From: Parvularcula maris
GTDB taxonomy: Bacteria; Pseudomonadota; Alphaproteobacteria; Caulobacterales; Parvularculaceae
DNA length: 33,684 nt
Direction: 5' to 3'
Assembly (NCBI RefSeq): GCF_024505085.1
Contig: NZ_JANIBC010000013.1
Coordinates: 7,501-41,184 of the forward strand
Under the pieces are notes generated by a model. The model searched no databases. It was not told the origin of the DNA and was given only the letters and a program-made list of their open reading frames with translations. Within the stretch, counting starts at the first letter, position 1, and each line of letters starts with the position of its first letter. A program made the position numbers and the translations under genes. Below, one piece after another: positions 1-33,684 of this stretch.

Positions 1-205
1 CCACCGGCACGAAGGCCAGATCGTTAAAGATCGGCCCCGGCCCGAAAGGCGAGGGAATCACCAGGGAGGCGAACCAGGAGATCACCGTCACGAAGACGAT
101 CGGCCCGATCGGCAGCGGCAGGGTGAAGATCGGCCCGCCCCTGAAGGGTGTGTCGGACGGCCATCCGCGTACGCGCCGGTAGTGGGAAGGTCGCTCGTTC
201 GTCAC
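1..205 (-). CDS. Membrane protein N-terminus, possibly rhomboid family (partial)
   Basis: A minus-strand frame runs open from a GTG at 205 off the left edge of the window, giving the first 68 residues. The first 30 residues are polar and Arg-rich. They are followed by a hydrophobic helix (about residues 36-50) and a Pro/Gly-rich turn, then a stretch ending LAFVPV. Rhomboid intramembrane proteases often begin with a short cytosolic tail, one helix and a segment like LAFVPARY, which is why I suggest that family, but the catalytic Ser/His helices lie outside the window. GTG is the only start after an in-frame stop just upstream. AGGAAGG lies about 15 nt ahead, which is rather far. The gene is divergent from the PilZ gene. 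The family is an inference; that this is coding is moderately supported. Confidence 0.45.
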   Translation of the reverse strand, partial: MTNERPSHYRRVRGWPSDTPFRGGPIFTLPLPIGPIVFVTVISWFASLVIPSPFGPGPIFNDLAFVPV

Positions 206-349
206 GGAGATCGTCTTCTACCTTCCTCGCCTGGGTAGCGCTCAACGTGGCGCGGGCCGGGGGCCGGTTCAAGGTATGAAGCCGCCCCCTTGACCCTTTG
301 TTGATGCAGATCGGCTAAGAAAGCCCTTGCATCGAGGGGGGTTTCGTCC

Positions 350-943
350 ATGGCAAGCGCGACTGGGAAAGCGTTCGAGGCGGGGTGGCCGTCTGCCGCC
401 GGGACGGCGCGCCGCTCGGCGAGGCGTCACCGCCGGGTGGAGCTGACCATGCCTATCTCCATCCTCTACAAAGGGGGGGAGCGGGGTCCGGGCGTGCTGT
501 CCGACCTCTCTTTGCGAGGGGCCAGCGTCATCGCGCCCAAGGCGCCGCTTGCAGGCGACCTCGTCACCCTGCGGATCGGCGACATCGGAGATCTGCCGGC
601 CAGGGTCCGCCGCCTCGCGCCGTCGGGCTTCGCGGCGGAACTCCTCGGCGACCGCCGCGCAAGATGCGCCCTCGCCGACGCCCTGACCATCCATCTTAAC
701 AAGCCCGAAAGCTTCGTGCGCGCCGTGCGCTACCCCCAGGACCAGGACGCGGTCTTGCAGCTCGATGACGGCCGCGTCGCGCGGTGCACCGTGATCAATC
801 TCTCCGAGACGGGGGCCAAGCTGACCACCGCCCTGATCCCCCTAGTCGGTGAAAGCGTCCGGGTCGGTGCGCGCCGCGGCATGGTGGAGCGGCACCTGCC
901 GGGGGGCATCGCCGTCAGTTTTCCCCTAAGGACACCCCGATGA
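350..943 (+). CDS. Tandem PilZ-domain protein
   Basis: This 197-residue protein carries two PilZ-like units. The first has the c-di-GMP signature: an Arg-rich RxxxR (R25 to R29) and then DLSLRGA about 25 residues later. The second, from about residue 118, has FVRAVRY followed by NLSETGAKL. PilZ domains bind cyclic di-GMP in the cytoplasm and pass the signal to motility, polysaccharide or transcription machinery. The second unit keeps NxSxxG but its Arg motif is weaker, so only the first may bind the nucleotide. The protein has no membrane segment and no effector domain, so it probably acts through a partner. Its stop overlaps the next start by four bases (ATGA), so the GYF-domain protein downstream is very likely co-translated. 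A purine-rich GAGG lies about 11 nt before the ATG. Confidence 0.85.
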   Translation: MASATGKAFEAGWPSAAGTARRSARRHRRVELTMPISILYKGGERGPGVLSDLSLRGASVIAPKAPLAGDLVTLRIGDIGDLPARVRRLAPSGFAAELLGDRRARCALADALTIHLNKPESFVRAVRYPQDQDAVLQLDDGRVARCTVINLSETGAKLTTALIPLVGESVRVGARRGMVERHLPGGIAVSFPLRTPR

Positions 944-1449
944 GCAACGCACGCTTCCACCTCTCCTCGGGCGGCAAGGTCTACGGGCCCTACGATACCG
1001 AGACCCTCGCCCGTTTCGTCGCCGAGAAGCGCCTGGCCCACCACAGCCTCGTCGCGCCCGAAGGCACCCAAGACTTCCGCCCGGCCCTTCAGTTTCCCGA
1101 GCTACGCGCCCTCTTCCGCCCCGGCAGCGGCGAGGAGCATCGGGCCGCGCCCTCCCCCTCTTCCGAGGGGCCTTCCGCTGCTTTCCTCGTGGCCTTCGGC
1201 CGGGCCTCGTCCGAAGCGTCCAAAGCCGCCGACATCCTCCGCCGCCTGCCCTCCTGCCACGAGATCACCGAGACGGTCTTCCTGGTCAGGGCAGCGGGAA
1301 GCGCCGACGAGCTGCGCGAGCGAATCGCGGGCGCCCTCCCCTCCACCGAGCGGGCCTTCGTCATGGAGGCCTCCGGCGCGGCGATCGCGTCCCACGGCAT
1401 CGCGCTCGCCGAACACGAGGACATCCGCACCATGATCAAGGGCGGATAG
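940..1449 (+). CDS. GYF_2 (DUF4339) domain protein with a C-terminal ferredoxin-like region
   Basis: Residues 6-50 match the GYF_2/DUF4339 pattern: a GGKVYGPYD start, a helix ending in RLAHHSLVAPEG, and a final DFRPA. This adaptor fold usually sits at the N-terminus of bacterial proteins and is thought to bind proline-rich or other peptide partners. A Ser/Pro/Glu-rich linker (about 66-82) leads to a second unit (about 83-155). It has a beta strand AFLVAF, a helix, a strand with TETVFLVRA, a helix DELRERI and a strand RAFVMEA. That order resembles the small Cas2/SinR-like ferredoxin fold often annotated in stand-alone proteins. This is my reading of the pattern, not an established assignment. 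The gene overlaps the PilZ gene by four bases and probably works with it. No catalytic residues are apparent. Confidence 0.75.
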   Translation: MSNARFHLSSGGKVYGPYDTETLARFVAEKRLAHHSLVAPEGTQDFRPALQFPELRALFRPGSGEEHRAAPSPSSEGPSAAFLVAFGRASSEASKAADILRRLPSCHEITETVFLVRAAGSADELRERIAGALPSTERAFVMEASGAAIASHGIALAEHEDIRTMIKGG

Positions 1450-1498
1450 CAGCTCCTAGATGTCTCGTGACTTGGGATCGCGAGCGAACTTGTTCTAA

Positions 1499-2209
1499 AT
1501 GTCACAAATGGCTTCCGCGATCGACACACTTGCCGGGTCCGATACCCCCCATATCCTCGTCATCGACGACGATGAGGGGATCAGGCGTCTTCTCGCCCGC
1601 TATCTGCGCGAAAGCGGCTTTCTGGCCTCGGCCGTGGCTAGCGCGGCGGATGCCGACAAGCTGATGGGCATGATCAGCTTCGACGCCCTGGTGATCGACG
1701 TGATGATGCCGGGAGAGGACGGCATCTCCATGACCAAGCGGCTGCGTGCGCGATCGGAAGTGCCCATTATTCTGCTCACGGCCCGCGGCGAGCCCGAGGA
1801 CCGGATCAACGGGCTCGAGGCCGGTGCTAACGACTACCTCGCCAAACCGTTCGAGCCTCGGGAGCTGGTGCTTCGCCTGCAGGGCCTGCTGCACCGCTCG
1901 GTCCTGCCGCCGCGCGAGGACACGGTGCGTTTCGGCCCCTTCGCCTTCGATCCCGTCCGCGGCGAGCTGCTGCGCGAGGACGACCGGGTAAAGCTCACCG
2001 ATGCCGAGCTTCACCTTCTTCGCACCCTGGCCGCCAAACCAGGCGCGCCGATCCCCCGCACGGTCCTCGCCCAGAAGGAACTCGGCGTCTTCGACCGTTC
2101 GATCGACGTCCAGGTGACGAGGCTGAGGCGCAAGATCGAGAACGATCCGCGCAGCCCCCAGCACCTCAAGACGGTGCGCGGCATCGGCTACGCCCTGATG
2201 ACCGACTAG
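1499..2209 (+). CDS. ompR: OmpR-family response regulator
   Basis: The receiver domain (about residues 18-132) has the acidic pair D23/D24, phospho-acceptor D67 in VIDVMMPGEDG, T94 and K116 in AKPF. A Trans_Reg_C winged helix follows (about 140-235), ending in the classic TVRGIGYALM hairpin. Phosphorylated proteins of this family dimerise and bind promoter DNA. The sensor kinase starts 18 bp downstream, so this is a two-component pair like OmpR/EnvZ. The stimulus cannot be told from sequence. There is no Shine-Dalgarno before the first ATG (1499) or before Met4 (1508). A TTGGGA box at 1472 and TAAATG at 1496, spaced 18, would start the transcript close to 1508, so Met4 may be a leaderless start. 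The symbol is by family only; PetR- or FeuP-type orthology is possible. Confidence 0.9.
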   Translation: MSQMASAIDTLAGSDTPHILVIDDDEGIRRLLARYLRESGFLASAVASAADADKLMGMISFDALVIDVMMPGEDGISMTKRLRARSEVPIILLTARGEPEDRINGLEAGANDYLAKPFEPRELVLRLQGLLHRSVLPPREDTVRFGPFAFDPVRGELLREDDRVKLTDAELHLLRTLAAKPGAPIPRTVLAQKELGVFDRSIDVQVTRLRRKIENDPRSPQHLKTVRGIGYALMTD

Positions 2210-2227
2210 TCCGGGGCGAGGCCAGCC

Positions 2228-3532
2228 TTGTTCAGAAGCATTGCCCCCAAAAGCCTCTGGGGACGGACGGTTCTGATCGTCGTCATCCCGATCTTCCTCA
2301 TGCAGTCGGTGATGACCTTCGTGTTCTTCGACCGGCACTGGGACAGGGTCACCGGCGCCCTCACCCGCCAGACCGCCAGCGAGGTCGCGCATGTCCTCGA
2401 GCTCTGGACCAACCCGCCCCTCGGTCTCACCAGGCAGAGCGTGGAGGAGCGGGCGCGCCGCGACCTTCAGCTCTACATGCGCTACGCACCTGGCGAAACC
2501 ATTCCGGACAAGGACAAGCTCTCCTTCTTCTCGCCGCCCAACAAGACCCTGGAGAAAGAGCTCAGCCGAGCTATCGAGGAGCCCGTCTGGATCAACACGC
2601 GCGGCTACCGCGACGAGGTGGAGATCAGGGTCCAGCTCGAGGACGGCTTCCTCGTCTTCGTCACGCCGCGCTCACAAGTCAGTGCACAGAACGGTCACCT
2701 CTTCGTTCTCTGGCTGATCGGAACGACCGGCCTTCTAGGCTATGTCGCCGTGGTCTTCATGCGCAACCAGGTCCGCTCGATCACCAGGCTCGCCGCCGCC
2801 GCGGAGGCCTTCGGCAAGGGCGAGGACATGCCCGATTTCAGACCCGCCGGTGCCCGCGAGGTGCGGCAGGCGGGCCGCGCGTTCCTGGCCATGCGGGCAC
2901 GGATCAGGCGCTACCTTCATCAGCGCACGGAGATGTTGGCCGGAGTCAGCCACGATCTGCGCACCCCCCTCACCCGCATGAAGCTGCAGCTCGCCATGCT
3001 GCCCGAGAACGAGGACCGGGAGGCGCTCACAGGGGATGTGGCCGAGATGGAGCAGATGCTCGGCGCCTATCTCGACTTCGTCCGCGACAGCCAGGAAGTG
3101 GACAGGGAGCTCGTCGATGTGAAGCAGCTCGCCGCCGAGCTAGCCGAGGAGTTCGCAAGGATGGATCAGAGGTTCGACAGACGCATCACCCCCGACCTTC
3201 TCGTACCCGCGAGCCCCCTCGGCTTGAAGCGTGCGCTGAGCAACCTCCTCAGCAACGGCTTCCGCTACGCAGGTAAGGTCTATCTCTACGCTGAGCGTAA
3301 GGACGGCATGGTCGAATTCGCCGTGGAGGATGACGGCCCCGGCATTCCCGAGGCCGATCGTTCGAGAGCCCTTCAGCCTTTCGAGAGGCTCGATCCCGCA
3401 AGGTCTACGGCGGGCACGGGTCTCGGCCTCGCCATCGTCCAGGACATCGTCAGGCAGCACGGCGGGCGCCTGTCGCTGGGAACATCGGAGAAGCATGGCG
3501 GCCTGCGTGCGCAGATCCGCCTCCCTGGATAA
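2228..3532 (+). CDS. envZ: EnvZ-type sensor histidine kinase
   Basis: 434 residues, with TTG as the likely start (GCGAGG about 8 nt upstream). A first membrane helix covers about residues 13-34. A periplasmic sensor region of roughly 120 residues follows, then a second helix at about 157-178 and a HAMP linker. The dimerisation/phosphotransfer helix carries H242 in GVSHDLRTPLTRMK. The ATPase domain shows the N box (LSNLLSNGFRYAG), the G1 box (VEDDGPGIP) and the G2 box (GTGLGLAIV). It autophosphorylates H242 and passes the phosphate to the regulator encoded just upstream. Length and order match EnvZ. The ligand or stress sensed is unknown. It is convergent with bamB, with only four bases between the stop codons, and no hairpin terminator fits in that gap. 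Confidence 0.92.
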   Translation: MFRSIAPKSLWGRTVLIVVIPIFLMQSVMTFVFFDRHWDRVTGALTRQTASEVAHVLELWTNPPLGLTRQSVEERARRDLQLYMRYAPGETIPDKDKLSFFSPPNKTLEKELSRAIEEPVWINTRGYRDEVEIRVQLEDGFLVFVTPRSQVSAQNGHLFVLWLIGTTGLLGYVAVVFMRNQVRSITRLAAAAEAFGKGEDMPDFRPAGAREVRQAGRAFLAMRARIRRYLHQRTEMLAGVSHDLRTPLTRMKLQLAMLPENEDREALTGDVAEMEQMLGAYLDFVRDSQEVDRELVDVKQLAAELAEEFARMDQRFDRRITPDLLVPASPLGLKRALSNLLSNGFRYAGKVYLYAERKDGMVEFAVEDDGPGIPEADRSRALQPFERLDPARSTAGTGLGLAIVQDIVRQHGGRLSLGTSEKHGGLRAQIRLPG

Positions 3533-3536
3533 GCGT

Positions 3537-4988
3537 CTAGAGAGCCTCCTCCTCCGAAGGCTGAGCATCGCTCTCCAGCTCTACCGGCTCATCGCTGGCG
3601 GGAGCTTCGGGCAGCGCCGGCACCGGAGCGGGCGCCGTCGGACGGAAGGCTTCCACCTGCCCGTTCTCGAGCAGTACGTAGATCGCGCCGCCCGCCACGA
3701 TGGGGGGCTGGGTCGCGCCGTCACCGAGCTTGTAGCTCGCCAGCGTCTCACCGGTCTGCGGCGACAGGCCGATCAGCTCGCCGTCCGTCGAGGTCAGGTA
3801 GAGAAGATTGCCCGCCAGCACCGGCCCGGCCCAGACGATCCGCTTCTTGCGCTTCTTCGGGTTGCGGTAGAGCGGCAGCTCCTCGTTCCAGCGCACAGCG
3901 CCGTCAATGCGGTTCACCGCCGCCACCGTGTTCTGGTTGGAGAGGACGTAGATCGTCTCCCCCGCCACCCACGGCGTGTGCGCACCGCCGACGGGCTGCT
4001 CCCAGGCTACCTCGCCGGTGCGCGCGTCGATGCCGACCATCTGACCGGACTGGCTGACGGCAAAGACCGCGCCCCGGTCGATCACCGGGCTTCCGGCGAT
4101 GTCGCCCAGGGTGGAGAGCGCGTTGAGACGCGAGGTCCTGGCAATCACCGCCTGCCACTGCACCCGCCCGTTCTGGCTGGCCAGCGACACCACCTCGCCG
4201 GAGGAGAAGGGTACGACGACGCTCGCCCCGTCCACCGCAGGAGCTGACGCCGCGAGGAAGCGTGCAGCCTCTTCGAAGCTCTGATAGGTCCAGCGCTCGC
4301 GTCCGGTTTCCTGGTCGAGGGCGTAGAGCTCGTTGCTGATCGACACGGCGTAGACCATGCCGTCCGCAATGCTCGGCGGGTTACGCATCGGACCGTTGGT
4401 CTCGGTCTGCCAGAGGAGCTCACCGGTGGCAGCGTCGAGCGCCGCGACGAAGCCGAAGCCCGAGGTGACGAAGAGCCTGCCCCCCACCACGGCCGAGCCG
4501 CCGCCGAAGCCGATATCGCGCAGCTTGGTCCGCCCGATCATGTTGTAGAACGGGACCTTGTCGCCGGTGTCCCCCGGCGCGAGGTCCTGCCGCCAGGCCG
4601 TATCGCCGGTAGCGGTGTCGATGGCGGTCACCACGCCCACCGCGTCGATGAAGAAGAGACGCTCGCCATCGGTCACGGGCGGCGCCGTCACCGGCGCGCC
4701 CTTGGCTTTGCTGCTGACCACCCTAGAGCGCCAGACGCGCTCATACTCGCCTCCCGCCGCAAGGTGCCTTGGGGCGTGGCTGGGATTGCCGCCGACCTGT
4801 TCCCAGGCGGTGTTCTCGAAGGCCTGGGGCAGCTCGATCGGCTGACCGGCCAGCGCGGGATCGGCGGTGATGACGTTCTCCGCGGCCAGCACCGCGACGG
4901 CGTCGGCGAACTCGCCAGCCTCATCGTCGCCATTGCCGCTGCAGGAGGCGAGGAGCGCGAGCCCCAGAAGGAGTGCGATCCGTCTCAT
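3537..4988 (-). CDS. bamB: Outer membrane assembly lipoprotein BamB
   Basis: 483 residues with a lipoprotein signal: MRRIALLLGL then LLASC, the lipidated Cys being C16. After a low-complexity linker comes a chain of PQQ-type propeller blades, seen as repeats of the pattern DxxTGExxW (DTATGDTAW, DAATGELLW, DQETGRERW, DARTGEVAW). The protein is the periplasmic scaffold of the BAM complex, which inserts beta-barrel proteins into the outer membrane. It is longer than E. coli BamB (about 390), partly because of an acidic Pro/Glu-rich C-terminal tail (last 40 residues), as is common in alphaproteobacteria. GGGAGGAG sits 6 nt before the ATG. The start overlaps the stop of the YfgM-like gene by four bases. 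In many proteobacteria der follows, but here it is replaced by the convergent sensor kinase. Confidence 0.93.
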   Translation of the reverse strand: MRRIALLLGLALLASCSGNGDDEAGEFADAVAVLAAENVITADPALAGQPIELPQAFENTAWEQVGGNPSHAPRHLAAGGEYERVWRSRVVSSKAKGAPVTAPPVTDGERLFFIDAVGVVTAIDTATGDTAWRQDLAPGDTGDKVPFYNMIGRTKLRDIGFGGGSAVVGGRLFVTSGFGFVAALDAATGELLWQTETNGPMRNPPSIADGMVYAVSISNELYALDQETGRERWTYQSFEEAARFLAASAPAVDGASVVVPFSSGEVVSLASQNGRVQWQAVIARTSRLNALSTLGDIAGSPVIDRGAVFAVSQSGQMVGIDARTGEVAWEQPVGGAHTPWVAGETIYVLSNQNTVAAVNRIDGAVRWNEELPLYRNPKKRKKRIVWAGPVLAGNLLYLTSTDGELIGLSPQTGETLASYKLGDGATQPPIVAGGAIYVLLENGQVEAFRPTAPAPVPALPEAPASDEPVELESDAQPSEEEAL

Positions 4989-5845
4989 GGCTGCTCCTCC
5001 CCTGCCGGTTCCTCGGCACGCTCTTCGGTAGCGTCGTCCTCGTCCGCCTCTTCGTCGGTCGGCGGGGCGGGCGGGGTGAGAAGGTCCTGAAGATTGCTGC
5101 CCGAGGCCGCGCCGCCCGTGGGCAGGCCGGCAGCCTCGAGGTCCGAACCGAGGCGGTCGATGAAGGAGGTCGGCGTCTCCGGCGCGGAGAGCTGGGTGCC
5201 GTTGGCCGCGGCATCAGCCACCGCCGCATAGGTCGCAGCCCTCGCTCTCACCGCCTGAGGCGCGCTTTCGCTAGAGGCCAGCGCCTCGAAGCCGGCCCGC
5301 GCACCGATATAGTCGCCGCTGTGAAGCGCCGCGCCCGAGGCGATCTCGTCGGCATGGCCTCGGAAGGCCTCGCTCTCGACCCCGGCCGCGATCTCGGCCG
5401 CCGTCTCGGGGCGGCGGTCGAAGACGAGATAGGCCGCTCGCAGGCGGGCGAAGTCGCGCATCGGCACGGACAGGTCGCCGTCCCCATAGACCTCGGCATA
5501 GAGGTCCCGCGCGCCTTCGAGGTCGCCGCTCGCGCCGAGCTGGGCCGCGGCCCGCATCTTCGCCAGCACCGCATAGCCGCCCGAAGTTTCTTCGGCATAG
5601 GCCAGGAGCGCATCAGAGCCGACCTCCTCTTCCGCCATGAAGCTCAGCCCGGCATAGCTTTCCGCCGCCTCGGTCCTAGCCGCCTCGGCGCGGTTCTGCA
5701 TGGTCTGGTAGCCGATCACCCCGCCTAGGATCGCCACGGCGCCCACGGCCAGGGGCACGCGCCAGCGGCGCAGGCGGTCGAGGGTCTGGTCACGGGAGAG
5801 GTCCTCATCGACCTCGCGCAGCAGGACGTCTTCTTCAGAGGCCAT
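4985..5845 (-). CDS. yfgM: YfgM-like inner-membrane TPR protein
   Basis: 286 residues: a short cytosolic N-terminus rich in acidic residues (EEDVLLREVDEDL), a single membrane helix at about 30-49, then an alpha-helical periplasmic part with TPR-like helix pairs (TPR_21/DUF2133 type), ending in a very acidic Pro/Glu tail. In E. coli YfgM sits next to bamB and associates with the PpiD chaperone near the Sec translocon; the same neighbour here supports the call. AAGGGAG lies 5 nt before the ATG. It is first in a two-gene operon with bamB (4-bp ATGA overlap). It differs from E. coli YfgM (206 residues) by about 80 extra residues, mostly the acidic tail, which has no recognisable fold. Confidence 0.85.
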   Translation of the reverse strand: MASEEDVLLREVDEDLSRDQTLDRLRRWRVPLAVGAVAILGGVIGYQTMQNRAEAARTEAAESYAGLSFMAEEEVGSDALLAYAEETSGGYAVLAKMRAAAQLGASGDLEGARDLYAEVYGDGDLSVPMRDFARLRAAYLVFDRRPETAAEIAAGVESEAFRGHADEIASGAALHSGDYIGARAGFEALASSESAPQAVRARAATYAAVADAAANGTQLSAPETPTSFIDRLGSDLEAAGLPTGGAASGSNLQDLLTPPAPPTDEEADEDDATEERAEEPAGEEQP

Positions 5846-5989
5846 GGGGCTCCCTTGCCGATGCCCGGAAGCTTTGGGCTCCCGGTGAGTTCAGGGCCAG
5901 AGCCTCAACCACCAAGGCAGCCCTAAGAAGAACGCGCCGCCCACAGGCACCAGCGGGTGCCTACGAGAGACGCGCGAAACCTTTGCGGC

Positions 5990-6065
5990 TGGCAGGGGCA
6001 GCAGGACTCGAACCCGCGACCCTCGGTTTTGGAGACCGATGCTCTACCAACTGAGCTATACCCCT
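5990..6065 (-). tRNA. tRNA-Trp (anticodon CCA)
   Basis: Read on the minus strand this is a 76-nt cloverleaf: acceptor AGGGGTA pairing with TGCCCCT, D arm AGCTCAGTTGGTAGAGC, anticodon loop CTCCAAA with CCA, T arm with GGTTCGAGTCC, and an encoded 3' CCA. It stands alone; the secE-nusG genes that often follow tRNA-Trp in alphaproteobacteria are not here. The flanks 5846-5989 and 6066-6215 hold nothing else I can support. Confidence 0.97.
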
Positions 6066-6215
6066 AGAGGCCGCAAGCTAAGCCCTTAGAGGCGCCCGGC
6101 TCCTCGCGCAACTGAGGAGTTGGGAAAGGTTGAGGCGGCGGAACCAAGGCTTTTCGCCAATGTCGGTCGTTCGCTGGGAAGCGAGTAACGTACGAAAGGA
6201 GGCCGACATCCCCAC

Positions 6216-6256
6216 TTGCGCTGCGCCAAACTCTCATGTAGTTATCATGGTAACAA
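6216..6256 (+). promoter_or_regulatory. Candidate promoter with palindromic operator for the MarR cassette
   Basis: TTGCGC (6216-6221) and TAGTTA (6239-6244) are 17 bp apart. Overlapping the second box is the inverted repeat GTTA-N6-TAAC (6241-6254), only 4 bp before the AGGA ribosome binding site of the first gene. A palindrome over a -10 region in front of a cassette that contains its own MarR gene suits autorepression. The base composition is also locally AT-rich against a GC-rich background. Inference only. Confidence 0.35.
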
Positions 6257-6267
6257 TAGGAATTTCT

Positions 6268-6558
6268 ATGGCCGGCCCCCTTTGTATTTTAGCGACGATC
6301 ACGCCCCGCTCGGAGCACCTCGCGGACGCCCGCGATGCCATCGTGGGCATCGTTGAGCGCACCTGCGCTGAGCCGGGCTGCCAGACCTTCCGCCTCTTAG
6401 AAGGGCCGGACGGTCGCTTGCGACTCTACGAAGAGTGGGACGACGAGGCAGCGTTAGAAGCGCATCACGCTGAGGACTACACGCGAGCGGTCTTCGCCGC
6501 CTACGAGGGATGGCTCGCCACGCCGCCCGAGATTGTCCACCTGCAACGGTTGGCCTGA
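6268..6558 (+). CDS. Antibiotic biosynthesis monooxygenase (ABM) fold protein
   Basis: From the ATG at 6268 the protein has 96 residues and one ABM domain: ILATITPRSEHLADARDAI, then CAEPGCQTFRLLEG, LRLYEEWDDEAALEAHH and a closing helix. This dimeric alpha+beta barrel is found in quinol monooxygenases (YgiN), haem-degrading enzymes and many stress proteins. The YxxWxDxxALxxH core is intact. The open frame extends upstream to 6130, but AGGA six nt before 6268 and the alignment start favour the later ATG. It is first in a cassette with a MarR regulator, a small membrane protein and an exported CMD-like protein. That setting suggests a response to quinones or other electrophiles. Substrate unknown. 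Confidence 0.8.
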   Translation: MAGPLCILATITPRSEHLADARDAIVGIVERTCAEPGCQTFRLLEGPDGRLRLYEEWDDEAALEAHHAEDYTRAVFAAYEGWLATPPEIVHLQRLA

Positions 6559-6567
6559 AGCGACGCG

Positions 6568-7026
6568 ATGTTCTTCCTGAAGGAACTGCCCACGCGCCTG
6601 ATGATCGAGGGCTACGCGGCGAAGCACGCCTCGCTCGATGCTGATGCTGTGGAGGACGCGCTAGGTCTCATGCGACGCGCGAGCCTGATGGTGCGGCGGC
6701 TCGAAGCCTATTTCGCCGAGCACGGGCTCTCACAGCTCCGCTTTCTTGTGCTGATCGTCATCGACCGAGAGCCTCATCGCGATGGCTTGAGCGTCGGCGA
6801 GATCACAGATCGCCTCGACGTCTCCAAGCCCGTCATGACCCGCACCGTTGCTCACCTAGTCGAAAGCGGGCTGATCGCGGTCGAAGCGGACCCGAACGAC
6901 GCTCGCGGGAAGGTGGTCCGACTCACGCCAGCGGGGCGAGCCAAGCTCGCGGAAGTGCTGCCGGAGTATTTCGTGCTGCTGTCCGCCCTCGGGCGGAGAG
7001 AGCCTGACACGGGGGAGGAAGCGTGA
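6568..7026 (+). CDS. MarR-family transcriptional regulator
   Basis: 152 residues. The winged helix-turn-helix is clear in the middle: GLSVGEITDRLDVSKP, then TRTVAHLVESGLI and the wing ADPNDARGKVVRLTPAGRAKL. The N- and C-terminal helices would form the dimer interface. MarR proteins usually repress their own operon and are released by small phenolic or oxidising ligands. The gene starts 9 nt after the ABM gene and overlaps the next gene by four bases, so it is inside the operon it probably controls. The likely operator is the GTTA/TAAC palindrome at 6241-6254. There is no Cys in the protein, so sensing is more likely by ligand than by thiol oxidation. Confidence 0.87.
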   Translation: MFFLKELPTRLMIEGYAAKHASLDADAVEDALGLMRRASLMVRRLEAYFAEHGLSQLRFLVLIVIDREPHRDGLSVGEITDRLDVSKPVMTRTVAHLVESGLIAVEADPNDARGKVVRLTPAGRAKLAEVLPEYFVLLSALGRREPDTGEEA

Positions 7027-7238
7027 GTTGCCAGACCCTCCTGCTTCGGACACTTGCCTTGTGGGCGGTCGTCTGGCCGCTCGTCACCGGCCTCCTCTTT
7101 GCGGTTCAGGTCAGCCTGCCGGACCTTCCCATGCCCGCCCGCACCCTCTTGCTGACGGCGTTCCTCGTGCCTGCGATCAGCCTCGTCATCGAACCGCAGA
7201 TCGCCAAGCGGATCGGCGATCTGCCCTCCCCATCCTGA
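7023..7238 (+). CDS. Small two-helix membrane protein of the MarR cassette
   Basis: 71 residues from a GTG at 7023 that overlaps the MarR stop (GTGA). There are two membrane helices, about residues 8-29 and 40-58, joined by a short loop with DLPMPAR. The C-terminus is positively charged (IAKRIGDL) and probably cytosolic. I do not recognise a named family. Small proteins of this shape, with Pro-rich loops and an EPQIAKR-like end, sit beside MarR or monooxygenase genes elsewhere, but their role is unknown. Tight overlap with the regulator and the reading frame held between two genes of known type argue that it is real. Confidence 0.65.
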   Translation: MSCQTLLLRTLALWAVVWPLVTGLLFAVQVSLPDLPMPARTLLLTAFLVPAISLVIEPQIAKRIGDLPSPS

Positions 7239-7259
7239 CGACTTCGGAAAGGCCGCCAG

Positions 7260-7745
7260 ATGTTCAGAACCATGATCTTGCTCGCGACGCTGCCGCTGCT
7301 GCTCGCGCACCCTACTGCCGCCCAAGAGAACGGACCTAACGCCGATCCCGAGACACCGATGGAGACGACTGACATGACCGAACGAATGGAACGTGGCTTG
7401 GAGAAACTGCGTAAGATCGACGGGGAGGCGGGCGAGCGAGTGATCGAGAGCCTGGCGGACGTCTCGCCCGACCTCGCCCGCTACACGATCGAGTACCCCT
7501 TCGGCGACATCTACGAGCGGCCCGGCCTGTCCCTTCGTGACCGCGAGATCGCGACCATCGCCGCGCTCACTGCGATGGGGAACGCTACTCCACAACTCAA
7601 GGTCCACATTCAGGCCGGGCTCAACGTCGGGCTGACAGAGGAGGAGATCAAAGAGGTCATCATTCAGATGAGCGTATACGCCGGTTTCCCATCCGCGCTG
7701 AACGGCATGCAGGCCGCGAAGGAAGTGTTTGCGACGACAGAATGA
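7260..7745 (+). CDS. Exported carboxymuconolactone decarboxylase (CMD)-like protein
   Basis: 161 residues. An N-terminal signal peptide (hydrophobic about 4-16, likely cut after AAQ near residue 22) precedes a CMD domain (about 60-158). Family features present are PGLSLRDREIATIAALTAMG (R95, E96), H116 in KVHIQAGLNVG, and a final helix with VYAGFPSALNGM. The CxxC of the AhpD branch is absent, so this belongs to the cysteine-free gamma-CMD/YurZ-like branch. An exported copy is unusual because most CMD proteins are cytosolic. As last gene of the MarR cassette it may act on a lactone or quinone-derived compound in the periplasm. The start ATG at 7260 gives the signal peptide; a later Met would remove it. 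A strong hairpin follows. Confidence 0.8.
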   Translation: MFRTMILLATLPLLLAHPTAAQENGPNADPETPMETTDMTERMERGLEKLRKIDGEAGERVIESLADVSPDLARYTIEYPFGDIYERPGLSLRDREIATIAALTAMGNATPQLKVHIQAGLNVGLTEEEIKEVIIQMSVYAGFPSALNGMQAAKEVFATTE

Positions 7746-7755
7746 GGAACATCCG

Positions 7756-7790
7756 AACGGACGGAAGTGGGTTCACCTCTTCCGTCCGTT
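7756..7790. terminator. 12-bp stem hairpin between convergent genes
   Basis: AACGGACGGAAG (7756-7767) and CTTCCGTCCGTT (7779-7790) pair perfectly around an 11-nt loop. The hairpin lies between the stop of the CMD gene and the stop of the NTF2-like gene on the other strand. There is no clear T run on either side, so it may block read-through in both directions or stabilise 3' ends rather than be a strict intrinsic terminator. Confidence 0.6.
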
Positions 7791-7834
7791 GTCAGTAAGG
7801 TGATGGACGAAGAGGGCCAAAACCCCGCCCTCCC

Positions 7835-8215
7835 TCACATCGCGTAGAAGAACTCCTCCCGCACGATTTTGCCGTCCTTGACGTGGTAGGTGGCGGTCTC
7901 CTGCATATCCATGACCTCGCCGGTGTCCTTGTTCTTCGCCTTGGCGTTGAAGAGGACGGAGAAGCGGTCGTCGCCGTGGTAGAAGGGGCCGGTGGTGGAA
8001 CTTTCGAGCTCCTCCATGGTGCTCTCCCACCAGTCGTGCTTCTGGTGGATGGCCTTCAGGCCCTGGACCTCGCGGCCCATCTCCGGCCCGGCATAGGCTT
8101 CGACGGAGGTGGCGTCCTCGGCATAGAGCTTGTCGAGGTTCTCGCGCTCCTTGCCCTCCCGGCAGCCCTTGACGAGCTGTTCGGCGACCTGGCGTAGCTG
8201 ATCGTTCGGACCCAT
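7835..8215 (-). CDS. NTF2/SnoaL-like protein
   Basis: 126 residues from the ATG at 8215. The pattern is that of a SnoaL-like NTF2 fold: a long first helix (LRQVAEQLVKGCREGKER), LDKLYAEDATSVEA, a helix GLKAIHQKHDWWES, then strands ending in ATYHVKDGKIVREEFFY. Such cone-shaped folds serve as ketosteroid-isomerase-like enzymes or ligand-binding modules; stand-alone bacterial ones are mostly uncharacterised. The start was set by AAGGAA 8 nt upstream; two earlier in-frame Met codons lack a ribosome binding site. It is a single gene, convergent with the CMD gene. No signal peptide is visible. The function is not known. Confidence 0.75.
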   Translation of the reverse strand: MGPNDQLRQVAEQLVKGCREGKERENLDKLYAEDATSVEAYAGPEMGREVQGLKAIHQKHDWWESTMEELESSTTGPFYHGDDRFSVLFNAKAKNKDTGEVMDMQETATYHVKDGKIVREEFFYAM

Positions 8216-8285
8216 GGTGATGTTCCTTATCTGTTCCATGGCTGTCTTGCGCCCCAAACCGCGGCAAAGCGAGTCGTTTATGCAG

Positions 8286-8744
8286 CTACGCCCTGTCTTT
8301 CGGCAGCAGCACGCCCTTGGCCTCGTTGACCTTGGCGGCGAGGTAGTCCGAGCCCCCCTGATCGGGGTGTGCGCGCAGGATCATCCGTTTGTGGGCGGCG
8401 GTGATCTCCTCGGCGGTGGCGGGCTCGGCGAGGCCGAGCACCGACAGCGCCTCCGCACGCGACATGCCGCGCGGGCCAGGCCTTGATGGCGGCCTTTCGC
8501 CCAGGTCCTCGAACCCGGAAAGCGACCCTCTCGCCTGCAGCACCGCCGAGGCGGCGATCCCCGCACCGATCAGCATCGCCACGATGGCAAGCGGCGTCAG
8601 CCTCATCCAGCTCAAGAGAAGAACCGCCGCCGCCGTCAGCGCGCCGATAATCAGCAGCCTGCGCCTGACCGCCGAGGGCAACTCCAGACGCTTGGCGAGG
8701 AAACCGGAAGCCAGGAGCAGGACGGCCAGGAAGAAGAGAAGCAT
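8286..8744 (-). CDS. Membrane-anchored J-domain protein (TIM14-like)
   Basis: 152 residues. Hydrophobic helices cover about 1-18, 29-45 and 50-68. A linker follows, then a C-terminal J domain (about 93-150) with the obligatory HPD at 126-128 in LRAHPDQGGSDYLAAK. The layout (membrane anchor first, J domain last, ending NEAKGVLL) is that of the alphaproteobacterial proteins related to mitochondrial TIM14/PAM18. It should stimulate DnaK at the cytoplasmic face of the inner membrane. It begins 8 nt after the mipZ stop, so it is probably in the same transcript. The frame is open further upstream across mipZ, but that part is out-of-frame overlap and the ATG at 8744 is the sensible start. Confidence 0.8.
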   Translation of the reverse strand: MLLFFLAVLLLASGFLAKRLELPSAVRRRLLIIGALTAAAVLLLSWMRLTPLAIVAMLIGAGIAASAVLQARGSLSGFEDLGERPPSRPGPRGMSRAEALSVLGLAEPATAEEITAAHKRMILRAHPDQGGSDYLAAKVNEAKGVLLPKDRA

Positions 8745-8752
8745 GGTCCCGC

Positions 8753-9664
8753 TTACGCGGCGCGGCGGGCCTCCGCCAAGGGGGCAGGTGCGCTGTCCTG
8801 CGACTTGGCAGGCTGTGCGACTGGCTCGCCGACGCCCTCCGCCATGGGCAGGCGCAGGCAGGAGAGCATGCTGCGCAGCTCCTGCCGGGCGGCCAGGTGG
8901 CTCATGGAGGAGAGCTTTCTTGGGCTGGCCTTGGTGCCGAGGTCGAGGAGCGTCATGCCGTAGCGGAAGAGCTCGCGGTAGATCACCCGCTCGCCGAAGC
9001 CGCGGGCCTGGCGGAACTGGATGCGCTTGGAGAGGTCCGCGAGCTTCTCGGCCATGGCCGCCTTGTTCTTGGCATTGGTGGCCTGCATCCGGTTGCGCAT
9101 CACGACCCAGTCGATGCCCCCGGTGACCCCCGACTGGGCGCGGGTCTGGCGGGCTTTCCACACGGTTTCGGCATAGAGGCTGGGGCCGAGAATCTCGCCC
9201 GTCGTCGGGCAGACCTTAGCGAGAAGGTCGAAGTCCACGAAGCTGTCGTTCATGGGCGTGACGATGGTGTCGGCGTAGCAGTGAGCGGTGCGCGAGAGAT
9301 GCGTGTCGGCGCCTGGAGTGTCGATGACAAGGAAGTCGCAGTCCGAGAACGCGGCCAGTGTCCGGCGCAGGCGCTCGTCGTCGTCCTGCACCCGGCGCGT
9401 GTGGCTGTCATGCTCGGAGCCCTGCAGCGGCAGCATCTTCGGGATCGGCAGGTCCTCGGCGGTGAGGCCCTGGCTGACGCCCCACTGGGCGCGGTTCTCG
9501 AGGTAACGCCACAGGCTCTTCTGGCGCGTGTCGAGGTCGAGCACGCCCACCTTGCGGCCCGCCTTCATCAGGCTGACGACCAGGTGCATGGCGACGGTGG
9601 TCTTGCCGCTGCCGCCCTTCTCGTTGCCGGTGACGATCACATGGGTATTGCGCTCGGTACTCAT
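8753..9664 (-). CDS. mipZ: Division plane positioning ATPase MipZ
   Basis: 303 residues of the ParA/MinD superfamily. The deviant Walker A is GNEKGGSGKTT (signature Lys K16, P-loop Lys K21). DLDTRQKS (D43, D45) follows as in MipZ, and FLVIDTPG is the Walker B-like strand. MipZ binds the ParB complex at the chromosome origin and forms a gradient from the poles that blocks FtsZ assembly, placing division at mid-cell in alphaproteobacteria that lack MinCDE. GGAAG lies 7 nt before the ATG. The start overlaps the stop of a SPOR-domain gene by four bases, and a J-domain gene follows, giving a three-gene unit. The last 40 residues are Ala/Pro/Glu-rich and probably disordered. Confidence 0.95.
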   Translation of the reverse strand: MSTERNTHVIVTGNEKGGSGKTTVAMHLVVSLMKAGRKVGVLDLDTRQKSLWRYLENRAQWGVSQGLTAEDLPIPKMLPLQGSEHDSHTRRVQDDDERLRRTLAAFSDCDFLVIDTPGADTHLSRTAHCYADTIVTPMNDSFVDFDLLAKVCPTTGEILGPSLYAETVWKARQTRAQSGVTGGIDWVVMRNRMQATNAKNKAAMAEKLADLSKRIQFRQARGFGERVIYRELFRYGMTLLDLGTKASPRKLSSMSHLAARQELRSMLSCLRLPMAEGVGEPVAQPAKSQDSAPAPLAEARRAA

Positions 9665-10122
9665 GATGCACTTCCGGTTGAGGGGTGAAGATCACCGGCG
9701 GTGGTCGCCGGAACACAGTAGGCGCCCTCGCGGGAGAGAGCGCGGCAGAGGGCGCTCGCCGCGCCCTCATCGGGCAGCGGACCGGCCAGAAGACGCACGA
9801 AGACCCCCTTCGCGCCGAGATCGACCACCGCCGTCACCGGCTCGTGGTGGCTCAGGACGGGGTGGCGGTCGAGAAGGATCTGCCAGCCGATCGCCGCGTC
9901 GTCGGCGCCTCTATAGGAGGCGAGATGGACGGCTGGAGCGGGGCCAGACTGCTCGCGGGCCGGCGCGCCGATCATCTCGACGCGCGGCTCGAGCACGGTC
10001 GGCTCGAGGAGCGGCTCCAGTCTCTGCGCGGCTGCAGGGCCTTCTGCCGCTGCGATCATTACCACGCCGAGCCCGGCCTTGAGGAGGGGGTGGGCTTCTG
10101 CCATGGCCTTAACGTTTACCAT
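9661..10122 (-). CDS. SPOR-domain protein upstream of mipZ
   Basis: About 153 residues if the ATG at 10122 is used; Met at 10104 is an alternative, and neither has a clear ribosome binding site. A short hydrophobic segment near the N-terminus (about 12-27) could be an anchor or signal. A Pro/Glu-rich linker follows. The last 85 residues look like a SPOR domain: VHLASYRGADDAAIGWQIL, then GVFVRLLAGPLPDEGAASAL, CRALSREGAYC. SPOR domains bind denuded glycan strands at the septal wall. Its ATGA overlap with mipZ joins a septal-wall binder with the division-site selector. The open frame continues to 10182, but that would reach into the divergent panC promoter zone. Confidence 0.75.
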   Translation of the reverse strand: MVNVKAMAEAHPLLKAGLGVVMIAAAEGPAAAQRLEPLLEPTVLEPRVEMIGAPAREQSGPAPAVHLASYRGADDAAIGWQILLDRHPVLSHHEPVTAVVDLGAKGVFVRLLAGPLPDEGAASALCRALSREGAYCVPATTAGDLHPSTGSAS

Positions 10123-10201
10123 TGTGGTTGACGAAAGGTTACCAGGCCCTGACGCACACAAGTTGCGCGTGTTGTGGCCCACACTCTATTCGGGAGAGGG
10201 A

Positions 10202-11059
10202 ATGGACCTCGCGCGTTCGCAGGAAGAGCTGCAGAAGCTGCTCAATTCCAATAAGATAAAGGGTTCCAGCCTGGGTTTCGTGCCCACCATGGGGGCGCTG
10301 CACAAGGGCCACCTCTCCCTCTGTCACGTGGCTTCGCGACACGCGGAGCGTGTATGTGCGTCAATTTTCATCAACCCCCGTCAGTTCGGTCCCGGCGAGG
10401 ATCTCGCCACCTACCCCCAGGATACACAGGCCGACCTCGCTAAATTGGAGGGGGCGGGGGTCGATCTTTGCTACCTGCCGATACCGGAGGACATCTACCC
10501 CCTCGGCTACTCCACCACGGTGGATGTGGGTCCGGTGGCCAGGCCCCTGGACGGCTCGTCGAGGCCCAGCTTCTTCTCCGGTATCGCCACGGTGGTGACC
10601 AAGCTCTTCAACCGTGTCAGGCCGGATGTGGCCGTCTTCGGGGAGAAGGACTACCAGCAGCTCCTCGTCATCCGCCGCCTGGTCGCCGACCTGGACCTTG
10701 GCGTGAAGATCGTCGGCGCACCGATCGTCCGGGAGGAGGACGGCCTCGCCATGTCCTCGCGCAACAGATACCTCACACCCCCCGAGCGCCGCATCGCCGG
10801 TGAGCTCAACCAGATCATGGCCAAGACCTGCCAGAGGATCGAAGGCGGCGTCCCCGCCCCCGCCGCCCTGGCCCAGGGCCGCGAGGACCTCGAGGCGGCA
10901 GGCCTCCGCCCCGTCGACTATTTCGAGCTACGGTCCTCCGTGGACCTCTCACCCATGCCGGAGCGCGAGCTGCGACGCACCGAAATGGAGGAAGCACGGC
11001 TGTTCGCTGCCGTGATGCTGGGCCGTACACGGCTGATCGACAACATGCCGGTGGTCTGA
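10202..11059 (+). CDS. panC: Pantothenate synthetase
   Basis: 285 residues, usual length for PanC. It joins pantoate and beta-alanine using ATP in the pathway to coenzyme A. Seen motifs are the HIGH-type ATP loop PTMGALHKGHLSL (H34, H37), FINPRQFGP, VFGEKDYQQL and the KMSKS-equivalent MSSRNRYL. The start at 10202 is preceded directly by GGGAGAGG and matches the family N-terminus (a short helix before VPTMG). The 41 codons that are open upstream are GC-rich shadow of the SPOR gene. It is divergent from the SPOR-mipZ operon with about 80 bp between. panB is not in the window. An 8-bp stem hairpin follows at 11076. Confidence 0.96.
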   Translation: MDLARSQEELQKLLNSNKIKGSSLGFVPTMGALHKGHLSLCHVASRHAERVCASIFINPRQFGPGEDLATYPQDTQADLAKLEGAGVDLCYLPIPEDIYPLGYSTTVDVGPVARPLDGSSRPSFFSGIATVVTKLFNRVRPDVAVFGEKDYQQLLVIRRLVADLDLGVKIVGAPIVREEDGLAMSSRNRYLTPPERRIAGELNQIMAKTCQRIEGGVPAPAALAQGREDLEAAGLRPVDYFELRSSVDLSPMPERELRRTEMEEARLFAAVMLGRTRLIDNMPVV

Positions 11060-11075
11060 CGAATAAACCCGCAGG

Positions 11076-11098
11076 GCGCCTTTCCTCTTCAAAGGCGC
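11076..11098 (+). terminator. Hairpin after panC
   Basis: GCGCCTTT (11076-11083) pairs perfectly with AAAGGCGC (11091-11098) around a 7-nt loop, 17 nt after the panC stop. No T run follows, so termination strength is uncertain. Confidence 0.5.
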
Positions 11099-11113
11099 AC
11101 GGCTCCTCGATTA

Positions 11114-11227
11114 CGCCTTCCCATGGTCGCGCAGCGATCCATGGGACCCATCTCCGAACAGCAGGATAGGCGCCGCGGGCAGGAGCTGGGTCCCACGGTC
11201 TCCGCTTCGCTGCGCCGTGGGAAAGCG
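11114..11227. repeat. Inverted pair of a CCCACGG/CCGTGGG structured repeat
   Basis: Two units of one dispersed family face each other. The plus-strand unit (11114-11152) reads CGCCTTCCCATGG, a GC-rich loop, then CCATGGGACCCATC. The minus-strand unit (11188-11227) reads CGCTTTCCCACGG, a loop, then CCGTGGGACCC. A third unit is at 19540-19581. The stem base pair changes from C-G to T-A between units (CACGG/CCGTG against CATGG/CCATG), so pairing is kept. Apparent frames across here are not genes. Confidence 0.75.
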
Positions 11228-11361
11228 GATGAAGAAGCGGGTGCCGTAGGGCGGCTCGCGAAGCGTGCGGCCGCGACCCGGCCCCCTATCGCAGCAGGTA
11301 TACGGGGCGGGGGTTTCGTAGCCGGTCCGCGCCAAGCGGATGATTCTGCTGCGTGCCCCTA

Positions 11362-11489
11362 CCGTCATCCCGGAAGCCGAAGGCTATCCGGGACCCATGG
11401 ACCGGTCAGCTCTCACGAAGGCAACGGACCGAATGGTGAATACCGTCAGGCCATGGGTCCCGGATCAGCTTCGCTGTCCGGGATGACGG
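11362..11489. repeat. BIME-like pair of CCCGGA/TCCGGG palindromic repeats
   Basis: The left arm (11362-11400) and right arm (11451-11489) are 39-nt inverted copies that agree except in the tip. Each arm is itself a hairpin of CCCGGA against TCCGGG. The inner tip is AGCC-GAA-GGCT in one and CAGC-GAA-GCTG in the other, so all four inner pairs are kept although the bases differ. Both arms end in GGGACCCATGG. A related pair lies at 25796-25917. These are the short interspersed palindromes common in alphaproteobacterial intergenic DNA. Confidence 0.85.
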
Positions 11490-11547
11490 CGGAAGGAGAC
11501 ATACGGCCTAGAAGCAGTGGCCGCCTGCCGGCGTCCACCCTACGGGC

Positions 11548-11682
11548 CGTCATTCCGGGGCGCTCGAAGAGCGAGCCCGGAATTCAGAATCGAAGCGGTA
11601 GAAACAGCAGCGTGCCGCCCAGCAAACCCACCCGGACCAAGTCTGGATTCCGGGCTCAGGCTCCGTCTGCCCCGGAATGACA
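11548..11682. repeat. Inverted pair of a TCATTCCGGGG-type repeat
   Basis: Arms 11548-11588 and 11642-11682 are 41-nt inverted copies sharing GTCATTCCGGGGC at the outside and GAGCCCGGAAT near the inside. The left arm tip is a perfect GCTC-GAA-GAGC stem. This is a sister family to the CCCGGA repeat next to it. The region 11060-11755 as a whole holds only repeats, with no supportable gene. Confidence 0.8.
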
Positions 11683-11755
11683 GGTGGAGGTAGTACGTAC
11701 ACCATCAACGCCGATCGCGCCTTCAGCTTCCAGGAAGATGCCGTGAAGCGCCCAC

Positions 11756-11779
11756 AAAAAAGGCGGGCCAAGGCCCGCC
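11756..11779 (-). terminator. Intrinsic terminator of tig
   Basis: On the minus strand, GGCGGGCC-TT-GGCCCGCC is followed by six T. It lies about 27 nt after the tig stop. The stem is perfect and GC-rich, so this is a strong rho-independent terminator. Confidence 0.9.
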
Positions 11780-11805
11780 TTTCGTCAACCGGTCGAACCG
11801 CGCGC

Positions 11806-13137
11806 CTACTCGTCGCCGGGCTCGGCCATCAACTCGTCTTTGCTGACGGTCTTCTCGGTGATCTCGGCCTTCTCGATGAGGTGGTCGACCACCTTCTCCT
11901 CGAAGAGCGGTGCACGGAACTGGGCGAGGAGTTCCGGGCGCTCCTGGATCATCTGGAAGAGCTGCTGGGGCTGCATGCCCATCTGCATGGCCTGGGCCTG
12001 GATCGAGCGGGTCAGCTCGTCCTGGGGCACCTGGACGTCGGCGGCCTTGCCGATCTCTGCCAGGAGAAGCCCCAGGCGCACACGGCGCTCGGCGATCTTC
12101 TCGTAGTCGGCCCTCAGTTCGTCTTCGGACTTGTCCTTGTCCTCGTCGTCGAGCTCGGTCGCCTGGACCTGCTGCCAGATCTGCTCGAACTCGGCTTTGA
12201 CCATGCCGGGGGGCAGGTCGAAATCGTGGTTCTCGTCCAGAACATCGAGCAGCTCGCGCTTGGTGTGAAGGCGCGACTGCGACTTGTAGCGGTCCTGGAT
12301 CATCTCGCGGACGCGGGTCTTGAGGCCTTCGAGGTCGTCAAATCCGATGGTCTTGGCGAACTCGTCGTCGATCTCCGTGTCCTGCGCTTCTTGCAGGTTC
12401 TTCGCGGTGACGTCGAACTCGGCCTCCTTGCCGGCGAGGTGAGCTGCGGCATAGTCCTCAGGGAAGGTCACCTTGATGGTGCGCTCCTCCTCCTTCTTGA
12501 TGCCGAGGAGCTGCTCTTCGAAGCCGGGGATGAACTGGTTCGAGCCGAGATCGAGGTTCACGTCCTCACCCGAGCCGCCCTCGAACTCCTCCCCGTCGGC
12601 GCGGCCGACAAAGTCGATGACCAGACGGTGGCCTTCCTTGGCGACCCGGTTCTTGGGCAGGTCCTTATAGGTCTTGTTCTGGTCGGCGAGCTTCTGGACC
12701 TCCTCGTCCACCTCCGCCTCGTCGATCTCGGCGGTCATCCGGGTGAGCTTGAGCTCGTCGATCCCCTTGGGCTCGATCTCCGGCAGGACCTCCACATGCA
12801 TGTGGTATTCGAGGTCGGCCTTGCCCTTGACGACCTCGTCGATGAGGCCGTCCTTCATGTGGGGGTGGGGCTGCATGGCCGGGGTGATGTTGTTGTCAGA
12901 CAGCGCCTTGGTCTGGGCGGCGGTCATCTCCTCCTGGATCAGCTCGCCCATGAGGTTCGGGCCGTAGAGCTTCTTGAGGAAGCTGGTCGGCGCCTTGCCG
13001 GGGCGGAAGCCTTTGAGGTGGACCTGAGGCTTGATCTCTTCGAGCTTCGCGTCGAGCTTCTCGCTCAGATAGGTCTGCGAGATGACGACCTGATACTCGC
13101 GGCTGAGACCCTCGTTCTTGGTTTCCGTGACTTGCAT
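11806..13137 (-). CDS. tig: Trigger factor
   Basis: 443 residues, typical length. The ribosome-binding N-terminal domain (1-112) has the GFRPGKAP loop at 43-50 that docks on L23 at the tunnel exit. A PPIase FKBP-like domain follows (about 165-245; GHRLVIDFVGRADGEEFEGG, GSNQFIPGFEEQLLG). The C-terminal helical arms end in an acidic tail. It is an ATP-independent chaperone for nascent chains. In many bacteria clpP-clpX-lon come next; here they are not adjacent, and the gene stands alone with its own terminator. The upstream 240 bp contain a G-rich stretch but no promoter I could assign with confidence. Confidence 0.96.
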   Translation of the reverse strand: MQVTETKNEGLSREYQVVISQTYLSEKLDAKLEEIKPQVHLKGFRPGKAPTSFLKKLYGPNLMGELIQEEMTAAQTKALSDNNITPAMQPHPHMKDGLIDEVVKGKADLEYHMHVEVLPEIEPKGIDELKLTRMTAEIDEAEVDEEVQKLADQNKTYKDLPKNRVAKEGHRLVIDFVGRADGEEFEGGSGEDVNLDLGSNQFIPGFEEQLLGIKKEEERTIKVTFPEDYAAAHLAGKEAEFDVTAKNLQEAQDTEIDDEFAKTIGFDDLEGLKTRVREMIQDRYKSQSRLHTKRELLDVLDENHDFDLPPGMVKAEFEQIWQQVQATELDDEDKDKSEDELRADYEKIAERRVRLGLLLAEIGKAADVQVPQDELTRSIQAQAMQMGMQPQQLFQMIQERPELLAQFRAPLFEEKVVDHLIEKAEITEKTVSKDELMAEPGDE

Positions 13138-13380
13138 GACCCGTCCGTTCCGGTGCCGCCGCGCGGCGTGACTAATGGTTGGCCGAAGGGGCGTCCCCGC
13201 GGCGAAGCGGTGCGCCTAGAGCCTAAAGGCGCCCTTTTCAATGGGGGGCGGAGGGGGTTCCGCGCCGTTGGCGCCGGGAGGGAAGTTTGGACTTGTCCAC
13301 GGGGGTGTCGGCGCGGGCTAGAATGACTCCGCGAAGGGCTGTTGGGGAAAGAGCACCAACACTCATTAGCACCCTCTTCG

Positions 13381-13467
13381 AAGCTCGGCGGCGGAACGGG
13401 AAGGCACCTAAGCAGGTGCCCGAGCCGAATGGCTCGCCCCATCGGAGGCGCCGCGCGCCGTGAGATA
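13381..13467 (-). repeat. 87-bp structured repeat, copy A
   Basis: On the minus strand this begins TATCTCACGGCGCGCGG and ends GTTCCGCCGCCGAGCTT. It matches copy B at 19415-19501 over the same 87 bp with differences only in the middle. The inner hairpin is GGCACCT-GCTT-AGGTGCC here and GGCACCC-GGTC-GGGTGCC in copy B; the closing pair has changed T-A for C-G. A second stem, CGAGCC-AT-T-CGGCTCG, is present in this copy only. It falls in a gene-free stretch (13138-13655). Confidence 0.8.
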
Positions 13468-13532
13468 GAAGAGACTCCATTTTTGAGACCAAGGCTTGTG
13501 CTGCCGAGCTGCTGCCGCAGCGTTTCCGACCT

Positions 13533-13628
13533 GAAAAAGGTCCCCCGGACCTTTTTCTTTCACTGCGCGAAACCGGTCGAGGCCCTGCCGGGCATTCTCC
13601 GCCTTCGAAACCTCCCCCGGAGGTTTCG
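13533..13628. repeat. Two perfect hairpins with CCC loops
   Basis: GAAAAAGGTCC-CCC-GGACCTTTTTC (13533-13557; 11-bp stem) and CGAAACCTCC-CCC-GGAGGTTTCG (13606-13628; 10-bp stem) have the same loop and similar design but different stems. The first has A and T runs on its two sides, so it could terminate transcription in both directions. They lie between the 87-bp repeat and tRNA-Leu. Confidence 0.65.
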
Positions 13629-13655
13629 ATCCGGCGTTGCCGGACCGGCTACGAA

Positions 13656-13740
13656 TGGTGCGGATGAGAGGACTCGAACCTCCACGCCGTAAGACACCAG
13701 AACCTAAATCTGGCGCGTCTACCAATTCCGCCACATCCGC
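13656..13740 (-). tRNA. tRNA-Leu (anticodon TAG)
   Basis: An 85-nt class II cloverleaf on the minus strand: acceptor GCGGATG with CATCCGC, D arm with GGAATTGGTAGACGC, anticodon arm CCAGATTTAGGTTCTGG with TAG, a variable arm TGTCTTACGGCGT, T arm GGTTCGAGTCC and encoded CCA. The open frame that crosses it and ends in a tRNA-like MAELVDAPDLGSG peptide is not a gene. Confidence 0.97.
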
Positions 13741-13787
13741 ACATGGGGAGCGGCGGGGTTAGCGTCCGCCCGCTCTGCTGTCGAGCG

Positions 13788-15251
13788 TCAATGCGTAGGG
13801 GCTACTAGGTTCTTCAGGACGCTGGCAATGAGAGGCGGCAGGGCTTCGGCTTCCAGGCCCGGCCCCTGGCCACTGGCGGCATCTGCATGGATGTAGGCGC
13901 CCGCTGCCGCTGCTTCCGCGGCGGCCATACCTTGGGCGAGGAACCCAGCGATCAGACCCGCCAGCACGTCCCCAGCCCCTGCGGTGGCGAGGGCGGCGCT
14001 GCCATTGCTATTGACGAGCGGCAGCCCGTCCCCCGCGATGACCGTGGTGCTGCCCTTGAGAAGGACGACCGCCCCGGCCTTCTTCGCGGCCTTACAAGCA
14101 CGCTCGAGCTTGCTCCCCTCCATCTCGCCGAAGAGGCGGGAGAACTCCCCCTCGTGAGGGGTGAGGACGCAGTTCGGGTGCAGCTTTTCGAAGAGCTCGC
14201 CCGGTTTCTTCTCGAACAGGGTCAGCGCGTCGGCGTCGAGGACGCACGGGATCTCGGTCTCCAGAACGGCCAGGAGAGCTTCCTTCGCGGCATCGCCGTG
14301 CCCCATGCCGGGGCCGAAGACGCAGGCGCCGCCCCTTTTGTAGGTGAGGTCGGTCACGGAGTCCGGCCCGTGGAAGGGCGCCACCATCACTGCGTCGAAG
14401 CTTGCGGCGGCGAACTCGGCCGAGGAGAGCGGGGTGAGGTAGGTCACCGCCCCTGCCCCGGAGACCGCCGCCGCCCTCGCCGCCAGCCTGCCCGCCCCGC
14501 CCTTGAGGCCCGGACCGCCGAGCGCGGTCACGTGGCCCTTCTCGTATTTATGGGTGTCGCGCTTGGACGGTCTGAGAAGATGGCGCCAGAGGTCCGGATG
14601 GTTGTGCAGCGCGCCTGCATCGTCCTCCTCCGCCTCGATGCCGATATCGGCGAGGAAGACCTTGCCGCAGCGCTCCGGCCCGTGGCCCAGAAGATGACCC
14701 GGCTTGAGGCGGTGGAAAGTCACCGTCGCGTCGGCATAGGGAGCGGCGCCCCTGATCTCTCCCGTCTGCCCATCGAGACCGCTGGGCAGGTCGATGGCGA
14801 GGCAGGTCGCTTGGGACAGCTCCAGCCGCTCGATCAGCATCAGCGCCTCGCCCTCCAGGAGGCGGGATAGACCCGCGCCGAAAAGCGCGTCGATCACCAG
14901 CATGCCTGCGCGGGGAGAGAAGGTGCCGCTGGGCCTCACGCGAGAGAGCACGCCGAGACGGTCGGAGAGATCCTGGTTCTCGTCTAGGAGCACCACCTCC
15001 ACCGGCCAGCCCGCCTCGATCAGCATCTCCGCGACGCTGATCCCGTCCGCGCCGTTATGGCCGGGACCGCAGAGGATCACTGTCGGCTGCTTGGCGTAGC
15101 GGCTGCGCAGGACGCGGGTGATGGCCCGTGCCGCCCGGCGGATCAGCACGGCCCGCTCGGTGCCGCCCGCGATGGTGCGCTCATCGGCCGCCGCCATGGC
15201 CCCCGGCGTCACCAGCATATGGCGCCTGATCGCTGCCTCGTCGAAGGCCAT
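13788..15251 (-). CDS. nnr: Bifunctional NAD(P)HX epimerase/dehydratase
   Basis: 487 residues with two fused domains. The N-terminal YjeF_N epimerase (about 10-215) has GPGHNGADG and LFGAGLSRLLEG, AIDLPSGLDGQTGEI. The C-terminal ribokinase-like dehydratase (about 225-480) has VFGPGMGHGD, LDADALTLF, LTPHEGEFSRLFG and the GAGDVLAGLIAG phosphate loop. Together they repair hydrated NADH and NADPH, epimerising R to S and dehydrating S-NAD(P)HX with ADP. GGGAGGGG lies about 5 nt ahead of the ATG. It is divergent from dprA (147 bp apart). In other proteobacteria it is often beside glnB; that gene is not here. All expected motifs are present. Confidence 0.93.
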   Translation of the reverse strand: MAFDEAAIRRHMLVTPGAMAAADERTIAGGTERAVLIRRAARAITRVLRSRYAKQPTVILCGPGHNGADGISVAEMLIEAGWPVEVVLLDENQDLSDRLGVLSRVRPSGTFSPRAGMLVIDALFGAGLSRLLEGEALMLIERLELSQATCLAIDLPSGLDGQTGEIRGAAPYADATVTFHRLKPGHLLGHGPERCGKVFLADIGIEAEEDDAGALHNHPDLWRHLLRPSKRDTHKYEKGHVTALGGPGLKGGAGRLAARAAAVSGAGAVTYLTPLSSAEFAAASFDAVMVAPFHGPDSVTDLTYKRGGACVFGPGMGHGDAAKEALLAVLETEIPCVLDADALTLFEKKPGELFEKLHPNCVLTPHEGEFSRLFGEMEGSKLERACKAAKKAGAVVLLKGSTTVIAGDGLPLVNSNGSAALATAGAGDVLAGLIAGFLAQGMAAAEAAAAGAYIHADAASGQGPGLEAEALPPLIASVLKNLVAPTH

Positions 15252-15398
15252 CCGTTCCCCTCCCCGCCTGTCCTGTCTTGGGAAGCGGGTCTCAAACGAT
15301 GGGATTTAACGCAAAATCGGCGCCAGGCTCCTTTGATGCGCATCTAGGCTGCCGAGGGTGGTGGCGGAGACCGGCGGTCTCTGCTCAACCTCAGGCTT

Positions 15399-16511
15399 AT
15401 GGGCACCCCGATCACCACCGACGAGAAGCTGGCGCGGCTGCGCCTGATCCGCAGCCGGGGCATCGGCCCCCTCACCTTTGCGCAGCTTATGGCCAGGACG
15501 GGCTCGGCTCTCGCCGCCATCGAAGCGCTCCCCGAGATGATCCGGGCGGCGGGACGCAAGTCCATTCTGCTAGCGAGCCGCGAGAGCGCCGAGGCGGAGT
15601 GGGCGGCGGCGGCAAGGCTCGGCATCGAATTTCTCTTCCTAGGAGAGCCGGACTATCCGCAGCCGTTGAGCGCCATCGCCGATCCACCGCCGGTTCTTTC
15701 CGTCAGGGGACGTAGCGATGTTCCAAGTCGGCGCTGCGTCGCTATCGTCGGTGCACGGAAGGCGTCCGCGGCTGGTCTCACCCTCGCTAGGCGCTTCGCC
15801 GCCGAGCTGACCGAAGCCGGCTTCGTCGTGGTCTCCGGCCTCGCCAGAGGCATTGACGGCGCCGCACACCAGGGCGCGCTTCAGCGGGGAACCGTCGCGG
15901 TGCTCGCAGGCGGCGCGGACAGCATCTACCCGTCGGAGCATCAGAAACTCTACGGCGAAATCGCCGAGAGCGGCGCGATCCTTTCCGAGCAGCCTCTCGG
16001 CCTCACCGCCAAGGCGAGGGATTTTCCCAAGCGCAACCGTATCGTCAGTGGGCTGAGCGCCGGTGTCGTCATTATCGAGGCGGCGGAGCGGTCGGGAACA
16101 CTGATCACCGCGAGGCTCGCATCCGAGCAGGGGCGGGAGGTCTTCGCCGTACCCGGATCGCCGCTGGACGAGCGTAGCCGAGGCGCCAACGCGCTGATCC
16201 GCAACGGGGCGACCCTGGTCCAGGACACAGCCGATATCCTCGCGGAGTTGGAGCATGCTCGTTTGCCGGAGGCCGCGCCGTCGGGTTTCGCCGATGAGAA
16301 CGGCGAGCTGTCCGGGTCCGAGGAGAGTTTCGCCGAGGAGGTCCTGGGCCTTCTGGGCTATGTTCCGACCCACCGGGACGTCTTGATTCGCGAGACCGGC
16401 GCCCCTCCCGCGGCCGTCGCAGCGGCGCTTCTGGACCTCGTTCTCAGCGGCAAGGCGGAGGAGACCACCGGCGGAGGCTATGTCCGCTCGGCGGAGGCAG
16501 GCTCCAGGTAA
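15399..16511 (+). CDS. dprA: DNA processing protein DprA
   Basis: 370 residues. An N-terminal helical HhH/SAM-like part (RLIRSRGIGPLTFAQLM) leads to the Rossmann-like core with AIVGARKAS, VVSGLARGIDGAAHQGAL, GGADSIYPSEH, LSEQPLG, FPKRNRIVSGLSAGVVIIEA, GTLITARLA and FAVPGSP. A C-terminal DprA winged helix (about 305-362) closes the protein. DprA protects incoming single-stranded DNA and loads RecA during natural transformation. The ATG at 15399 has only a weak AGG ahead of it. The 3' end overlaps the convergent hydrolase by 34 bp. topA, the usual next gene, is absent. Confidence 0.94.
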   Translation: MGTPITTDEKLARLRLIRSRGIGPLTFAQLMARTGSALAAIEALPEMIRAAGRKSILLASRESAEAEWAAAARLGIEFLFLGEPDYPQPLSAIADPPPVLSVRGRSDVPSRRCVAIVGARKASAAGLTLARRFAAELTEAGFVVVSGLARGIDGAAHQGALQRGTVAVLAGGADSIYPSEHQKLYGEIAESGAILSEQPLGLTAKARDFPKRNRIVSGLSAGVVIIEAAERSGTLITARLASEQGREVFAVPGSPLDERSRGANALIRNGATLVQDTADILAELEHARLPEAAPSGFADENGELSGSEESFAEEVLGLLGYVPTHRDVLIRETGAPPAAVAAALLDLVLSGKAEETTGGGYVRSAEAGSR

Positions 16512-17422
16512 CGCTCCATATGCTGGTCGAAGGCGTCCCAGAACTGGTCTCGCAGCTCGTCCCGCTCCATCAGAATCTCGTGCTTCGCGCCCTCAATCTC
16601 CGTCAGGGTGATCAGCTCGGGGTGAGCTTTGGCGATCTCCTGGTGGTGGGTGCTGTCCACGACGCTGTCCTCGCTGGCGCTGACGATGGCCGTCGGCACA
16701 CGGAGCTGACCCAGCCCCTCACGGTCGAGCCAGCGCTGCTGGCGATGCAAGGCCCTCACCATGGCGGGGGTCTGGCGCGGCAGGCGTAGGTCGTCGGATG
16801 TCTCGAGCAGCCCCTTAAGGTAGCCGTGCCGTTTCTCATCCGAGGTGAACGAGTTGCCCTCGAACACCATGGCCTCGCCGCCCTCCTTGCTCAACGGCCG
16901 GTCCTGGAGACCGAGGCGGCAGAGAAGCCCCGCCGCCGCCCTCACGCCGAGGCGCTGCCAAACATGCGGAAAGATACGGGTAGCGGGCGCCGACAGCACC
17001 GCGCACTGGGCATTACCACCTGAGCAGAGATAGCTGAGCACGGTCAGACCGCCCATGGAGTGGCCGAGCAGGGTCAGGCGATCCGTACCCAGAAGACCGA
17101 CGGCATGGCGAAGGTCGCCCACATACTTAGCAAAATCGTCGATCCGCCCGCGCTGGTCCTCCGTACAAAGGCGCAAAGAGAGCCCCTGGCCACGCGGGTC
17201 GATACAGTGAACGGCGAAGTCCCGGTCGCGCAGGTCGAGAGCCACCTCGGCGTACTTCTCGGCGGGCTCGGTCCAGCCGGGCACCACAAGGCAGACCCCC
17301 CGTTCTCCCGAGCCGCCATAGTCGACCAGGCGGATGGTCGCGCCGTCGAAGCTCTCGAAATAGGACGCAGACGCCCCTTCCGGAAACGTCACCGAGGGCG
17401 CTGCGATCAGGCGCGCTTCCAT
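16478..17422 (-). CDS. Alpha/beta hydrolase (lysophospholipase/serine aminopeptidase S33 type)
   Basis: 314 residues with a full catalytic set: nucleophile S122 in LLGHSMGGL, an acid in SASEDSVVD near 255, and a His in GAKHEILME near 285. The oxyanion region is VPGWTEPAEKY, and IDPRGQGLS is typical of the PldB/monoacylglycerol-lipase group (Hydrolase_4). It has no signal peptide, so it acts in the cytosol or at the inner leaflet. It begins 4 nt after the SCP2-like gene, and the methyltransferase lipoprotein precedes that, so the three form an operon. The neighbour with a lipid-binding fold supports a lipid ester as substrate. Confidence 0.87.
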   Translation of the reverse strand: MEARLIAAPSVTFPEGASASYFESFDGATIRLVDYGGSGERGVCLVVPGWTEPAEKYAEVALDLRDRDFAVHCIDPRGQGLSLRLCTEDQRGRIDDFAKYVGDLRHAVGLLGTDRLTLLGHSMGGLTVLSYLCSGGNAQCAVLSAPATRIFPHVWQRLGVRAAAGLLCRLGLQDRPLSKEGGEAMVFEGNSFTSDEKRHGYLKGLLETSDDLRLPRQTPAMVRALHRQQRWLDREGLGQLRVPTAIVSASEDSVVDSTHHQEIAKAHPELITLTEIEGAKHEILMERDELRDQFWDAFDQHMERYLEPASAERT

Positions 17423-17426
17423 CTGC

Positions 17427-17747
17427 TCAAACCCCCGCTGCCGGTTCCAACCTGGCCATTACCGCCATGTCGCCGCTCACCTTGAGCTGCCCGGCGATGA
17501 TCGCCGTCTCGATCTTGCGCTGCGCCAGGAGCACCGAGCGCAGCACCTGCGCCTCGCCGCGCCAGAGGCAGAAGCTGGAGGTCACCTCGGGCGGCGCATC
17601 CTCGGAGACCTGGGGGGCGCCCTCCACCCGGCCGTCCACCCATAAGGAGAGCGGCTGGTCGGTGGCCTCGACCCTCAGCACACCGCCAAAGGGCGCGCGG
17701 AAGCTCTTCCTCGCGCCCTCTAGCATGGGGGCGAGATCGCTACTCAA
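17427..17747 (-). CDS. SCP2-like sterol/lipid-binding domain protein
   Basis: 106 residues if it starts at the TTG at 17747; GAGGA lies 8 nt upstream of that codon, inside the end of the methyltransferase gene, with an 8-bp overlap. The alternative ATG at 17726 would lose seven residues. The pattern is that of an SCP2 domain: a first helix, strands GGVLRVEA and PLSLWVDGR, SSFCLWRGEAQVLRSVLLAQ, and a final IIAGQLKVSGDMAVMARLEPA, where GQLKVSGD is the family hallmark. Such domains hold lipids or acyl-CoA in a tunnel. It is the middle gene of the methyltransferase-SCP2-hydrolase operon. Confidence 0.72.
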   Translation of the reverse strand: MSSDLAPMLEGARKSFRAPFGGVLRVEATDQPLSLWVDGRVEGAPQVSEDAPPEVTSSFCLWRGEAQVLRSVLLAQRKIETAIIAGQLKVSGDMAVMARLEPAAGV

Positions 17748-18681
17748 GCAGTGCGTCCTCGGGCTGTTCGGCGTCCTCGGGCTTGCGGAAGCGCAGGGTG
17801 AAGCGGTCGCTCTCGCCGATGGCTGCAAACTCCTCCGGGTCGAAACCTTCCGGCGCGGTGCCGTCGCGGCCCGTCTGGCGGGAGTTGGGCGGCAGGGTCC
17901 AGACGCCGAAGGGGTGCTCTGTGTCGTCCATCGGGTTGGCGTTGACCTCGCTTCCCTCCTCGAAGACGAAGCCCGCATCTTCAGCAAGCTGACGGACCGT
18001 CGAGACCTTGATGTAGCCCGACGACTGCTCGCGGGCGATGTCGGCGTCCTCGGGCAGGCGGTGGTCGACCACGCCGAGCGTGCCGCCGGGCTTCAGCGCC
18101 TCGTAGAAGGCCGCGAAGGCGTCGGGCGCCCAGCCGCCGCCCTGGAAGTTGTGCACGTTGCGGAAGGTCAGCACCGCATCGGCGGAGCCTGCGGGGGCGA
18201 TCTCCTGGTTGTTCTGGGACAGCACGGTCATCTCGACATCGCCGTAGTTCTCACTGCCCACGAAACGCTCTTCAAAGGCCGCGATGCTCTGAAGGAGTCG
18301 CTCGCTGCCGCCCTCCGGGTCGAACCCGGCGGCGTAGAGCTTGCCCTCGTCGGCGAGATAGGCGGCGAGGATCTCGGTGTACCAGCCGCCGCCCGGCCAG
18401 ATCTCGACCACCGTGTCCGTCGGCTCGATACCGAAGAACGCCAGTGTCTCCGCCGGGTTGCGGTACTCATCACGGGCCTTGTTCTCCACCGAGCGCATGT
18501 CCGAGGCGACGGCCTCTTCGAGGGCCGCATCGGTGTCGAGGGTCAGCGGCTCGACCGGACCGGCATCCTCCTCGTCGACCTCGCTGACGTCTTCGACGGG
18601 TTCGGGGGCGGTCGGGTCTTCGGCCTCGCTGCAGGCAGCCAGAAGCGGCAGGGCGGACATCAGAAGCAGTGAGCGTTTCAT
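17740..18681 (-). CDS. Lipoprotein with class I methyltransferase fold (COG4798 type)
   Basis: From the ATG at 18681 (GAGGA six nt ahead) the protein has 313 residues. The first 17 form a lipoprotein signal ending LLAAC (lipidated C17). An acidic Pro/Glu linker follows, then a SAM-methyltransferase-like domain: VVEIWPGGGWYTEILAAYL as motif I, GKLYAAGFDPEG, ADAVLTFRNVHNFQGG, FYEALKPGGTLGVVDHR. The tail has DRFTLRFRKP, typical of COG4798. An export signal on a SAM-dependent fold is odd, because SAM is not known to be supplied to the periplasm. The substrate is unknown. It is the first gene of a three-gene operon and is divergent from hsp20. Confidence 0.82.
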   Translation of the reverse strand: MKRSLLLMSALPLLAACSEAEDPTAPEPVEDVSEVDEEDAGPVEPLTLDTDAALEEAVASDMRSVENKARDEYRNPAETLAFFGIEPTDTVVEIWPGGGWYTEILAAYLADEGKLYAAGFDPEGGSERLLQSIAAFEERFVGSENYGDVEMTVLSQNNQEIAPAGSADAVLTFRNVHNFQGGGWAPDAFAAFYEALKPGGTLGVVDHRLPEDADIAREQSSGYIKVSTVRQLAEDAGFVFEEGSEVNANPMDDTEHPFGVWTLPPNSRQTGRDGTAPEGFDPEEFAAIGESDRFTLRFRKPEDAEQPEDALLE

Positions 18682-18770
18682 CGGGTATCCTCGCATGTGG
18701 TTCCCATCGCCCTCGATCTACCCCGGTCGTTTGTCCTGACAAGTCCGGGCTACAGAATCGGACAAAGGGT

Positions 18771-18800
18771 CTTGAACTCTCCAGTACTCGCGCCCAACTT
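18771..18800 (+). promoter_or_regulatory. Sigma-32 (RpoH)-type heat-shock promoter
   Basis: CTTGAAC (18771-18777), a 15-bp spacer and CCCAACTT (18793-18800) match the RpoH consensus CTTGAAA / CCCATNT closely. It lies about 70 nt before the hsp20 start and would begin transcription near 18808, at the head of the thermometer-like leader. Confidence 0.65.
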
Positions 18801-18807
18801 TCCTTCA

Positions 18808-18872
18808 CCGGACGCCATAACGGGTTCGGACGCCAGAGATGGCGAGAAGTTGTTGCTCATTTGGAGAATGAC
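18808..18872 (+). ncRNA. ROSE-like RNA thermometer in the hsp20 leader
   Basis: The leader ends in a hairpin that covers the ribosome binding site: GTTGTT-G-CTC (18849-18858), loop ATTTG, then GAG-AATGAC (18864-18872) directly against the ATG. The pairs are CUC with GAG, then a single bulged G, then UU with AA, G-U, U-G, U-A and G-C. The UUGCU motif with a bulged G opposite the Shine-Dalgarno is the mark of ROSE elements, which melt at heat-shock temperature. A second stem, CGCCAT with ATGGCG, lies upstream. Confidence 0.65.
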
Positions 18873-19343
18873 ATGAGAAGTTACGACATGACCCCCGTCT
18901 ACCGCAGCTCTGTAGGCTTCGACCGCCTGTTCAACGAGCTCTTCGACGGTCTTTCGAAAGCCGAGACCACCGGCTACCCTCCCTACAACATCGAAGTCGT
19001 GGACGAGAACGACTACCGCATCACGCTGGCGGTGGCGGGTTTCGCCGATGACGAGCTCGACATCGAGGTGACCGACCGTGCCCTGCGCGTGACCGGCTCC
19101 CGGTCGGGCGAAGAGGGTGAACGCAAATATCTCCACCAGGGCATCGCCGGACGCAGTTTCGAGCGCCGCTTCCAGCTCGCGCAGCACCTCCGGGTGACCG
19201 GCGCCAAGCTCGAGAACGGCCTGCTGCACATCGAGCTGCACCGCGAGGTCCCTGAGGCGATGAAGCCGCGCAAGATCGCCATCGGTTCCCCTGACACCGA
19301 AAGCGCCGCGCCCCGCGTCATCGCCAGCAACGACGCAGCGTAG
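18873..19343 (+). CDS. ibpA: Small heat shock protein Hsp20 (IbpA type)
   Basis: 156 residues: an N-terminal arm with VGFDRLFNELFDGL (typical of IbpA/class A Hsp20), an alpha-crystallin domain (about 36-125) with YNIEVVDENDYRITLAVAGF, ELDIEV, GIAGRSFERRFQLAQHLRV, AKLENGLLHIEL, and a C-terminal tail with the PRKIAI anchor (I-x-I). It binds unfolding proteins in large oligomers and hands them to DnaK/ClpB. The start is set by GGAGA six nt upstream; an open frame reaches back to 18669 but would include the promoter. A sigma-32-type promoter and a ROSE-like leader predict double heat control. A strong terminator follows. Confidence 0.93.
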   Translation: MRSYDMTPVYRSSVGFDRLFNELFDGLSKAETTGYPPYNIEVVDENDYRITLAVAGFADDELDIEVTDRALRVTGSRSGEEGERKYLHQGIAGRSFERRFQLAQHLRVTGAKLENGLLHIELHREVPEAMKPRKIAIGSPDTESAAPRVIASNDAA

Positions 19344-19376
19344 TCCCTCTCCCTCCCTACGCTGAGTGTTGCGAAC

Positions 19377-19407
19377 CCAGGAGGCCGGAAGGCCTCCTGG
19401 TGTTTTG
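19377..19407 (+). terminator. Terminator of hsp20
   Basis: CCAGGAGGCC-GGAA-GGCCTCCTGG is a perfect 10-bp stem with a GGAA loop, followed by TGTTTTG. It is 34 nt after the hsp20 stop. Confidence 0.88.
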
Positions 19408-19414
19408 CTCTATT

Positions 19415-19501
19415 TATCTCACGGCGCGCGGCGCCTCCGATGGGGCGAGCCAGTGGGATCGGGCACCCGGTCGGGTGCCTTCCCGTTCCGCCGCCGAGCT
19501 T
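19415..19501 (+). repeat. 87-bp structured repeat, copy B
   Basis: Same length and ends as copy A (13381-13467, opposite strand). The inner hairpin GGCACCC-GGTC-GGGTGCC keeps its pairing although its closing pair and loop differ from copy A. It begins 7 nt after the hsp20 terminator. The stretch 19408-19680 has no gene; besides this copy it holds another structured unit (19540-19581) and a CACCACGG/CCGTGGTG hairpin (19624-19645). Confidence 0.8.
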
Positions 19502-19539
19502 AGAAGGGTTCTTAGAAGGAGAGGCAGGTCTCCTCAGAA

Positions 19540-19581
19540 CGCTTTCCCACGGCGGAGGCGTAGCCGGAGACCGTGGGACCC
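19540..19581 (+). repeat. CCCACGG/CCGTGGG structured repeat
   Basis: Reads CGCTTTCCCACGG, an inner part with CGGAGGC and GCCGGAG, then CCGTGGGACCC. It is the third unit of the family seen as a facing pair at 11114-11227. Confidence 0.75.
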
Positions 19582-19680
19582 ATCACCTGACGCTAAAACA
19601 AGAACCTGACAATGGGAGATCGGCACCACGGTCTACGCCGTGGTGAACGATAGAAGGAGGGCAGTGCGTTATAGCCTACC

Positions 19681-20619
19681 CTACCGGTGCTCCGCCATAT
19701 AGGCGATCTCGCTCATCAGCCGCTCCCTGACCCAGCGGTGCTGAGGGTCGTGGGTCCAGTTGGGGTGCCAGCCGATGAACATGGTGAAGGAGGGCAGCTT
19801 CACGGGGCAGTCCACCACGCGGTAGTCATCCGCCCTTGGATCGAACAGGCTGGCGGGGCCTGTGAGGATGCAGTCCGAGTTCATCATGATCTCGCGCGCC
19901 AGGAGGAACGTCTCGGTACGGAAGGCGATCCTGCGGCTGAGCCCAGCGTTCTTGAGCGCCAGGTCGGCCACACCGACATCGAGGCCCTCCGGGTTGATGA
20001 GGATGTGCTCGGCAGCGATGTAGCCCTCCGTGTCGATCCCGTTCTCCAGCCGGTGGCCGCGCCGGACGGCGGTGGCGTAGCGCTCCTCGAAGAGAGGCCT
20101 GCGGACGAACTCGTCAATATTCACACCGGGGGGGAGCTGCAGCATCTTCGGCTCAGGCAGCATGATCGCGTCGATCTTGCCCGCGATGAGGTCCTGGGCC
20201 TGGGGTACGGCGGGCTGGAGGATGTCGAGTTCCAAGAAGGGGGCGTCGGGCTGAACCACTTTCTGCCAGGCACGCACCACCACCGCGCCGACGCTATCGA
20301 TGGCGGCGATCCTGAACTTGCCCTTCTGCTGGGAGGGTTCGAACTTCTCTTCCTCCAGAAGAAGGTCGCGCATCTTGTCGACGATCTCGGCGACTCGCGG
20401 CTGAAGCCCCTCGGCCCTTTTGGTGGCGAGCATGGTCCGGCCTGACTTGATGAGTAGCGGATCGCCGAGGAGATCGCGCAACCGGCCGAGCGCATGGCTT
20501 ACCGTGGGCTGCGACACATCGAGCCGGGCGGCGGCCCTCGTGACCGATTGCTCCGTCAGGAGCCAGTGGAGGGTCACGATCAGGTTCAAATCGAGGTCTT
20601 CGAGGCGGGTTCTAGTCAT
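19681..20619 (-). CDS. LysR-family transcriptional regulator
   Basis: 312 residues. The N-terminal winged helix is clear (residues 7-66: DLNLIVTLHWLLTEQSVTRA, ARLDVSQPTVSHALGRLRDLLGDPLLIK). A periplasmic-binding-like effector domain follows (about 95-305). The N-terminal wording (DLNLI, HWLLTEQSVTRAA) resembles the NodD/NahR branch, which senses aromatic or flavonoid-like compounds, but the ligand here is unknown. LysR proteins often control the gene read divergently from them; here that is a small secreted protein 94 bp away. Two direct copies of GTCATGCA in the gap could be part of its site. Confidence 0.9.
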   Translation of the reverse strand: MTRTRLEDLDLNLIVTLHWLLTEQSVTRAAARLDVSQPTVSHALGRLRDLLGDPLLIKSGRTMLATKRAEGLQPRVAEIVDKMRDLLLEEEKFEPSQQKGKFRIAAIDSVGAVVVRAWQKVVQPDAPFLELDILQPAVPQAQDLIAGKIDAIMLPEPKMLQLPPGVNIDEFVRRPLFEERYATAVRRGHRLENGIDTEGYIAAEHILINPEGLDVGVADLALKNAGLSRRIAFRTETFLLAREIMMNSDCILTGPASLFDPRADDYRVVDCPVKLPSFTMFIGWHPNWTHDPQHRWVRERLMSEIAYMAEHR

Positions 20620-20653
20620 GCACGCATTCTATAACGGATGTGGCCGTCATGCA
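20615..20653. promoter_or_regulatory. Direct GTCATGCA repeats in the LysR divergent region
   Basis: GTCATGCA occurs at 20615-20622 (over the LysR start codon) and at 20646-20653. The copies are 31 bp apart, about three helical turns, on the same face of the DNA. This could be a regulator site. It was not tested against a consensus. Confidence 0.3.
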
Positions 20654-20654
20654 T

Positions 20655-20683
20655 TTGATTTTATCATGACAAGAGCCTAACTC
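20655..20683 (+). promoter_or_regulatory. Candidate promoter of the 94-residue secreted protein
   Basis: TTGATT (20655-20660) and TAACTC (20678-20683) are 17 bp apart, about 30 nt before the ATG at 20714. The segment is clearly AT-rich for this genome. A GTCATGCA copy ends just before the first box. Confidence 0.4.
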
Positions 20684-20713
20684 TGCTGCAACGCACAAAC
20701 TACGGAGGCTATC

Positions 20714-20998
20714 ATGGCTCTTAACGGCAAGATCGTCGCAACAACGCTGGGCGTCGCAGCCCTTTTCGGCACCGCAAACGCTTTTAGCATTAATGACGAC
20801 ATGAGAAGCTGCAAGGCAGCGATCGACGAGGCCGGCCTGTTCGGCGACGCCGAGTACAATCTCGACCTCGTCAAGGACTACGGCAAGCGCAACCGCGTCG
20901 TGACCCTCGAGGCCCGCATCGTCGGCCAGGAGAACCAGATCGTCGAGTGCCGCATGAGCCGCTCGACCGTCAAAGAGGTCGTCATCGTCGCTGAGTAA
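20714..20998 (+). CDS. Small secreted protein of unknown function
   Basis: 94 residues with a classical signal peptide (GKIVATTLGVAALFGTANA, cut after residue 23). The mature part of about 71 residues starts FSINDDMRSCKAAIDEAG and ends in alternating strands (VVTLEARIVGQ, IVECRMSRSTVKEVVIVAE). Two Cys (C34 and C79) could form a disulphide in the periplasm. I do not recognise the family. GGAGG six nt before the ATG predicts good translation. A strong terminator follows, so it is a single-gene unit read divergently from the LysR regulator. Product type: exported, soluble, alpha/beta. Confidence 0.75.
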   Translation: MALNGKIVATTLGVAALFGTANAFSINDDMRSCKAAIDEAGLFGDAEYNLDLVKDYGKRNRVVTLEARIVGQENQIVECRMSRSTVKEVVIVAE

Positions 20999-21060
20999 GC
21001 GCTCGCCTCACCCTTCGGGACGCATCGGGAATGCACCGCCCGTCAGCCGTCTTCCCTGAA

Positions 21061-21099
21061 GCGCCGTCGCGGCCCTCCCCCGCGGCGGCGTTTTCTTTT
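21061..21099 (+). terminator. Intrinsic terminator after the small secreted protein
   Basis: CGCCGTCGCG pairs with CGCGGCGGCG (one G-T pair) around a C-rich loop, followed by TTTTCTTTT. Confidence 0.88.
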
Positions 21100-21158
21100 G
21101 AGGTGAACTCCGCCATAGGGAGGCGTCCGGGCGGGGTCGCCCGCAGAAGGTGACACCC

Positions 21159-22325
21159 ATGATGCCCGGCACGGCAGCGCGTAATGAGACCGGCGGCAGC
21201 CGTGCCCTGTGGCTAGGCCTGATTGCGCCCATCGCCGCCATCTCGGTGGCGGGGCTCGGATTTGGGCACTCTATCCCGCTCTTCTCCTATCTCCTCAAGG
21301 CTTACGGTGCGTCGGACTTCGAGATCGGCGCCAACACCGCCCTGCCCGCGCTCGCGGCAGTGCTCGGTGCGCCGGTCTATCCCTCATTGATCAGGCGGAT
21401 GGGGCTGAAGCCGTTCCTACTGACCTGCCTCGCGCTCATGGTGCTGCCCTATCTGGCCATCCACCTTGCTGGCGAGCGGATCGCCTGGTGGTACCCGTTG
21501 CGCTTCGTCTTCGTGATCGGCGGCGGCGGGCTGTTCGCGGGGTCGGAAATCTGGATCAACGGGCTGGCGCCGGACCGGATCAGAGGCAAGATCATCGGCG
21601 TCTACGCCACCTGCCTGGCGCTCGGCTTCGCGCTCGGACCGCTGATCCTTGGAGTGACGGGCTATGAGGGACTGGTGCCGATCCTGGTCGGAGGCGCCGT
21701 CTTCGCCTCAGCCGCCCTGCCGCTCGCCCTGGCTCCCGCGCCGGAGGTCAGCCCGTCGAGCGAGGAGAACATCCTCGTTCCCATTCGGGCCGAGAAAGTC
21801 GTCTTCGCCTCGGCCGCGATCTTCGCCGGAGTGGAGGGGGCCATGCTGATCTTCCTCCCCGTCCTCGCCATCGAGACCGGACTGTCGGTGGCGGAAGGGG
21901 CGAGGCTTCTGACGATCTACGGTATCGGGCTCTTGGTCACGCAGATGCCGGTGGGGCAGCTCGCTGACATGAAACCGCCGCGCCTCGTCATGGCCTGGTG
22001 CGCAGGCTTGTCAGGTCTCCTGCTGCTGCTTCTGCCCCTGACCGAGGGCAGCGTCTGGCTTCTCTCCGGCCTCCTCTTCTTCTGGGGAGGCGCGGTCGGC
22101 GGCATCTATACCGCAGGCCTCGTCACCCTAGGCAACCGCTTCAAGGGGGAGGCGTTGGCAGCCGCGAACACCGGCTTCGTCTTCACCTATGCCGTGGGAG
22201 GGGTGATCGGCCCCCTTCTGGCCGGGGGCCTCCGGGATCTGTTCGGCCCCATGGGCCTGACGGCGGGGTTGGTCGCCGTCCTTCTGGCCTACGCCCTCGC
22301 GGCCCTGCGGCCAGCCTCGCGGTAG
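21159..22325 (+). CDS. MFS transporter (YcaD-like)
   Basis: 388 residues from the ATG at 21159, which has AAGG about 8 nt upstream; a GTG three codons earlier is possible. Twelve hydrophobic helices can be traced in two halves, with the loop between halves near residues 185-200 (PAPEVSPSSEENILVP). Motif-A-like loops are worn (SLIRRMGLKPFLL in the first half, GQLADMKPPRLV in the second). Helix 4-5 has GGGGLFAGSEIWINGLAPDRIRGKI, typical of the YcaD/YfkF group of uncharacterised exporters. Substrate unknown. The last 37 bp overlap the convergent gene on the minus strand. Confidence 0.87.
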   Translation: MMPGTAARNETGGSRALWLGLIAPIAAISVAGLGFGHSIPLFSYLLKAYGASDFEIGANTALPALAAVLGAPVYPSLIRRMGLKPFLLTCLALMVLPYLAIHLAGERIAWWYPLRFVFVIGGGGLFAGSEIWINGLAPDRIRGKIIGVYATCLALGFALGPLILGVTGYEGLVPILVGGAVFASAALPLALAPAPEVSPSSEENILVPIRAEKVVFASAAIFAGVEGAMLIFLPVLAIETGLSVAEGARLLTIYGIGLLVTQMPVGQLADMKPPRLVMAWCAGLSGLLLLLLPLTEGSVWLLSGLLFFWGGAVGGIYTAGLVTLGNRFKGEALAAANTGFVFTYAVGGVIGPLLAGGLRDLFGPMGLTAGLVAVLLAYALAALRPASR

Positions 22326-22687
22326 GAGGGGTAGAACGAAACCAGCGGCGCGGCGCGGCCGAGAAGCGCTGAGACCTCGCCCTTGGGTACCAGCCAGGTA
22401 GCAGCCTCGCGGGCGGCTGCATCGTCGCCCTCGGCTAGAGCCCTCACCGTTTCCAGAAGACGTTTCTCCTGGGCGGAGGGCACCATGCCCATCTCGAAGC
22501 GCCATCCCCTGCGGGCAAAGCGCGTCAGATGTGCCGCGGTGCGCGAGAGCGCCCAGTTCATCACCTGGCCGGCCGCGCGGCCTGGGTTCTGCGCCAGTTT
22601 TTCCGAGGAGCGGTCCCCTGCCCCGTCATTCGATGCCGCATGGTCCCTGAGGTGCCACAGCAGCAGAAGGTCGTCCTGATCCATCAT
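22289..22687 (-). CDS. Uncharacterised cytosolic protein, probably leaderless
   Basis: About 132 residues from the ATG at 22687 (a second Met follows at once). It begins MMDQDDLLLLWHLRDHAASN and is rich in Ala, Arg and Glu, with predicted helices throughout (WALSRTAAHLTRFARRG, EKRLLETVRALAEGDDAAARE). No Cys, no signal, no family I know. There is no Shine-Dalgarno. Instead a promoter-like pair lies so close (its -10 box ends 7 nt before the ATG) that the mRNA would start at or near the ATG. A longer open frame to 22765 would run through that promoter and a terminator, so it was not used. Its 3' end overlaps the MFS gene on the other strand. Confidence 0.55.
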   Translation of the reverse strand: MMDQDDLLLLWHLRDHAASNDGAGDRSSEKLAQNPGRAAGQVMNWALSRTAAHLTRFARRGWRFEMGMVPSAQEKRLLETVRALAEGDDAAAREAATWLVPKGEVSALLGRAAPLVSFYPSYREAGRRAARA

Positions 22688-22694
22688 GGGACTA

Positions 22695-22723
22695 TTGATA
22701 ATCATTCGCGGGAAAGGGTGCAA
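22695..22723 (-). promoter_or_regulatory. Promoter with overlapping Fur-like box
   Basis: On the minus strand TTGCAC (22723-22718), a 17-bp spacer and TATCAA (22700-22695) are followed 7 nt later by ATG. The -10 box overlaps TGATAATCATT (22696-22706 on the plus strand), which matches the core of the Fur box (TGATAATCATTATCA) over 11 bases, then diverges. Confidence 0.45.
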
Positions 22724-22763
22724 GCCTTTCTGCGAATGTTTCTCAACAGCAAGGTCGGGCCAC

Positions 22764-22793
22764 AAAAAAGCCGGCCTCGCGGACCGGCTTTCT
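22764..22793 (-). terminator. Intrinsic terminator of the 55-residue Cys-rich gene
   Basis: On the minus strand a GCCGGTCC/GGCCGGC stem runs into six T (22769-22764). It separates the Cys-rich gene from the promoter of the next minus-strand gene. Confidence 0.8.
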
Positions 22794-22848
22794 CGTTCTT
22801 CGGGACTGCGTCACCCTAGCGCTGCCGGTAGGGGAACGAAGGATCGCC

Positions 22849-23016
22849 TCAGGCGGTTTTCTTCGCCTGGTCGCTGTCCTCTTTATACTCGCCGCACCAG
22901 TCCTGGGCGGCGACCGTCGGCCAGGAGGCCTTCTGGTCGTTATCGGTGGGCTGCGGTGCGTAACGGCGGCACTCGCTGTCGGAGCCGTTGTAGAATGCGC
23001 AGGTCTTGCAGTGCAT
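22849..23016 (-). CDS. 55-residue four-cysteine protein
   Basis: A short gene with an excellent ribosome binding site (AAGGAGG, 5-6 nt before ATG) and its own terminator. The protein has CKTC at residues 3-6, C16 in ECRRYAP and C41 in DWCGEY, with WPTV between. The pattern CxxC, CRRYxP, WPxV, DWCGE recurs in small uncharacterised proteobacterial and phage proteins and looks like a site for zinc or an iron-sulfur cluster. That metal site is an inference. The C-terminal end is charged and Lys-rich. No signal peptide. It is a single-gene unit. It is easily missed because of its length. Confidence 0.75.
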   Translation of the reverse strand: MHCKTCAFYNGSDSECRRYAPQPTDNDQKASWPTVAAQDWCGEYKEDSDQAKKTA

Positions 23017-23152
23017 GGAAGCCTCCTTGGAAGTGACTGTCTACTTCTCCCAACAGGCGGATAACAAAGTTGGTGCCATACCTCAACAGAATTTCAGAAC
23101 TATCTTTGCTCATGACTTTGCAAGTCGGTCGCATTGCTGTTGAGAACGACTT

Positions 23153-23551
23153 TCATTCTTCGCCGTCTTTGCGACTGACTTTCAGAAACGGAAAAGCTGC
23201 CGCCGCGCTGAGCACCACACCAGGTACAGTCCACAGAAGATCCGCCGGGTCGAAGGTCCCGCCCGGCATCCAGCGCTGCAGCACCTCCCATCCCAGAAGG
23301 CCCATAAGAGAGATCAGCGCCGTAAGCACTGTCGTGGTCATGCGCGGGGCCTTGGGAAAGAGGTTGAGGGCGATCACGATGAGACCGGCGGTCAGCGAGA
23401 CCCCGCCTAGGAAGTTGGGCGCGACCCCGGCGAGATAGGCTGCCGCGCCGTCGAGCCCTCCGCGGGGGCGGAGCTGATCCTGCACATACTGGTAGCCGAG
23501 CCCCGGCAGGAAGGCGAACAGGATGAAGTAGACGGCGCTTCGTAGCTGCAT
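23153..23551 (-). CDS. VanZ-like membrane protein
   Basis: 132 residues with four hydrophobic helices (about 5-24, 40-64, 71-92, 105-122). The part WEVLQRWMPGGTFDPADLLWTVPGVVLS follows the VanZ pattern (a helix ending E-x-x-Q, a P-G-R/G-x-x-D-x-x-D loop, then a glycine-rich helix). VanZ-like proteins are small inner-membrane proteins; VanZ itself gives low-level teicoplanin resistance, but most members have no known role and this one should not be read as a resistance gene. The stop is followed by a charged tail RKDGEE. No clear ribosome binding site was found at the ATG. Confidence 0.7.
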   Translation of the reverse strand: MQLRSAVYFILFAFLPGLGYQYVQDQLRPRGGLDGAAAYLAGVAPNFLGGVSLTAGLIVIALNLFPKAPRMTTTVLTALISLMGLLGWEVLQRWMPGGTFDPADLLWTVPGVVLSAAAAFPFLKVSRKDGEE

Positions 23552-23631
23552 GGCCCCTTCCCGCTTGACAGGCTGGCGCGAGGCTTTAAACGCCAGCCCT
23601 TCGTTTTCTCGATCCTTAGTTAGGCATCACC

Positions 23632-23799
23632 GTGGCAAAACCGACAACCATCAAGATCCGCCTCAACTCGACCGCAGGCACCGGCTTCTTCTACGTGACG
23701 AAGAAGAACACGCGCACCATGACCGAGAAGATGGTCGTGCGGAAATACGACCCCGTCGCGCGCAAGCATGTCGAGTTCAAGGAAGGCAAGATCAAGTAG
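23632..23799 (+). CDS. rpmG: 50S ribosomal protein L33
   Basis: 55 residues from a [43 protein letters not shown] and a C-terminal [11 protein letters not shown]. It is the cysteine-free L33 form typical of proteobacteria. L33 sits near the E site of the large subunit. Start codon is GTG with a weak TTAGG about 7 nt ahead. It is often near rpmB or alone, as here. A strong terminator follows within 30 nt. Confidence 0.96.
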
Positions 23800-23825
23800 A
23801 TCTTTCCCCTCTTCTAGTATCGGGA

Positions 23826-23856
23826 AGCCGGAGCCTTCGCTCCGGCTTTTTGTTTA
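23826..23856. terminator. Bidirectional terminator between rpmG and the propeller gene
   Basis: AGCCGGAGC-CTTC-GCTCCGGCT is a perfect 9-bp stem followed by TTTTTGTTT in the rpmG direction. The stop codon of the opposite gene is at 23857-23859, so its transcripts meet the same hairpin. Confidence 0.9.
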
Positions 23857-24963
23857 TTAGGCTGGTTTCCTGCGGCGTAGGACGAGGAAACCGCCGCCCG
23901 CAGCCATGAGAAGGCCCGCGCCCGGCAGCGGCACTTCCGAGGCGTCCGGCGTCGTGTCGATGAAGGCGAGCGCCTGACCGTTCAGCCCTTCGAACTCAGC
24001 GAACACGCCGAGAAACGTGCCGAGCCCGATGTCGAAACGGAGGATCGATCCCGTCCCTGTGGACGAGGCGAAGAGCGTTCCGTCCGGCGCGAAGCCGAGC
24101 CCCCTGGGGGAGGCGAAGAGCGGCTCGCCGTCCTCGCCCAGGCCGGGGTCGAGCACGTTGACCAGCTCGCCGGTCTCCACGTCGAAGATGCGGATGGTGG
24201 CGGCGGCGGCGTTGCCGTCCTCGAAGGGGAACTGGCTTGAGACCACCAGGAACTCCTGGGTCGGGTCGAGGATCACGTCGAGGGGGCTGAGCTCGGGATC
24301 GTCCACGAGCTGGGTCGCCACCCCGTTCTCCACGGCGAAGATGCCGCCGCCGCCAAGGCCGGTGGAGAGGTTCGCGCCGTTGCCGACGAAGAGCGTCCCC
24401 TCATCGTTGAAGACGAAGCCCCTGATGCCGCCGTCGATCAGGCCCTCGGCGAAGGCCGGACCGATGAAGGCGCCAGTCTCGGGATCGAACTCGAGCACGT
24501 TGTTCTGCGCCCTCGAGCCGACGAAGAGGTTGCCGTTCGGCCCGAACACACCGCCCCCTGCATCGACGAAGCCCGAGCCCGTCTCGGAGAAGTCCACCGC
24601 CGTCCGCAGCACATTGCCGTCGGCGTCGAGCACGAAGACATTGTCGTTGTCCGGCGTCGGGGAGGGCGGGAAATTGCCGGTATTGACGAAGAAGGTGTTG
24701 GGAATACCGTTCGGGCGGCTGTCCACGATGATGTCGCGGGGGTCGTTCACGCCGTCCAGCGGGCTTGAAAAAACGCCCAGGAAGTCACCGGTCAGCCCGT
24801 CGAAGCGAAGGATCTGATTGGTGCCGCCGCCGGTCGCGCCCGACGAGGCGATGACGTCGAAGGTGACCGCGGCCGAGGCGGCGCCGAAGGCGAACATCGA
24901 CGACGCCGAGGCCAACAGGACCACGGCGAAGCGTCGGGTGGAGCGGATGCTGGAGGGTGTCAT
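23857..24963 (-). CDS. Exported beta-propeller with VPLPA-type sorting tail
   Basis: 368 residues. An Arg-rich N-terminus and signal peptide end near ASAA (residue 32). Repeated blades with NxIxRFD or VFxLDxxG words follow (ILRFDGLTGDFLGVF, VFVLDADGNVL, VLEFDPETGAFIG, IRIFDVETGELV, ILRFDIGLGTFLGVF), suggesting an NHL/SMP-30-like propeller. The tail is VPLPGAG (344-350), a hydrophobic helix and RRRKPA. This is the tripartite signal of VPLPA-CTERM proteins, which exosortase systems process in bacteria that make exopolysaccharide. The exosortase is not in the window. AGGAGA before the ATG is buried in a hairpin (24964-24993). Role probably extracellular or envelope-linked. Confidence 0.82.
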   Translation of the reverse strand: MTPSSIRSTRRFAVVLLASASSMFAFGAASAAVTFDVIASSGATGGGTNQILRFDGLTGDFLGVFSSPLDGVNDPRDIIVDSRPNGIPNTFFVNTGNFPPSPTPDNDNVFVLDADGNVLRTAVDFSETGSGFVDAGGGVFGPNGNLFVGSRAQNNVLEFDPETGAFIGPAFAEGLIDGGIRGFVFNDEGTLFVGNGANLSTGLGGGGIFAVENGVATQLVDDPELSPLDVILDPTQEFLVVSSQFPFEDGNAAAATIRIFDVETGELVNVLDPGLGEDGEPLFASPRGLGFAPDGTLFASSTGTGSILRFDIGLGTFLGVFAEFEGLNGQALAFIDTTPDASEVPLPGAGLLMAAGGGFLVLRRRKPA

Positions 24964-25019
24964 GGGGCAGGTTCTCCTTGCGGAGCCTGCCCCTCCGGGG
25001 GCGGGGGCAGGCCTGCCCC
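24964..25019 (-). promoter_or_regulatory. Tandem hairpins with shared arms hiding the ribosome binding site
   Basis: Read towards the ATG at 24963, the leader has GGGGCAGG then CCTGCCCC (25019-25004, a 16-bp palindrome). A 10-nt spacer follows, then GGGGCAGG, CTCC, GCAA, GGAG, AA and CCTGCCCC (24993-24964). The second hairpin has 8 + 4 bp with a GNRA loop and a two-base bulge, and abuts the start codon, so the AGGAG is paired. Because both hairpins use the same 8-nt arms, the distal 5' arm can also pair with the proximal 3' arm. Confidence 0.6.
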
Positions 25020-25090
25020 GCTGTTCGCGCGGCGCTCCCTAAGGTGACGCCGAGGATACGCTTCGCACCCGAATGTGAGGTGCGTTTCCG

Positions 25091-25675
25091 TTAGAGCGTG
25101 CCCGAGCCCCAGCGCTTGGCGGCCTTGGCGAAGCGCTCCCCGTAGAGACGGGCGGTCTTGATGTCGCCCTGGGGCGGATTGCTTGGGCTCGGCTCCTTGT
25201 TTTCCGACTGCGCCATCGGACCGAGATAGCCGCCGAGGCGGTTGATCCCCTGCTCCAACGGCCCGTCATAGTCTGGGCTCGCCGTCTCGTTCTGAAGGCC
25301 GGTCGACACCCACAGCATGCCCTGCTGCGCGGCGAGCACCGCCATACGCTGCAGCGTCAGCACCTTGTCCCCCGACGGGCTGCCGGAGTTGGTGAAGCCG
25401 CCCGCGAGCTTGTCCTTCCAGGCCTGGGCGAACCAGGGCTTGGAGGAGGCATCGAAGAAGGCCTCCATCGGCGCGCCGACCGAGCCCATATAGGTGGGCG
25501 AGCCGAAGATGATGCCGTCCACATCGCCGAAGCTCTCAATGGCGTCCTTGGCTTCCTCGGCGGTGTGGAAGCGTACCTCCACGCCGTCCACGCTCTCCGC
25601 GCCCTCCTTGACGGCCTCGGCGACGAGCTTGGTGTGGCCATAGCCGGAGAAATAGATGATCGCGATGGTGGTCAT
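25091..25675 (-). CDS. WrbA-like NAD(P)H:quinone oxidoreductase (flavodoxin fold)
   Basis: 194 residues of the flavodoxin-like WrbA family. The FMN phosphate loop is YFSGYGHTKLVAEAV, the second loop is GSPTYMGSVGAPMEAFFD, and the WKDKLAGGFTNSGS part matches the family's third cofactor region. Such enzymes reduce quinones by two electrons and limit redox cycling. It is slightly shorter than E. coli WrbA (198) and diverges in the C-terminal third, so the orthologue name was not assigned. AGAGGA lies about 7 nt before the ATG. It is a single gene, followed on the upstream side by 302 bp of non-coding repeat DNA. Confidence 0.87.
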   Translation of the reverse strand: MTTIAIIYFSGYGHTKLVAEAVKEGAESVDGVEVRFHTAEEAKDAIESFGDVDGIIFGSPTYMGSVGAPMEAFFDASSKPWFAQAWKDKLAGGFTNSGSPSGDKVLTLQRMAVLAAQQGMLWVSTGLQNETASPDYDGPLEQGINRLGGYLGPMAQSENKEPSPSNPPQGDIKTARLYGERFAKAAKRWGSGTL

Positions 25676-25795
25676 GGGTGTGTCCTCTTCCCGTTCCGCT
25701 GACGCTTATGTGCCCCTTGCGGGCCTTGCGACTACCGCCCCGCTGCCGAAAGCTGGTTTGCGGTGTTCGCAAAGGGGTGAGAGCGGTGGGCGGCT

Positions 25796-25917
25796 CGTCA
25801 TCCCGGAAAGCGCGCAGCGCTTATCCGGGACCCATGGCCTGCCATCTGCGAGAAGTGCCGCCGCCGTTCTGTAGACTACCCATCGGCCATGGATCCCGGA
25901 TCAAGTCCGGGATGACG
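25796..25917. repeat. Second BIME-like pair of CCCGGA/TCCGGG repeats
   Basis: The left unit (25796-25837) has the outer stem CCCGGA/TCCGGG, an inner AAGCGC-GCA-GCGCTT stem and the same GGGACCCATGG end as at 11362. The right unit (25887-25917) is the short form on the opposite strand, with CCCGGACTTGATCCGGG. The gap 25676-25977 before purQ contains nothing else that I can support apart from a weak TCTAAC box 8 nt before purQ. Confidence 0.82.
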
Positions 25918-25977
25918 AAGGGCGTATTCCCCACAAAACCCCTCGCCTTCTCCCCCGGCCTTGTCTAACCGGCCCCC

Positions 25978-26637
25978 ATGAAAACCGCCGTCATCGTCTT
26001 CCCCGCCTCGAACTGCGACCGCGACGCCCAGGTCGCCCTGCGCCAGGTCACCGGACAGGAGCCGCACATGGTCTGGCATGCCGAGAGCGAGCTGCCCGAA
26101 GGCCTCGACCTCGTGGTGCTGCCCGGCGGCTTCGCCCATGGCGACTATTTGCGCACCGGCGCCATCGCGGCTCGCGCGAAAATCATGGATGCGGTGAAAA
26201 AGCGCGCCGAATCGGGCGGCGCTACTTTAGGCATTTGCAACGGCTTCCAGATCCTATGCGAGGCGGGCCTCCTGCCCGGCGCCCTCATGTCCAACACCAA
26301 CCAGCACTTCATCAGCCGCGAGGCGACGCTGCGTGTCGGCGAGACGGATAGTCCCTATACGAAGGGATACGCGGCGGGCGACTACACCCGCTTCCCCGTC
26401 GCCCACCACGACGGCAACTACCAGGCCTCGGACGAGGACCTCGACCGCCTCGAAGGCGAAGGCCGCGTGGCCTTCCGCTATGTCGAGCCGATCAACGGCT
26501 CGGCCCGCTCCATCGCAGGCATCACCTCAGCCGACGGAAGAACCTTGGGGCTGATGCCCCACCCGGAACGCGACATGGCCGAGGGCGGCCGTGGCAGGGT
26601 GTTCTTTGAGCGGATGGTCGAGGGGCTGGCGGCTTGA
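25978..26637 (+). CDS. purQ: Phosphoribosylformylglycinamidine synthase, glutaminase subunit PurQ
   Basis: 219 residues, a class I glutamine amidotransferase. The nucleophile is C87 in [10 protein letters not shown], and H195/E197 in MPHPERD complete the triad. [15 protein letters not shown] forms the oxyanion region. It makes ammonia from glutamine and passes it to PurL, with PurS, in step four of purine synthesis. No Shine-Dalgarno precedes the ATG. purS, usually just upstream of purQ, is not seen; the WrbA-like gene and repeats are there instead. purL follows only after 1.25 kb, with three small genes between. Confidence 0.96.
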
Positions 26638-26655
26638 AACGACTGGCCTACAAAC

Positions 26656-27030
26656 ATGATTTCTTCGACCGGTGATCCATTCCAAGACTTCTTCCTCGCA
26701 GTCCTAGTTCTCACCTATCTTGGCGGTGCGTTTTACTGGGTTATTCACTATTCTATAGTTCTATTTGCGGTGTTTGTTCCTCAAGCGCGTCAGCGTGCTA
26801 TCCGGGCGGCGCTCGCTCCCCCTACCTTCGCCCTGCTCGTTTGGTCAGTAGGTTACGTCACCGAACTGCAGAGGTCAGTATACGCAGGTGACCGCTTCTG
26901 GCGGGAGCGGTACGGGGAAGAGATATTAGTTGGGTTGTTATTGATGTTCATAGTTCTCGTGGTTGGCTCAGCTTTGCTCGCACTTGTGACTGCTGTTTGT
27001 TCAGAGAGGCGAAAGCATGTCGTTGATTGA
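26656..27030 (+). CDS. Small three-helix membrane protein, no family recognised
   Basis: 124 residues. Membrane helices lie at about 11-42 (a long hydrophobic run with YWVIHYSIVLFAVFV), 50-66 and 90-112. A charged loop with GDRFWRERYGEEI lies between the last two. Codon use is less GC-rich than the neighbours (many TTT, ATT, GTT and TTA codons), which suggests acquired DNA. It starts 18 nt after purQ without a Shine-Dalgarno. It may belong to the same insertion as the toxin-antitoxin pair that follows, or be a stand-alone gene. No function can be assigned. Confidence 0.55.
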   Translation: MISSTGDPFQDFFLAVLVLTYLGGAFYWVIHYSIVLFAVFVPQARQRAIRAALAPPTFALLVWSVGYVTELQRSVYAGDRFWRERYGEEILVGLLLMFIVLVVGSALLALVTAVCSERRKHVVD

Positions 27031-27097
27031 GACGTTCACCGTGACCGCGTCGTAGGAAATGGTTTGAGAGAGCGAAACTTTCACACATACTGGTACG

Positions 27098-27295
27098 ATG
27101 ACCAGACCCTACCGCCACGTCGCCGACATGACCGCCGAGGAGATCGAAGAGGCGATCAAGGACGCCGGTCCTGAGGCGCAAGCGGCGCTTCATGCGAAGG
27201 GGCTGCCTTATGTGACGGAGCGGGACGGTGAAACCATTGCCATCTACCCTGATGGCAGCACGAAGATTTTGAGAAGCCTTGACGATCTGCCGTGA
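27098..27295 (+). CDS. Antitoxin-like partner of the zeta-type toxin
   Basis: 65 residues: a helical acidic start (MTAEEIEEAIKDAGPEAQAALHAKG), then strands YVTERDGETIAIYPDGSTKIL. The arrangement fits small antitoxins encoded directly upstream of chromosomal zeta-like kinases in proteobacteria. The stop overlaps the next start (GTGA), so the two are co-translated, as is usual for toxin-antitoxin pairs. No DNA-binding motif is visible, so autoregulation by this protein is not evident. There is no Shine-Dalgarno at the ATG. The call rests mainly on its position and size. Confidence 0.65.
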   Translation: MTRPYRHVADMTAEEIEEAIKDAGPEAQAALHAKGLPYVTERDGETIAIYPDGSTKILRSLDDLP

Positions 27296-27870
27296 GGCCG
27301 CCCTCGTTCACGGTCATCGCTAGCCCCAATGGCCCCGGAAAGTCGACGCTGGTGGCGTCGCTGGAAGCAGAAGGTCGGTTTTTCGGACCCTTCATCAATC
27401 CCGATGACATTCGGCGTGCTTTAGGACCGGACGGATCCGATTTGCAGGCGGGCCGATACGCCCTCTACGAGAGCAGGCGGTTTATCGACGCCAGAACCAC
27501 CTTCGCACGGGAGACAACGCTCACCAGCAGAGAAATCCTGCGAACCATGAGGGCTGCGAAAAGTGCCTGTTTCCTCATCCGGATGTTCTTTGTCGGCGCC
27601 TCTTCAGTTGTCACCAGCGGCCAGCGCGTCAGGCAACGCGCAGCTAGCGGCGGACACGACATTCCAGTGGACGTGCAGATGCGGCGGTTCGACAAAAGCT
27701 TCACCAACGCAGTCCCAGCAGCTTCCATGGCTGACGAAGCCGTCTTCTACGAAAACATCGACCACCACCGCATGATCGCCCGCTACGAACACGCCGAACC
27801 CGCCTTCCTCGCCGATCCCCTTCCTGCCTGGTTCCTGCCCCTCCGCGAGGCTCTTGCCACCGGGGGCTGA
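27292..27870 (+). CDS. Zeta-toxin-like P-loop kinase
   Basis: 192 residues. Walker A is SPNGPGKST (11-19), with Pro15 in place of the usual Ala and Ser11 in place of Gly. The substrate region [10 protein letters not shown] (36-44), FARETTL (71-77) and the later [14 protein letters not shown] and [10 protein letters not shown] match the chromosomal zeta-toxin/AAA group. In epsilon-zeta systems zeta phosphorylates UDP-N-acetylglucosamine and blocks wall synthesis. Chromosomal relatives of this short type are less studied, so substrate is open. The changed Walker A and an unusual [13 protein letters not shown] (where VGxxSPExxxxRV is common) hint at a decaying or altered protein. It ends 20 nt before purL. 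Confidence 0.75.
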
Positions 27871-27890
27871 GGCGGGCATTCCCCCGGGCT

Positions 27891-30608
27891 ATGACCCACT
27901 CCGCCGAGACCATTGCCGAACACGGGCTGACGCCTGACGAGTATGACCGCTTCGTGAGCTCCATCGGGCGGGAGCCGACGCTGCTCGAGCTCGGCATCGT
28001 CTCGGTCATGTGGTCGGAGCACTGCTCCTACAAATCCTCCCGGCGGCATCTGAAGACCCTGCCGACCACTGGCGAGCGCGTCATCCACGGCCCCGGCGAG
28101 AACGCGGGCGTGGTCGATATCGGCGACGGCCAGGCGGTCATCTTCAAGATGGAGTCCCACAACCACCCGAGCTTTATCGAGCCGTATCAGGGCGCAGCCA
28201 CAGGCGTTGGCGGCATCATGCGCGATGTCTTCACCATGGGCGCAAGGCCGGTGGCGCTTTTGAACGCGCTGCGCTTCGGCGCCATTGACCATCCGAAGAC
28301 GAAGCATCTTCTGTCCGGCGTGGTGGCAGGGATCGGTGGCTACGGCAACTGCATGGGCGTGCCGACGGTGGCTGGCGAGACAGGCTTCGATCCTCGCTAC
28401 AACGGCAACATCCTCGTCAACGCCATGTGTGTGGGTATTGCGGACACGGACAAAATCTTCCTGTCAGTTGCCAAGGGCGCGGGCAACCCCGTCGTCTATG
28501 TCGGCTCCAAGACGGGCCGCGACGGCATCCATGGCGCCACCATGGCCTCCGCCGAGTTCGACGAGGCGAGCGAGGAGAAGCGCCCCACCGTCCAGGTCGG
28601 CGACCCTTTCATGGAGAAGCTGCTGCTCGAAGCCTGCCTTGAGCTGATGGCCGAGGACGCCATCCTCGCCATTCAGGACATGGGCGCGGCTGGCCTTACC
28701 TCCTCCTCCGTCGAGATGGCCTCGGGCGGCGTGGCGGCGGGCGAAGGCGGCATCCACTTGAAGCTCGACGACGTTCCTCAGCGTGAGGACGGCATGACCG
28801 CTTATGAGATGATGCTGTCTGAGAGCCAGGAGCGTATGCTGATGGTTCTCAAACCAGGCGCCGAGGACAAGGCACGTGCCATCTTCGAGAAGTGGGAAGT
28901 GGACTTCGCCGTCATCGGCCACACCACCGCCATCGGCAACCTGGTCATCGAACATAAAGGCGAGGTCGAGTGCGACCTGCCCCTCGGCCCCCTGGCCGAC
29001 GAGGCACCGAACTACGACCGTCCGCAGGCGGAGCTGGAGCCCCCCGCCCCCCTCGAAGACCCCGTGCGCAGCTACCGCGAGGTAGAGGTACGCCTCACCA
29101 CCGGTGAGAAACCCATCGCCGAGATCGCCGAGGCGCTGGTCGGCGAGACCCTGGCGGAGAAAGACGGCGTGGATGCGGTGGGCGTCAGCCTGACCGAGCT
29201 CGAGGCGCGTATCTACGCCCGGCTGACCGAGAATGGCGCCTCCGTGGGCGAGGCTTTCGTCACTGCGGCGAAGAACCTGGAGAGCGCGGGCGTCGTTGGG
29301 GGCGCTTCCACTGAAGAAGCAACCTCCGAAATCAACCTCGCAAACCAGCCCGGCGGCGACCCGCTCACCCTGGCGCTCCGCAAGCTGATGGCCTCGCCCG
29401 AACTCTGCTCGCGCCGCTGGATCACCCAGCAGTACGACCACACGGTCATGGCCGACACACTACAGCAGGGCGGCGACGCAGGCATCGTCCGCGTACACGG
29501 AACGAACAAGGCCCTGGCGGTCACCGCCGACTGCACGCCGCGCTACTGCGCCATGCACCCTGTCGAGGGCGGCAGGCAGGCCGTGGCCGAGGCGTGCCGC
29601 AACCTCTCCGCTGTCGGTGCGGAACCCATCGCCATCACCAACTGTCTCAATTTCGGCAACCCCGAGAAGCCCGAGATCATGGCGGGTTTCGTAGGCTGCA
29701 TCAGGGGGCTGGGCGAAGCCTCCGAAGCGCTCGGCGCACCCGTGGTTTCCGGTAACGTATCTCTCTACAACGAAACCGACGGTTCACCCATTCCGCACAC
29801 CCCCGCCATCGGTGCCGTGGGCCTTCTGCAGGACGCAGACAAACGCGCCTCCATGGCGGGCGCTGAGAGTGGCGATGCGCTCGTCTCCATCGGTGTGACC
29901 CGAGGTCATCTGGGTCAGTCCCTCTACCTTCGCACCCTGTTCGGCATCGAAGAAGGCGCTCCGCCGCCCGTGGACCTCAAGGCCGAGGCCGAAACCGGCG
30001 CCTTTATCCGCCGCGCCATCGCCGATGGCCGGGTGAGCGCCGTACACGATGTGTCCGACGGCGGTCTTCTGGTCGCTGCCGCCGAGATGTGCCTTGCGGG
30101 CGGCATGGGCCTCGCCCTCACCACCTCCGTCGGCTCACGCCGCGCCGCCTATTGGTTCGGCGAGGATCAGGCCCGCTATCTCTGCGCCGTACCCGCCGAA
30201 GCGGCTGACAATTTCGTCCTGAAAGCCGCCATGGCAGGGCTCCAGGCCAGCCGCCTGGGCATCTTCGGCGGTGAGCAGATCATCCTCGACGGCGACGACC
30301 GTATCGACGTCACCGACCTCGCCGCTGCCCACGAGGCCACCATCCCCGACCTGTTCCGCCTAGAGGAGGACCGCCTGATGCCGATGAAAGAATCTGAGAT
30401 CAAAGAGATGGTCCTCGCCGCCATGCCCGACGCCGAGATCGAGATCGAGGACCTGGCTGGCGACGGCGATCACTACCGGGCACGGATCGTCTCCTCCGCC
30501 TTCCAAGGCCTCAACCGCGTGCAGCAGCACCAGCTCGTCTACAGAGCATTAGGCGGTAAGATGGGCGATACGCTTCATGCGCTGGCCTTGGAGACGGTGG
30601 CGAAGTAG
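27891..30608 (+). CDS. purL: PurL (FGAM synthase large subunit) fused to a C-terminal BolA domain
   Basis: 905 residues, against about 735 for usual small PurL. PurL features: [14 protein letters not shown] with H44, [23 protein letters not shown], then second-half blocks [30 protein letters not shown] and [16 protein letters not shown]. Two oddities stand out. Residues of about 393-490 are an extra segment between the two halves. Residues 830-905 are a complete BolA domain ([44 protein letters not shown] with H880). The junction keeps AGGAGG (30364-30369) 8 nt before an in-frame ATG (30378), so a free 76-residue BolA could also be made. A stop (TAG 30361) lies one frame off. purL-bolA adjacency is normal in alphaproteobacteria; the fusion is not. 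Confidence 0.92.
30378..30608 (+). other. bolA: Possible separate BolA start inside purL
   Basis: Within the purL frame, ATG 30378 (or 30384) has a near-perfect Shine-Dalgarno, AGAGGAGGA, at 30362-30370 with 8-nt spacing. Translation from here gives a normal-sized BolA protein (76 residues, [12 protein letters not shown] start). BolA-family proteins bind monothiol glutaredoxins and take part in iron-sulfur handling and stress control. If one base upstream of 30361 was deleted, PurL would end at TAG and this would be an ordinary separate gene. Confidence 0.55.
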
Positions 30609-30611
30609 GCT

Positions 30612-30727
30612 GCCCCCTCAGCCTGCCGGCAGCTCCCCCACTCGTGGGGGAGCGAAGAAGCGACTAAGCGGTTCTCATGCTTCTCTCCCCCATCTCATGG
30701 GGGAGGTACCCGTAGGGCGGAGGGGGC
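30612..30727. repeat. 116-bp structured repeat, copy 1
   Basis: Begins GCCCCCTCAGCCTGCCGGC and ends GGGCGGAGGGGGC, with the ends inverted to each other. Inside are two hairpins of GCTCCCCC/GGGGGAGC and CTCCCCCA/TGGGGGAG type. Copy 2 is at 33541-33656. It lies 4 nt after the purL stop. Confidence 0.8.
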
Positions 30728-30754
30728 TACGTAGCTTGAGGACCGAGGGCGAGG

Positions 30755-31771
30755 CTACTCCTCCCCCTCCTCATACCCCACCAGCCTCAGCGCCCTCGCC
30801 TGACGGCCCTCAAGCTCCGCCCACCTCACAAGCGCGTCTTCGCGGCCGTGGGTGACCCAGAGTTCCGCTGGGTCCACCTCGCGCACGGTGTCGGTGAGCT
30901 CGTTCCAGTCAGCGTGGTCGGACATGATGATGGGCAGCTCGATGCCGCGCTGCTTGGCACGCTGACGAACCCGCATCCAGCCGCTGGCGAAGCTTAAGAG
31001 CGGCTCGGGGAACCGCCTAGCCCAGGTCGACTGAAGCGCCGAGGGCGGACAGATGACGATTTCTCCGGCGAAGCGCTCCTTGCTGCCCTTGCCCTTCTCG
31101 ACGGTGGCGGGCTCCAGCGGCCCCAGCTCGACCCCAAGCCGTTCGTAGAGCTCGCAGAGCCGCTTCATCGCGCCGTGGATATAGATCGGCTTGTCATAGC
31201 CCTCTTCGCGCAAATGACAGATCAGCCGCTGAGCCTTACCGAAAGCGTAGGCGCCGATCAGGTGTGCGCGGTGCGGGAACTGCTCGATGGAGCGGAGGAT
31301 CTTCCGCGCCTCCCCCGCCGTGTCCGGATGAACGAAGACCGGCAGGCCGAAGGTCGCCTCGGAGATGAGCACGTCGCAGGAAACAGGCTCGAAGCTAGCG
31401 CAGGTGGGGTCGTAGCGGCGCTTATAGTCCCCCGTGGTGACGATCCGTGTGCCCTGATACTCGACCACGGCCTGGGCCGAGCCGAGGACGTGGCCCGCGG
31501 GCGAGAGCCAGATGCTGACCCCGTTCTGCGTAACCACCTCGCCGAGGCCCACCGGATGACGCTTCTCGGTGAAGCCCTCGCCGTAGCGAGTGGCCATGAT
31601 CTCGATGGTCTCGTGGGTCGCCAGCACCGAGCCGTGGCCCGACCTCGCATGATCGCTGTGGCCATGGGTGACGACGGCCCTGCCGACGCTGGCCACGGGG
31701 TCGATATAGAAGTCCCCCGGCGGGCAGTAGAGGCCTTGCGGGGTGGGATGAAGGAGTTCGGAAGGGCGCAT
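30755..31771 (-). CDS. Ligase-associated DNA exonuclease (metallo-beta-lactamase/beta-CASP type)
   Basis: 338 residues. The metal site is THGHSDHA (H36, H38, D40, H41), followed by SPAGHVLGSAQ and TGDYKRRYDP. Beta-CASP-type features follow: SEATFGLP, GAYAFGKAQRL and a late MSDHADWNEL with a C-terminal VTHGRED. This matches the family of exonucleases that sit beside an ATP-dependent DNA ligase and an Lhr-like helicase in many proteobacteria, thought to act in DNA repair. Those two partners are not next to it here. It begins 40 nt after the HepT-like gene and reads the same way, but with a gap that contains no terminator. Confidence 0.9.
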   Translation of the reverse strand: MRPSELLHPTPQGLYCPPGDFYIDPVASVGRAVVTHGHSDHARSGHGSVLATHETIEIMATRYGEGFTEKRHPVGLGEVVTQNGVSIWLSPAGHVLGSAQAVVEYQGTRIVTTGDYKRRYDPTCASFEPVSCDVLISEATFGLPVFVHPDTAGEARKILRSIEQFPHRAHLIGAYAFGKAQRLICHLREEGYDKPIYIHGAMKRLCELYERLGVELGPLEPATVEKGKGSKERFAGEIVICPPSALQSTWARRFPEPLLSFASGWMRVRQRAKQRGIELPIIMSDHADWNELTDTVREVDPAELWVTHGREDALVRWAELEGRQARALRLVGYEEGEE

Positions 31772-31810
31772 CAGAGCTATATAGTGTTCACTAGGCGTTC
31801 CGACAGACCC

Positions 31811-32158
31811 TTACGGTGATAGTAGGGCCAGTGCCTTGCGACACCCACGCCTCAGCTCTTCCAGATCACTGTCCAAAATCTCCCAAAGCGTTTGGTAGTC
31901 GATCTCGCCGTAGTCATGCCGAATAAGGTTTCGCAAACCCCTGATATCGGCCCACGGAATCTCGGGCACTAAATGCTCGGCATCGGACCCTAGTTTGACG
32001 GCAGCCTCGGAGATGATCGCATAGCTTCGTTCGACAGCGCGCCTCGTGAAGCCGTCCTGTTTGAAAACCTCGAAACTCATGCCTCTGGTAGCATCGAAGA
32101 TGAAGGCGATCTCTGCGAGAATGTCGCGATATCGCTGCTCAGGTCGGCTAGAAGGCAT
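31811..32158 (-). CDS. hepT: HepT-like HEPN ribonuclease toxin
   Basis: 115 residues from the ATG at 32158 (GAAGG five nt ahead; a GTG two codons earlier is possible). An all-helical HEPN protein with the active-site motif R76-x4-H81-x-Y83 in RNLIRHDYGEID, as in HepT toxins. HepT cleaves RNA; its partner MntA inactivates it by adding AMP to the motif tyrosine. The start lies inside the end of the MntA-like gene (11-bp overlap), so the antitoxin is translated first. All key residues are present, so the toxin appears able to work. AT content is higher than in the neighbours, suggesting horizontal gain. Confidence 0.88.
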   Translation of the reverse strand: MPSSRPEQRYRDILAEIAFIFDATRGMSFEVFKQDGFTRRAVERSYAIISEAAVKLGSDAEHLVPEIPWADIRGLRNLIRHDYGEIDYQTLWEILDSDLEELRRGCRKALALLSP

Positions 32159-32444
32159 CAACACCTTCGCGTTCGATCCTCGCGGCTAAGGAGGGTTGTT
32201 CGACAGGTGCGCGAAGCAAGTCGACTTCTCGGCCGAGTATCTCTTCGAGGCGTCGATGGAGCCTTGCCATCTTAAGGCCTGGCCTCGCATCTCGATCAAA
32301 GACGGCAAGTATATCGACATCGGAAGCAGCAGTGACATCACCGCGAGCCGCGGAACCAAATATCCGCAGTTGCACGACACCAAGATTGCGCAGTTCGGGA
32401 CGGTGCGGCTGTAATACTGCTCTCACCATGTGTGCCATAGCCAT
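32148..32444 (-). CDS. mntA: MntA-like nucleotidyltransferase antitoxin
   Basis: 98 residues if it starts at ATG 32444; Met codons at 32438 and 32429 and a GTG at 32477 are also in frame, and none has a clear ribosome binding site. The minimal nucleotidyltransferase signature is LRIFGSAARGD, then ASDVDILAVF (D42, D44), and a third acid near D75 in GREVDLL. These are the GSx10DxD residues required for AMP transfer. It precedes and overlaps the HepT-like gene, forming a type VII toxin-antitoxin pair in which the antitoxin AMPylates the toxin. Confidence 0.87.
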   Translation of the reverse strand: MAMAHMVRAVLQPHRPELRNLGVVQLRIFGSAARGDVTAASDVDILAVFDRDARPGLKMARLHRRLEEILGREVDLLRAPVEQPSLAARIEREGVDAF

Positions 32445-32549
32445 CTTGCTACCACGTCGAGACCGAACTTCATACACGATAGGCAGTCGCTTGGTGTGGG
32501 CGTTGATGGTAAACCATCTAGGTTTTCTTCAGGACACTAGGAGCCCTTT

Positions 32550-33518
32550 ATGCTGCGCCCCCTCGCCCTCACCACTGCCCTTCTCACCGCCCCCGCCGCT
32601 GCCGAGACGTTGATCGTCGGCAACAAGGCCGAGGACACGGTCAGCTTCATCGACCTCGAGACCGGCGAGGAGCGGGCGCGGCTCGAGACGGGGCGGTATC
32701 CCCATGAGATCGCCGTCTCTCCCGACGGCAGCACGGCGGTGGTGGTGAGCTATCGGGGCGAGGGCTATAACGGGCGGAGCCTTCATGTCTTCGACGTGGC
32801 GGATGCGACAAAGAGCACCGAGACCAAGCTCGGCGGCGCGGCGGCGCTCCACGGCCTCAAATGGATACCGGGTACGGACAGCGTCATCGTCACCGCCGAG
32901 GCAACGAAGAACGTTGCTATTCTGAACCCCACTCGCGACGGCCGCCGGGCAGAGTACATCTCCACCGACCAGGACGGCTCGCACATGGTGGCGGTCAGCC
33001 CGGACGGCTCGACTGCCTATGTGGCCAACATCGCCTCGGGCAGCTTCACCGTGGTGGATATCGCCACCGCGATGAAGGTCCATGATGTCGAGGCGGGGGA
33101 AGGTACGGAGGCCATTGCCGTCTCTCCTGACGGAAAGCGCCTGTTCGTCGGCAATAACGGTTCAAAGAACGTCATGGTCTTCGACGCGCAGAGCTATGAA
33201 AAAGTTGGCGAGTTCGCAACGAAGGGCGTACCGATCCGTGTGGAGATCAGCCCGGACGGCGCGACACTGGCCATAAGCGAGTTCGACCGCGGCGAGGTCA
33301 CCTTCTACGATGCGCAGAGCTTCGAGAAGGAGGGCAGCGTCCGGCTGGGCCGAAGGGCCGTGCCGGTCACGCTTCTCTACGCGCCGGACGGCTCGAAGCT
33401 CTGGGCCGCGGCCACCGGCGAGGCGACGATCTACGAGATCGACACGGAGAGCCGCAAAGTGCTGCGTAAACTGAAGGCCGGTGAGGGTTCGGACGGGCTC
33501 GGCTACTCGCCTCTGTGA
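32550..33518 (+). CDS. Exported YncE-like (YVTN) beta-propeller protein
   Basis: 322 residues. A short signal peptide (ALTTALLTAPAAA, cut before ETL near residue 19) is followed by seven blades with YVTN-type words: TLIVGNKAEDTVSFIDLETG, HEIAVSPDGSTAVV, MVAVSPDGSTAYVANIAS, IAVSPDGKRLFVGNNGS, EISPDGATLAISEFD, LYAPDGSKLWAAATGEA. These periplasmic propellers (YncE, Cytochrome-D1-like) are binding scaffolds; none of the haem-ligating residues of cytochrome cd1 is evident. TAGGAG lies about 6 nt before the ATG. A small inverted repeat GATGG-TAAA-CCATC just upstream may be an operator. Function unknown. Confidence 0.87.
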   Translation: MLRPLALTTALLTAPAAAETLIVGNKAEDTVSFIDLETGEERARLETGRYPHEIAVSPDGSTAVVVSYRGEGYNGRSLHVFDVADATKSTETKLGGAAALHGLKWIPGTDSVIVTAEATKNVAILNPTRDGRRAEYISTDQDGSHMVAVSPDGSTAYVANIASGSFTVVDIATAMKVHDVEAGEGTEAIAVSPDGKRLFVGNNGSKNVMVFDAQSYEKVGEFATKGVPIRVEISPDGATLAISEFDRGEVTFYDAQSFEKEGSVRLGRRAVPVTLLYAPDGSKLWAAATGEATIYEIDTESRKVLRKLKAGEGSDGLGYSPL

Positions 33519-33540
33519 GTTGAAACTAGGGCAGCGCCCC

Positions 33541-33656
33541 TCCCCCTCAGCCTGCCGGCAGCTCCCCCTCGGGGAGGGGGAGCGACGAAGAACGCTACAA
33601 TGGTTCTTTCTTCCTCCCCCACTGGTTGGGGGAGGTGCCCGAAGGGCGGAGGGGGC
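33541..33656. repeat. 116-bp structured repeat, copy 2
   Basis: Same length and ends as copy 1 (30612-30727), with CCCCCTCAGCCTGCCGGC at the left and GGGCGGAGGGGGC at the right. The first hairpin is CTCCCCCTCGGGGAGGGGGAG and the second TCCCCCACTGGTTGGGGGA; loops differ from copy 1 but stems are kept. It begins 22 nt after the YncE-like stop. The last 28 bp of the window show nothing. Confidence 0.8.
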
Positions 33657-33684
33657 AGCGGCACCAGCTAACTTATCCCCGCTC

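Follow-up and report, generated by a model that had tools for sequence, protein, structure and literature searches.

A family-wide PurL–BolA fusion in the Parvularculaceae with a conserved putative internal start for BolA

Introduction

In plants, SufE1 is a SufE–BolA fusion; we know of no internal start within it. As in the protein described here, BolA is attached to a protein with a different role, but the partner in SufE1 belongs to Fe-S assembly and the host is a eukaryotic organelle. Long and short products from one frame and one mRNA are made by bacterial ClpB, IF2 and CheA through an internal in-frame start. The short forms of these proteins lack an N-terminal piece of one protein, whereas the short form considered here would correspond to a formerly separate gene. 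Small-type PurL of the PurLQS system (FGAM synthase II), with structures from T. thermophilus (3viu) and T. maritima (3d54), has the same PurL fold as the protein described here, but these two PurLs are shorter (703 and 583 residues).

The closest relative of the BolA part in the PDB is S. meliloti YrbA (5nfk), with which it shares histidines of the same numbers, 32 and 67. According to the S. meliloti study, His32 and His67 are metal ligand positions and YrbA heterodimerises with the monothiol glutaredoxin SmGrx2 (PMC7538681). S. meliloti YrbA is a free protein, unlike the fusion, and the main text of that study uses none of the words purL, operon and fusion. Its introduction mentions natural Grx–BolA chimeras in Methylococcales (PMC7538681). 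These are likewise bacterial BolA fusions, but the partner there is the binding partner of BolA, whereas here it is a purine enzyme.

Results

The analysed window is a 33,684-nt stretch of Parvularcula maris DNA, in which a single 905-amino-acid open frame (27891–30608, + strand) encodes PurL followed by a BolA domain of the YrbA/IbaG type. Its parts and surroundings are as follows.

25978..26637, + strand: purQ, glutaminase subunit (PF13507, 112.1 bits)
27891..30377, + strand: PurL part, residues 1–829 with the linker included (NF002290, TIGR01736; AlphaFold model resembling T. thermophilus PurL 3viu)
29052..29351, + strand: Parvularculaceae-specific insert separating the PurL halves (beta-alpha-beta-beta-alpha-beta in the prediction; pLDDT 85 when modelled alone)
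30360..30377, + strand: final stretch of the PurL–BolA linker (pLDDT below 50 at residues 826–830; length and sequence vary across Parvularculaceae)
30361..30363, + strand: off-frame TAG, taken as chance, without counterpart in the nearest relatives L032–L034
30362..30370, + strand: internal Shine-Dalgarno-like AGAGGAGGA (−11.8 kcal/mol when paired with the 16S tail)
30378..30608, + strand: BolA of the YrbA/IbaG type, a complete 76-residue frame from the internal ATG (PF01722; best PDB match 5nfk)
30471..30473, + strand: codon for His32 in the BolA part, at the place of the [H/C] loop (His in 53/53 Parvularculaceae sequences)
30576..30578, + strand: codon for His67 in the BolA part, at the place of the C-terminal ligand (numbering as in S. 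meliloti YrbA, PMC7538681)

The PurL part scored 982.5 bits against the NF002290 profile (cut-off 648) and 901.3 bits against TIGR01736 (cut-off 525.75), which places it among the small-type PurLs, and aligned PurL columns are conserved. PF01722 matched residues 857–904 of the whole protein with 49.3 bits (cut-off 25.7) and the BolA domain alone with 55 bits against the gathering score of 25.7. An AlphaFold model of the whole fusion, for which 22 sequences, six of them with BolA, served as input, had a mean pLDDT of 84.5 and a pTM of 0.81, and its pLDDT dipped at residues 826–830, i.e. in the PurL–BolA linker. The modelled BolA part consists of a helix (834–844), two strands (849–854 and 861–868), a second helix (876–886) and a further strand (897–904). 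Foldseek matched the model to T. thermophilus PurL 3viu with a TM-score of 0.93 by target. Separate PurQ and PurS subunit genes exist in the P. maris genome; purS (G000:C2:205176-205409) lies on a different contig from purQ and purL (25978–30608), and in one relative (G022) it lies about 0.7 kb upstream of purL. Past the fusion, at 30630–30710, the GC-rich inverted stretches ctcccccac...gtgggggag and ctcccccat...atgggggag were seen by eye, and these are perhaps a dispersed repeat or a terminator.

Junctions were searched for in 100 relatives and then in 299 genomes of the order. The Parvularculaceae sample comprised 62 genomes, and the junction was readable in 53 (52 relatives and P. maris itself). 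The original prediction was that PurL reads without a stop into BolA, and the results showed one uninterrupted frame at all 53 junctions. In two of these 53 the BolA part is incomplete: that of L082 is cut by the contig end, and in L081 the sequence is N beyond residue 42. Outside the 53 are G059, whose contig ends inside BolA and which is in frame up to that point; G050, G299 and G025, represented by upstream pieces only; G300; and G013, G024, G032 and G040, in which PurL matches were no better than trace. G013 (98% complete, 140 contigs, the sole genome of its genus in the sample) and G032 (98% complete, 470 contigs) are the two with no PurL found at 98% completeness, and a YrbA-type BolA was not found in them either, just a weak match to another BolA; the absence of PurL may reflect an assembly gap or a loss of purine synthesis.

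The TAG at 30361–30363 does lie one frame off, as first noted, and a one-base insertion error near 30357–30360 had been offered as an explanation of the junction. The nearest relatives (G004, G009 and G001; 80–85% protein identity to the P. maris fusion) share the frame and have an almost identical linker, but lack the off-frame TAG. Where P. maris has a peptide of 11 residues, L032, L033 and L034 also have one of 11, so that there is no extra base in the P. maris junction; the insertion error is ruled out. A stop at the TAG position in close relatives had been named as an observation that would speak against a fusion, and none of the 53 Parvularculaceae has one.

Related BolA sequences were also found in named loci, of which the best 80 of 553 candidates were read. 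Five were fused, namely L114, L116, L117 and L124 from Parvularculaceae and L115, titled Alphaproteobacteria; none of the other 75 was, and these have at most 106 open codons ahead of BolA. A PurL match lay upstream of bolA in 71 loci and in the same frame in 63 of the 71, a count that takes in the five fused loci as well as one whose PurL is 3.3 kb distant, and that comes from a search favouring in-frame neighbours. Across 385 genomes sampled from the class, none of the 64 junction-spanning matches listed outside Parvularculaceae was fused, each having at least one stop. Inspection of large open frames around bolA in G315, G394, G264, G248, G559, G217 and G079 showed none of them to be a PurL–BolA fusion. 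Outside the family, purL and bolA are often adjacent, separate genes. Sister-family loci show purL, a stop, a few codons and bolA, all in one frame, and judging from the sequences this arrangement is likely the precursor state. In a FastTree phylogeny of 44 fused and 30 unfused PurL sequences, the fused ones formed one clade (support 0.972) with none of the 30 unfused tips inside it. Beside this clade stood 14 tips from the other families of the order and from loci titled Phenylobacterium, Caulobacteraceae, Hellea, Aquidulcibacter and Robiginitomaculum. The topology fits a single fusion event followed by vertical descent.

A Shine-Dalgarno (SD) sequence had been noted 8 nt before an in-frame ATG; the distance between AGAGGAGGA and the ATG at 30378 is in fact 7 nt. 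The BolA part starts with ATG in all 53 Parvularculaceae sequences. An SD-like match of at least six bases was present at 29 of the 53 internal starts compared with 0 of 1298 other in-frame ATGs, and one of at least five bases at 41/53 compared with 55/1298. Duplex energies were calculated with the alphaproteobacterial 16S tail. The mean over the 53 sequences was −8.18 kcal/mol, compared with −2.38 at the 1298 other in-frame ATGs and −2.91 at 13135 further codon positions. When these codons were recoded synonymously, the mean was −5.16 with an sd of 0.36, and the strongest among 300 replicates reached −6.19; this null is conservative, since the Lys-Glu pair encoded at the SD may have been retained on account of the RNA. 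The excess over the synonymous null persisted in 18 representatives of less than 80% identity (Wilcoxon P = 4e-5). Owing to the relatedness of the 53 genes, the pooled statistic overstates their independence. When the genes were taken singly, 48 of 53 lay in the stronger half of their own null and four below 5%, P. maris (4%) being one of the four. In three of the 53 the SD was weaker than the synonymous mean: L032, which is one of the nearest relatives of P. maris, L035, and L076, in which it was almost absent (−0.4).

The distance from the SD core to the ATG was 6–10 nt in 52 of 53 sequences, despite the variation in linker length. At 75 free bolA starts elsewhere the mean SD energy was −6.6, weaker on average than that of the internal SD in the fused genes. 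The RNA from −25 to +20 around the internal ATG had a mean folding energy of −7.4 kcal/mol, compared with −12.4 for other in-frame ATGs and −12.3 for random codons, and was less structured than the median random codon in 47 of 50 genes; the sole composition control here was the G+C content, which is slightly lower around the internal ATG (0.597 vs 0.615). SD sequences are reported to be rarer than expected within coding regions of highly expressed bacterial genes (PMC5100845), and a conserved SD inside a coding region is therefore unusual. When pooled, these comparisons indicate that the internal start is a conserved signal beyond synonymous codon choice.

The PurL part also contains about 85–95 extra residues between its two halves, within residues 388–487 in P. 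maris. This insert was present in 47 of the 53 Parvularculaceae sequences, the remaining six being cut off upstream, and in none of 16 aligned unfused alphaproteobacterial PurLs, which also lack the BolA tail. Its fold was predicted with good confidence, in a ferredoxin-like layout, as in PurS, ACT and PII domains. Comparison with Pfam gave nothing convincing (best E 0.0012, below its cut-off), and a sequence search of the PDB gave no match. Foldseek gave weak matches, the best to a designed protein (E 6.4e-4), followed by PII-like, ACT-type and other small alpha-beta folds. A PurS domain was considered and rejected, as hhalign gave a probability of 0.2% (five of ten PurS loci in the alignment) and purS exists separately. 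The insert is possibly a regulatory domain.

Among PDB entries, the fused BolA domain matched S. meliloti YrbA 5nfk best (E 1.5e-23), compared with 1.8e-5 for E. coli BolA 2dhm; the SufE-like protein 4pui was also among its matches. No YrbA-type BolA other than this fused copy was found in the P. maris genome. The one further BolA match (G000:C1:573262) is closer to the BolA1 type, with E-values of 1.3e-14 for BOLA1, 9.9e-14 for BolA 2dhm and 2.3e-4 for YrbA 5nfk. Numbered from the internal Met, His32 is present in 53/53 sequences and His67 in all 51 that are readable at that position. It had been noted that no glutaredoxin gene lies downstream, and this agrees with our finding that the next open reading frame with a Pfam match, a metallo-beta-lactamase fold below the gathering score, sits on the opposite strand. 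The single P. maris monothiol glutaredoxin that passes the TIGR00365 cut-off is encoded on a different contig (G000:C5:90308-90598); a protein over this cut-off occurs in 55 of the 62 Parvularculaceae genomes, P. maris included. In at least 13 relatives (e.g. G020, G012, G043, G026 and G034) the glutaredoxin gene follows the fusion at a distance of about 1–9 kb and has the same orientation.

Discussion

Of the readings first proposed for this locus, a real fusion was borne out throughout the readable Parvularculaceae, and one gene with two products is now the best supported, the internal SD and ATG being kept beyond what the protein requires. We consider it probable that a family-wide fusion has retained the old bolA start and that one gene gives rise to a 95-kDa PurL–BolA and a free 8.4-kDa BolA. 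In an ancestor of the Parvularculaceae, purL and a neighbouring in-frame bolA would have lost the intervening stop. The gene would now yield the 95-kDa PurL with its BolA domain on a short flexible tail, and a second set of ribosomes would start at the SD and ATG at 30362–30380 to make the free 8.4-kDa protein. Whether tethered or free, BolA would pair through His32 and His67 with a monothiol glutaredoxin encoded elsewhere. The simplest account of the kept internal start is that the cell needs YrbA-type BolA free, the tethered form being tolerated or used. An objection is that initiation at the internal site could be blocked by ribosomes on their way through purL.

The off-frame TAG at 30361 might suggest that a sequencing or assembly error joined two genes. 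Such an artefact predicts relatives without the fused frame, an expectation that failed, as all 53 junctions are fused, including those in the single-contig genomes G003, G005, G022, G033 and G034; we regard an error as extraordinarily improbable and, from the sequences, the PurL–BolA fusion as real. It is also conceivable, though unlikely, that only the fusion is made; the SD-like stretch would then be left over from the former bolA start, or would make the ribosome pause and so give PurL time to fold ahead of BolA translation. The weak SD of L032, L035 and L076 and the small number of singly significant genes (4/53) would agree with this. However, a remnant should have decayed at the 59–70% identity that separates P. 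maris from its more distant relatives, whereas in the pooled data the signal is stronger than under the synonymous null and stands at a maintained distance from an invariant ATG, in weakly structured RNA; moreover, a pause site does not need the ATG.

Separate PurL and BolA could also arise if the full-length chain were cut in the linker, which is variable and of low confidence in the model. Against this, a conserved motif for cutting was not seen in the linker by eye, and the conserved SD and ATG would be left unexplained, so that cleavage appears very unlikely. Internal initiation on a fused gene remains our preferred reading. A more tentative extension, which we hold to be doubtful, is that the fusion turns PurL into an enzyme responsive to iron or Fe-S. 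The tethered BolA would dock the monothiol glutaredoxin, together with its [2Fe-2S] cluster, onto the FGAM synthase complex, and purine synthesis would thereby follow iron status while the internal start supplies free BolA to the other parts of the cell; the PurL insert would then perhaps be a further regulatory module.

Among the listed matches from non-subscription papers, no title or abstract opening concerned a PurL–BolA protein; protein databases may list this architecture already. To our knowledge, there is no accepted reason for a purine gene to stand beside an iron-sulfur regulator. In Alphaproteobacteria purL and bolA often lie side by side, and their family-wide fusion makes the reason for this pairing directly testable. 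It raises the question of what the tether contributes beyond free BolA, a free copy apparently being kept by way of the internal start. With the second start codon kept in the fusion and the unfused state present in sister families, the Parvularculaceae offer a clean comparative case.
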